The position numbers and the translations under genes were made by a program. This document shows positions 1 through 64,000 of a DNA stretch of 64,000 nt, in pieces. The notes below the pieces were generated by a model. That model was not told where the DNA came from, ran no database searches, and saw only the letters and a list, made by a program, of their open reading frames with translations. This DNA comes from Tetracentron sinense (taxonomy: Eukaryota; Streptophyta; Magnoliopsida; Trochodendrales; Trochodendraceae), in assembly GCA_015143295.1 (NCBI GenBank), contig CM026565.1, positions 30,388,052-30,452,051 of the forward strand, written 5' to 3'. Within the stretch, counting starts at the first letter, position 1. Every line of letters starts with the position of its first letter.

Positions 1-345
1 AAGAGTTTTAAACCTATTAACTATCACATGTGTAATGAATGACATTGAATAAGAAATTGCGTAAATATTAGTGTTCGAGGTGCTTTGAGTGGGCTACTAT
101 AGGGGATACACAATATTGTGGTTGGGGAGATGAATGGGGAGAAGAGATGACGTATTCATTGGGGGAGACAAAGGAAGGAGAATAAATGGGGGGAGAGAGA
201 GAGAAATGATATTTTTAGGGAGATAATGGGAGAGAGGGGATTTAACTGCGGGAGATGAAGAGGGGAGTAGAGAGACATAATGATTTCAGTTGGGGATATG
301 AATGGATATAGAGAGGGGGTTTAATTGGGGGGAAACAAATAGCAA
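1..345. other. Purine-rich flank left of the MULE
   Basis: G/A-rich sequence made of irregular GGGGAGA-like runs. No convincing reading frame, splice signals or inverted repeats were seen. It ends where the target-site duplication of the Mutator-like element begins. Confidence 0.5.
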
Positions 346-354
346 AAGAATAGA

Positions 355-945
355 GGCAAAAGATTAGCTCCACAATAGATGGGGCGGGAACTCGAAATTT
401 CTAGGAGTGCCGTTTGTGCCCGTTAACATTTTCAAAGTTTAATAATAAAAAAAAGAGATGTTGGGAATAGGTTGCCTGTCATCTCAAGAGACAGGAACCA
501 GAGCTGAAGAACACTCTAAGCTTCTTCTTTGTTTGGGGTTAAGAGAAATTTTCTCCAGCAATGCAACCAAGGGCTTAAGGCAGTTTTTCTCTCTCAGTTT
601 TGAAGGTTTGATTTTTAAGGAGATCCAAGGTTGATCGAAACAACCAAGAGATTGTTTTGAGTTCCCAAACACTACCGAAATAGGTAATCCCTGAAATTTT
701 CTGTGGCTTTTTCCTCAAAAGAAATCTACCTTGAATTACTTTCCTTTGTTCTCAAATGAACTTGTTTCTTCTTGTTTAGACAGTAGAATATGAGAAATCC
801 CTTGTTTTCTGAAGCACATTTTTTTTGGTTTTTTTTTTTCTTTTCCCTGTTTTTTTAAGTTGTTGGTTCTTCTTCTTTGAGATGGAGGAATGAATTTTGG
901 GGCTTTGGAGAAACTAGGGTTTCAAAATGGGAGAAGTGATGGATT
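355..945 (+). repeat. Left terminal inverted repeat of the MULE
   Basis: Matches the reverse complement of 8190-9096, from the terminal 16-mer inwards to about the GGGAGAAGTGATGGA block at 930-945. It lacks a block of about 50 bp present in the right copy. A stretch at about 1060-1092, just inside, repeats a piece of this TIR (first seen at 601-628), which suggests an internal duplication. Confidence 0.85.
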
Positions 946-1259
946 TGGATGAGGGTTTATGGGAGTTGAGATTCTTCGGTTCTTGCATGGTTTTGATGTA
1001 GTAGGATTACATGACTTTGGTAGTTTCAGAGTTGAAATTTGAGGGAGAATTCTTCTGGTGATTTGAAGGTTTGATTTTTAAGGAGATCCAATGGCTAAAA
1101 TTGTACCCATGGGAGTATGATTGATTAGATCCAGGTCACCTTGAGGTCCATTGGCCTTAGTAATCCCATAACTACATCGGCTTGTGAGGGGTCAGACCTC
1201 CAGGTCTATTGGCCTGAGCACCACTATTCGTTGTTTTTGCCAACCGTTGAGAACATTCA

Positions 1260-1283
1260 TTGAAAGAGAGAGAGAGAGAGAGC
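1260..1283. repeat. GA/AG microsatellite
   Basis: Run of alternating A and G inside the MULE, next to the left inverted repeat. Confidence 0.8.
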
Positions 1284-1609
1284 TCTAAGAAATTGTACCA
1301 TGAAATAGGGAAGGATAAAATAGTTGAAAATCTGTGAATGGAGAAGGAAGAGAAGGCCAGAAATCTGTGCATAGAGAAGGAGAACGGTAGTTTGGAGAAG
1401 AGGGTTTTTGGGTGCGCATAAGGATACATTTTTAAATAAAATAAGTTATTTTTTCATATTGGTGTATAATTAGAAATTGTTGGGATGCTCATAGCAGCAC
1501 CCATAATTTATGGCTTTCAATTTTCTCAATTAATAGTGCTTTTCGCATCTTCAAATTGCACTAAGAATGAATTATCAGTAATATGATTTTATTTTGTTAG
1601 GGTGCAGCA

Positions 1610-2030
1610 ATGTCATCTTCATTTACGAGGCCCACGGCTTATTGCCTATGTGCAAAAGGACCATGTATAGTGTTAGTATCACATTCAACAAAAAATCCAA
1701 ATCGGGCATATTACTTTTGCCCGGGTGATCAAGTAAGTTATTAGTGTACTAATTATGGTTAAATTTGTTTCATAAAAATAACGAGCATTAACTATTTCTT
1801 AATATGATGCAGTTTGGGAAAAATGTTCTAGTTTTATTAAATGGTGCGACGAGCACGCACGTGACTTGGGACTGGATATTGGACATGCTAGGACTGGTGT
1901 TAACTATGGACAGACTGAGAATTTTCGCACAATGTTGTCAAAACTTCTATCCCAAGTTGCTTTTGTAAAGAAGTTTAGTTGTATTTGTGTTATTGTGATT
2001 GTGGCACCCATCTTTTACTATCATTGCTAA
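1610..2030 (+). CDS. GRF-type zinc-finger protein with C-terminal membrane segment (MULE accessory gene)
   Basis: ATG at 1610 opens a frame with C-x-C, then Gly-Pro-Cys, then an NPNRAYYFCP block ending near 1723. After an intron (acceptor gcag at 1812) the frame continues as WEKCSSFIKWCDEH and closes at TAA 2028-2030. The CxC...NP.R.YY.CP...C..F..W.DE pattern is that of a GRF zinc finger, a single-stranded nucleic-acid binding fold. A run of Ile, Val, Cys and Ala near the end (about 1975-2015) looks like one membrane segment, as in the small plant At4g04775-like GRF proteins. To keep the frame the donor must be GTGATC at 1725; the stronger-looking GTAAGT at 1733 would shift the frame, so either the weak donor is used or one base has been gained or lost. 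It lies wholly inside the MULE, converging on the transposase. Its role is not known from sequence; an accessory or captured gene is inferred. Confidence 0.62.
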
Positions 2031-4566
2031 ATACTGGGGTTGGACCCATATTTTGATACATCTAAAAAACTAACTAGTATTTTATGTCCTTTGTTTGTGG
2101 TTATATTGAATTGTGTGTAAGCATTAAGCGACAATATGCTAATCCTTCTAATCGTAGTTGTTTTTGTGTTGCCACAAATTGCAGTTATATGAAATTAATC
2201 TAGAACTATCTTATGTCAGTTCCTTATTATCTTTGAATGTCGGGTCTAAATTGAAAAACATAGTTTAATTCTACACATATCATTCGAAGGACAATAAACA
2301 CAAAGTTTTTGTGGGTTATCTGAAAGGGCCTCAAGGGATATACACTGTTTGATTATACAAATTGGGGAGTTAAGTGAATCCTTTGTCTGTAATTGGGGTT
2401 CTGCAAATATGGTTTGTGCTTTTGATCTTCTTAATGTGTGTTTTCTTGCTCTAGAATTTTGTTTTGGATTCAAAAGGAAATGGGACTGAACAGAGGTGAT
2501 CTATTAAAATGCCGTGAGTGAGTGAATTGGGGTGATGTTGGATTTAACTAATCTTGCTGATGGAATTGAAGTGCAGCCATACTCATATGTTTCATGTCAC
2601 AAATGCATCAAAATATGGTGTTGGTACTCCCTATTTTTTCAGAATTTGTGACTACAGAGCCTGTCACATTTTCCTTTTTCATTTGGTCTCCCCACATGAT
2701 TTGCTCGGCATGCTATGAATGGTGATGCTTGTGATAGAGAACTTTATGAGAGTAAGCTCTTGTGCCAATCTAGGGTCCAACTCTTGTTACTGGATTTCTG
2801 TGATATCAATCAGAATTGTGGGGTTTGGTGGTTCAGTTAATGGAATGCATTATGTTGAAGCTGCTATTCAATCTCATCAGCCAACTTTGAAGGGGATGAT
2901 TTTGGTTTTCTTACTTACCGGTACACCTTACTCTACTAGATACGAGGACACGAGTACACAGCCGTGTGCAATGCACATTTTTCAATTTTTTGGTTGGAAG
3001 GGCATCAAGTAACACATGTTTTTTCATTCTTTTTTATTGGAAGGGTATCAAGTAACACATGCTAAACACATGCACACAACCATCAATTTTGGACACAGGT
3101 ATGATCAAATCATAGGTGACAAATACCGTGACTGACAAAAAAAAAGATTGAGGCCTTGAGTCACCCTTATGTAAAACATTGAGAAGATTAAAAATCCAAA
3201 TGATTTCTATAATTACTCAATAACATCATCATTAATGCATTGTACCAAATACTCTAGGTTGGCATCGATTATGTAATATATATTAAATCAGCATTACCAC
3301 ATGACTAACAAATCCTAATCCCCAATCCCTGCTGTTCCTCAGATTTCATGAACCAATTACATCTCTCTCTCTCTCAATAAACCATGACAATAAAAGTGAA
3401 TGTGGACCCAATAAAGTTGAGTTTGTCCGACTGAATGTTGAGCTTCTGAGTCAAATGGTTGAGTTCAACTCCATGAACTCCTTCTAAATTATGAACTCTC
3501 ATGTTGTGGAACAGCCCTTGGATCACCATGAGATGCATCTTAACTCAGTTCTGTCAAGTTTTTCAATACAACTATATGCGAATAATTGAAGCACTAGTTC
3601 TGTCAGGATTCCAGTTGTAGTTAAGCTCTACAAAGGTACCTCCTCCGATGCCCTTAGCGAGTCTCCCAGGATTCACATAGATGCACTTTACTTGCTCTTC
3701 TCCTTCCATTCTTCCCCCAAAGGACAATACCTCATGATGAAAAGGACGGTGATAAGAGTATGTACCTCATTTGCACCAAAAACCCCTGGTTTAGCAAGAC
3801 AAGTTATCTGGATAAAAATGTAATTTAAGTTTTAGTAAGAGACTGCAAAAAGAACTTAATTAGGGGGAAAATCACGATGAAGGTAACAGTTCAAAAAATG
3901 AACTTCCATAATCTAAAAAACTATATATACCTGTTGTTTGAGATCAGATTAAGGGATATCAAATGCGGACTGCAAAGCCAAAATTAACCAAATTTGAAAC
4001 GTAATATCCCACATTAGATATATTTTCATCATCAATTAATGAACTAAAAAATGGAGAAAACAAACATATCAAATCCAACAACAATAAAATAGCACCTGAG
4101 GGAAAACAAAGACATGATTCGAGCATGTCTTTGTCCAATGAACATCGATGGAAATAGTTCATTTCTTAATCTCATAATTCAAGCATAATACTGAAATATA
4201 ACATTTCCAATTCCATTGTCCAATGAATAGAGACATCAATAGAAGCACATTAAGAAACCATACACCACCATACAACAATGATCCCAAGATAAAATTATGA
4301 TGGCAAAATAACTCCAATACACCATCATCCTAATGACATTACCCTCCAAAACATCCTAACGACATTGCAAACTACAGTCATAGATACAAACATATTGATA
4401 CTGGATACTGATAATCCAAAACATACTGATAGCCCAAAATTTTGAATTAGTTATTGGAAGCTGACCAAAGCTTCTTCAACAAACACATAAAGTTTCCAAC
4501 GTCCCTGTTAAAGTTTCCAACAAACACAAAGTTTCCAAAATACATCTAATGTATCCAAATACAACA
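2031..4566. other. MULE interior without a recognised gene
   Basis: AT-rich sequence between the two MULE genes. Several short frames exist (for example 2719-3012), but none shows a recognisable domain or splice pattern. A motif around ggaagggcatcaagtaacacatg is present twice in slightly different form near 2995-3060. Confidence 0.45.
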
Positions 4567-7252
4567 TCATTTTTCGTCATCTCCCTCTGAGTTATTCCCA
4601 ACACCAAATGGCAATTCCTGCAAAATATAAATCACAAAGATGTTTAATACATGCTGCGGTTGATATTTTATATTAGAATGAAATAAAATATTACCTGAGA
4701 TGGGCCACACATGAATCCTTGATATTGTTGATACATGTTGGGGTTGAGGTGTAGTTGTAGTTGTAGTTGGGGCTGCCCATACATGAAAGAAGATATTTGA
4801 CCTTGAAAACTTTGGTACATATATGAGTTCACTTGATTCATCTGCGTTTGTTGATACATAAATTGACTCGGACCTACTTGATATAACCCTATTAACACAT
4901 TCAAAAAAAGTTAATGACATTTAAAAGTTATCAACAACTGCAAGGCAAACCAATCAAACATTACCTGCATCACTTGATCATTTGGACATGTCGGCATCGA
5001 ATGTCTTATAGGAGCAGTAGGTGGCAAGGTGTAACTTGGCACCGTAGACGACTACCTTGTTTTTTTCCTCTTTTCTAAACAACTCTTGATCCTTGATCTT
5101 CCCTTATGGCCGCCTGCTTTTTTTGCTACTCCCTTCACCCGATTTGTAGTCTCATTGTGATCATCTTGAGTGCATGGTTCAATATTTTCATCATCATGAA
5201 CACAAGTATCATTACCTATCTCTTGTGATTCAGGTTCTAATGGTTCATATATGGATAATTGACTGAAAACTTCTTCAACCTTCTCTATGGCATTACATAA
5301 ACTTTCCACAGTAACTTTAAAGACTTTTTCATTTTCTGCAGCCCTAATGTACAATTTTATAGCCAAGCGACTTAATTCCTTATAACACTTTGACAACGTT
5401 ACATTTCCCACAAATAATGAACTTCTATGGCCACCACTTGAACTTGCAACCTTTGCATATCTACTCTATCTCTTCAAAATGTATTGATCTGGGATCTTGT
5501 CTACCTCCATGCGGTCAAATACTCGCGATGCATGACCACATAAAATCCCCGTGAATTCAAAGTTTTTACAACTACAAGATATAGTGAATTCCCTTTTGTC
5601 ACATGTAACTATGTATTGTCTTTTTTTCTCTGGACATGTTACCATAAATGTGTCCAATGTGTCGTACCCGACACACAATTTCACTCGATAACCCAATCCC
5701 TTATCATATTCCTCCTTAAACAATTTATATATTGTAGGGGTGTAAATATTTCTTGCACAGATCAACAATGAAATCTCCGCTATTACTGTACACACACTTT
5801 GTGTCATCTTGAAGTCCATATGTAAATCTACATTCCTTCTGTCATCTACTACCCTCTCAAAATATTCAAAAACTTCCAACAAGTAATGACTATTGTTTAA
5901 ATAACGCTTCAAGACACTATTCAAACCTTCACTTCTTTGGGTGTTTTTTATATCCACGCAAAATGTAGTCCTTCCATATACCAATGCCCATTTCTCCCTC
6001 AAACTAAACATCCATTGTAACCATGTATTCCCCCTTAGATTGTCGTTATCCAACATGTTCTCCCACCCGTTAAGAAAATCTTATTCTTCATCGTAATCAT
6101 AAATCAATTTGTTGAAATCCACACTGAATGACTTTCAACCACTAAATGCACGGCTAAGATGCTTTCGAGCATTTTGAAACATGTGCCACACACATATGCG
6201 ATGATATGTATCTGGCAAAGTTATGGAGATTGCATTGGCCATTGCCTTGTCTTGATCCGTAAGAATGGTTTTTGGTTGTTTCTCAGACATTGCAGATAAA
6301 AAAGCCCTAAACACTCAGTTGAAAGATTCCGTTGTTTCATCGCACATCAATGTCGCTCCAAATAAAATTGTCTGCCTATGATGATTGACGCCTACAAATG
6401 GTGCAAATGGCCATGCTTGATTATTCGTCCTATAAGTTGTATCAAAACAGATCACATCACCAAATGCATTATAGTCATTGACCATTCTTGAGTCTGTCTA
6501 AAAAATGTTAGTTATTATATCTTCGGCGTCAAGCTGTATGGAGTATAAAAAAGCTGGATCTTCTACAACCATCTTTTGAAGATAATGTAGTATTCCTCCT
6601 GCATCTCCTTCTTCCATTGATCTCATTCGTTTAGAACCAGTATAATTTTTCATGTCCATGTGAAGGAAACCTACATTTTCAAGCCCTCCAACTTGTGCGG
6701 TCATATGTCTTCTTTAATGGTATACCCACACTCCTTGCCATATTAGCTTCAGAAGCTTGCACATTAGTTACTTGCCTCCTTGATCGGCACATGTAAGATT
6801 TCATTGGTATACAATGATGATTGTGCTCTAACTGTATCTCAAATATCTTATATTTTCTGCTCGGCAGAAGGTTAATCATAATATGAGCCTTACAATCAAC
6901 TTTAGTAGGATCCCGTTGGTGATCGGGGTTTCTCCGTCTATCTTCTTTCTTAAAACCTTCTTGCGAACAACAGAGTTTTCTACGGCTCACCACACCAACG
7001 TTATTTTTGTTTTTCCAATCCTTTCGAGTACTAAAATCAACATTTCTCGCATATTCATTGTAGAAATCGTATGCATATTGCTCTGAATCAAATTCCAAGT
7101 CAACTTCTGGATTTGGTGTGTCGTCATTATTTTTTGAACCTTTATTATTGCACCCAGATCCACTATCATGATTATACTCATCATCTTCTCTCAAATGATA
7201 ACCTGCGTGATACTCGTAATCCACTATTATCTTCTTCAAAAGAACCATCCAT
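4567..7252 (-). pseudogene. FAR1/MuDR-type MULE transposase, decayed
   Basis: A minus-strand gene reading from ATG at 7252 (MDGSFEEDNSG) to the stop at 4567. Near 6770-7120 it encodes a FAR1-type DNA-binding region: a FYNEYAR block, then Cys and His pairs ending in LEHNHHCIP. Near 6080-6500 it carries the MULE transposase core (GDVICFDTTYRTN, ILTDQDKAMANAI, ICVWHMFQNA). Near 5510-5600 there is a SWIM zinc finger (CSCKNFEFTGILCGH). A Gln/Met-rich tail follows in small exons (about 4698-4890 and 4567-4617) ending GNNSEGDDEK. The order matches the FHY3/FAR1-related family. The frame is broken: at least two frameshifts (near the start and near 6690) and about five in-frame stops, several at Trp codons, so no functional protein is expected. 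In the intact family the protein binds the element ends and carries out excision and insertion. Confidence 0.88.
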
Positions 7253-8189
7253 AGCACAAGAAGATTAATATTGCTTTTGTAGATAACTGCAAACATAGAT
7301 ACTTCATTTCAAAATGCTAAAAATCATAGTAGTTAACTACAAAATAATTGTCTTACTCCAAATATTTTTCAGAGTTTGAGAGTATATTAATTTTATGTAG
7401 AATAAAGTAGCTAAAAAGTTATAGGTAGAATAAAGTAGCTAAAACTATTCAGAGTTTCAGATTATATTAATCAATGCTCATGTGCATATACCCCAATTCA
7501 ATGACTCATGCAGGATAAAGTAGCTAAAACTAAATAAGCACCCACAGATAATTCATCTTGGGCTAGCTTGAAGTCAAACCAAACATAGTGCTCTCCATTC
7601 AAGGATCTATGAAAAATAGCAAAATATCTGCTATGGCACTAAAAAAATGTTACAAAATGCATATATTGACAATCTCCTCAGATATTTTGTAACATTTTTT
7701 TTTAAGTAAGAAAAAAAAATCCAAATTTTAAAGCTTTCATCTTAAGAAAGAATTGAGAGGATGAATACCTAAACTGTTAAGCAGTTGGCCAGTCCACCCT
7801 CAACAGCACTCATAAGCAGTTTTTCAAAGAATATCAATGTCCATAGCCGCCTAGGATTCTAGGACATGGAAGCTTGCCTATTCCAACTTTTGAGCTGCTT
7901 GAATCAGGGTTTTACAACAACAACAAAAAAGGGTTTTACATTAGTTGGGTACCAATCAAATTTCACTATGAGCAAATTTCATGAGTTTTGATAGATATAG
8001 TCTGTATATCAATCTTTGTAGGGACCAATTTGGATGCTTAATTCAGGAATTGTGGTTTGAAATGATGTAAACGTTTCAGTTTTTCCGATTCTAAATATAT
8101 CCCAATTAAATTCATTGCCATTGCATCCAATATAAAACAACATAAGGCAAAGAAGACGTAAGTGATACAATTATACATGTCAATGGTGT
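7253..8189. other. MULE interior between transposase start and right TIR
   Basis: AT-rich non-coding sequence that should hold the transposase promoter and 5' leader. A motif agaataaagtagctaaaa occurs three times with changes between 7395 and 7530. No gene was recognised. Confidence 0.45.
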
Positions 8190-9096
8190 GCTCCATCACT
8201 TCTCCCATTTCGAAACCCTAGTTTCTCCAAAGCCCCAAAATTCATTCCTCCATCTCAAAGAAGAAGAACCAACAACTTAAAAAAATAGGGAAAAGAAAAA
8301 AAAACCAAAAAAAAAAATATTGTGTTTCAGAAAACAAGGGATTTCTTATATTCTACTGTCTAAAAAAGAAGAAACAAGTTCATTTGAGAAAAAAAGGAAA
8401 AGTAATTCAAGGTAGAATTCTTTTGAGGAAAAAGCCATAGAAAAATTCAAGGGATTACCATTTCGAAACCCTAGTTTCTCCAAAGCCCCAAAATTCATTC
8501 CTCCATCTCAAAGAAGAAGAACCAACAACTTAAAAAAAAGAGGGAAAAGAAAAAAACCAAAAAAAAAAATATTGTGCTTCAGAGAACAAGAGATTTCTCA
8601 TATTCTACTATCTAAACAAGAAGAAACAAGTTCATTTGAGAAAAAAAGGAAAAGTAATTCAAGGTAGATTCTTTTGAGGAAAAAGCCGTAGAAAAATTCA
8701 AGGGATTACCTTATTCGGAGTGTTTGGGAACTTAGAACAATCCCTTGGTTGGTTCGATCAACCTTGGATCTCCTTAAAAATCAAACCTTCAAAATTGAGA
8801 GAGAAAACTGCCCTTAAGCCCTTGGTTGCATTGTTGGAGAAAATTTCTCTTAACCCCAAATGAAGAAGAAGCTTAGAATGTTCTTCGATCAGCTCTAGTT
8901 TCTGTCTCTTGAGATGATAGCAGCACTATTCCCAACATCTCATTTTTTATTATTAAATTTGAAAAACGTTAACGTAAATGGGCACAAACGACACTTCAGA
9001 AAATTTTGAGTTCCCACCCCGTTTATTCCATATGGCGACTACTGAGTGGATGCCCGAGTTCAGCTCTCGGGCAGCCACCAGAGCTAATCTTTTGCC
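8190..9096 (-). repeat. Right terminal inverted repeat of the MULE
   Basis: Reverse complement of the left repeat (355-945), longer because it contains a 252-bp tandem duplication (8207-8710) and an extra block of about 50 bp at about 9021-9080. The extra block contains an 8-bp hairpin stem, TGCCCGAG and CTCGGGCA around a 7-base loop. Confidence 0.85.
8207..8710. repeat. 252-bp tandem duplication inside the right TIR
   Basis: 8207-8458 and 8459-8710 are near-identical direct copies, starting at TTTCGAAACCCTAG and ending at GGGATTACC. The left TIR has only one copy, so the duplication arose after the inverted repeats were made. Confidence 0.88.
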
Positions 9097-9105
9097 AAGA
9101 ATAAA

Positions 9106-9726
9106 TGGGTGGGTCTTATAGGTCTTCAATTGAGGGAGATACAATAATAGACGAAGATGATGTGGCTTTTTAATAGCTTTTGAAGAGTGCCACCTTAGCA
9201 AAAACAAATTTAAATAGAGAGAGAATATGTTACACGTGTGAAGAAAGACGAAATCCAATTACCAGAATTCCGCTTCTCAAAATAGTGTAGAATTACACTA
9301 GCTCAAGACTCACCACCAAAAGAAGAAGAAGAACAATTGAGGAAATAAGAGAAGGGAAAACTATAATTTTATTCAAAAAAATAAACTTACAAGTTTAGGT
9401 TTGAGCCACCACTTGCACAAGATATGGAACCTCGATATTGTTGAAGTACTACTCTCTTTTGAATGACTAATGAAGATGAGACTTAGGACTTGTGACTTAG
9501 GAATTAGGATTATGGAGCTTCGAGGCTTGGATGCTTGTAGAGAGAAACCACTATACTATTTATAGATGAAGGTTGAAGGTTCGACGATAGGGGAGTTGAG
9601 GGAATTAATAAGATGGTTTTATAGTGGTGGTTAGAGGAAAATAAATGAGGTGGTTAAATGAGGGTAGTTGGGAGTTTAAATGAAAGTGGATATTCTCATG
9701 GGAATATGGTTAAGTGGTGAGGTGGA

Positions 9727-9757
<31 letters not shown>

Positions 9758-9962
9758 TGGTGACATGTGTCAAACATGTGCAAGTGGGGCCAATGCACAA
9801 AAAGACAAAAATACATTCAGAACAATTTATATATTTAGCCTCACTACATCCCTCAAAATAAAAAAGAGAACTAGACAAATATTTTATAGAAAAACACTTT
9901 AAAAATTTAACAACACGTGACACTAACTTGAAGTTAAAATCAAAGCTTTTGAGGGGTGCCAC
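9106..9962 (-). mobile_element. LTR-like remnant
   Basis: Read on the minus strand, this begins TGTGGCACCCCTC near 9962, has a TATA-like CTATAAATAG near 9560 and an AATAAA-type signal near 9370. That order resembles a retrotransposon LTR. A diverged direct repeat of its outer end, agctttTGAAGAGTGCCAC, sits at about 9174-9193. No target duplication or internal coding region was seen, so the family is unknown. This is a tentative fossil call. Confidence 0.3.
9724..9757. repeat. GA microsatellite
   Basis: AGAGAGAGA-type run with one AAAG interruption. Confidence 0.8.
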
Positions 9963-10377
9963 ATGGACACCAACTGCTATATAGTAGTAGTATAGATAGA
10001 TATAAATAGATGCGTCTAGATCCTAAGACTCAGAACTCAAGATCGTCTAACAATTTAATCATGTTTAACCAAAAAAAGTTATGTTAGAAATGTACTATGT
10101 GTGGTTAAAGGCTTACGTGAGATTGAAGCTTATAAGTGCTGTGTCTGTGGTCTGTCTGCATGACTGTGTGTGTGTTTGCACGTGGGATGTGAGTGTGTGT
10201 GTGTTTTCCTTTCTTTGCCTTCAGTATTCACCTTGTGGTGTTACTGAGTTTACCAAAAAAAAAAAAAAAGAGATTGAAGGCTTGTGATGTGGGCGAGTTT
10301 TACCATGTTTAACAAAAAAAAATTAAAAATGACTTGAAAAAACTTTATGAGATAAACAAATAACCAAGACTCTAGAA

Positions 10378-10528
10378 GATCGTGTCTTCTCGAAAATGGA
10401 CCTCTAGGGCATTCCATAGTTTTTGACGTTCTAAGATCGTGTCTTCTCGAAAATGGACCTCTAGGGCATTCCATAGTTTTTGACGCTCTAATATCGCGTC
10501 TTCTCGAAAATGGTCTCAGGTTGCCCTA
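10378..10528. repeat. 57-bp tandem repeat, about 2.6 units
   Basis: The unit containing CGTGTCTTCTCGAAAATGG and CATTCCATAGTTTTTGACG starts at about 10381, 10438 and 10495. The third copy diverges after about 30 bases. No gene covers it. Confidence 0.85.
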
Positions 10529-10719
10529 GGCCCATATGGGCTTATATCACATTAGCATTTCTCGTACTTCTCATACGATAAACTCCGTTTTCATAATCTA
10601 AACCTCAACTTTAACCCTTAAAGGTGGGATGGTTAATTTCTCAGATCATAATATGCCCTTAATACGAGCATTTGTTGGTTTGTTCTTGAATCCAAATCTA
10701 ACGATTAATAGTATATGCA

Positions 10720-11035
10720 GGGCTATCAAAGGGCAGGGTCGGGGCACGGCACGGCACGGTAGGAGTCAACCCTAACCTTGCCCTTACTTAGAAGGGCACT
10801 AGGAAGCACGGATACTTTGAAAATAGAAACGTACCTGTAGCGTCGTATCGGATACATATCGGATACGACACTCTAAGGTAAAATTGAGCTGTTTTTCATA
10901 ATTTCTGCCATATCGCCGTACCCGTATCGTATCCCCGTACCCGTGCTTCCTAGGTCTAACAATGCCATAGCCCTTCAAGGGCCTAGATCAACTAGGCCCT
11001 AACCCTACCCTCAAGGGCCAGGGCAGGGCCACAAG
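10720..11035. mobile_element. hAT-like GC-rich fragment
   Basis: Begins CAGGGCTATCAAAGGGC, resembling the TAGGGCTGTCAAAGGG end of the hAT element at 33774. It continues with repeated GGGC/GCCC strings and is interrupted by a smaller inverted-repeat element at 10799-10953. A matching right end and target duplication were not found. Confidence 0.35.
10799..10953. mobile_element. Small MITE with 13-bp perfect terminal inverted repeats
   Basis: CTAGGAAGCACGG at the left end is exactly repeated in reverse complement at the right end. The 155-bp body is rich in CGTATCGGATAC-like motifs. It sits inside the GC-rich hAT-like fragment. Superfamily not determined. Confidence 0.5.
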
Positions 11036-11520
11036 GTAGTGAGCTCGATTTCAATTGAATATTGTAGTCCTATATGAAATCCAGAATCCAGTCAGTGAGC
11101 TCGATTTCAATTGAATTTTGTAGAAAAGTCCACGGAAGATAGAAATCAAATCGAATACAGAAGAAGATCAAAATCCATCAATCGAAGAAACCAGTAATTT
11201 TCCTGGTTTCAATTCAGTCACTTCATTATTTTGCAGTTTTCTTCTAGCCCACACTCGTGAAGCTCTTCTTCCTCTTCAAGACTACATCGAACGTCTTCTT
11301 GAGCACCAGAAAGGCTCTTCCCCAGGGGTGACGCGAAGACTTCGTAATCCGGATTATAATGGTGTTTAGGAATGCTTGGATGATACTATCTACAGTATGC
11401 ACCTTTCGGCACTGTCAAATCCTTCAATGCCCGCTTTCAAGGTATTGGTGCAAACTGTGATTTAGTAGCAATTCAGTCATTTCTCATTGAAATTCCTTAA
11501 AATTAGTCATTTCTAATGAT

Positions 11521-11644
11521 GCTTTTTCTTTCAATATTCTGACCAAGGCTTTCTGTGAAAATGGGTATTTTGGATACAGCTTGTTTGGTCATGGTAGAGA
11601 TGAGAAAGGTAGGAATAAGACCAGATGTAATTACATATCCATAA
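11521..11644 (+). pseudogene. PPR protein relic
   Basis: Two short in-frame pieces, AFSFNILTKAFCENG (11521-11565) and LDTACLVMVEMRKVGIRPDV (from 11570), together match one pentatricopeptide repeat (A..V..EM.K.GI.PDVITY). They are separated by a one-base frame change and followed by TAA. PPR proteins bind organellar RNA; here only about one repeat is readable. The segment from about 11160 upstream may be more of the same relic, but it is too decayed to name. Confidence 0.55.
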
Positions 11645-11736
11645 TAATATGAGGGACGGAGCCAGGTGGGGGCCTGTGGGGGCACGTGCCCCCACTCAAA
11701 TTGTCAAACTTTTGTTTTGGTATATAGCTATTGGAA

Positions 11737-12358
11737 GAGATCAAATCACAGACAATCGCTATTGAACTCGAGGGGAGTTCAATCGCACCCATAAGTCAGC
11801 ACTTGTCCATTTTAATCCTTATTAACCATGGTTAAGATTCACTAACCCTTAGGGTTCAACAATCTAATTAACCTTGGTTTTTAGAAAAAAATATTAAAAA
11901 AATTAAACCTCAGGGTTAAGAAATTATAACCTTAGGGTTTATTATCATTTTTAACAGCAATAGTTCGCTCCACTGGCGAGGAGAACTATTGCTCCTCGTT
12001 CTCACAAAGGCAACTCTGCATGAACACTAGTCAAAATTTATTTTTTTAACTCTTGTGGATAATTTAAAAATAAAATAAAATAAACCAAAGGTAGATGGGT
12101 GTGAATCTTAACCACAGTTAAATGGAGCCAAAAGAAGGACACATGACATTAAAATGGGACCGAGACGCACCTCCTCACGTCACACCGAGGAGGTGATTAT
12201 TTTCCTTTTTTAAATCTAAAAACTAAGTTTATATTGTTGAACCATAAGGGTTAGTGAGTCTTAACCACGGTTAATCGGAGTTAAAGGGACACATGTTGAC
12301 CTATGGGTGCAATTGAACTCTCCTCGAATTCAATCACGATTGTCTGGGATTTGATCTC
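11737..12358. mobile_element. Foldback element, 622 bp
   Basis: The two halves are inverted copies: GAGATCAAATCACAGACAAT at 11737 pairs with the reverse complement ending at 12358. The arms contain the GGTTAAGATTCA...CCCTTAGGGTTCA core seen in other foldbacks in this window. A GGGGGCACGTGCCCCC palindrome of another element lies just to the left (about 11660-11695). No clear target duplication was seen. Confidence 0.6.
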
Positions 12359-14213
12359 ACCATGGGAATGGAGGCTAGTGCCCCTGAGCTTTGAGTCCCA
12401 ATTTGTCCAATTGCGATTAAACTTTGGGCTGCACTCAAAATGAAGGGAATTAAAGTGGAAGAGTTAATATTATACATTTTTTTCTAAAAACAAAGGTTAG
12501 ATTGATGAACCCTAAGGATTAGTGAATCTTAATCACAATTAATCTAGTTAAAAGGGACATGTGTTGACTTGTAGGTGATTGAACTCTTCTGATTGATTTT
12601 AATTGCAATTGAATATGAACCCAACTCCTGAATTTTTTAAAAATATCTTTTATACTAAGTTGATTAATTATTTAACTGGGCAAAATCATGGGCGAGGAGC
12701 AATTGGTTCCTAAAAATATATACTATATTATTTAATTATTTAATATGACATAACCATGAGTCAAGGGGACAACTGTCACCTAAACTTTTTAAAACAAAAT
12801 ATATCTTTGATTTGATGTTATTTAATTATTTAACAAGACATAGCTATAAAACAAGAGGACGGTTATCTCATAAACAAGGAGAAAAATACCCCTAAGATAT
12901 GTACAAAATGTATTGATGAAATGCACCAAAAACTTGGTCATTAATAAAAATCAGGGGCTATGCCCCCGAACCCATAGGCCTAGAATATTTCATATCTACT
13001 GAATAATTCTTCACAAATCTATCAATAATTACTACCATTTTCAATCATCTACTGTGTGCCCCTACTACTAGAAAATCCTGGTTTCACCTAATATCTGTTT
13101 TATAAGAAAATTCAAATTGGAAACGGGTTGTGGAATCTAATGGTGCTTTGAAGTTTTGTTTGCCCAATATCGCTACCTTTAATGCCAAGATTCAGTATTT
13201 GGTTAACAAGAGATGAGCTAGTTTGATGTGTATGATGCAGTATCTTGGCAAGCTACTAGTTTAATGTGTATGATTAAGTATTTGGACAATATGGATTAAT
13301 ATAAAAGTACAACTTTAGAAGATTTTCAGGAACACAGTTCCATAGAGCTGTTATTTGAAATGAATATCAGCAGTTATCTCGCAGCTAACTAAAGTATAAT
13401 TGTTTTAATACAAGATCTGAATTTATGTGAGTATAGGAACGTAATCAGATTTTTGAAAATTTCATAAGTAAACCTAGCTAGAATCCATTGACACTTCTTA
13501 CTTTGCGCTTGTAAATTCTGCTCTACTGACTTAGCATAGGGAATGACTAACTCTTGAGACAAAGCTGGAATGGCCATAGCTTATGGCAATCATGATCATG
13601 TAATAGTGAAATTGTTATTCCAAAATTGAGATTTCGAGATTGAGTTCCTGCCTATGTGAAACACATGAAGAGGTGTAAACCTTGATTTGAAACTAAACAA
13701 CATGCAATTGGAGAAGATGACATCGTGACAAACAAAATAGAATGCACTTATGGACCAGTTGATAGATCACTTTAATCCTTGAGATGCCATTGCATGCCCT
13801 AAGATTTTGATAAGCGAGGACTCGAATAATGGGCCTACACAGCATTATTCAAATGTTCTGGTTTGTCAAGTGACTCAAGCAGTCAAGTTTCTGGCCTTAT
13901 AGTTGGCTTTTCTAGTATATAAATGTTCAAGAGTTCCATTAACTGTTGGTATGTATGGCTAACATATTGACTGTTTCCTTTGAAAACAGAATGTTCTTGT
14001 TGCTGACCCCAAATAATTTGAACTCAAAAATTTCACTAAGGAATATTTAAGAAATTTGGGAACCTCATGAATTCAGTACAAAATATTCATCTCCTCTTGA
14101 CAGTATAAAGGGGTCCGACCCTTGTATATAATTGTTATACACCCACAGACACCTAAAACAAATGCAAGTATACAGCAGAGCATGCCTTTCCTCCATTAGG
14201 AGCTTGCACCACA
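12359..14213. other. Intergenic, no gene recognised
   Basis: AT-rich sequence with further decayed copies of the foldback core (about 12480-12590) and a GGGGCTATGCCCCC palindrome near 12955. No credible coding exon was seen. Confidence 0.45.
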
Positions 14214-14969
14214 TCAAATCCTACAAGCATGAGAAGTAAGAGTCAGCAAGGTCAGTTTCCCATTTGTATCTATTTACCGATAGATGCACAAATGTATGTA
14301 TGTTTATGCAATGTGTATGGGAGTAAGAGAAGGGGAATTTACTGAATGTATTCGACGTTGACTCTGATGTTAGGGATCCTTGAGATGGCATCAAAGGCTT
14401 TGTTTGATAGAATCAGAGTTGCTGGGCACGGATTATTTCGACAGATATCCACAACCTCTACAACTATGGATCTATCCTTGCACGGATGATTGAGGCCACT
14501 GATGCACCGCATGCGATACTTCCGCCCACACGCTGCTCCATTGTCCCATATGCCATTGCTCAGAGCTACAAACAAACCACTGTCCGGAAATTGATCTTGG
14601 TCATAGCCGTTGCATTTTGTTGCTGCATTAAGAACAGAAGGTAAATAGGGAATATCAGTCCACCTATTTCAATACTACTTTGTGTATAAACTATGTAATT
14701 AGGCTATACTTCACATATTTCTGTACAGTTGTTCGGATTGAACATTGTGACTTGATGATTTGGTGAACTAAGCACAACTGCCATAACTACCTCACTCTCT
14801 AACTGTAATTATTTTATTTAATAATAATAAAGGTGTAATGATAAGGGTACATATGTTACGTACGTAGGTACGGAGGGTCATACGACCTAGCCGTCCCGAC
14901 GTCCCCTACGACTACTAGAATATCAACACACAACCACCCCACAAGCACAACTGCTAAGATGAACCTCAT
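14214..14969 (-). CDS. EG45-like / plant natriuretic peptide-like secreted protein 1
   Basis: Three coding exons on the minus strand: 14969-14864 (106 nt), 14622-14343 (280 nt) and 14220-14214 (7 nt), giving about 130 residues. Exon 1 encodes a hydrophobic signal peptide (MRFILAVVLVGWLC...) and the family start GDVGTARSYDPPYL. Exon 2 gives PTKCNGYDQDQFP, then WDNGAACGRKY, RCISG, VEVVDIC and CPATLILS..AF, the double-psi beta-barrel (barwin/expansin-like) core with six Cys. Exon 3 adds only the last bases of Q-I-stop. Splice phases close the frame exactly (PPYL|PTKC; EYI|QI). Members are small apoplastic proteins without the expansin second domain; some act as natriuretic-peptide-like signals for water and ion balance or stress. 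It looks intact. A second copy with the same structure lies at 18473-19161. Confidence 0.88.
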
Positions 14970-15903
14970 TTTGGCTATCTGGGTGTACAACATGAAGTAC
15001 TTGGATCCTAAGATGTCTAAAGAGCTCTCATTTGAACTCTAATTTATACTCCTAATAAATCAAAGCATGCAAGAAATATCCTACATTAGGTGGGCTGCTC
15101 CTTTTTGGCACCCAATACTAGTTAATAAAAATGGGAGGATTTCAAATCCACATAAACAGATCTGTTGATAACATAAAGGTAGTATGGTTATTCAAACTTT
15201 ATGGCTTCTTCCTGTCTATCTGATTTGATGATTATAGGGAATTTAAAGATGTATGGTTTCTGAATGGAGATAAGATTACAGATTAGATGAATGAATGAGG
15301 CTTCTACCCTCCTCTATTTTTTAGTTGGAGTTGATGTCATCCATATCTTTAGGTTGAAGGAGATCAGGTTTGGAAGATTAATTAGGGCAACTAAAGAGAA
15401 TCTTTCCTCTGTTGTGCACTTGGTTTTTTGGAGCTGAAAGTGGCATTAGGCATATAAACTAGAGGGGACATGCATGGAAAGCTCTATACACTATCATAGT
15501 GGATCCACTCACATTCCATTTAATATGGTTTATAATCAGTTACCAACAAAAGGACAAAAAGAAAAAAATGTAGCACCTACAACATGGCCTACACATGGCT
15601 TGGAAGGTCAGATCTTTGATGAGACATCCCAAAATTCTTACCTTCTAGATACTACCGACCTGAGATCAATGGATTTTTGACTAATCCTTCACAATCTTTA
15701 ATTTGATTATTCCACTAGAATTTGGATTTAAGAACCATTGTAAGTAATTAAAGTAATTAATGAGTATAACTGTGATGAGATTGTTGAGATTGATGAGTGA
15801 AAAGAAAGTAAAAAGAATAGAAAAATACGACGGAGATAAAAGTTTGCGAGAGAATCAAAAGAGAGAGAGAGAGAGTCAACTGAAATGATTTTGATATGTG
15901 ATG
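14970..15903. other. Intergenic between PNP-like gene 1 and a foldback
   Basis: No gene recognised. The frame at 15474-15680 has no recognisable domain. The upstream promoter of the minus-strand gene should lie at about 14970-15100, where a TATA-like AATTTATACTCC region is seen only loosely. Confidence 0.35.
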
Positions 15904-16365
15904 CCTGAGTATCACACTTGGGCAAGCCTCTGCAGCTTAGGCGTGGATTAATGGTGTTTCACTAAAAGGGTTATAGCATACATCTTGCATGTTCCGTTTG
16001 GCAATAAGTGCACCCTCCTTAGCATGCCATATGTCCTCTTTGGCACTCATTAACTGTGGTTAAGATTCACCTGTTCTTAGGGTTAAATAATCTAACCTTT
16101 AGAAAAAAAATTAACCACACGAATGAGTGTATCATAACCAAGGTTAATTTTTAAAAAATATTTTTTCCAAGAACTAAGGTTAGATTATTTAACCTTAGGA
16201 GTGATTAAATCTTAACCACAATTCATGAATGTCAAAGAGGACACGTGGCGAGTTGAGAAGGTGTGCGTATTGCCAACAAAACATGCTAGATGCATGCTAT
16301 TACCTCCTTTGTGAAACACCCATGCACGCGTCAACTAAAGAGGCTTGCCGAGTGCGATACTCGGG
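15904..16365. mobile_element. Foldback element, about 462 bp
   Basis: Left arm CTGAGTATCACACTTGGGCA pairs with the right arm, whose reverse complement reads CCCGAGTATCGCACTCGGCA. Pairing continues inwards through GCATGTT..TTGGCAATA to the shared GGTTAAGATTCACC core. Flanks carry related GAGAGAGTCA(C/A)CTGAAATGATTTT blocks (near 15870 and 16428), a possible larger direct repeat. Superfamily not settled. Confidence 0.6.
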
Positions 16366-17920
16366 ATTCTGCGAAAGGAATTAAATCCGTTACCGTTCAA
16401 CAAAGACTAACGATGATAATGGTGAGAGAGAGTCACCTGAAATGATTTTAGCATGTTCAACAAAGACTAATTAATGATTATATTGGTGAAAAAGGTTTAG
16501 TAAAAGTTGAAGGCTAGAAGCTACTTAGAAGGTTGAAACCCATTTGATAACAAACCCACTAATAGAAGATATGGTTCTTGATATAGTATAATGGTTGAAC
16601 ATGAGTAGCATTGGAAAATCAAATTAGGTGGGATAGGACACTGATAAAAAAGGAAAAATTAAAATTAATTTAGTATCTAGTACAATGAGCTAGTGCGTCG
16701 GCGTCGCATGTACGGTATGGGGAAGATCCATTAAAGATTGATAATATATTCTTTCATAAATAAATGGGGGAGAAGTTGATCACATGCTTTGCTTGGAATA
16801 TCTTAATTAATGGTCACTTATCTTTAACTAAGTATATGATAACATAATTTGAGTTTAATTCTATCTCTCGGCGGCTCTATAATCGTACTTGGTGGCACAC
16901 TCAGATCGATTAGTTCTGGCCGTCCATTAAATAATATGACAATTTTTTTTTTGGGTTAAGAATAAGACACTATGTTCAAAGCTTTATGGTGGGAAATCTT
17001 TGGCATAATTTTTATTGAATAAGATAAGCCTTTTAGTGATCTCATAATCCCATTTATAATTGATTGATTGAGATGTTGAAAAGAGAAATGGGGTTGGTTC
17101 AGATTTTTTGAAGGATTGAGGTTATCCCTTTAATGATAATCATAGATATTGCTTTTGAGGTAGGCTGCAAGGATCCCCACCTCAACATTGTGTGATCACA
17201 CACACACTCCTCTTGAAAGTTAGCTCAGATCTAGAGTTTAGTTGAAGTCCAACTCATAAACTAAGTACTGGTGGTGGCTACAAACGAGTCAGGTCTGGAT
17301 CATATGGGTCGGTAGTCTGAATTAAGTGCATATCCAGCTTGGATCTGATACGGGTATGATGATCCAACTGTTGTGAGAGAGAGAATAGGAAGAGATTAGT
17401 TATAAAGTTATGAATTTTGATAATTTTTTGTCAAACAATTATCATGACTTTTTGAAAAAGTTGTGAATATATAGGGAGTTATATATGATTTGTTAAAAAG
17501 TTACAAAGGAATATTTAATATATGAAATATATTTGTTAAGTATTTTATTAAAAAAAAAAATTTGGTCAATTTTCCCATTTTTTCTAAATTTTCTGAATTT
17601 TCCTAATTTTTCCGGATAGCTGAGTTTGTTCTTGGTGACTACGGTTGTAACCACTCATGCATCCATAATCCTCATGTACATGCATGAGTTGGCTGAGTTT
17701 GGTTCTGTGTGAAATTATCATTGTTTTGTTTCCAACATTTTCCCCAATTTGCATGCATGAGTAGAACACATGACTAAATGATATAGGAACCCTAACATGA
17801 TCCATGTCACATTCAAATTCACTAACAAAACCCAGTTTTTTACATCCTGGCTGGAGAGATTGTTTGGATGCAATAATTATCAGGAACCATGTGTTTCAAT
17901 GAGTACGTTCCCACTTAGAG
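16366..17920. other. Intergenic, no gene recognised
   Basis: AT-rich sequence with one more GAGAGAGTCACCTGAAATG block and short frames without recognisable domains. Confidence 0.45.
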
Positions 17921-18090
17921 GTGTGCTTTCCCTACTCTCGGTCAAACTCTACTCTCAGCCTTCACCAACCACCTATCCATTTTCAAATCAGTTATGGTGG
18001 TTAAAACACTCTCTTTCATCAAGAGTGGATAAGTGGTTGGTGGAGACTGAGAGTAGAGTTTGACTGAGATTAGGGCTAGCATTTCTCTTC
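17921..18090. mobile_element. Foldback MITE, about 170 bp
   Basis: CTACTCTCGGTCAAACTCTA (left) pairs with the reverse complement of TAGAGTTTGACTGAGATTAG (right), and the arms extend to CCACCAACCAC / GTGGTTGGTGG. The ends are approximate and no clean target duplication was found. It lies just downstream of PNP-like gene 2. Confidence 0.6.
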
Positions 18091-18472
18091 CCTCCCACTT
18101 GATATGTTCTTAAAAAACACGAAAACGTGCCCCTAACTCATCAATGGAAGTGTGAAATTACTCTTCAATTTTGCAAGATCCCGTCGAGCTTCATGTTTTC
18201 TTCTTTAAAATTAGGTTAGGGGAACAAATACATTGTTGTATGTGACACAGGTAAGTTCAAAGTGATACTTCATTTAGTTTTGGACTTCATTTCTATTTTT
18301 GTTAAGAACTCACACATGATCAAAGTACAGTATGGAGTAAATATTAGAGCTAGAACGATACATAAGAACCCAATTAAGTTCTTTATTATTACAGTTCTAC
18401 ACTCTTTTCAGCATCTATTTTTGATTGGTATTACAGTTACTGGAGTTGTCGAAATCTGGTGCATTCAGCACA

Positions 18473-19161
18473 TCAAATCCTGGAAAAGAGATGAGAAAAA
18501 AAGTTAGAGATGAGTAAGAACACAAACTTAAGCTAATGCAGATCACTGTCTTGAGAAGAAGTAGAAGTAAATACTGGATAAATTCGATATTGATTTTTGC
18601 ACCGGGAGAGCGAGAAACAGCTGCAAAAGCATCCTTGGACATGAGGAAGGTGGAAGGGCATGGTTTCTTCGAGCATAAGTCCACCACCTCCACATCTATG
18701 TCTCCATTCTTGCATGGTTTATCAATGCCACTGATACACCTCAACCTATAACGCCTCCCACAGGCGGCTCCATTGTCCCACAACCCTTCACTCAGTGCCA
18801 CAAACAGATTGCCTGGAGGGAATTGATCTTGCCTATTCCCAGAACACTTAGTAGCTGTAAAAAGATGAAAAATATGAATCAAAACAACCTTATAGTATGC
18901 TCATATATAGGTCATAATTCTCAAAAATAAAACATTTTCTAGTTTAAACTATGCGAATGTTGCATTCGCGCTCTTTCTATTACACAATGGCAATATTATC
19001 TCTAATAAACAGCTAAAAAAAAACCTCTCTATCAAGAAATGTGCAAAATACTCACGAGTGTATGGGGGAGCATAAGAAGTGGCAGTGCCAACGTCCCCGA
19101 GGACTAGCGCTACACAGTTACACAACAAACCTAACACTACTGCAATGACTAAGAGCCCCAT
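18473..19161 (-). CDS. EG45-like / plant natriuretic peptide-like secreted protein 2
   Basis: Same plan as gene 1: exons 19161-19056 (106 nt), 18854-18575 (280 nt) and 18479-18473 (7 nt), about 130 residues. The start chosen is ATG at 19161 (MGLLVIAVVLGLLCNC, a clear signal peptide), because upstream codons lie before the signal. The mature part begins GDVGTATSYAPPYT|PTKCSG and carries WDNGAACGRRY, RCISGIDKPC, VEVVDLC and CPSTFLMS, ending INIEFI|QI. Six Cys of the double-psi beta-barrel are kept. Exon lengths and phases equal those of gene 1, so the two are tandem duplicates, about 3.5 kb apart, same strand. Expected to be secreted to the apoplast; natriuretic-peptide-like signalling is the family role and is inferred here. 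Confidence 0.88.
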
Positions 19162-20060
19162 GATCAGAGGGAAAGGGATCGGAAACACAGTCAAATTCGA
19201 TTATAACGCATTCATTCGTGTCATATTTATAGGTGGAATTAAGGGTTAAGCATATCTTATTCTCTAATAGTTGCTTGATTGATCAGTTCCACATCATAAA
19301 GTGAGAAGTATATCTTAGCATATGTCATGTTCCTATGCTCACTATCTCATCTCATCTTCTTAATCTGGACTCCCTTCTAGATGAGCATCAAAGTGGATAA
19401 CAAACCTTGACTAAAGAACTATCAGAAAAAGGAGAGAATGTCACTGGTTCTTTGGCAACGTGTGGATTTTTTTAGGGCTGTAATTGGGTGACGGTAAGGG
19501 ATCAGAACAAGAGATGATCCAAGAACCATCAAGCTACTTTTCAATATTTAAATGCTCCTCCCACTAGTTAGGATATTTTCAATTTATAATATGATCCTTA
19601 CAGTTGTCACAATATCATTACTGGCTTTGCTAATACAGGTATGTTTTTCATCGGACACCCCCCCCCCCCCCCCCCCCCCCCCCAACACACACACAATTTT
19701 TTCCTGATTTTATTCATTTCATAGTTCCCTTAATCTTAGTGTTAAATGTGTCGTGATTAAGAGCCAGTGATAATCAGGACTCATATCAAGCATAAGTAAC
19801 ATTTCTCAGAGGTGGATGCCTATAGATATCAACTTTAGAGACTTTGAGCAGACTTAATTCCAAATTTCATTAGAGTTATTCGGATAATCTTTGTTTGTTT
19901 TGTCTTTTGGGTTCTTAAAGGTTTATTTTCGCTAAATTATTGCCTGTTCTTTAGCAAGATGCCAAGATCAGCAACTCAAATGTGCAAACAGGTGTTCAAC
20001 CCATGACCTCATTCAATAGGACAACCTCTTTGCCAAATAAGACAAGCAAGTAAGATTCAT
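19162..20060. other. Intergenic with poly-C tract
   Basis: Upstream region of PNP-like gene 2. It holds an uninterrupted run of about 24 or more C at 19659-19683 followed by an AC-rich stretch. No gene was recognised. Confidence 0.5.
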
Positions 20061-20220
20061 ATTGACACGCCTAGCTGTTGAGAGGTCTTGAGATCAATTC
20101 TCTAAAATGGATTGGTAGAAATTCTATCAGGTGACATGATTAGAGGATAACTCACTCACCTCTAAGTCTAACACTAATCAGATATTAATGCCATAAGTAC
20201 GTAGATGCCACAAGTAGACC

Positions 20221-20431
20221 ACAAAGGCTCTAGGCGAGTCCTAAACTCGGATGTCCTGGGTTCCACTTCCCATGCCCTCTTGGGGCCAGTCCCGCCCTGT
20301 TTTCCGGACTTTCCTAGTACGGCGGGTTGCGGGCCCTCGTCATGACCCCGGGGATTTATTCCTGACCCTAAGGGACCTGAAGGGCTGGGGACACCCGGGT
20401 TACAAAAATAAGAAAAAAGAAAAAATAGTTT
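20221..20431 (+). mobile_element. SINE-like element, copy in A
   Basis: About 210 bp with GGTTCCACTTCC resembling a tRNA-type box B, a GC-rich body (GGGTTGCGGGCCCTCG) and an A-rich tail after CCGGGTTACAAAAATAAG. The box A match is weak. The related block in copy B is at 29455-29652. It could instead be another A-tailed repeat. Confidence 0.4.
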
Positions 20432-20869
20432 GGTTGAGTGCTCATGGCCGCGGACATTATGCGTGAAGGTGTATCCACGATATGAAGACGGGAAAGAAAT
20501 TAGATTCGATACATTGATTATGGGTTCTCTGCTTTTAGACGTTTTGATTTATGATGGGAATGTTGAAGATTTTGCCTCAGTCAAAATGAATTGACTTTGT
20601 TCATGCTCCAAGTACTTACAATCCGGTCAATACATTTTTTTTTTTTTTGAAAAACATTCAGTCAATACATTGAATGGTTGTTTACCAAAAAAAATTAAAA
20701 AAATACATTGAATGGTTAATACCGATTTATTTCCTAACACTTTGTTTAGAAATCCGGCTTTATGAGATTAGTGCAAACAATCAATTTAAAAACCTTGACG
20801 GTTTTTTTTTTGAAGGAGAGAGAGAGAGCCATCATGTGAGTATCTAAGTAGAATCGTTTCGGTAAAAAC

Positions 20870-21227
20870 AAGGGATCTTCTCCAGTTGTAACCGGTTTTG
20901 TCAAAACCGGTTACACCCATGAGGTGGTCACATGTCCCTTTTGACACATCTTAACCATGGTTACGATTTACCCCTAGGGTTCACCCACCTATCCTTGGTT
21001 TTTTTACAAATATAATACAAAATTTTGTTAACTGTGGTTAAAATTTATCAACTCTTAAGGTTAATTTTTTAAAATATTTTTTTCTAAAAACCAAAGATAG
21101 GTGGGTGAACCCTAGGGGTAGGTGAATCTTAATTACAATTAAGGAGTGTAAAAAGGGACACCTGGTGACCACAGGGGCATAACCAGTTTTGCCAAAAAGG
21201 GGTTACAACTTGAGAAGATTACGAGTC
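20870..21227. mobile_element. Foldback MITE, 358 bp, with 8-bp target duplication
   Basis: Ends ATCTTCTCCAGTTGTAACC and its inverted copy; the inner arms carry the CCCCTAGGGTTCACCCACCTAT core in both orientations. It is flanked by gtaaaaac (20862-20869) and gtaaaaat (21228-21235). Copy B of the segmental duplication has the uninterrupted sequence ggtaaaaataacgc at about 30047, proving insertion. The 8-bp duplication suggests a hAT-type transposase. Confidence 0.85.
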
Positions 21228-21293
21228 GTAAAAATAATGCTTTGGGTAATTTTTTTATTTTAAAAAGTCACTTTTAAACTCTATAATATTTTT

Positions 21294-21640
21294 GACGGCA
21301 TAGTGTTCAACCCATGCCGTCACATGGGGTATACCACGGCGGTATTATAATACCGCCGTCCATGACTGTTTTCGGAACAAAATTCACCGGCGGGTAATTA
21401 ATACCCGCCGTGGTGTGTAATATATTGCGGCGGGTTTATCTATAACCGTCGTGGAAGGCTTTCCCTCCAACCCTTTTGGTTTCTCGCCTTCGCATTTGCG
21501 GCAAACATTGCACGACGGTTTTAAAAATAACCATCGTGAATATTGTAGCATGGGCGGTGGGTATAAAATAACCGCAGTGATATGTATATATATTACGGCG
21601 GTATTTTAAGCCGCCGTGATATTTAATTAATATTAACCCC
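21294..21640. repeat. CACTA subterminal repeats, left
   Basis: Repeated GGCGG(G/T)...ACCGCCGT hairpins, for example CGGCGGTATTATAATACCG at about 21339, then CGGCGGGTTTATC and CACGACGGTTTT. These are likely binding sites of the element's own DNA-binding protein. Confidence 0.7.
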
Positions 21641-22518
21641 GATATTTTCTTCTTTCTTCCTCCCCTTCTGTCTTGCTCTCTGCTCTCCTGCTCTCCTGCA
21701 TATCGTGCTCTCCGGCCACTCCACGACCGCCGACCACCTGACCTTCGGCAACTCCACGATCTCCAACGACCACCTCCAGCAGCTTTATTATCTCTGGCAA
21801 CTCCACAATCTCCCTCAGCGGCCACCTCCGGCACACATCCTGCACGTTTTGCCACCTGCTCTCCCCTCTCCACGCTCAGGTAATCACTCTCTCTATGCAT
21901 GCAAGCCATTTTTTTTAGTGTTTAGCTTTCTCTCTCTTAACTCTCTCTTAACTCCAGCCACCTCCGGCAACTCCACGACAGCTCCACCTCCGGCAGCTCC
22001 GGAAGCCACAACAAGCTTGTAGACCCCCTTCTCCTCCCCGGCAACAGTTGGTAAGTCCAATTTATTTTAGATTACAGTATAATTAGTTTAATTTCTATAA
22101 TTTGTTTAGTATTTAATTTAATTAGGTTAATGAAATGTTTTTTTTATGCTTAATCTTTGAATACATTAGATGATTTTTAATTTCATATTTTTAGATTAAT
22201 TTCTGTAATGAAATTCTGTTATAGGTAATTTTTTTAAGACCAAATAAATTATGAGAAAACATATAACTCATTTATGGATTGGTAAAGAGGTCCTATTTGA
22301 CATTAGATTTTTACTATTATTGAAGTTGTGAATTAGTGTAGGGTAATTAATTTTAGGTTAATTTTAATTGCTTAATTTTAGTTCTAGCTTAGGGTAGTTA
22401 TGTCTAACCGCAATTAAAGACAAGGGCGGAGCCAAGGGGGGCACGTGCCCCCCCTCAACTTTTGAATTGTTTTTTATGTATGTATTAATTTGGAATAGCA
22501 TGGAGGTGGATGGATTTC

Positions 22519-22858
22519 TAATCACAGCCAATTGCGATTAAACTCTGGGAGAGTTCAATCGCACCCATAGGTCAAACATGTGTCCGTTTTAACCCCTATT
22601 AAATGTGGTTAAGATTCAATAACCATTGGGATTTAACAATATAAATTCAGTTTTTTAAAAACATATATTAAAAATATCAACCCTAAGGGTTAAAAATTCT
22701 TAACTAGAGTTTAATTTTTTGTTTCCTAAAAACTAAGGTTATATTGTTGAACCTCAAAAGTTAATAAATCTTAACCACATCTAATAGGGGTTAAAAGAGA
22801 CACGTGTTGACCCGTGGGTATGATTGAACTCTCCTCGAGTTCAATCGTGATTGACTTT
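22519..22858. mobile_element. Foldback inside the CACTA element
   Basis: AATCACAGCCAATTGCGATT on the left pairs with the reverse complement near 22850. The arms share GAGAGTTCAATCG and the GGTTAAGATTCA core with the foldback at 11737. As at 11737, it sits beside a GGCACGTGCC palindrome with GGGCGGAGCC (here about 22430-22455). Confidence 0.55.
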
Positions 22859-23185
22859 AATATCCTCTAAAATTATAATGTATTAAACTAAGAGCACGTG
22901 ATTGAACTCGGGGTGTGATTGAACTCAGGGAAAGTTCGATTCAATCGTGATTGAATATGATCTCAATGCAAAAAAAAAAAAAAATTCAAAGTTGAGGGGC
23001 ACCTACCCTCATTCCTAATCCTAGAGATCGAATCACAGCCAATTGTGATTGGATATGGGGAGAGTTCAAAAGCACTAATCGACCAACACGTGTCCCTTTT
23101 AACCCAAATCAATCGTGGTTTTGATTAACTAACCATTGAGGTTCAATAATATCAACTTAAGGTTATTATATATTTCCAAAATCAA

Positions 23186-23186
<1 letters not shown>

Positions 23187-23246
<60 letters not shown>

Positions 23247-23251
23247 TTTTT
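23187..23251. repeat. TA microsatellite and T run
   Basis: About 40 bases of TATATA followed by about 22 T. Confidence 0.85.
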
Positions 23252-23254
23252 CTA

Positions 23255-24045
23255 AAAACCAATGTTAGATAGATGAACTCCAAGGGTGACTGAATCTTAA
23301 CCATAGTTAGTGGGTATTAAAAAGGCACATGACGATTTATAGAGATCTTTTAACTATGATTAAGCATAATTAACCAAAGGTTAATATATTTAATTCTTCC
23401 TTAAAAGCAAGGTTAGATGGATTAAACCTAGGGGTGAGTGAATCTTAAGCACAATTAAGTGGGTGTTAAAGGGGACACATGGTGGCTTGTACAGCCCCCT
23501 TTAATTGTGGTTAAGCATAATCAACCTAAAGTTTTTTTTTTCTTCTAAAAATCAAGGTTAAATAGATGAATCCTAGGGGTGAGTGAATTTTAACCACAGT
23601 TAGTGGGCGTTAAAGGGGACACGTGGCGGCTTATAGAGCCCCCTTTAATTGTGGTTAAGCATAAGCAACCTAGCTAAGGTTTTTTTTTTCTAAAAACCAA
23701 GGTTTGATGGATGAACCCTAGGGGTGAGTGATTTTTAACCATAGTTAGCGGGTGTTGAAAGGGACACATTTCGGCTTATACAAATCTTTTAACTGTTGTT
23801 AAACATAATTAACTGAAGATTAATATTTTTTATTATATTTTCTTATAACCAAGGTTAGATTATTGAACCATGAGGATAAGTGAATCTCAACCACAGTTAG
23901 TGGGTGTTAAAAGGGACACATAACGGCTTGTAGAGCCCTCTTTAATTACGGTTTAGCATAACCAACCTAAGGTTATTTTTTTTCCTAAAACTAAGGTTAG
24001 ATGGATAAACCATAGGGGTGAGTAAATCTTAATCATAGTTAATTT
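23255..24045. repeat. Tandem array of about 146-bp units, about six copies
   Basis: The motif AAGGTTAGATGGATGAACCC followed by GGGGTGAGTGAATCTTAACC and AAAGGGGACACATGG recurs at about 23259, 23408, 23551, 23697, 23850 and 23992, with spacings of 142-153 bp. Each unit is one arm of the foldback core seen elsewhere, now repeated head to tail. Confidence 0.75.
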
Positions 24046-25084
24046 GTATTCAAGTAATAGGGGCAAAATGGGAAAATGGTAACTTTAGTTAAAAATGTTA
24101 ATATTAAGACTCTGACAGGGAAGGGTAGTGTAATTTCATTAACTAGAAGAGAGGTTTCTGAAATTTCATCAAACCTCAAGGGAAGTGAGTGTATATATGC
24201 CCAGTAAGATTTGTAGTTCAATTGTGTATGTATCTTGTGTTTACTTAATTGTTAACATCCTTGTTCCCGTTCTGGTACACTTTGTATAGTGCATGTATGA
24301 CTGAACTTCGTGGTCTATGTTAACTGTTTGAGTGGTTATATTATATTTCCTTCTGATCTTTATGTTATATGTCAATGTTGGAGCAGATAATGTACATATT
24401 ACCCTATTAAGGACATTATCAGTGACTAAATGAAAATTTAAGTTCACAGGTTCATACTCATCCATGCATCGATCAAAGCTTAGATTTCCCATTCAACAAT
24501 CATTGCGTGACAAGTGCATTTCTTGTATCACCTATTTGGACGGATTAGTTATAAACTATGTCATTTAGTTCTCTTGTGGGGCTAAATGCAGGTGTACAAC
24601 ATTTCAGTTTTGTTTGTGATAAAATGTATTTGTCTGTATATGCTTCTTGAATTGTCCGGTTGTAAAGTTTGAGAATGCATAATCTCCAGTATATTCTGCT
24701 GCTCATTGTTTGTCCAGATTGAGAAAAATTTTGGCAGTTGTTTCTCTTATTCTCTAAGTACATATTTAGACTATGTGGAATGCTTGCCCCTAGTCTAAGT
24801 CGTGTGCTTGGAGAACCATAAGAAAATGCTGCCGAAATTTCCTTGAAATGGAACAAAGCACTTGAGCAACTGAATATTGGAGATTATGCATTTCCAAATG
24901 GAATAGGAACACCCCACCCGTTAGAAGAGAAGTTGAAAACGATAGGAAGAATGCATGCATACATATTGTGTAGATGAGGAAGTCATTCGATAGCTGTTTT
25001 ATTGCAATTGACTGATGTGATCAACGTTTGCTATTTCTCAGAATAGCTAACGAAGCAGGACTTAGAATTCCCATCTCATCCCTC

Positions 25085-25660
25085 ATGGATAGGAGTTGGA
25101 TTGGAAACTTAGTGTACTATTTGTCATAAGTTTTGACGAAATTCGGAATGATAAAATATCAGTATCTAAGCATATGATCTTTTTTTGGTTACATAGGTTT
25201 TCAAAGGAATACATAGAAGGGGTGAAGAAGTTTATAGAGTTTGCATTAACTCATGGAGCGACTGATAACAATGGCGGTATAAAGTGTCCATGTCCTAAAT
25301 GCAACAATGTCCTTTATCAAGAGAGGTAAAACATACGACCATATGATCTGTTATTGATTCGACTGCAATTATAAAATCTGGTTTTATCACGGGGAAGAAA
25401 TATTACAACACACATCGATTGGCGGAAGAATGTCTCAGAATCCTGACGTGCACGACAGACAGAATGAGATACAAGACCTGGTGCAGGATTTGTTTGGGGT
25501 ATCAAATCGAGATGAAACCGGTGCCAGTAGTCGAGATCCCACTCCTGAGGCGGATAATTTTTTTGAATTGGTAAGGGATGTGGGACAGGCTTTGTATCCA
25601 GGATGCCTAAATCACACAAAGTTATCTATCATCGTAAGATTATATCATTTATCGTATTGA
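25085..25660 (+). pseudogene. CACTA transposase N-terminal remnant (TNP2 class)
   Basis: MDRSWIGNL (25085) and, after an intron-like gap, FSKEYIEGVKKFIEFALTHG with CPCPKCNN match the transposase-associated zinc-binding domain of plant CACTA elements. Further on, NEIQDLVQDLFGVSN and ELVRDVGQALYPGC..SIIVRLYHL match the next conserved block, which normally leads into the TNP2 catalytic core. Here the core is absent and a satellite-like array begins at 25658. An in-frame stop near 25350 further disables it. The intact protein would cut at the CACTA ends. Confidence 0.8.
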
Positions 25661-26634
25661 AATACACGCGTTAGAAGAAACGGGATCAAAATCCGACCCC
25701 CGGTTTGGAAACGGTGGGATGACATAGGTTTATGTTAAAGTATAGTATCCAAGTATGGATTTCGGCCATATGGGCGCCCAAATTGGGCATACGGTCTTGG
25801 ATTCGCTCGAAACCAATTCCAACACTAGGATGTATTGAAATACATGTGTTAGAAGAAACGAGATCGAAATCCGACCCCCAGTTTAGAAATGGTGGGAGTT
25901 TGTACGTTTAGGCCGAAGTATAATATTCAAAAATGGATTTCGGCTGTCTCAACGCCCAAATCAGGCATACGGCATCAGATTCGCCTGAAACCAACTCCAA
26001 CACTTAGGATGTATTGAAATACACGCGTTAGAAGAAACGGCATTGAAATCCGACCCCTGGTTTGAAAATGGTGGGACGATGTAGGTTTAGTCTAAAGTAT
26101 AGTATTCAAGTATGGATTTCGGTCGTCTCGACGCCAAAATCAGGCATACGACCTCGGATTTGTTTGAAATCAACTCCAACACTTAGGATGTATTGAAATA
26201 TACGCATTAGAAGAAACATGATCGAAATCCGACCCCTAGTTTAGAAATGGGGACGATGTAGGTTTAGGCCAAAGTATAGTATCCAATTATGGATTTCGGC
26301 TGTCTCGGCGCCCAAATCGGGCATATGGCATCAGATTCGCTTGAAACCAATTCCAACACTTAGGATGTATTGAAATATACGCATTAGAAGAAACAGGATT
26401 GAAATCCGATCCCTGGTTTGAAAATGGTGGGACGATGTAGGTTCAGGCCAAAGTATAGTATCCAAGTATGGATTTCGGTCGTCTTGACGCCCAAATCGAG
26501 CATACGGCATAGGATTTGCTCGAAACTAACTTCAACACTTATGATGTATTGAAATACACGCGTTAGAAGAAACGAGATCGAAATCCGACTCCCGGTTTGA
26601 AAATTATGGGACAATGTCAGTTTAAGCCAAAGTA
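25658..26634. repeat. Satellite-like array, about 178 bp x 5.5
   Basis: Units begin TGAAATACACGCGTTAGAAG at 25658, 25836, 26015, 26194, 26371 and 26550, with spacings of 177-179 bp; the last copy is partial. Each contains GAAATCCGACCCC, GGTTTAGGC and GGATTTCGG..GTCT. The array starts exactly where the transposase homology stops. No reading frame runs through it. Confidence 0.9.
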
Positions 26635-27069
26635 ATACCGAAAACTATTAATATTCTGAGATGAGTTTGGTTCTTTGCATATTTATTAATTATTACATTC
26701 TCAAATTTTCTCATTTAGAAAAAAGATTAATAAATTGTATATTATTGTTTTTTGTAGGAGGGAGCCGGTAGCACACACATATCGGGTTTTCGACCATCTC
26801 CAGGAGGGAGCTAGGCGACTACTTTTAAATTTTTTTTCCTTTGGAACTATGTGTACTGTTTATGACACTTTTTATGGGCATGTATATATAATTTTAATAT
26901 TACATGTTTGGGGCATGTTTTTTTATTACTTGAATTTTTTATTCTTAATCGGAATTATATTGCTTACAGGTACAATACGTGTTTATTTATATTTATATTG
27001 CTCACAAGTACAAATAATACATGGAAAAAAAAAAACATAATTTTTGTCAAAATAAATTCTTTTTTTTAA

Positions 27070-27545
27070 AATTTTTTTTACAAGTGGCGGCAGTTTAACC
27101 CGCCGTAATATTAAATATTAATTTAATTTAATCACTGTGAGAACCGCCGTTAGATATGATGGCGGTTGGACCCGCCGTGCAATTGGTTATCAATAACGGC
27201 GGTAAGACACGCCGTGACATAATCAATAAAGGACGGCAGGATAACACACTGCGATATAAAATATAAAGAACGGTGGTTTCAACTGCCGTGATATTCGTAA
27301 TATCTAACGGCGGTAAATATATGACGCAACATGTGATTTTAATAATGATATGATAAATAAAAGCACGACGGTTGGAAATCCCATACATTTATTGAGATAA
27401 GACGGCGGTTTTGAATAACCGCGGTGCATATTCGCCGCTACAGGAATCCCTGACAAAATATTCTTCGGCGGGTGACATTACCGTCGTGATACACTATGAC
27501 GGCGGTAATTTTACATGGCATGACGGTTTTTAACCGCTGTAAAAA
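27070..27545. repeat. CACTA subterminal repeats, right
   Basis: At least ten copies of GACGGCGGT / ACCGCCGTGA-like motifs in both orientations, running up to the GTAGTG terminus at 27564. Confidence 0.75.
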
Positions 27546-28094
27546 AACGTTGATTATTGTAGTGGTATATTTTGGGAGCAATATTTTAGATAATTTTTAG
27601 GGTAAATTTTAGTTACCTCCCCTGAGGTTTGATGAAATTGCAAAGACCTCCTCTCTTGTTTCTAAATTTACATTGCCCTCTCTTGTATTTCAATTGTTCG
27701 TAACAGATTTCTCATTCTGTTAATATGCCGTTACTAACATGGATGGATTTTGATGATGTCATGCTTTAAATATTTTAAAATACTTAAATTACCCCTAAAA
27801 AATAAATAACATTAAAAAAATTCATTCACAAAAAAAAAACAGGCGACCCCTACTTTGTATGTTGAGGAGTCTAAATACAATTTAGTTATTAATCTTAATT
27901 TTGCATTAAAAAAAATAAAAAGACATTAATACCCTTGTCTTCTTCCTATCGTCTCCGTCCAAAGGACCTCGACAACCTCTAGTGTGGTTGCTGGACTTCA
28001 GTCACTAAAATCAACCAGCTCCCGTTTCACCATATATTAATCTTCCTCATTTTTATTCTTTAAAACCCTAGAAATCATATCAAAGCAGCAAAAG

Positions 28095-28325
28095 ATGGGA
28101 GAAGACGACTTGAAACGTGTTAGAAACAAAATCCTTATCTACAACAGAACGAGAATCCTGATCCCATATAGAGTTCCCTCTTTATGTAAACTAGTGTTTA
28201 ACGAGAATCCTTATCAACATAAGGATTGTCCTTATCCCTTAATGGTTTCTGTTTTGTATGGTATGCGGATAACCAGTACTATCACAGTATATATATTGAT
28301 ACGTACTCAAATAGTGGGTGGTTAA
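28095..28325 (+). other. Small conserved frame, copy A
   Basis: MGEDDLKRVRNKILIYNRTR... begins after a CAAAGCAGCAAAAG leader. Copy B has the same start (MREDDLKRV...) but stops after about 32 residues. The family was not recognised. It lies in a region bounded by GGGTAAATT inverted ends, so a host gene fragment carried by a transposon is possible but unproven. Confidence 0.25.
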
Positions 28326-28846
28326 TGATTAGTTATGTAGGGAGTGAGTGTAGTTAATTAGTTATTGGGAGATAGTGAGTAGTTTGTTATTGGTAAGGAT
28401 CACTATAAAATGGTTGTAATTGTTTAGTTTTAAAAAATAAGATGAATGAATGAGAGTTCTTGAAGGAGGTTTTACCCCCTCGAAATGGTATCAAAGGTTA
28501 GGCCCCCTCGAAGTGGTTATATCCTTTAATTTTACCTGTTTTATTTTATTATGAGAAAAAAAGGTACGTAACAAATGGTATTAGAGCCATGGTTCTGTGA
28601 CTATGTGGTGAAGATTGAAGTTGTGAAGGCTAAAGGTTGGAGGAAAACCCCCTCGAAGTGGCTTTTTAGGAGGAAGACCCCCTTGAAGTGGTCACCTTTA
28701 TCTCAACTACATCGATTTCTACTGTTCTTACACGAGGATCTAAAGATTAAGGTGTTCCTAAACCTTAAGGACAAGGTTCTTTCAAGGGAGATGGAATGAT
28801 ACGTACTCAATAATGTGCGGTTAATGGTTAGTTATATAGGGAGTAG
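28297..28846 (+). mobile_element. TRIM-type LTR element, incomplete
   Basis: The first LTR (28297-28573) starts TGATACGTACTC and ends GTAACA. It is followed by a primer-binding site TGGTATTAGAGCCATGG matching the initiator-Met tRNA type used by copia-like elements. A non-coding interior of 223 bp ends in a purine tract CAAGGGAGATGGAA, and a second LTR copy begins at 28797 but is cut short near 28846 by an unrelated hAT-like fragment. Size and lack of coding fit a terminal-repeat retrotransposon in miniature. It is a broken fossil, present in copy A only. Confidence 0.78.
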
Positions 28847-28938
28847 GGCTGTCAACGGGTCGGATTTGGATCGGATCTGCCTAGATCCGAATCCGATCCA
28901 AGATCCGCCAGATCATTAATTAATCGATCCAAATCGAT
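28847..28938. mobile_element. hAT-like end fragment at the A/B junction
   Basis: Starts TAGGGCTGTCAACGGGTCGG, a plant hAT-type terminus, followed by GGATC/GATCC-rich sequence. It stops exactly where copy B starts (28939). Confidence 0.45.
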
Positions 28939-28983
28939 ATTGACACGCCTAGCTGTTGAGAGGTCTTGAGATCAATTCTCTAA

Positions 28984-29346
28984 GACTCGTAATCTTCTCC
29001 AGTTGTAACCGATTTTTGGCAAAACCGGTTACACCCCTGTGGTCATCACTTGTCCTTTTTTACACTTCTTAATTGTGGTTAAGATTCACCTACCCCTAGG
29101 GTTCACCCACCAATCTTTAGTTTTTAGAAAAAAAACATTTAAAAAAATTAACCCTAGGAGTTGGTAAATTTTAATCACAGTTAACAAAATTTTGTATTAT
29201 TTAAAAAAAATGAAAAATAGTTGGGTAAACCCTAGGGATGACTGAATCTTAACCATGGTTAAGATGTGGCAAAAGGGACATCTGGCCACCTCAGGGGTGT
29301 AATCAGTTTTGGCAAAACTGGTTACAACTGGAGAAGAATAAGTCCC
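28984..29346. mobile_element. Foldback MITE, 363 bp, with 8-bp target duplication
   Basis: Same family as 20870-21227: ends AATCTTCTCCAGTTGTAACC and its inverse. It is flanked by ttctctaa on both sides (28976-28983 and 29347-29354). Copy A shows the empty site (ttctctaaaatgg at about 20098). Confidence 0.87.
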
Positions 29347-29454
29347 TTCTCTAAAAGAATGGATTGGTAGAAATTCTATCAGGTGACATGATTAGAGGAT
29401 AACTCACTCACCTTTAACACTAACCAGATATTAATTCCACAAGTAGACTACAAT

Positions 29455-29652
29455 GGCTCTGGGCGAGCTGTAAACTCGGATGTCTTGGGTTCCATTTTCG
29501 ATGCCCTCTTGGGGCCAATCCACCCCGTTTTCTGGACTTTTCTATTGTGGCTGGTTGCGGGCCCTCGTCACTACCCCAGGGATTTATTCCTGACCCTTAT
29601 GGGACCCGAAGGGTTGGGGACACACCGGGTTACAAAAAAGAAAAAAAAATAG
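29455..29652 (+). mobile_element. SINE-like element, copy in B
   Basis: Same block as 20221-20431, with GGTTCCATTTTCG, GGGCCCTCG and an A-rich tail. It was duplicated with the segment, so it is not an independent insertion. Confidence 0.4.
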
Positions 29653-31090
29653 TTTGGTTGAACGCTCATATCCACGATATGAAGACCGGAAATTAGATTC
29701 GATACATTCATTATGGGCTCTCTGCTTTTAGACGTTTTGATTTATGATGGGAATGTTGAAGATTTTGCATCAGTCAAAATGAATTGACTTTGTTCATGTT
29801 CCAAGTACTTACAATCCGGTCAATACAATTTTTTTTTTTTTTTTTTTTTGAAGAACATTCAGCCAATACATTGAATGGTTAATACTGATTTATTTCCTAA
29901 CACTTTGTTTAGAAATCCGGCTTTATGAGATTAGTGCAAACAATCAATTTAAAAACATGGCCCTTTTTTTTTGAAATGGAGGGGTGTAGGAGAGAGAGAT
30001 TTTTTAAAAGAGCCATCATGTGAGTATTTAATTAGAATCTTTTTGGTAAAAATAACGCTTTGGGCAATTTTTTAATTTTAAAAAGTCACTTTTAAACTCC
30101 GTATAATATTTTTTTTTGACTTTCAGCAACACGACCACCACCCCACTACCTCCACCATGACCACTCCCTAATCACCACCACCACTACCCGACCCCCACCA
30201 TTACTGCTACCCTCTGTCACCACCCACACCACCTATCCTGCACATCACACCTACATTCACTCAATACCGATCTTCACTAGTTTATAATGATCTTTGTTTT
30301 TTCAGCTAAAACTTCACATTTGCCTTATCCCAAACTTTATCGAGGCGTGTTCTTTTTTATGAGGGTAGTTTTGGAATCAAGTCTTAAGGTCGTTATTTCG
30401 GTAACTTTCAGAGACAAGTCCAATAATTAATTATTCACCCTAAAAATAGGGGTATATTTTGGGAGCAATATTTTAGATATTTTTAGGGTAAATTATAGTT
30501 ACCTCCCCTATTATTTTTAAAATTACACTGTCCTCTCTTGTGTTTCAATTGTCAGTAACAGATTTCCCCTTCTGTTAATATGCCGTTACTAAGATGGATG
30601 AGTTTTGAGGATGTCATGCTTTAAAATTTTAAAATACCTAAATTACCCTTGAAAAATTAATAACATTAAAAAAATTCATTCACAAAAAAAAAAACAAAAA
30701 AAAGCCCCTACTTTGTATGTTGAGGAGTCAAAATAAAATTTACTTAATCTTAATTTTGTATTAAAAAAAATACATTAATACCCTTGTCTTCTTCTTATCG
30801 TCTCTGTCCAAAGGACCTCGGCAACCTCTGCTATGGTTGCTGGACTTTAGTCACTAAAATCGACCAGCTCCCATTTCATCAATAGATTAATCTTCTTCAT
30901 TTTTATTCTTTAAAACCCTAAAAATCATATCAAAGCAGCAAAAGATGAGAGAAGACGACTTGAAACGTGTTAGAAACAAAATCCTTATCTACAACAGAAC
31001 GAGAATCCTGATCCCATATAGAGTTCCCTCTTTATGTAAACCATTGTAAACACTAATCCTTATCAACATAAGGATTGACCTTATCCCTTA

Positions 31091-31234
31091 GGATAATGCT
31101 AGCATCACTTTCTTTTAAGGCTCACTCTCTTTTTGATTTGAGAGAGTGTTAGTGGAAAACATGTGTCCTTCTCTTAATGGAAGACAATAACTCATGTTTG
31201 GTCCATAAAGAAAGTGAGTTTCAAAGCATTGCCC
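31091..31234. mobile_element. MITE, 144 bp, 9-bp target duplication
   Basis: GGATAATGCTAGCATCAC and the reverse complement of the right end (GGGCAATGCTTTGAAACTCA) are related inverted ends. It is flanked by tatccctta at 31082-31090 and 31235-31243. Copy A has the empty site. The 9-bp duplication points to a Mutator-type transposase. Confidence 0.85.
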
Positions 31235-31295
31235 TATCCCTTAATGATTTATGTTTTGTATTGTATTCGGATAACCAGTATCACAGTACTATATA

Positions 31296-31406
31296 GGACT
31301 TTGCTACTGAGACCCTCTTAGGGCTAAGACCATGCTCCACCTGAAATCCCATGCTCTTTATGGTCTCGGTGGTCTCGGCCCTAATAGGGTCTCAAAAGCT
31401 TTATCC
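31296..31406. mobile_element. Foldback MITE, about 111 bp
   Basis: GGACTTTGCTACTGAGACCC and the inverted GGGTCTCAAAAGCTTTATCC form the ends. The near-identical flanks gtactata at 31286-31293 and 31407-31414 are the likely target duplication. Absent from copy A. Confidence 0.75.
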
Positions 31407-32283
31407 GTACTATAAATACCCATGCAACCTTCCTTTGCAACAGCTTATCTACAATTGACTCCCAAAGAATTTGGTTCCACCCAACCACACTTTTAAACCC
31501 TATATCCAGATCCCTGTTGGAACTTTCCCAACCTAACCCACGCCCAAAATGTTTATGAGCTTTGATATGATTTGAAACATGTTCATGGTTCCTAAGTGGA
31601 TTATGGATTATCAACGTTCTGGGTATTCCAAAGTGAGTATCAGTGGTTCCGATTCACGCTTAGATGAAATCGAGGATGAAGAAGGTAGAGGCGATAAGCT
31701 ACCGACGAGAACGAAGATGAGCCTCTGTTCTTTGAAGAGATAATAGATAGTTTTGGGGATGGATCTCTGCAATTTTAATGGTTTTTAGTGAAGATGAAGA
31801 TGTGCAAATTTTGTTGGGATTTCTACTTGTAGAATTGTTTTATGTTGTTGTTCTATGCTTACTTTAAATGACAAAAAGAAAGAAAAAGAGATTTTTAAGA
31901 TTCTAAAAAATCAAAATCATGACGAATGAGGAAAATAGGAGAAGAAGATGATCAGAAGTATTCATGTTTCTTCTATTTCATTTGTTGAGAAAATTTTGGC
32001 CTGAGCGTACCCTTGTTTTAACTCATGACTTGGGGTAAAATCGTAAAAGCACGTTATCTGTTAACGATATTAACTTGACCAACCTGATAAGGAAAGACTA
32101 GTGTAATTTTAGAAAATAGAGGGGAGGTCTCTGTAATTTCACCAAACCTCAAGGGATTTAACTGTAATTTACCCTAATTTTTATAAATCATAAATTATTC
32201 CTTTTCATTTCCCATTCCTTTTAAACACCAAAAAATGAAAAAATGAATTGTATTAGCAAGTCCGCAATTAGTTATATATATAT

Positions 32284-32574
32284 CAGTGTTGTTAGAACCG
32301 GACCGGACCGGCTGGTGGAACCGGGAACCGGTTCCCAAAACTCTCAGAACCGGCCCTATTTCAAAACCGGGCTATTTAGTGAGAACCGTGGGAACCGGCC
32401 AGTTGAACCGGGAACCGATGGTCAAAACCGGTCGAACCGATCATATATGGGTAAAAATAGATTAAAATTTTTTTTTTTTGTAAAGGACACGGTTGAACTG
32501 GACTGGTCGAACCGGTGGAACCGGGAACCAGCCACTCAACCGGTTCGATGACCGGTCCGGTTCTGATAACATTG
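32284..32574. mobile_element. hAT-type MITE rich in GAACCGG, 291 bp
   Basis: CAGTGTTGTTAGAACCGG at the left pairs with CCGGTTCTGATAACATTG at the right. The body repeats GAACCGG / CCGGTTC. It sits in a TATATA tract; atatatat on both sides fits an 8-bp duplication but is low-complexity. Confidence 0.75.
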
Positions 32575-33773
32575 ATATATATATATTTTACTTGTCAAGT
32601 AAGGGTTAGTATCTGTTCCAAGTGAGGAAACAGGATGCCCACCTCTCTCCCATGGGCTGAACCCGTGACCTCCCTCCTATTGAGGGGGATACATCCCCAC
32701 TGGGACCGTGTGTAGTAAGGGATAACACATTATTTGCATCCTTATAATTTGAAATAATACAACGTGATCTCTTTTGTAGGTTCCTTATATGGGTTTAGTA
32801 GGATCAAAATTCATGACATGGAATTTAACGAAATTCTACTTCTTTTTTTTTCTTTTTTTTGTAGATGACATCATTTATCTAGGTTTATTTATTTTTGGAT
32901 GGTATCCTTTATCTAGGTGATTAGGATAGATTAAGAGTTAAGTTAGTAGATGGATCTCTCAACCACCACCGACAAATCCTCACAATAAGATAAACTTTGA
33001 ATCCTCAAAATAAGAATAATGTCTTACCACTGGGGCAAAATGTAAAAAAAAAAAAGCATTCTAACTATGTAAGAGGCCGTTGAAGAGAGAGAGAGAGAGA
33101 GGTATTAGTAGTTGGCCTTGGATTGTCTCTGGCGACCTCTCGGACAACCATTAGGGGACATGTGACGTTAAAAAAGGGAGAAGTTATGTCATTTTCTTCT
33201 CTTGATTCTGACTTTTCCCTAATTGATATATGTCTCCCCTTTATCTCAATTCTCAACACTTTATCGCCATGTGTCAAATAGTGTGTGGAGAAGTCAAAAT
33301 CATGTGCCCATGAATTTGACTTCTTGACCACTTGTCCCCTCTTTTATGGTTGCCCAGACAAGGGGGTTTCTGGCTTCGCTAGAGACAATCCGAGGCCGGT
33401 TGGGTTGTGTACAACTTCCATGTCACCAACTATATTGCCATGGGTACAAGATTTCCTCTGGTTGAGGCCAGATTAAAATACTCTGGCCCATCCTCTCCCA
33501 TTCTTGATTTAAAACCCTAACCCCCCCCCCCCCCCCTAGTGCTAGTGTGGTCGACGAACCCAGGTCAATCATATCCGTTCTCGTGTACTTGCCGAACTGT
33601 CTTCGTCGTCGAAGCTCTGGCCTCCGATCAGGTTCTTCTTCCTCTTCTTCTTCTTGGGCATGGGATTTTTCAGTTTTGTTTTTTTGGATCACAGTGGGTT
33701 GGAAGAGCAAGGGGGGTTTTTCAGTTTTTTTTTTTTTTTGGGATCAGAGTGGGTTGTTTGCATTTATTAAAAC
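32575..33773. other. Intergenic, no gene recognised
   Basis: Holds a GA microsatellite (about 33086-33103), a C run (about 33521-33536) after an AAAACCCTAA telo-box-like motif, and a tRNA-like box-B string near 32680 read on the minus strand. Several overlapping short frames at 33423-33894 are not supported. Confidence 0.45.
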
Positions 33774-34291
33774 TAGGGCTGTCAAAGGGCCGGGTAGGGG
33801 CAGGCCCGGGGTCAACCCTAACCCTACCCTTCCCTATAAGAGTAAGGCTAGCCCAGCCCTAGCCCTTCAAGGGCCGGGGTTCATTGGGCCCTAGCCCAAA
33901 GGGCCGGAAGAGAGCGAGATTTTGTTCAAGAAAACCATTCAAATAGGTTATAAAATCATACAACATATTGAACTCATGAAAAATTTTGTGTTGACTTTCA
34001 AGAAAAATTGGTATATAAAGAGGTTTGGTTATGAATTTATGAATAAATCCCATGTTAATATCATTAACGGAGGCTATATTAGTAATTTATAACTTAAATT
34101 AAGTATTCTTAAAAAGGGGAGGGCGGGCCGGGTCTGGAAGGGCCGTGCAGGAGACAGCCCTATCCCGGCCCTAAGGAAGAAGGGCTTCTTGGTTTTAGGC
34201 CCTACCTGGCCCAAGGGCCAAAGAAAGGTCGGGCTTTGGCGGGTTGTGAAGGGCCGGGTACCCTTTGACTAGGGGTTTTTTGACTGGCCTA
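33774..34291. mobile_element. hAT element, non-autonomous, 518 bp
   Basis: TAGGGCTGTCAAA at the left and TTTGACTGGCCTA at the right are inverted ends. The 8-mer attaaaac flanks both sides (33766-33773 and 34292-34299). The body has long GGGCC/GGCCC-rich arms near both ends and no coding frame. Confidence 0.85.
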
Positions 34292-34793
34292 ATTAAAACT
34301 CTATTCAAAGTTGATCAGAGCATGAGATTTTTCAGTTTTTTTTTTTTGGGCTTCTATTGATTTCAGTTTTTATTTATCACAGTTCAAAGTTGATCAATGC
34401 GTGCGATTTTCCAGCTTTTTTATTTTTAAAATGTGGGTTGTTTGCATATATTGAAACTCTATTCAAAGTTAATTATCCAAAAAAAAAAAAAAAACCCTCT
34501 ATTCAAAGTTGATCAGAGCATGTTATCTTTGAATAGAGTTTCCAAACGGAGCCTGAATATATGAAACACAAAATACCGTCTCTGAGTGAAAATAGTACTC
34601 TGATTATCAGGCCCGAACTGAATACGGGCTGGCCTGCGTGGGCTAACTCGGGCTCAACCCGAACTGTGTTTTTAACATGGTCTGGGCCCGGCCCAACCCA
34701 CCGATGCGCAATGTGCAGCCCTAATACAAATCATTCGCAGAACCTTTTTTTGACCCTCAGGATCATTCGCTCAAACAGAAAAGCTTGCAAGTG

Positions 34794-34891
34794 ATGGAGG
34801 TGGAGAAGGAGGCGCAGAAGTACCAGGTTGACCTAGGAAATTTAATGGCATTCGACCCCCATCACCCCTTCCCTTCTTCCCTCTCTAACAG
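34794..34891 (+). CDS. RRS1: RRS1 exon 1, copy U1
   Basis: ATG at 34794 encodes [20 protein letters not shown] and ends [12 protein letters not shown] in phase 2, followed by donor AG|GTTAGG. It differs from the U4 copy by a few residues. It could splice to exon 2 of U1 (36344) or of U4 (44845) in frame, so it may be an alternative first exon. Expression is unknown. Confidence 0.7.
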
Positions 34892-34901
34892 GTTAGGGTT
34901 T
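34892..34901 (-). promoter_or_regulatory. Telo-box at the start of intron 1 (U1)
   Basis: GTTAGGGTTT, the reverse complement of AAACCCTAAC, lies directly at the splice donor. Telo-boxes near the 5' end of plant ribosome-biogenesis and ribosomal-protein genes are known expression elements. The same motif occurs at the matching place in all four units (37799, 39659 and 43529). Confidence 0.55.
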
Positions 34902-36343
34902 CTCCTTTCAATCCATCTTTCTTTCTTTCTTTCTGTTTTGTTGCCTTTCTTTCTTGTTTATAAATTTGGATTTTCAGAGTTGTTGAGAAGCCTGTTTTGC
35001 AGGTCTTCGTTAAATTTCCTTTTTTTTTTGTTGGGGTGGGGGGTTTTGGTTTTCTGCTTCCTCTGTTTTTTCTTTGAGTTCTTTGGTTGTGAAAAATCTG
35101 TAAATGGTTGTGATTTTATGTTTGTGTATTGATATTCTATGCCTTTTTGTTCATATTTTAGGTTTCTCAAGCTCTCGAATGTTAGCTTGGGATTATTTTA
35201 GGCTTGTTTACCCCAAATTTTAAGAAACAAAAAAATCAAATCAAAATTGTAAAAGTTGAACATGCCTATTAGATTCTCCCTCGGGGGAAAACAAAAACTT
35301 AAGAACTGAACATAGTTATTCTCGTGAGGCTAATGGGAGAAACATGATATGAAGAATCTATAAACTATGATGGGGTGAAGTTACCTTTTTGAAGTTTTAT
35401 CTTAACAACAAATTCATATTTATGTTTCTTAACTTTTATGTGAAAACTAATATTATTAGGGTATTATAAGTAGTACAATAAAATTATTTGAGGTTAGCCG
35501 GGCTGAGCCGCTCATTGCTTGTGTTCAGCTTGATTAACAAATGAGCTCAATCATTTAGCTTGGCTCGGCTTAACGAGCTCAAATACCCAACTCAAGCTCG
35601 GCTCATTTCGAGATGAATCGAGCCGGCTCGGCTCATTGACAGCCTTACTGAACACTCCCAAAATACAGTTACTATCAACAACCATGTAATTCAAGACCAC
35701 ATAATTTACTATGGCCTGACCATGTGGCTTGTATGATTGACTTTTATCAGTACTCCCTAGATAGGGAAATGGGTTAGAGGAGGCACACCGAACTTGACTT
35801 AACATTCGAAACCTTTTTGAATGCGGAGGGAATCCATCACCCAAAAGGGATCAAGTTTCTTAGAACTATTGATCCTTTTTTACCTAAATTACGCAAGTGA
35901 ATATCCAACCCAAAATCCATCCAATTACATTTTTGCTCCGTTTGTTTCGATGTAAAATAGGGGAAAGCAAATGAAATTCATGGAAAATATCAATTGTCCT
36001 ACAGGAAAAACACGCGAAAAATGACATTTTCTGTGGAATTATTTTGTTTTCCCCTATTTTACATCAAAACAAATGGAGCATTTAATTCAAATGGGCAAAG
36101 TTTTTAATTAGTTATCAGAAAAGCTAATCAAAGCAAGATGGTTCTAGTTGCTACTTTGGAATCAAAATAGAACATCTTAATTAACCAAACAGCAGTTTTG
36201 AGCATAACACCCTGACAGATTGTTCCTAATCCAAATAGGAACAACCGAAATGGTGATAAAATATGTTTCTTTTATTTATGAAGTTGTAAAGGATTTTTGG
36301 CAATTCGAAACCCTTATGAAAGATTACACATTTATTTTCTCAG

Positions 36344-36494
36344 GGAAGAGCTAGTGAAGCAATGCCTACAAAAAGGCTCTGAGCTTGTTCAAGAAATTGC
36401 AGATGCTCTTTTCAACTTACCTTCAACAGAAGACCCAGATGGACCCCTTGTTCGTTTGCCTCCACCGACGACAAGGTTGCCTAGGGAGAAGCAT
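36344..36494 (+). CDS. RRS1: RRS1 exon 2, copy U1
   Basis: Acceptor tctcag, then [20 protein letters not shown]...LPREKH, then donor gtaaat. 151 nt, entering in phase 2 and leaving in phase 0, like the U4 copy. Because the length is not a multiple of three, a transcript holding both exon 2 copies would lose the frame. Confidence 0.7.
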
Positions 36495-37324
36495 GTAAAT
36501 ATTCTTTCTTTAGTCTTTGTGATTCTGCATTTGTAGATTCCATTAGGTTGTATAGTTCCTTCTAGTGTATTGTCATTACCATGTCCATCCATGCTTGGTT
36601 TTGGCGTTTTGCTGAGGGACATCTTCTGAAGACTAGGGACCTAAGATGTCCGAAAAAGGCTTATTATGGAAGTTCCTGGTTCATACATGAATTTCAGTTA
36701 ATGAAATATTATGTTGCAACTGCTTTGCAGCATCCTTTCTTGGGTCCACAACTATTTTTGTACCAAAGCCTATACAAATAATTTTTCTTGCTTAATTGTG
36801 TTTCTTCAATACCTTCCCTAGTCTTGGTTGAGTTTTAAGCTTCTTCCCTTGTCATTTGGATGTGTTATGATGTTTGTTTATAAAGTAACTCTGAGCAACC
36901 TTTAAGTCGATGTAACTTAGTACAGATAGGTATGGCGGTGTTGTCTAGCCGAAGCTAAGCGCGGCTGAGTTTAGTCCAAGCTCAGTTGTGAGCCCGAAGT
37001 TCATTTCCGGCTCAAGGGCTGAGGCCAAGCTCATTAGATATAGTTCTATACATCTTTATATAAATAAGTTATTTCAAAATCCAAAAAAAAATTCAAACCG
37101 TATGATAGTACTAATTTTATAATTTACATTTATAATAATATACAGACATTTCTTATAATACATTCTATCATACATATAATCTCAAATGTAGGTGGGGCTG
37201 TGCATGGGCTTTCCAAGTTCAGCCTACTCGGACTCAGCTCATCAGTGTTCCTGTCCAGTTAGAATAGTAGTCACTGGATCATTTGCTCGCAGCACAAACT
37301 CACAAAAGTTTTGATTAGGATGGG

Positions 37325-39163
37325 TTGTTTCGATTTTCCAGTTGTTTTATTTTTATTTTTAAAATATGGGTTGTTTGCATATATTGAAACTCTATTCAAA
37401 GTTAATTATCAAAAACAAAAAAAGACCTCTATTCAAAGTTGATCAGAGTTTCCAAACGGATCCTGAATATATGAAACACAAATACCGTCTCTCAGTGAAA
37501 ATAGTAATCTTGACTATCAGGCCCGAACTGAGTACGGGCTGGCCTGCGTGGGCTAAATCGGGCTCAACCCGAACTGTATTTTTAAAATGGGCTGGGCCCG
37601 GCCCGGCCAGACCCAACCCACCCGATATGCATTGTGCAGCCCTAGTAAGATCATTCTCACCTTTTCGATCATTCGCTCAAACAGAAAAAGCTTGCAAGTG
37701 ATGGAGGTGGAGATGGAGGCGCAGAAGTACCAGGTTGACCTAGGAAATTTAATGGCATTGGACCCTCATCACCCCTTCCCTTCTTCCCTCTCTAACAGGT
37801 TAGGGTTTCTCCTTTCAATCCATCTTTCTTTCTTTCTGTTTTGTTGCCCTTCTTTCTTGTTTATAAATTTGGATTTTCAGAGTTGTTGAGAAACCTGTTT
37901 TGCAGGTCTTCGTTAAATTTCATGTTTTTTTTTTTGTTGGGGTGGGTGGGGGGTTTTGGTTTTCTGTCCTCTGTTTTTTCTTTGAGTTCTTTGGTTGTGA
38001 AAAATCTGTAAATGGCTGTGATTTTATGTTTCTGTATTGATATTCTATGCTTTTTTATTCATATTTTAGGTTTCTCAAGCTCTCGAATGCTAGCTTGGGC
38101 TCGGCTCGTTTATAGATAATCGAGCTTGAGCCGGCTCTCGAGCTTGCCCTATTATTTTAGGCTCGTTTACCCCTAATTTTAAGAAACAAAAAATTCAAAT
38201 CAAAATTGTAAGAGTTGAACTTGCCTATTAGATTCTCCCTCGAAAAAAAAAAAAACTTAAGAACTGAACATAGTTATTCTCGTGAGGCTAATGTGAGAAA
38301 CATGATACAGAGAATCTATAAACTATGATGGGGTAAATTTTTATCTTAACAACAAATTCATATTTATGTTTCTTAACTTTTATGTGAAAACTAATATTAT
38401 TAGGGTATTATAAGTAGTACAATAAAATTATTTGAGCTTAGCAGGGCTGTGCCGCTCATTGCTTGTGTTCGGCTTGATTAGCTAATGAGCTCAATCATTT
38501 AGCATGGCTCGGCTTAACGAACTCAAATACCCAACTCAAGCTCGGCTCATTGACAGCCCTACTGAACACTCCAAAAATACAGTTACTACCAACATGCCGT
38601 GGAGATGGTCACATTTTTCTTCTCATTGGCCCTAAAAAAGTTACAGTTGTGGTCAAAGTGAGAACCATTCAAGGACTTCTAGTCCCCTGAAACCCAACTC
38701 ATCATCTAACAACAATACTATCAACACCGCAATTCTTAACTTCACTAATAAAGATTGATTAACCACAAAGCAATAGACTCACCAAATAGAAAACCTTTGC
38801 TTTAGAACAACAGAGAACATAATATTTGTTTAGACTACTGATCACGTTGGGTCTAAATAATGAACAATAGAGAACATAGAAGGACTCTCACCATGTCCCT
38901 ATGCTCATCAATAAGGATGAGAAAGTCCCATATTATTTGAGACTATCTAAGACTAATAGAGTCCTGCCAACTCTCTAATAAAAGAGTCATTTTCAACGAG
39001 AACAACAAGTCCTCTTTGGATGAGAACAAGATTGTTCTCTTCATACGTATTATGGCCCCACATAATAATAATAACCCTAAGTTATTTATAAAATAAAATA
39101 AGTTAAAGGGTAATTTGGTGAACATAAAGTTTTGCATACTTCTTGTACTTTTATTAGTAGAAT
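37325..39163 (+). repeat. RRS1 tandem unit U2 (exon 1 only)
   Basis: Repeats the 5' half of U1/U4 with exon 1 at 37701-37798. In place of exon 2 it has a segment of about 565 bp (about 38598-39160) shared only with U3. Confidence 0.87.
37701..37798 (+). CDS. RRS1: RRS1 exon 1, copy U2
   Basis: [20 protein letters not shown]...SLSN, intact, with donor GTTAGG. No exon 2 follows within U2, so it could contribute only by splicing across U3 to exon 2 of U4. Confidence 0.6.
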
Positions 39164-41034
39164 GATTTATCACAGTTCAAAGTTGATCAATGCATGCGAT
39201 TTTCCAGTTTTTTTATTTTTATTTTTAAAATATGGGTTGTTTGCATATATTGAAACTCTATTCAAAGTTAATTATCAAAAACAAAAAAAGACCTCTATTC
39301 AAAGTTGATCAGAGTTTCCAAACGGATCCTGAATATATGAAACACAAATACCGTCTCTCAGTGAAAATAGTAATCTTGACTATCAGGCCCGAACTGAGTA
39401 CAGGCTGGCCTGCGTGGGCTAAATCGGGCTCAACCCGAACTGTATTTTTAAAATGGGCCGGGCCCGGCCCAACCTACCCGATATGCATTGTGCAGCCCTA
39501 GTACAGATCATTCGCAAAACCTTTTCGATCATTCGCTCAAACAGAAAAAGCTTGCGAGTGATGGAGGTGGAGATGGAGGCGTAGAAGTACGAAGTTGACC
39601 TAGGAAATTTAATGGCATTGGACCCTCATCACCCCTTCCCTTCTTCCCTCTCTAACAGGTTAGGGTTTCTCCTTTCAATCCATCTTTCTTTCTTTCTGTT
39701 TTGTTGCCCTTCTTTCTTGTTTATAAATTTGGATTTTCAGAGTTGTTGAAAAACCTGTTTTGCAGGTCTTGTTAAATTTCATGTTTTTTTTTTTTTTTCT
39801 TGGGGTTGGTGGGTGGTTTTGGTTTTCTGTTTTCTCTGTTTTTTCTTTGAGTTCTTTGGTTGTGAAAAATCTGTAAATGGTTGTGATTTGATGTTTCTGT
39901 ATTGATATTCTATGCTTTTTGATTCATATTTTTGGTTTCTCAAGCTCTCGAATGCTAGCTTGGGCTCGGCTCGTATATAGATAATCGAGCTTGAGCCGGC
40001 TCTCGAGCTTGCCCTATTATTTTAGGCTCGTTTACCCCTAATTTTAAGAAACAAAAAATTCAAATCAAAATTGTAAGAGTTGAACTTGCCTATTAGATTC
40101 TCCCTCGAAAAAAAATAAAAATAAAAACTTAATAACTGAACATAGTTATTCTCGTGAGGCTAATGTGAGAAACATGATACGGAGAATCTATAAACTATGA
40201 TGGGGTAAATTTTTATCTTAACAACAAATTCATATTTATGTTTCTTAACTTTTATGTGAAAACTAATATTATTAGGGTATTATAAGTAGTACAATAAAAT
40301 TATTTGAGCTTAGCAGGGCTGAGCCGCTCATTGCTTGTGTTCGGCTTGATTAACAAATGAGCTCAATCATTTAGCTTGGCTCGGCTTAACGAACTCAAAT
40401 ACCCAACTCAAGCTCGGCTCATTGACAGCCCTACTGAACACTCTAAAAATACAGTTACTACCAACATGCCGTGGAGATGGTCACATTTTTCTTCTCATTG
40501 GGCCTAAAAAAGTTGCAGTTGTGGTCAAAGTGAGAACCATTCAAGGACTTCTAGCCCCCTGAAACCCAACTCATCATCTAACAACAATACTATCAACACC
40601 GCAATTCTTAACTTCACAAATAAAGATTGATTAACCACAAAGCAATAGACTCACCAAATAGAAAACCTTTGCTTTAGAACAACAGAGAACATAATATTTG
40701 TTTAGACTACTGATCACGTTGGGTCTAAATAATGAACAATAGAGAACATAGAAGGACTCTCACCATGTCCCTATGCTCATCAATAAGGATGAGAAAGTCC
40801 CATTTTATTGGAGACTATCTAAGACTAATAGAGTCTTACCAACTCTCTAATAAAAGAGTCATTTTCAACGAGAACAACAAGTCCTCTTTGGATGAGAACC
40901 AAGATTGTTCTCTTCATACGTATTAGGGCCCCACATAATACTAATAACCCTAAGTGATTATGAAATAAAATTAAGTTAAAGGGTAATTTGGTCAACATAA
41001 AGTTTTGCATACTCTTGTACTTTTATTATAGAAG
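39164..41034 (+). repeat. RRS1 tandem unit U3 (exon 1 only)
   Basis: Near-identical to U2 throughout, including the 565-bp segment (about 40464-41030). U2 and U3 are therefore the product of the most recent duplication step in this array. Confidence 0.87.
39561..39658 (+). pseudogene. RRS1 exon 1, copy U3, with stop
   Basis: ATG GAG GTG GAG ATG GAG GCG is followed by TAG (39582-39584), where the other copies have CAG. A Q-to-E change follows two codons later. This copy cannot start a full-length protein from this ATG. Confidence 0.85.
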
Positions 41035-44000
41035 GATTATCATAGTTCAAAAAAGGTTTTGATCAATGCATGCGATTTTGTATAGTTTTTTATGTTTATT
41101 TTTTAAAATATGGGTGTTTGCATATATTGAACTCTATTCAAAGTTAATTAGCAAAACCAAAAAAGGACCTCTATTCAAAGTTGATCAGGAGTTTCCAAAC
41201 GGATCCTGAATATATGAAACACAAATACCGTCTCTCAGTGAAAATAGTAATCTTAACTATCATGCCCGAACTGAGTACGGGCTGGCCAGCGTGGGTCTAA
41301 ATCGGGCCTAAATGTCGATATCGCTCGACATGTCGGAGCCGCGGAAAAAAAATATATCGTTTATCGGTGATTTTGGGAAAAAAATGGCAAAAAATATAGC
41401 AAAACATGAAATTTTGTAGTGAAACTTCAGGAAATGTTAAAATAGATGTTCATCTTTTAGAATAAAAACATTAAAAAAAAATAACAATGTACATAAGAGA
41501 TGCAATGAGAAGAGAGCAACGATGTGCGCTGATGAGTGACGAAAATGTATGATTGATTCATGTTTCATTCATTTCTCAATAAGATGTGCTCTTACCTCTA
41601 TAAGATTCATAATTATATAAATATACATAATCAACTCCTATCACCTTCATTTTTTTTTTAATGATTATCCGTGTTAATTGTTTTAAAAATCTGAAAAATT
41701 GATTAATGCACATTAAAGTTGATAAATAATTGAAATTTATTTTATTTTTAAAACTTATTTCTATTTGCAACTGATGAGCTCATTGTTTTTTACAGGATTG
41801 AATTAATATGAGACTGGAGGAGATGGTTAAATTATCGGAGACCCTGCATCGATCAAGAGAAAAAGAAGAAGACTGTAATTTTATTTGATTAAGAAGTGGA
41901 TGTAATTATGTAAAAATAAGTAGATGTAATTTTCCCAAAAAATGTGCAGGACTCATATTCAAGTTTTGGTAATATATATATTGAGGGTTATTTAGGTGAT
42001 TATAAGTTTCATGTAATCAAGCAAGACCTCTATCGCAAAATATCAAATACAAATTTTTTTCTATCTATATTTTTTAACAGGTTAGAAAATTTAATTTTAG
42101 TTTTTATACAAATTATAGAGGAATTTTTAATAATATTTTATTAAATGCATTGTTAATCCACTGTCTTGATTAATAATATTTTATATTTTTTAACAGCTTA
42201 ATAATTTGTGAATACATTGTTATGTGTAAACCTTTTGCAAATTAACTCATTGTTTTCCAACAGTTAGACAAATACACTCAAAATAAATAAAAATATTTAA
42301 TGTGTCTCTGAATTCCTTTTAACTGTGAATCTGTGATTAAGGTTTACTAACCCCTAGAAATAAAGCATCTAACCTTGATTTTTTAAAAAAATAAAAATTT
42401 AAGGTGTCATTTTTTAACTTGTTTTAACTATGGTTAAGATTAACTAACTCTTACGATTATCTAACCTTGGTTTTAAAAAAAAACCTATCTTTTAACTCCC
42501 TTTAATTGTGGTTAGGGTTTACTACACCCTCAAGGTTAAAGAAACTAACCTTGGTACTTAAAAAATTTTAATGTGTATATTTTAACTATCTTTAACTATG
42601 GTTAAGATTTATTAACCCTTAGGATTAAAGCATCTAAGCTTGGTTTTTAGAAAAAAAAATTAAAATTATCATGTCATTTGATTAACTATAGTTAAAGAGC
42701 AGTTAAAGGAACTTTGTAAGGCTATAGATTCTTGTAAGGACATAATAGTCTTTTGATTAACATTGAGTTAATTTGCAAAACTGTTAAAGATAAATAATAG
42801 ATCGAGTGAAGCTAGCATAACCCTTCTTAGGGTTTAAATCACATTCGCATACTCGATTTCAGGGAAACCAAAAACAAAAACAAAAAAAAACAGAGAGGGG
42901 ATTGTACAGCTCGAAAGGAGGAAGGGTGGGGGAACCTTGGCATCTGGCGACGGCGACGGCGACGGCGAAGGCTACTCGAGACAGCGACGGCGAGGCAACT
43001 GGAGACAGCGACGGCCACGGTACCCCTTCTTCTTCCTTCTTTCTTCTCTCTCAAATTTCAACGTTTTTTTTTTCTTCTAAGACAAAATATTCATGTCTCA
43101 GCTCTCAAATCTCAAGATTATTTGCAATTTTTATGAAGATTTGTGGGATTTTTCAAATTTAGGGATACCACGGTCGATATCGGTGAGTTATCGCCGATAT
43201 ATCGTCGATAACTCCCGTTACTGTGTAAAAATTTCTCAACACCATATCCATATAGATCACCGATACCGATAAATATCGCCTATATTATCGATATTGCGAT
43301 CCACCCGAACTGCATTTTTAAAATGGGCCCGGCCCGGCCCAACCCACCCGATATGCATTGTGCAGCCCTAGTACAGATCATTCGCTAAACCTTTTCGATC
43401 ATTCGCTCCAACAGAAAAAGCTTGCAAGTGATGGAGGTGGAGATGAAGGCACAGAAGTACCAGGTTGACCTAGGAAATTTAATGGCATTGGACCCTCATC
43501 ACCCCTTCCCTTCTTCCCTCTCTAACAGGTTAGGGTTTCTCCTTTCAATCCATCTTTCTTTCTTTCTATTTTGTTGCCCTTCTTTCTTGTTTATAAATTT
43601 GGATTTTCAGAGTTGTTGAGAAACCTGTTTTGCAGTTCTTCGTTAAATTTCATGTTTTTTTTTTGTTGGGGTGGGTGGGGGGTTTTGGTTTTCTGTTTCC
43701 TCTGTTTTTTCTTTGAGTTCTTTGGTTTTGAAAAATCTGTAAATGGTTGTGATTTTATGTTCCTGGATTGATATTCTATGCTTTTTTATTCATATTTTAG
43801 GTTTCTCAAGCTCTCGAATGCTAGCTTAGGCTCGGCTCGTTTATAGATAATCGAGCTTGAGCCGGCTCTCGAGCTTGCCCTATTATTTTAGGCTCGTTTA
43901 CCCCTAATTTTAAGAAACAAAAAATTCAAATCAAAATGGTAAGAGTTGAACTTGCCTATTAGATTCTCCGTCGAAAAAAAAAAAAAAAAAAACTTAAGAA

Positions 44001-45814
44001 CTGAACATAGTTATTCTCGTGAGGCTAATGTGAGAAACATGATACGGAGAATCTATAAACTATGATGGAGTAAATTTTTATCTTAACAACAAATTCATAT
44101 TTATGTTTCTTAACTTTTATGTGAAAACTAATATTATTAGGGTATTATAAGTAGTACAATAAAATTATTTGAGCTTAGCAGGGCTGAGCCGCTCATTGCT
44201 TGTGTTCGGCTTGATTAACAAATGAGCTCAATCATTTAGCTTGGCTCGGCTTAACGAGCTCAAATACCCAACTCAAGCTCGGCTCTTTGACAGCCCTACT
44301 GAACACTCCAAAAATACAGTTACTACCAACGACCATGTAATTCAAGACCACATAATTTACTATGGCCTGACCATGTGGCTTGTATGATTGACTTATATCA
44401 GTACTCCCTATATAGGGAAATGGGTTGGCAGAGGCGCACCGAACTTGACTTAACTTTCGAGACCTTTTTTTATGCGGAGGGAATCCATCACCCAGAAGGG
44501 ACCAAGTTTCTTAGAACTATTGATCCTTTTTTACCTAAATTACGCAAGTGAATATCCAACCCAAAATCCATCCAATTACATTTTAATTCAAATAGGCAAT
44601 GTTTTTAATTAGATATCAGAAAAACTAATCAAAGCAAGATAATTCCAGTTGCTACTTTGGAATCGAAATAGAACATCTTAATTAACCAAACAACAGTTTT
44701 GAGCATAACACCCTGACAGATTGTTCCTAATCCAAGTAGGAACAACCGAAATGGTAATAAAATATGTTTCTTTTATTTATGAAGTTGTAAAGGATTTTTG
44801 GCAATTCAAAACCCCTGTGAAAGATTACACATTTATTTTCTCAGGGAAGAGCTAGTGAAGCAATGCCTACAAAAAGGCTCTGAGCTTGTTCAAGAAATTG
44901 CAGATGCTCTTTTCAACTTACCTTCAACCGAAGACCCAGATGGACCCCTTGTTCGTTTGCCTCCACTGACGACAAGGTTGCCTAGGGAGAAGCATGTAAG
45001 ATATTCTTTCTTTAGTCTTTGTGATTCTGCATTTGTATGTTCCATTAAGTTATATAGTTCCTTCTAGTGTATTGTCATTACCATATCCATCCATGCTTCG
45101 TTTGGCGTTTTGCCGAGGGACATCTTCTGAAGACTAGGAACCTAAGATGTCTGAAAAATGCTTATTATCATACATGAATTTCAGTTAATGAAATATTATG
45201 TTGCAACTGCTTTGCAGTGTCGTTTCTCGGGTCCACAACTATTTATGTACCAAAACCTACACAAATAATTTTTCTTGCTTAATTGTGTTTCTTCATTACC
45301 CTCCCTAGTCTTGGTTGAGTTTTTAGCCTTTTCCCTTGTCAATTGGATGTATCATGATGTTTGTTTGTAAAGTAACTCTGAGCAACCTTTAAGTCGACGT
45401 AACTTAGGTACAGATAGGTATGATGGTGTTGTCTAGCCGAGGCTAAGGGCGGCTGAGTTTGGTCCAAGCTCAATTGTGAGCCCGAAGTTCATTTCCGGCT
45501 CGAGGGCTGAGGCCAAGCTCATTAGATATAGTTGTATACCTATCTTTATATAAATAAGTTATATCAAAATCCAAAAAAAAATTCAAACCGTATGATAGTA
45601 CTAATTTTATACTTTACATTTATAATGATATACTTACATTTCTTATAATACATTCTATCATACATATAATCTCAAATGTAGGTGGGGCTGTGCATGGGCT
45701 TTCCAAGTTCAGCCTACTCAGACTCAGCTCATCAGTGTTCCTGTCCAGTTAGAATAGTAGTCACTGGATCATTTGCTCGCAGCACAAACTCACAAAAGTT
45801 TTGATTAGGATGGG
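41035..45814 (+). repeat. RRS1 tandem unit U4 (exons 1 and 2, with insertion)
   Basis: Last unit of the array, joined to the single set of exons 3-8. Homologous to U1 over its full length, ending GATTAGGATGGG, but split upstream of exon 1 by an insertion of about 2 kb (41310-43301). Confidence 0.87.
41310..43301. mobile_element. Unclassified insertion of about 2 kb upstream of RRS1 exon 1 (U4)
   Basis: Compared with U2/U3, the sequence is interrupted after AAATCGGGCCT and resumes at ACCCGAACTG. Both ends are rich in TCGATATCG/CGATATCGG motifs (TGTCGATATCGCTCGACATG at the left; TATTATCGATATTGCG at the right), a loose inverted similarity. The interior holds foldback-core copies (42310-42720) and a CGACGG trinucleotide tract (42950-43020). 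No transposase was recognised. Confidence 0.65.
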
Positions 45815-48800
45815 ACTGAAGTTCGGGACCAGTGTAGATGTACTGGGTTGGGCTGAAACTGACCTTGTCCCGTACCAATGTACAGTACAGCTGTAGTTAG
45901 ATTCATACAAAATGCTGATACACTTAAGTAACCTGGTTACCTGGTGTCACCGTGTGTGTGATAGACCAGGTTGGACTGAAACTGACCTTGCCCCAGACTG
46001 ATGTGCAGCCCTAGTTAGATACATACAACCTACAAAGTGCTGATACACTTATCTTAACAAACCTTGTGTGTGCACACAGTCGCACACACAACGTGCATAC
46101 AGTGTGTGCGCGTGCTTCGCATACGTGCATGCTTGCAGTGTGTGTCCCAGACAATTTGCAGCCCCAGTTAAATACATACAAACTGTTGATAGGCTTAACT
46201 AACCTGGTGTCAGTCTGGCTGTGTGTGTGTCCCAAACCGATGTCAGTCATAGTTTGAGACATACAAAGTGCTGATACACTTAACTAACATGGCAAAACAT
46301 ATAATAATACAAATGATATAATTATGATTATAATATCATAATTCCTATAATACAGTAAATAACATACATATTATTTCAAAATTCAAACATAGGCCCGGTT
46401 TGCCAAGTTCACCCAACTCGGTCCCAACTTGTGGATGTTGCTGTCCAGTTAGAAAAGCATTCACTCACTGGATCATTTGTTCGGCCCAAACCCACAAAAA
46501 TTATGATTGGGATGGGACTAGACTGGTTTGGGCCCAGTGTAGAAGACCGGGTTGGGCCCAAACTGACCTAATCCGGACTGATGTTCAGTCCAAGTTAGAT
46601 GCATATACAAAGTGCTGATACACTATCTTAACTAACCTGATAAGCTGATGCGTCAGTGCAGTTGTTTGACATATTAGAAGTCACATTTTAAAGATTATTT
46701 AGCTCGTAACTATATAAGTGCAAATTATAAAAGCAATAGAGAAGCAATATATGTGAATAAATAGTTGTGTTGGAGTTATAACAGTATGAGTGACTGCTGA
46801 AAGAAACTTTGTTAAAGTAAGGTATGTTATAATAATAGTATCGATGTGTTTCCAGCACGTGATTTGAATCACATCTTCAACACGGAAATGTACTCTGCAC
46901 ACTATCCTGATTTAGTAAACTCTAAACAGTCGATTACTCTCATACTAATGATTTATTAAACTGTGCAGTTGCTTCCTTCGCCTTTTACCTTATTTTTTCT
47001 TGTTGTAGAAGTAATGTCGCAATGTACTATATTATTTTATTCCTCTTTATGGTGAGCACGGATTTGTGATTGCTCATCTTATAATCTATTGTTCTTTTCA
47101 GCTTCCAAAGCCTAAACCCCCTACAAAGTGGGAAATGTTTGCCCAAAAGAAAGGTTAGTTATCTCAATTATTTCCTGTTGCACTATAGAGGACAATAAGA
47201 TAAATTAGTTTTAAAAAAGGAATTTTTCTTCTTAAACTGCAGAATTGATTTTTGAAAGATTTGGAATTTGGGGGTTTGATCCCAATTCTCTAATTGGTTC
47301 CAAGGTTGTGGGTTCATTCCCAAGCTTCCTACACTGAAATCTAATACACTTGGTTATTTTTCTTTGGAATCTCTGCAGGTATAAAGAATCGCAAAAAGGA
47401 CAAGGTTTTGTATGATGAACAAACTGGTACTTGGAAACGTCGTCATGGCTATGATCGTGTAAATGATGACAAAGATGTGCCCATCATTGAGGCCAAGATG
47501 ACTGATGGTAAATGATTTAACCTACTAATCTTTACTGTGTTCAAGCAGATTTACAAATTTCATTCCTGGGAATTTCTTTCCTTCTTGGGATAATATTGGG
47601 AATACTAAAAGAGGAAAATAAGAGTGTGTTTATTGTAAAACAACTCAAATAGTCTATCTACTAAACTGTAAGCATCAAAATATCATAACTATTCCATTAT
47701 ATTCAATTTTGCCAAGACTTTATCCGCAATGACCGTCACTCTTTGTAGAGCCAGGAGAGGATCCTTTTGTGAAGAGACAAGCAGAAAAGAGGAAGCGAGT
47801 TGAGAAGCAAGAGAAGAGCCGGTTGCAGAATCTGAAACAAGCTGCAAAAGTTGGTGCCTTGCCAAGGTTTGCTCCTCTTAATTTAATCTGAGTTGTTTGG
47901 AGCATTATGTATTACCACATGCTTGTAATGTGATCTCATACACACATCAAATGGGAACAGTTCCAGTATTGTTTGTTTTCCGTGTATATAATTACTCATC
48001 TTATGCTGCGAAATTCCTATGCAGCTATCCTTAATTTTAAAAGATCGTTTATGTATTGCAGCTGTCATACAAACATCAAATACGACCAGTTCCAGTATTG
48101 TTGCTTTTCCGTATGTATAACTATTATTCCTAGAGTCGGTCTATGGGTACTCCCAAATATAATCCTGAATATACTCCCTAATCCTAACCGTTTAAACCAC
48201 TAAGGGCCATGATTTGAGTTGGCTTATTTTGTCTTTTCCAATGCCATATGAGCTCTAATCCTAACCCTTTAATAATTGAGATACACGATTAGGATTTGGG
48301 AGTACACTTTGGGAGTATCCCTAGACTAGTTCTTATTCCTATGCTACAAAATTCCTTTGCACCTTGTGTCAATTTAAAAGATCATTTATGTATTGCAGCT
48401 ATATGTATTTACATGTAGAACTTGAGACCATGTCTGGTTATGTCCTTGAGTTCTGTCCGAAAGATTCCTCTTTTTTCTGAGTCCTTGGACATGAATCATA
48501 CTTTTTAGACTATGGGTCTCTACCCTACAAGGCATACATGGAGGATCTGGACCATTCAGTCACTGGCCCTTCATTGCCCAAACTTCAACTTCAGCAGATG
48601 ATCTGTCTTTGACACCTTATGTTTGGTTGCCGAGAAAATAAGTAAAAACATGGAAAAGAAAAGAAAATTGGACAAAACACAAATAAAAACTGTATTAGAA
48701 ATCCAAAATTTTCTTTTCTTTTCCATGATTTTACCTATTTTCTCAGCAACCAAACATAGGGTAAAGAGATTTCTTTTCTTGCCCATTGGATAATAAGGAT

Positions 48801-49670
48801 ATGACAAAAAACTTACTTTTGGGCTGGGAGAGATCCTTATTGCAGGTCCATTGATTGGACAGTCTGGAATATGGATCACTTATCATGACACATCATAAGT
48901 ATGATGCCACGGTAGAATGACATGATTTTCATAGATTTAATATGAAAGATCTGACTTTAAGGTTTTCTGGCAGCCATGTTCAACTCGCTGCAACAGCATT
49001 ACCCATAACAGGAACCCAAAGTGCACCAAAGAAAGTTAGCAAAGATGAACTAGAGAATGTTGCTGGAATGGCGGCAACTGCAACAGCCAGCGGTGGTAAA
49101 TTTGATAAGAAGCTGCCCGGAGAGAAGCCTGCAAAACATGTTGGGAAGTATCGTAAGGTGTGTACGCCTACTCATCTTTAATAATGCAACTGCTTTTACG
49201 ATTTTTCCTCTTTGTGACAAAACAAGGATTGACAACATTTTATTTGTTTCTTCCTCTATTTCCCTTTAGTTCCTCCCTGTTGCGGAGGGAACAGGAATGG
49301 GCTCCCTAGAGAAGCAGCAAACAGACAAGGTTCTGAACAAGCTAATCTCCAAGCATTCCCATGAGATTCTAAATGTTGATAAGGTAAGCCATACATGTAG
49401 TTACTTATATTTTGGCGTGGCTCAAGATCCAAGTTTCCATTGGTTTAATGTAGTTCTTGTTTATCTGTAAATTTGTATATTGTTTGTGAATAGGCTGTTA
49501 CTATGTTCAATGTGAAGAGAGAGAAACGAAAGAATCAACAAGGGAAGTCTTCATCAACCTCGAGCAAGTTGAAGCCGCAAAAGAAACCTCTTAAAAATTC
49601 ATCAAAAAAGGGATCATTCAAGAAGGGATCATCAAAGAAGGGGTCATTTAAGAAAGGACAGTCAAAGTGA
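43431..49670 (+). CDS. RRS1: Ribosome biogenesis regulatory protein, RRS1 family (8 exons, 340 aa)
   Basis: Exons: 43431-43528, 44845-44995, 47102-47153, 47379-47507, 47749-47866, 48974-49157, 49270-49383, 49494-49670; the sum of 1023 nt gives 340 residues, and all junctions are GT-AG and in phase. Landmarks in order: [116 protein letters not shown], and [11 protein letters not shown]. The tail is Lys/Ser-rich with GSFKKG repeats. This is the RRS1 family (not the plant immune receptor of the same name), a nucleolar factor that works with Rpf2 to bring 5S RNP into the large ribosomal subunit. Length is close to other plant members (about 320). Upstream, exon 1 occurs three more times and exon 2 once more. 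The gene looks intact from this start. Confidence 0.92.
45815..46640. repeat. Degenerate repeats and GT/CA-rich tract in RRS1 intron 2
   Basis: Blocks around TACAAAGTGCTGATACACTTA recur at about 45905, 46030, 46265 and 46605, joined by GGGTTGGGC..AAACTGACC blocks. 46060-46150 is alternating purine/pyrimidine (GTGTGTGCACACA, GTGTGCGCGTGC), prone to non-B DNA. No coding support. Confidence 0.65.
48133..48332. mobile_element. MITE, 200 bp, 9-bp target duplication, in RRS1 intron 5
   Basis: GAGTCGGTCTATGGGTACTC and the inverted right end GAACTAGTCTAGGGATACTC match at most positions. It is flanked by ttattccta at 48124-48132 and 48333-48341. The 9-bp duplication suggests a Mutator-type MITE. Confidence 0.85.
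48614..48762. mobile_element. Foldback MITE in RRS1 intron 5
   Basis: ACCTTATGTTTGGTTGCCGA and the inverted ACCCTATGTTTGGTTGCTGA form long arms that pair through GAGAAAATA..GGAAAAGAAAAG. Target duplication not clear. Confidence 0.75.
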
Positions 49671-51085
49671 GATTAAATTTGGATGAAAATGTAATGTGGG
49701 TTTTGAGAGCTGTTGGGGGTTAATTGGATATTAAGAGTTAATTTGTAATCAGGAATTAGAGGCCTGTCTTTCGCCTTACTTTTTTTTATCTTAAGTTTGT
49801 ATTTCTTTGGCAAAGAACCTCAGGTTAGCTCTCTGGAATGGGTATTGAGGAATGAGTTCTTTACTCTTTTTTGGTCAATGAGTTCATCTGTATCTTATTG
49901 AATAATTGCATTAAGTTATATATAGTGAAAATCAAGATGGCTAAAGATAGTTGAGCTGCTTCAATCTTTTGTATGAAACAGTAGCCCTCCCAGTGGATTT
50001 ATATAGCATGTGAAAATCAAATGTTTCCTCTTGGCTAAGCATATCTGCAGAGCATGTGTTCCTCTAACTATCCAATTGAATGTCTGGGAACTCCCTGAAT
50101 TAGCCACAAAGTATTCGGAAACCAGCATTTTAATTAGTGGCTCCCATTTCGGCAAAATCCCAAGTCCCAACTATGGTCCCAAGTAAAATACTCACTCCAA
50201 AGAACCAAGTACTGCATATTCTCATCAATCCACGCTGTCTATCTAGTGAGTGGACCCACTAAAATTTAAATCAATCAAATGATAGTGATCATCCCTACCT
50301 TTGATTGAAGTTGACCTAGCCCAATGTGAGAACCGCGACGACCACCCTCACCCCAGGTTAATATGATGGGAAACAAGGATAAGCATTTTATGTTTTTAAT
50401 ATGTTCATAAATTGTTTATTTCTTTCCACCTCAACCCATGGATTAACTAATATGTTGAGATGCAGCCCAACTTTTAAGCTGGCCGCTCCTTATTCAACTT
50501 TTTAAAGGATAAATTTAGAATTTTGAAGCGATGATTAACAGTAGCTTTAGGGCAACCCCAAACAAGCTTAATTACTATTCAGATATGAAAAAACTGGCTT
50601 AGAAAAACAAATGACAATGAAATAGCTTGTGGAGCCAACAAGTAGTTTGTGTAGCTTTGGAACATTCTGTTAATTAGCATTCGCGCAGTAGCTTGAGGTA
50701 TAAACTACTTACAAGTTGAACGCATTTTGATGGAAACCCACAAAAAACAATATATTGAAGAGCTCTAATTCAAGGGTCTGTCTTCCACATATCAATGGGT
50801 GATACAAAAATAGACATCAAGATCACATCTGACATGTGTTTAGAACACAAGCTAAAAGAAATAGCTTGGATAACAAAATTAAAATTTGAATACCAAAGGG
50901 CATGTCTCTACAGAAGCTCCTAACAAAATAATACCACAGCTCCCAAAAACTCTTCCTAACGCCCCCACTCATAAGGACCACGGTTACAGTCGTTCATAAA
51001 TAAAGGAACCGACTGATAAAGTGCTTCGACCAGTGTCAGCACATTAAAAAATAAAAAAACCTAAATCATGGGGAACTTTCCCACT
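49671..51085. other. Convergent 3' region between RRS1 and the Alba gene
   Basis: The 3' ends of RRS1 (plus) and the Alba gene (minus) face each other across about 1.4 kb. No further gene was recognised. Confidence 0.5.
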
Positions 51086-51253
51086 TCAGCTCTGCTCGTC
51101 ACCTTCTGCAGCTTCCCTCTCCAAAGCGGCAGCAGCCATCAGTTCATCAAAATTCTCTGTCTTCCCCAGCAATATCTCAATCTAAAACAGAATAACACCC
51201 ACAGGTAAAATTAACGCTTACACATTAAACAGCCAGGAAACAGTTCCTCTCAG

Positions 51254-51352
51254 GTAGACCATAGAACAAACAACACTTTGGCATACATGACTCATGCAGA
51301 CAACAAGTAGACCATAGAACAAACAGCACTTTGGCATACATGACTCATGCAG
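51254..51352. repeat. 53-bp tandem duplication in the last Alba intron
   Basis: GTAGACCATAGAACAAACA...CATGACTCATGCAG occurs at 51254 and again at 51307, almost identical. Confidence 0.85.
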
Positions 51353-52349
51353 GGGGAGAGATTATCCACCAGGGGAACTCCACCTACGCAGAAACAATCC
51401 CACTAGTTGAACCAATCCAATCCTTTGGGTCATCAGTAAAATATCACAAACACTCCAGGAGAACGTAATATCAGATGATTAAGAACACCAATTGGACCCA
51501 ATTTTTTTTTCCCAGGGGATCTCCTAAGGACACCTCAAGTGGCAGAATCCCAATCTGCCCGTGAGCCACAATGTATCCAACAGGCCTATGTTAGATTTAG
51601 ATAGTGAATTATATTGCATTCCCAAACTTACCTTCGCTTTTTGGATGGGCCGCCCTCTTGATTCATCCTTCATTTCAACAGTAGATGTCATAATCTCTGC
51701 AAATGCAAAATTTCACAATAATCAAGGTCAGGAATTCAGTATTTGCTTTAAATTAGAATGATGAGCGGGGGGGTAGGGACCTCACTTTTTTCAACAGCAA
51801 GTCCGGTTTTCTTCAGAATCTCTGCAATGGTCACGACTGTGGCAATGGCTGCAGATATAACAGAGCAAGCATATCAACTATTTTGGAGGGCAATCGCTTA
51901 AAAAGAGCATTAAGACAAGACAATTCATGAGAACAAATTACAATCTTATCCTTTGACCTGGATTTGGTATGGTCATTCTGTAAAGCAAGAATAACTAATA
52001 AATGGATGGACTGTATACACAGCTTGCATAACAGGAACATCATGATTGCATAAAAAACTGAAATCTCCAGACCACCTCTGCGATCACCTTTAACAATTAC
52101 TTAAACTACATCAACCAAGTTAGAAGTTTATCAGCTCTTGGACGAATGGCAATTGATTCAGGCAAGGACAACGTAAGTAAGAAATAAAGCAATAAACACA
52201 CATCAACAATAAAGCAATTCACATAACAAGTTCGTACAATAATTGACATACATAAAACCCTATCCCTCCTAAACTTTATCGAAGATCTAAAAGCTGCTTG
52301 TAGCTGGCTCCCCCTTTCCAACCATGTTGCTTCACTTTCATAATTAAAC

Positions 52350-53001
52350 TTCAATAGTTTCCCTGATTAGCACTAGTGTTACAAATCTCGTTCTCGTGTT
52401 TTTATTGGCCGAAGTTTTTCTAGGAAGATTTTCAAATATGTGTTTTTCTGGGTATTTCTCGCCTAAATCTCGGGAATGATTAAAAAATATATTGAAATTA
52501 CAGAAAATAGAAATAAATATAACAAAGTTATAAATTCATAAAATCAACAACATTGTGCATTTCTCATTAAATTTTTTAAATCTCGGCTAAATCTCGCAAT
52601 ATATACACGATAAAAAGAGAAAATTATATTTCTCAACGAAGTTTTAAACTTTAGATGTTTTTCTCGAGAGAAATTGGGTATTTCTTGGGAGATTTGTTAC
52701 TGTGATTAGCACCACCACTAAGGATAATTCCACATATTTGAAAACATTCTCATGGGATATGGCCAGTTCAACTCAACAATTTCCTCAACCAGCTACTTCC
52801 ATACTTCATTAAAGGGGAATTTGAGAAGGCAACAAAATGAAAACAGTCGCTAAAATCAAGAAAGGGGCTCAACAAGCTCTATTTTCCATTATTGTAAAAT
52901 TTACAGGGATAAGACACTTTACAATACACTTAAACCCAAGAAAATTAGCTCAAATTTGGAGCAGTCATCAAATAAAAAAGGGACTAACAAGAGGATGAGA
53001 A
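52350..53001. other. Alba intron sequence, no feature recognised
   Basis: Part of the large intron 51849-55129. TTTCTCGGGAGAAAT-like and AAATCTCGG motifs recur at 52380-52700, a possible decayed inverted element without clear ends. Confidence 0.35.
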
Positions 53002-53336
53002 TAGGGATGACAACGGGTCAGATTAATCGGGTAACCCGCCCCGCCCCATTTATGATGTGAAATTATTATTTCACCCTTAAATTAATCCTAAAATTACCTC
53101 AATATATTACTTTATATTACTTAAAATGTGAAATATCAAACCGCCCTGCCCTTCCATCTGACTAGTTCTTAACGAGACATGGCGGGACGGGGTTAAGAAG
53201 AGTTTTGATAAACGAGGATGGGGTCACCCGCCCCAACCCCGACCCAGGTTTGGGACGGGAACAGAGTACAAGTTTTCCCATTAGGGGTGGGGTGTTGGGG
53301 GAGCCCCAACCCAAACCCGGCCCGTTGCCATCCCTA
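53002..53336. mobile_element. hAT-type MITE, 335 bp, 8-bp target duplication, in Alba intron
   Basis: TAGGGATGACAACGGGTC at the left pairs with GCCCGTTGCCATCCCTA at the right. gatgagaa flanks both sides (52994-53001 and 53337-53344). The body repeats CCCGCCCC / GGGGCGGG-like motifs. Confidence 0.9.
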
Positions 53337-54089
53337 GATGAGAACACCTGGCTCAACTAAGAGGCTGTACTTTGAGATTCAGAGCCTCCAACAATGAAAA
53401 AGCTGAGCAACAATTCACATTGTAAACTTATGAGCCAAAAAATGTGAAACAAGACAAACTAACCGATATTTAAGGCCAGGAACCAAAAAATTGCACCTAA
53501 TAAAAATTGGCATAAAGTGCCACTCTAGAAGGAACAAAAGCTGTTGAACAAGTCGAAAAAGGTTTTCCTTCAATCGGATGAAATTTAACCATGACAACAA
53601 CACCTTCATACTTCAAGTTAAAAAAGACAATAAAATTGCGCATCAAGCAAGTGTAACCTATCAAGTCACTGAATCTGATAGTTGGGCCTATTGCAGGGCT
53701 CAACTAAATTGAGCATCCCTAATCCGATACATTAGGGAGACAGTACCCAAAATTTTGAAGTCATTGATCCAGAAAAAGAATATCAAGATTTCGTGAAGAA
53801 GTTCAAATACCTACCGTCTTTGGGAGTTCAATGAAAATGGAATTTAACACTCATTGGCGACTCAAATGAGTAGGAAGAGAGATCGAAATATATCAGTAAT
53901 CCAATAACACAGATGCTGAAAAAGAGAGCATTGGAATGTGTCGTTCGCCGACTTTCAAAGGTTAAGAGAAGTGAAATTATCAAGTATTGGCCCTCAGTGG
54001 CGTCGTCATCCCCCCATCACATGATGAGGTTTTTTGTTTTCAATTGAAAGCCCCTCCCTCTAGGGGACCTTTAAACTAAACTCTGTCAC

Positions 54090-54612
54090 TAGCTCACTAG
54101 GTAATCCTGGTCCAGCTGGGATTGGTGGGATTGTCAAAGATAGCACATGTACTGCATTATTACTCAGATCTGATTGGTAAGGCAAGTTCGAACCACGATA
54201 AAATTTTATCACTTAGGCAAAGGCTCCTCCTATCTAGGTGTCTTGACCTTACTTCCCTCCTTGTACAAGGAAACTCAAGAAATTCCATCAAGTGTGCTGT
54301 GGGGAATGAGAGGGGTCTGTGGAGGTATGTCAACAACTCTAAAGAAATTCATGATTTGGCATCCCAAAGGAACATCATGTTCTCTTGGACTTCAACTTCA
54401 AGACCTTCAAATGATATGGATGACCAGTTGGCTAAAAGGGGTGAATAAGATTAGTCATTTAGTGAAGTCTTCCTTTCGTTTTGTTCTTTTTGTGATTCAT
54501 GTTGAGGATATCTTCTCTTTGTATTTCTTCTATCCTTAATATATTATTTGTGGTCCTTGTATCCAGGTCTTTGATATATATTATTGCATGTTTACCTATC
54601 AAAAAAAAAAAA
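54090..54612 (+). mobile_element. LINE 3' fragment with RNase H domain
   Basis: SSLGNPGPAGIGGIVKD (about 54090-54141) is the start of the RNase H domain typical of plant L1 elements. ILSLRQRLLLSRCLDL and WTSTSRPSNDMDDQLAKRG follow with a frame change between. The sequence ends TTTACCTATC and a poly-A run, the usual plant LINE tail. It is 5' truncated. Near-repeats ctctgtca (54081) and ctctctca (54614) may be the target duplication. It lies in the Alba intron, opposite strand. Confidence 0.78.
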
Positions 54613-55616
54613 ACTCTCTCATAAACGATCCAAAAAAAACCTAGACCAAGTCGATATGTGTAGAAGAGGAAAATATTTCCAAAAGTGTTTTATTTTAGTT
54701 TTTAATTTTCTTGTTCTTTTTTACAAAAATCAAAGAGTTTAAACCCATTCACAAGTCACAATGAGAACACAAAGGTCCACATCTAATTTCTTAAAATAAA
54801 ATGTACATCATGGTAGTTAAGAAAATTTAACATTTTTTCTTCTACTAATAACAAGGAAATCAGCTCCACCACGTTACACAACATATATTCATTACAGAAA
54901 ATAGAAAATAAAATAAGAACCATGATATTCAAAGCAATCCTAGACCTGCCTCATCCAAGAAATTTGGAGGAGAATGATTGCAAAATAAAAAGAAAGAATC
55001 AATACCATATTCCCAGAGGTTATAGGCTATGTTTATTCAGTACACACAAATATAGGTACTGAATGAAAAAAAGGGAAAGACACTAGTTGAAAAAAAATGT
55101 GTATGAGAGAGAGGCCAAAGAAACAATACCCATTCCAAGAGCAGAAAGCTCCACCTCGTTATATTGCTGCATGTATCTCTGCAAAGACGATTGGTACCAA
55201 AAACATAGAGATTAAGAAACAGGGGTAGACCTTGATAAAGAGAACACATCAAACCTAAACAGAGAAATGCACATTTTTTTTTAATACATATATAGATTAA
55301 AAGAACGCCACTAAAACCTTCAGATTCAGAACCCCAAAAACCCCAAACCTAGAAAAAGAAGACGTGATACCCGGAAAAAAAAAACAAAAACAATATCGAA
55401 ATTCCACCATTAAAACCTTAAACAGAAGTCAAAATTACCAAAAAACTGAATCCATCATTCAAACTAACGAACCGAATCCTCAACAGAAACAAATTGAAGA
55501 ATTGGATTGCAAAACCCTAAAAAGGAAGGTTTTTGCATCACAGAAGAAATAAGGAGCAGAATGAAAAGGGAGATTAGGGTTTACCTTTGAGAGATTAACA
55601 TAGAAAAAGAGGGGTT

Positions 55617-56655
55617 TGTCGACACAAAATTTCGTGGACGAAATAATGATGAACAAAATATTTTATTTATTTTCAGTTTGGTACAACTCTCAAAAATCCT
55701 CTGATTAACAATCAGAAATTTCTAAAGTAGAAGATAAGGGCCGAGGCGTGATCTCGATCTTCTTTGAAGGTGTTGATGTAGCTTTTCCTTTCTTCCGGGC
55801 TTCGCGCTTAATCGGCTAGAAAGTGATTTTGGAGGAGAACTGGCTTCTTTGCAGCTTTGTCTTCTCCGGAATGATTTGATTTCTTTTCTTTGAAGGTTAG
55901 AGAATGCTTCTGAGTTCTCTTCTTTGGCTTCTTCTGAATTTCTCTCTCTGAATTTCTGAATCTCTAAATCTCTAGCTTTGGCTCTTATTTATAGACTTTT
56001 AGAGATAAGGATCTCAAGAATCCTACTCCATCTAGTGGTTTAAAGGATTTAAGAGATCTTAATAAGGCTTATCCATTTAGAGATAAAGATTTCAAGAGTT
56101 CCACTTTATTTAGTAGTTTAAGGGATTTAAGAGATCTTGATAAGACTTATCCATTTAGAGATAAGGATTTCAAGAGTCCCACTCTATTTAGAGTTTAAGG
56201 GATTTAAGAGATCTTGATAAGACTTATCCATTTAGAGATAAGGATTTCAAGAGTCCCACTCTATTTAGTAGTTTAAAAGATCTTGATAAGACTTATCCAT
56301 TTAGAGATAAGAATTTCAAGAGTCCCACTCTATTTAGTAGTTTAAGGGATTTAAGAGATCTTGATAAGGCTTTCATGGGCCCCACCCATCTTCTTGGGTA
56401 TTGAGTCCACAATCAGGTTTTTTGTATTGACGGATCGACCCACTTATCGAGTGTATGACCCATTTAGATTTGGACTTGAGTTTTGAGTTTATAGGCTTTC
56501 TACTTCGTGCCCAGACCCGAGCCGTAAGAGGCTCATGCCTTGTCATTAGGCCCAATTTAAATGTATAGGGCTTTTTAATGATTTTAGGCTTTTTATATAA
56601 TTTTATCAGAGTGTAAGGACCTTTGCGTAAAATTAATAAATTTTAGGGTTCTACA
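55617..56655 (-). repeat. LTR (3' LTR of the minus-strand element)
   Basis: On the plus strand it begins TGTCGACACAAAATTTCG and ends GGTTCTACA, so on the minus strand it runs TGTAGAACCC...GTGTCGACA. 1039 bp. The 5 bases gggtt before it (55612-55616) are the expected target duplication; the other side is not in the window. Confidence 0.82.
55995..56365. repeat. Tandem repeats inside the LTR
   Basis: About four to five imperfect units of roughly 65-85 bp containing ACTTATCCATTTAGAGATAA, TTTCAAGAGTCCCACTC and AAGAGATCTTGATAAG. Confidence 0.8.
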
Positions 56656-57451
56656 AATTGCCCCCTCAAGGGTATAATGATGGAACCTATGAGTGACATT
56701 AGTGTAACCCTTGATTTAGTGTTTGATTTGGATTTAATTTATTTGGAGTTTATCTTGATTTGGGTTAGACACGAATCCTATTCCTAATGGGATAAGGAGA
56801 CAGGTTACCTCCCCTTACAAATAGGAAGAGAACGGCATTAATGCACCCATGTTTTTTTTGTGCAGGTTTGGGTTTTAGACATTCGAGTGCCGAAAGGCCC
56901 GAAACGGCCTGGACTAAGTCGGCGATGCCACTGTACGGTTCCCGTTTGTTGGAGACAACAGTTTGCTGCTAATGGTTTTTTTTATTTTTTATTTTATTTT
57001 TTTTTTATGGTAGCTGAACCTGAGGTAACTTTACAGGCTGCCTACGTACCCGTAATGGGATCAAGCTTTAACGTAGTTCGATTTTTTTTTTTTTTATTTT
57101 TTTTTTTTTCACCCATGTTTTTTTTTTTTATGGTAGCTGAACCTGAGGTAACTTTACAGGCTGCCTACGTACCCGTAGTGGGATCAAGCTTTAACGTAGT
57201 TCGATTTTTTTTTTTTTTTTTTCTAAGTTTTGCCTAGACTATCTTTTTAGATTTTCAGTCTAGCGAACAAGAGTCATTGAACCTTTTACAATTTTGGTTG
57301 TATAAGCCAAGAGTGACATGCATTTTAAGCTCATACGTCAAGGAGCGTTGTGGACACTTTAAACTCGTATCAAGGAGCGTTGTGGACACTTTAGGCTCGT
57401 ATCGAGGAGCATTGTGGACACTTTAGGCTCATATCGAGGAGCATTGTTCTA
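56656..57451. repeat. Non-coding 3' interior of the gypsy element with two repeat types
   Basis: A 76-bp block starting ATGGTAGCTGAACCTGAGG occurs at 57007-57082 and 57130-57205, separated by T-rich runs. Next, 32-bp units with GCATTGTGGACACTTTAGGC repeat about 3.5 times (57338-57448). Such tandem repeats beside the 3' LTR are common in Tat elements. Confidence 0.8.
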
Positions 57452-60400
57452 TCAGGGATAGTATTGCTTGAGGAACTTGCCGTTGATAGGACCAAGACGA
57501 ACTCCATCGGGTGTTGAAAGAAGGTAAGCGCCGTTGGTGTAGACTTCTCTCACCACATGCGGTCCATCCCACTTTGGATCAAACTTCTCTCCAGACCGAT
57601 GTGAAAGAATGATGGGCCTTCGAACTGCAAGTACTAAGTCACCTATTTGGAAGGAGCGAGGTCGAACTTTCTTGTTGAAAGCTCGAGACAAGCGAGCTTG
57701 ATAACACTCGAGGCGTTGCTGCGCTTCTAACCTCTTTTCGTCCAAAGCTTCGAGTTCAGCAAGACGTAGCTTTGTATTTTCATCACCTGTGAGGCCTTCT
57801 TGGATTGCAATCCGTAGTGACGGAATTTGGCGTTCCAATGGAAGTATTGCTTCGACTCCATAGACAAGCGAGTAAGGTGTGGCTTGTGTAGGAGTGCGGT
57901 ATGAAGTCCGGTATGCCCAAAGTGCTTCACCAATCCGTTCATGCCAATCCTTTTTTGACTTGGAAACAACCTTCTCAAGGAGCTTACAAAGAGTTTTATT
58001 GAAAGCTTCTGCGAGTCCGTTTGCTGGCGCATTGTACATTGTAGAGCATCTTTGCTTGATTTCGAACTTCGCACAAAATTGATCCATCAGGGCATTCTTG
58101 AATGGTTTCCCGTTATCCGTTACTATATAACGGGGGACCCCATAGCGGAAGACAATATTATTTTTGATGAAGTCTACAACCGTCTCTTTCTTGACTTCTT
58201 TGAGAGGGATTGCTTCTGCCCATTTGGAGAAATAGTCTGTCGCAGCAAGAATGTAAAGGTGTTGTTTAGAAGACTTTGGGAGTGGCCCGACAACATCAAG
58301 TCCCCAATTGTCAAAGGGCCAAGATGCTACTGTTGGGTGAAGCGGCTCGGGTGGTTGGCGAATGAAGTCTCCATGGATTTGACATGCATGACATCTTTTG
58401 GCAAACTCGAGCGAGTCTTTCACCATGGTTGGCCAATAGTACCCCATTCTCTTTAGGCGATCATGCAACTTTGGTCCTGACTGATGAGCACCACAGATAC
58501 CTGAATGAGTTTCTTCAAGGGCCTCTTTAGCTTCATCATTTCCAAGACATCTCATCAAGATGTCATTGAAAGAGCGACGATACAGCTCATTGTTGAAGTA
58601 TAGGAATCGGGGCGCACGACGACGAATTTCAGTCTTGTGCTTGAGATCATTCGGCAATTTTCCATATTGAAGGTATTCAATGAGAGGTTGTCTCCAGTCT
58701 TCAACCTCAATCTCGAACACTTCAATGAAATTTGTTGCTTGTTGAGCGATGTCATGGTGGATCAAGTGAGGGATGACCCATCTCTGACAGACAGGAACTG
58801 TCGTCACTTCTTCTTCAAGTACAGCTAAAGTTGCTGCAAGGTTGGCCAAAGCATCAGCTTGTTTATTCTCATTTCTTGACACATGCAACATAGTGATGTC
58901 TTCGAACTGACTTATGAGCTCAGCAGCATAAAGATAGTAGGGGATTAGATTAGGCTTGAGGACGTCGTACTCTGTCAAGAGCTGGTTGATGACGAGCTTT
59001 GAATCTCCATATACATTGAGTTGGTACAACTGCATGTCTCGGGCTAGTTCCAATCCAATTATGAGGGATTGATATTCGGCCACATTGTTTGAACATAACT
59101 CTGCCAACGTGAAGGCGAATGGAAGAACTTCATCTTGTGGAGTTACAAATACGACTCCTGCTCCTGCTGCATTCTTTCTTGCAGCACCATCAAAAAACAT
59201 CTTCCATGATGGTATTACATCAGTGTAGAAGATCTCTTCATCGGGCAAGTCTTGAGATAATTCCCAATCAGCTGGGATTGGATGATCTGCGAGGAAGTCA
59301 GCTACCGCTTGACCTTTTACTGCCTTCTGAGGGATGTAAACGATCTCAAATTCTGACAGGAGAAGTGCCCATTTGGCGAGCCTTCCGGATAGAACCGGTC
59401 TCGTCATTATGTATTTGAGTGGATCGGCGTGAGAGATAAGTCTGACTGTGTGTGACAGCATATAGTGCCTCAACTTCTTTGTAGCGAAGATAAGAGCAAG
59501 ACATATCTTCTCAATGGGTGAATAGTTCAATTCTGCCCCCACCAGAGTTCGGCTCAGGTAGTAGAGCGCATTTTCTTTGCCATCATGATTCTCTTGTGCC
59601 AATAATGCCCCCAATGACTGCTCCTGAGCACTGATGTAAAGAATCAGTGGTTTGTTGGGGATAGGCGCTGCTAAAACCGGTGCTTTGAGGAGATACTCTT
59701 TGATGCTTTCGAAAGCTTTCTTACAAGCATCATCCCATTTGAACAATGCATCTTTCTTCATCAACTTGTTAAAGGGGTGACACCGCCCTGCTAGGTTTGA
59801 GATGAACCTCCGGATGTAAGCGAGACGACCTTGGAGGCCTTTAAGCTCGTGGATATTCTTAGGTTCTGGCATATTGTGGATAGCATTGATTTTGGCTTGG
59901 TCAATCTCAATACCGCGATGTCGAACAACAAACCCGAGGAATTTGCCTGAAGTGACTCCAAATGCACACTTTAAAGGGTTCATCTTTAATTGGTACCTTC
60001 GAAGTCTGATGAAAATGTCACGAAGGTCTTGAAGATGATCCGTTCTCCTTTTTGATTTTACCACCAAGTCATCGACGTAGCATTCAACCTTTGTGTGCAA
60101 GACATCATCAAAAATCTTTTGCATAGCACGTTGATAAGTGGCACCAGCATTTTTTAGTCCAAACGGCATCACTTTATAACAGTAAATTCCCTTTGGTGTA
60201 CGAAAGGCTGTGAGTTCTTCATCCTTTGGATTCATACGAATTTGGTTATAACCAGATGAACCATCCATAAAGGATAAGACTTCGTGTCCTGTTGTAGCAT
60301 CGACCATGAGCTCCGTAATTGGCAATGGAAAGTCATCTTTTGGACATGCATTATTCAGGTCGCGAAAATCTACGCATACTCGGATTTGTCCATTCTTCTT

Positions 60401-63400
60401 CTTGACTGGGACAATATTTGCAATCCAACTTGGATACTTCACTTCTCGGATGAAATCAGCTTCGATCAGCTTGTTGACTTCAGCTTCGATCTGTGGAACC
60501 AGTTCAGGCCGATAGCGACGCTGCGCTTGCTTGATGGGGCGAACGCCATGTTTGATAGCTAGGTGATGGATTGCTACTTTGGGATCAAGCCCGGGCATGT
60601 CCTTGTAACTCCATGCAAAAACGTCTTTGTATTCTTGCAGTAGCTTGAAGTAATCAGCTTCTTCCTCAAGACTTAAGAGTGCACTGACAAAGATAGGGCG
60701 CAGTTCTTCTTCTGTACCAATGTTTAATTGTTTGAGCTCGTCGACGGTAGCTTGCCCCCCTTCTTCGAAGACTGGAGGAGCACTTTCTAGTTCATCGTTT
60801 GAAGATGATGACTCTTCTTCGACAGGCTCTTGGATGGTAATGTGATTGACGGTAGCAACATCTTCGATCTCGCTCATCTCAACTTGATTTGTTTGAGATT
60901 GTTTTCCTTGGTTAGTGGAGATGATAATGCGTCGTTTTACCGTCAAAGCATCTGTTGTTGAGACTTCCAAAATTGCTTGTCGTTTCATTTGCGATGGAAT
61001 TACACTTTGTGGGTCACCAACATCTTTGCGACTGACATGCCTCTTCCCATGTCTACGTCGTCTTTTGGACTTGTTCAGAGGAGCAGGTTCATCTTTTTTT
61101 CCTTGTGCTCCCAAGCGGGTGAGTGCAGACTCACGCCATTGGAGAACTTGAGAGTTTAAGGTTGTATCACTTTGTGCTGCTCCTAAACGCTCAAAGACCG
61201 AAGTACTTTGTATTGGTGGGGTAAGTCGATCAAAGACAGATGCATAAGCTGAGGAGACTTTGTTTTCACAATCGTTGGCTACTTGCACTGTAATGTGTTG
61301 AGTAGAGACTTTCTCCTTTACTGAGATTTTGATTGGTGTTTGAGGTGTAGAACCAACTCCTTGACGATTGATAATGAACTTTTCTCCTTTTCGAACTAGT
61401 TGGGCTTGCGCCTTTGTGAGGCCATGGATTTGGTCAAGAGGTTGAAGCTTGCCTAAGCGTATGGGCTCACCTTTTCCATATCCAGCTACTTCGAAGAGCT
61501 TTTCTGTCTTAGTTCCATACCAACCCTCTGAACTTTCTTGGGTTGAGATGTCTTCCTCTTCTTCAAACTTCATTGTAGATGCGACAAATCCTATAATTGG
61601 TGGCCTTATAATTGTGGATTTGACGAGCGGTGCTACTGGAAGAACTAACTCATCTTGCAAAGTGTTTAGGTTGGCTTTCGAAAAAGTAGAGTTGGTCTCT
61701 TTAGTCATTGCCACAAAAGGAAGTTGTCCCGGCTTTCGACGTGATTGCGGAATGTATTGAAGCACTGAGATTGGATTGGAGATGTTGGTAGTGTTCTTCG
61801 TTGACTTGCTCGTTTCCTCTCCTTTTGATACTTTTTGAGCTTTCTCCTCCTTTTGGAACTTGGGGGATGAAAGAATTTCAGCTTCTTTTCCTTTGTTGAT
61901 GTAGAGTCCGCTAGAAGATGGTACTGAAGTTGGAAGTGCTTCCGAGAGGACTTCAGTGTCTGTGTAGAACTTAGCATCAGCAAAGTGTGTTTCAGTCTTC
62001 TCAAAAGGTCGACTTTCAGCAACAATCTTTCTCTGCATACCATCCTTATAATACTTGAAGCATTGATGCCATGTAGATGGAACCACACCTGTCTCGTGTA
62101 ACCAAGGACGTCCAAGCAGCAAGTGGTATGATGTCTTGCAATCAATGACATGGAAGAGTACTTCGGACTCCAAGTCTTCGATTGTGAGCTTTAAGCGGAC
62201 CATTCCGATGGCTCTCTGCCCCCCTTGGTTAAAGCCTTGGATCACCAACCTGCTTCGACTCAATTGATCTGGAGAGATGCCAACTTTTCTCATCGTGCGG
62301 ATGGGCATGATATTGACAGCAGACCCACAGTCAAGAAGAATGCGCTGAACTTTATGTTCTTTAATGGACCCTGTGACATACAGCGGCCTATTATGAGGAT
62401 GAGAACCAAGTTGTAGGTCTTCGTCATCGAAGGTGATGGTGGCCATGCAAGAGGCACATGTCTCCGATTTCCTTTGAACCCAGTATTTTTCTTTGCACTT
62501 GTCGGGATTAGTTAAGGCTTGAGCGAGGTTGAGCCGAGTCTTTTCCGGTAGTTGTAGGGCCTCAAAAAGACTCAAGTGTATTGATGTCTCTTCAATGTCG
62601 GATGCATTATCTTCTCCTTTGGGATGCTCCTCTTCATGAATTGAAGGGGATGATTGGTTGGCAGGTACATCGTTCACTTCTTTTTCCGATGTGTCTGATT
62701 CGACTTGGTAACATGCGACATAGTAGGCCGGCTCTCGTTCCTGTTTTTGGAGAAACCACATTGGTATGAAGTCGCCAAATGTGATTGCCAAAGGAGGAAA
62801 CTGCTGAAAAATCTCTTCAGGATCAGCAGGAGGCACTTTAAATGCTTTTTTCTTCACTACCTTCTTCTTCTTCTTTGACTTGATGCTTGGACGAGTCTTT
62901 CTTTTGGTCCGTTTTGCTCTTGGATGAAAAGGAGGAGGTGGATGTTGCACACGTCGTCGCCGTCGTGTAACCAATGTCCAACCGTCATTATCGATGAGAG
63001 AAGATTCTTCTGTTGACTCTCGTTCAATTTTTGTAGGGAGACATTGTTGTTGATGTAGCTGAGACAATGGAATTTGCCCTTGACTGGATGCTATCACTGA
63101 TATTGAATGGGGGATGCCAAAGCCAAGAGTTCCGGCTGTGACTTGCTTCAAATTTTGTGGCGGCCATGGTGCTTTTATTGCTTGAGGAGACAACATTGTT
63201 ACAGATGATGAAGGTGGAATCAAATTGGGGTTGAAAGACCCAAAGGCAACACTCGTCATATTCGAGGCTGCCACATCATTGATGGAGTCAAGTTCAATCT
63301 TTCCTTGTCGAGCTAGGTCCATAATCTTCTCTTTGAGGACGAAACATTTTCCAACCGGATGGCTAATCAGTTGGTGGTATCGACAGTATTTTGGGTCATC

Positions 63401-64000
63401 AACGCGACCCGCTTCCTCTGGACGTTTAGAGGTTGGCAATTCAATCAACTTTAGACTTAGCAGTTGATCGAGCATGCCAGATACCTCAGAGTCTGGAAAA
63501 GGATATTCTTTTGCCTCGAGCTCCTTGAGCGTCATCCTGCCTTGCCCTCTTTCTTGAGATGTGCCTGCTTTTGGCGGTTCCTGCTTCTTTTGGCTCGAGA
63601 TCTTGACCGGCTTGGTGGTAGTAGTGGTGATCATAGCCTCCTTAGTTTTGGAGGGTTTGGATGTGTTCCACTGCTTCTTCTCCGACTTGAAAGAATCGAT
63701 CGGTCGTGGATCTCCATGTGCGGCTATACTGAGCTCCATGTCATGAGCCCGTGTAGCTAATTCTTCAAAAGAACGAGGCTTAATCCCTTTGAGGATGTAA
63801 AGAAGCCCCCAGTGCATCCCTTGGATGCACATCTCAATAGCAGATGGTTCAGAAAGACGATCCTTGCAGTTAAGAGCAAGATTCCTCCACTTGTCGATGT
63901 AGTCAATAACAGGTTCATCTTTCACTTGTCGCACAGCGGCAAGCTCCACCATGCTCACTGTCCTTCTGGTGCTGTAGAAGCGGTTGAGAAATTCGCGTTC
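57452..64000 (-). CDS. Gag-pol polyprotein of the Tat-lineage gypsy element (start beyond window)
   Basis: One open frame runs from the window edge to a stop at 57452; more than 2168 codons are visible and it is open past 64000. Parts in order along the minus strand: gag (about 63300-64000), a long Ser/Lys-rich linker, aspartic protease (about 62320), reverse transcriptase (about 59800-60600, with YVDD near 60070), RT-linked RNase H (about 59300-59650), a second archaeal-type RNase H (about 58800-59200), and integrase with zinc-binding and catalytic parts (about 57700-58500). Dual RNase H and no chromodomain place it in the Tat branch. It is treated as a retroelement fossil that looks whole where visible. 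Confidence 0.92.
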   Translation of the reverse strand, partial: EREFLNRFYSTRRTVSMVELAAVRQVKDEPVIDYIDKWRNLALNCKDRLSEPSAIEMCIQGMHWGLLYILKGIKPRSFEELATRAHDMELSIAAHGDPRPIDSFKSEKKQWNTSKPSKTKEAMITTTTTKPVKISSQKKQEPPKAGTSQERGQGRMTLKELEAKEYPFPDSEVSGMLDQLLSLKLIELPTSKRPEEAGRVDDPKYCRYHQLISHPVGKCFVLKEKIMDLARQGKIELDSINDVAASNMTSVAFGSFNPNLIPPSSSVTMLSPQAIKAPWPPQNLKQVTAGTLGFGIPHSISVIASSQGQIPLSQLHQQQCLPTKIERESTEESSLIDNDGWTLVTRRRRRVQHPPPPFHPRAKRTKRKTRPSIKSKKKKKVVKKKAFKVPPADPEEIFQQFPPLAITFGDFIPMWFLQKQEREPAYYVACYQVESDTSEKEVNDVPANQSSPSIHEEEHPKGEDNASDIEETSIHLSLFEALQLPEKTRLNLAQALTNPDKCKEKYWVQRKSETCASCMATITFDDEDLQLGSHPHNRPLYVTGSIKEHKVQRILLDCGSAVNIMPIRTMRKVGISPDQLSRSRLVIQGFNQGGQRAIGMVRLKLTIEDLESEVLFHVIDCKTSYHLLLGRPWLHETGVVPSTWHQCFKYYKDGMQRKIVAESRPFEKTETHFADAKFYTDTEVLSEALPTSVPSSSGLYINKGKEAEILSSPKFQKEEKAQKVSKGEETSKSTKNTTNISNPISVLQYIPQSRRKPGQLPFVAMTKETNSTFSKANLNTLQDELVLPVAPLVKSTIIRPPIIGFVASTMKFEEEEDISTQESSEGWYGTKTEKLFEVAGYGKGEPIRLGKLQPLDQIHGLTKAQAQLVRKGEKFIINRQGVGSTPQTPIKISVKEKVSTQHITVQVANDCENKVSSAYASVFDRLTPPIQSTSVFERLGAAQSDTTLNSQVLQWRESALTRLGAQGKKDEPAPLNKSKRRRRHGKRHVSRKDVGDPQSVIPSQMKRQAILEVSTTDALTVKRRIIISTNQGKQSQTNQVEMSEIEDVATVNHITIQEPVEEESSSSNDELESAPPVFEEGGQATVDELKQLNIGTEEELRPIFVSALLSLEEEADYFKLLQEYKDVFAWSYKDMPGLDPKVAIHHLAIKHGVRPIKQAQRRYRPELVPQIEAEVNKLIEADFIREVKYPSWIANIVPVKKKNGQIRVCVDFRDLNNACPKDDFPLPITELMVDATTGHEVLSFMDGSSGYNQIRMNPKDEELTAFRTPKGIYCYKVMPFGLKNAGATYQRAMQKIFDDVLHTKVECYVDDLVVKSKRRTDHLQDLRDIFIRLRRYQLKMNPLKCAFGVTSGKFLGFVVRHRGIEIDQAKINAIHNMPEPKNIHELKGLQGRLAYIRRFISNLAGRCHPFNKLMKKDALFKWDDACKKAFESIKEYLLKAPVLAAPIPNKPLILYISAQEQSLGALLAQENHDGKENALYYLSRTLVGAELNYSPIEKICLALIFATKKLRHYMLSHTVRLISHADPLKYIMTRPVLSGRLAKWALLLSEFEIVYIPQKAVKGQAVADFLADHPIPADWELSQDLPDEEIFYTDVIPSWKMFFDGAARKNAAGAGVVFVTPQDEVLPFAFTLAELCSNNVAEYQSLIIGLELARDMQLYQLNVYGDSKLVINQLLTEYDVLKPNLIPYYLYAAELISQFEDITMLHVSRNENKQADALANLAATLAVLEEEVTTVPVCQRWVIPHLIHHDIAQQATNFIEVFEIEVEDWRQPLIEYLQYGKLPNDLKHKTEIRRRAPRFLYFNNELYRRSFNDILMRCLGNDEAKEALEETHSGICGAHQSGPKLHDRLKRMGYYWPTMVKDSLEFAKRCHACQIHGDFIRQPPEPLHPTVASWPFDNWGLDVVGPLPKSSKQHLYILAATDYFSKWAEAIPLKEVKKETVVDFIKNNIVFRYGVPRYIVTDNGKPFKNALMDQFCAKFEIKQRCSTMYNAPANGLAEAFNKTLCKLLEKVVSKSKKDWHERIGEALWAYRTSYRTPTQATPYSLVYGVEAILPLERQIPSLRIAIQEGLTGDENTKLRLAELEALDEKRLEAQQRLECYQARLSRAFNKKVRPRSFQIGDLVLAVRRPIILSHRSGEKFDPKWDGPHVVREVYTNGAYLLSTPDGVRLGPINGKFLKQYYP

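Follow-up and report, generated by a model that had tools for sequence, protein, structure and literature searches.

An RRS1-family gene of Tetracentron sinense with a serially duplicated 5' end ahead of one body

How would a ribosome-assembly gene work when its 5' end is repeated ahead of a single body? The question is raised by a locus at positions 34370-49670, plus strand, of a 64,000-nucleotide stretch of Tetracentron sinense DNA (hereafter the window, whose positions are used throughout unless a contig is named). A first-pass annotation had described here four direct units carrying exon 1 (34794, 37701, 39561 and 43431), two of them with an exon 2 (36344 and 44845), ahead of one set of exons 3-8. 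Absent from that annotation were the 2-kb repeat that interrupts the U4 upstream sequence, the transposon fragment X found at two unit junctions, the frameshift caused by splicing in both exons 2, the second contig and the paralogue with single exons 1 and 2. The annotated coordinates were confirmed, and the locus holds one RRS1 gene with a single exon 3-8 set at 47102-49670, given here from the gene model:

47102..47153, plus strand: exon 3
47379..47507, plus strand: exon 4
47749..47866, plus strand: exon 5
48974..49157, plus strand: exon 6
49270..49383, plus strand: exon 7
49494..49670, plus strand: exon 8, stop codon included

When spliced at GT/AG borders, any pairing of an exon 1 with an exon 2 gives a 1023-base coding sequence and a protein of 340 amino acids, except for the pairings of the third unit (U3), since codon 8 of its exon 1 is TAG. 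The annotated membership of the RRS1 family is borne out by the Pfam RRS1 profile (PF04939), matched over residues 10-172 and profile positions 2-165 of 165 with 183 bits against a curated cut-off of 25 (E 5.3e-54), and by the RRS1 chains of solved pre-60S particles, of which seven distinct PDB sequences were matched at E <= 0.001, with the human RRS1 chain 8fkp_ST as the top match (E 8.9e-40).

The units (U1 to U4) and the repeats lying among them are as follows:

34372-37324, plus strand: U1 as a whole (upstream block, exon 1, intron 1, exon 2, intron 2 start)
34372..34793, plus strand: U1 upstream block, candidate promoter, with TGGGCY at -155, -111 and -104 from the ATG
34794..34891, plus strand: U1 exon 1, open (gene model)
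36344..36494, plus strand: U1 exon 2, open, with the same acceptor as U4 exon 2, from which it differs at 2 of 151 bases
36495..37324, plus strand: U1 copy of the intron 2 start, up to the U2 junction (unit comparison)
37331-38593, plus strand: U2 as a whole (upstream block, exon 1, intron 1 start)
37331..37700, plus strand: U2 upstream block, short by ~32 bp at its start, with TGGGCY at -152, -113 and -108
37701..37798, plus strand: U2 exon 1, open (gene model)
38594..39164, plus strand: X, a transposon fragment at the U2/U3 junction (full-length matches on contigs C9, C10, C8 and C4)
39165-40465, plus strand: U3 as a whole (upstream block, exon 1, intron 1 start)
39165..39560, plus strand: U3 upstream block, with TGGGCY at -146, -107 and -95
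39561..39658, plus strand: U3 exon 1, with TAG at codon 8 but open on the second contig, C825 (gene model, C825 translation)
40466..41033, plus strand: second copy of X, at the U3/U4 junction, end approximate (genome matches, unit comparison)
41034..41307, plus strand: distal part of the U4 upstream block, start approximate (unit comparison)
41308..43302, strand not assigned: high-copy repeat inside the U4 upstream block, ~128 bp before the U4 ATG, also in C825
43303..43430, plus strand: proximal part of the U4 upstream block, with TGGGCY at -107 and -95
43431..43528, plus strand: U4 exon 1, open, the closest to the body (gene model)
43806..44288, strand not assigned: dispersed repeat in intron 1, common to all four units (genome matches)
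44845..44995, plus strand: U4 exon 2, open (gene model)

The larger unit-to-unit matches show 88-96% identity over ~0.4-2.1 kb, with E-values from 1e-135 to 0.0, and the similarity is therefore far above chance. Each unit had been said to carry the same upstream sequence and the start of intron 1, which holds with three restrictions: the upstream sequence of U4 is split, ~32 bp of the upstream start present in U1, U3 and U4 are absent from U2, and the ~43806-44288 part of intron 1 is dispersed in the genome; of the 40 scored matches obtained with the exon 1 unit, 32 are copies of it at other places. U4 begins near 41034 and is broken by the repeat at 41308-43302, beyond which it takes in exon 1 and exon 2 and continues by way of intron 2 into the body.

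Exon 1 is 98 bp long, with the donor CAG/GTTAGG, and encodes 32 residues that are nearly identical between the copies; 2-6 of the 98 bases differ between them, and the resulting N-termini vary by a few residues only. Exon 2, of 151 bp, is not divisible by 3 and has the acceptor TTTCTCAG/G. The splice-site letters are the same in all four exon 1 donors and in both exon 2 acceptors, and three of the four exon 1 copies are intact in the window, as annotated, only U3 being broken by its TAG.

An array of this kind could be an artefact of assembly, the real genome having fewer units. When the genome was searched with the exon 1 region (43300-43640), eight places were matched: four on the contig of the window (C15) and four on C825, a contig of 237 kb that is colinear with window 19693-55617 in large blocks. 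Exon 2 was matched at five places, two on C15, two on C825 and one on contig C19. Within the C825 sequence examined (171000-210999 plus two 1-kb end pieces), exon 1 lies at 186113, 189015, 190895 and 194727, and exon 2 at 187663 and 196108; the 2-kb element in U4 and both X fragments are present as in the window. The right end of C825 matches C15:30482510-30483533 at 86%, and its left end is a repeat in which matching gave no usable anchor. Taken together with the colinearity, the right-end match points to C825 as an allelic contig, apparently the other haplotype, as the simplest reading. All four exon 1 copies are open on C825, U3 included (U2-U4 were translated, U1 was read by eye, ungapped over 98 of 98 bases), so that 7 of the 8 copies on both contigs together are open, with all splice sites kept. 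The coding sequences of U4 plus the body differ between C15 and C825 at 14 of 1023 bases, nine of which change a residue.

The presence of the same four-unit array with two exons 2 on C825 is a strong argument against an assembly artefact, which we judge very unlikely. The number and order of the units are the same on both contigs, as is the presence of two exons 2, two X fragments and the 2-kb element, and of 12 gap-free shared-state sites in the six inner modules, 7 group the units by position across contigs. On the other side, the modules differ between contigs at 3/962 bases in U1, 24/976 in U2, 26/928 in U3 and 22/947 in U4; the inner ones are thus 2.3-2.8% apart, more than U1 (0.3%) and more than the larger flanking blocks (0.7-1.7% mismatches), which could indicate a less accurate assembly there. 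The remaining 5 of the 12 sites do not fit pure positional allelism, which suggests some exchange between units. The six inner modules also carry 65 private substitutions, unexplained by exchange among the sampled units, and these leave room for assembly inaccuracy inside the array.

The history of the array can be read against a further RRS1 gene on C19 (minus strand, ~9636900-9647940), which has the exon 1-7 structure of the array gene but one exon 1 and one exon 2. Its RRS1 domain is complete (173.5 bits), and its intron 1 measures 6249 bp, so first introns of 5-7 kb occur in this gene family. Its exon 7 is of 121 bp against 114 bp, a frameshift that cuts the protein to 275 amino acids. Over the part before this frameshift, to which the comparison was limited, the array gene and the paralogue show a dS of 0.37 and a dN of 0.089 (ratio 0.24), with 222 of 271 aligned columns identical. 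Given the single exon 1 and exon 2 of the paralogue and a unit divergence of 2-7%, the array is, from the sequence comparison, derived relative to the single-copy gene, having arisen in the C15 line after the two genes separated. U1 is the deepest branch: its exon 1 module is 5.7-7.1% from the others, the inner units being 2.0-4.0% apart, and residue 20 is Phe in U1 as in the paralogue and Leu in U2-U4. Since the non-coding blocks around exon 2 differ between U1 and U4 by a similar amount (5.2-5.5%), U1 and its exon 2 may go back to a single early event; U2-U4 came later. As U3 and U4 keep the ~32 bp that U2 lacks, more than one order of the duplication steps is conceivable.

The junctions bear on the formation of the array. 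X, of ~570 bp, is found complete on C9, C10, C8 and C4 at 94-95%. Its relatives on C9, C10 and C4, whose sequences were compared, have further leftward sequence in common, which suggests that X is the right-hand portion of a longer element. At its left junction, the letters CCAAC are present both in intron 1 and in the relatives of X, which fits a joining via short matching sequence with the transposon fragment as filler; an insertion followed by a deletion would fit too. The 2.0-kb element of U4 has near-full-length copies on C10 (88%) and C14 (87%), its C825 copy is 95% identical, and the ~2-kb repeat family to which it belongs has at least 162 matches in the genome.

Pieces of RRS1 are also found elsewhere. 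A fragment of exon 3, intron 3 and exon 4 (72-75% identical, intron included) lies at five places, on C22, twice on C16, on C20 and at C19:2.45 Mb; longer common blocks at 89-95% are present at four of them, so that a multi-copy element seems to have captured the fragment. A separate RRS1-like fragment, made of the end of exon 7 and exon 8 with the intron, lies at positions 4621-5018 of the piece C9:35690000-35699999. The six extra RRS1 loci inspected are fragments with introns, and no retrocopy showing an exon 1 in use was seen among 21 exon 3-8 matches. In the window itself, broken FAR1/SWIM-type frames on the minus strand at 5052-7308 (PF03101, E 3.7e-20; PF04434, E 6.5e-08) may belong to a FAR1-like gene or a related transposase. 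Two DPBB_1 frames (PF03330) form a small tandem pair on the minus strand (14339-14668 and 18415-18900), which we take to be expansin/EG45-like genes. No RNA family was matched in the window at gathering scores.

In each of the eight modules, four per contig, the 160 bp preceding the ATG contain 2-3 TGGGCY motifs, and a telo box lies at +100, but as the units are homologous these are not eight independent observations. The association of telo box and site II is a promoter mark of ribosome-biogenesis genes, according to the accessible text of PMC3022908. In shuffled 48.6-kb background from outside the array, the motif module occurred 0.07 times on average and at least once in 20 of 300 runs. There is one extra motif-module place outside the units on C825 (184842) and one in the C19 stretch, ~1.9 kb before exon 1 of the paralogue, for which the module is absent from -400 to +200. 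A segment overlapping the TGGGCY stretch has short matches at other places in the genome, and the telo box lies inside intron 1, not upstream.

As for selection, U1 and U4 show 2 differences over the 151 bases of exon 2, compared with 73 over 1386 bases of the flanking introns (Fisher p 0.016, one-sided, one test). The differences restart close outside exon 2, so that any conversion tract would need to match the exon in extent; the C825 copy of U1 exon 2 has one further change. We read this slow change as a weak selection signal. No clear constraint was seen on exon 1, where U1 and U2 differ at 3/98 bases against 10/125 just upstream and 8/294 just downstream, and CpG counts, compared for signs of silencing, did not set any unit apart.

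With moderate confidence, and along the lines of the several possible promoters proposed in the first-pass annotation, we infer that this is a functional RRS1 gene in which the serially duplicated, directly oriented 5' part provides alternative promoters for the single body. The duplicated part runs from the upstream block through exon 1 into intron 1 and, in one case, on through exon 2 into intron 2. As U2 and U3 have a donor but no acceptor before 44845, U4 exon 2 is their natural partner: a U2 transcript would join its exon 1 to it over a 7046-bp intron, a U3 transcript of the other haplotype over 5186 bp, and a U4 transcript would use the same exon 2, its own, over 1316 bp, all three giving nearly the same 340-amino-acid protein. 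U1 exon 1 could be joined to its own exon 2 (1452-bp intron) or to that of U4 (9953 bp).

When both exons 2 are spliced in series, the frame shifts and a stop follows after 95 codons, with six exon junctions downstream. A stop with exon junctions downstream marks an RNA for nonsense-mediated decay, and the U1 transcript with both exons 2 would probably be destroyed; U1 would thus yield protein only if one exon 2 is skipped. This opens another reading, that the upstream units make non-productive RNA of this kind or interfere with U4, and so tune the dose of RRS1. The premature stop produced by taking the 151-bp exon 2 twice speaks for such an obstacle, but both exons 2 are reachable by U1 transcripts only, and the slow change of U1 exon 2 would rather suggest past translation; we hold it quite improbable. 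Hardly less doubtful is a dosage device under selection, in which serial promoters of the ribosome-biogenesis type and a frame-breaking upstream exon 2, with U1 output set by exon skipping, would make the number and integrity of units a heritable variation in RRS1 dose. Such a dose can matter, as far as the accessible text of PMC6120060 goes: Arabidopsis ARRS1, a single-copy RRS1 of the same protein family as the array gene, is nucleolar, binds ARPF2 there and has a role in 60S assembly, and its overexpression alters growth.

Among the papers listed in a literature search on RRS1 and duplicated first exons, which covered few subscription journals, no plant RRS1 gene of this layout was found, in line with the first-pass annotation; the layout itself does have a precedent. 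The closest known case is PEP1 of Arabis alpina, an FLC orthologue (Albani et al. 2012; PMC3527215). According to the accessible text of that paper, PEP1 has, like the array, a tandem duplication that takes in the proximal promoter, exon 1 and a portion of intron 1; its two exon 1 copies are spliced to the same exon 2, with exons 2-7 in common and nearly identical products, and both copies are transcribed, from separate starts and with different expression. In the RRS1 array, promoter, exon 1 and the first part of intron 1 likewise stand as direct copies ahead of a single body. As far as that text allows the comparison, the differences are that PEP1 has two copies and the array four, that exon 2 and part of intron 2 are also duplicated in the array, that upstream sequences have diverged in PEP1 and are similar in the array, that PEP1 is a MADS-box regulator and not a ribosome-assembly gene, and that transcription of the copies was shown for PEP1, the RRS1 array being known here from DNA sequence. 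Clusters of the UGT1 and protocadherin type also place tandem first exons ahead of one common exon set, mammalian UGT1 being the classical cluster of first exons with their own promoters (accessible text of PMC3325998). Their first exons code for distinct domains, which diversifies the products, whereas the exon 1 copies of the array, with 2-6 of 98 bases differing, encode 32 nearly identical residues and no clearly different protein parts.

By analogy, the transcription of both PEP1 copies and their splicing to one exon 2 would support alternative promoters, together with the gene model and its frames, the RRS1 domain, the dN/dS ratio of 0.24, the array on C825, the kept splice-site letters, the long intron 1 of the paralogue, the motif module and the slow change of exon 2. 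Against them stand the broken U3 of the window haplotype, the 2-kb element 128 bp before the U4 ATG, the lack of clear constraint on exon 1 and the restrictions on the motif module given above. It is possible, though rather unlikely, that the gene is driven by a single unit (U4 most likely, or else U2) and that the remaining units are recombination relics in decay, with no role of their own. The stop codon in U3, the lack of a constraint signal on the exon 1 copies, the many private substitutions of the inner units (65 over six modules) and the non-productive outcome of linear U1-type splicing are in agreement with a single driver; the open state of 7 of the 8 exon 1 copies with every splice site kept, the slower change of U1 exon 2 than of its flanks (p 0.016) and the precedent of PEP1, as described in its accessible text, argue against it. 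On the alternative-promoter reading, which we prefer, at least two units probably contribute.

Thanks to single-base differences between the exon 1 copies, and to those between the two contigs, promoter use could be read by allele and by unit from the ordinary long-read RNA of one plant. The duplication junction, with its transposon fragment and short matching sequence, informs how such arrays start. As far as the accessible literature goes, the PEP1-type layout, so far two copies on a flowering regulator, is extended here to a fourfold array on a ribosome-assembly gene that includes exon 2.
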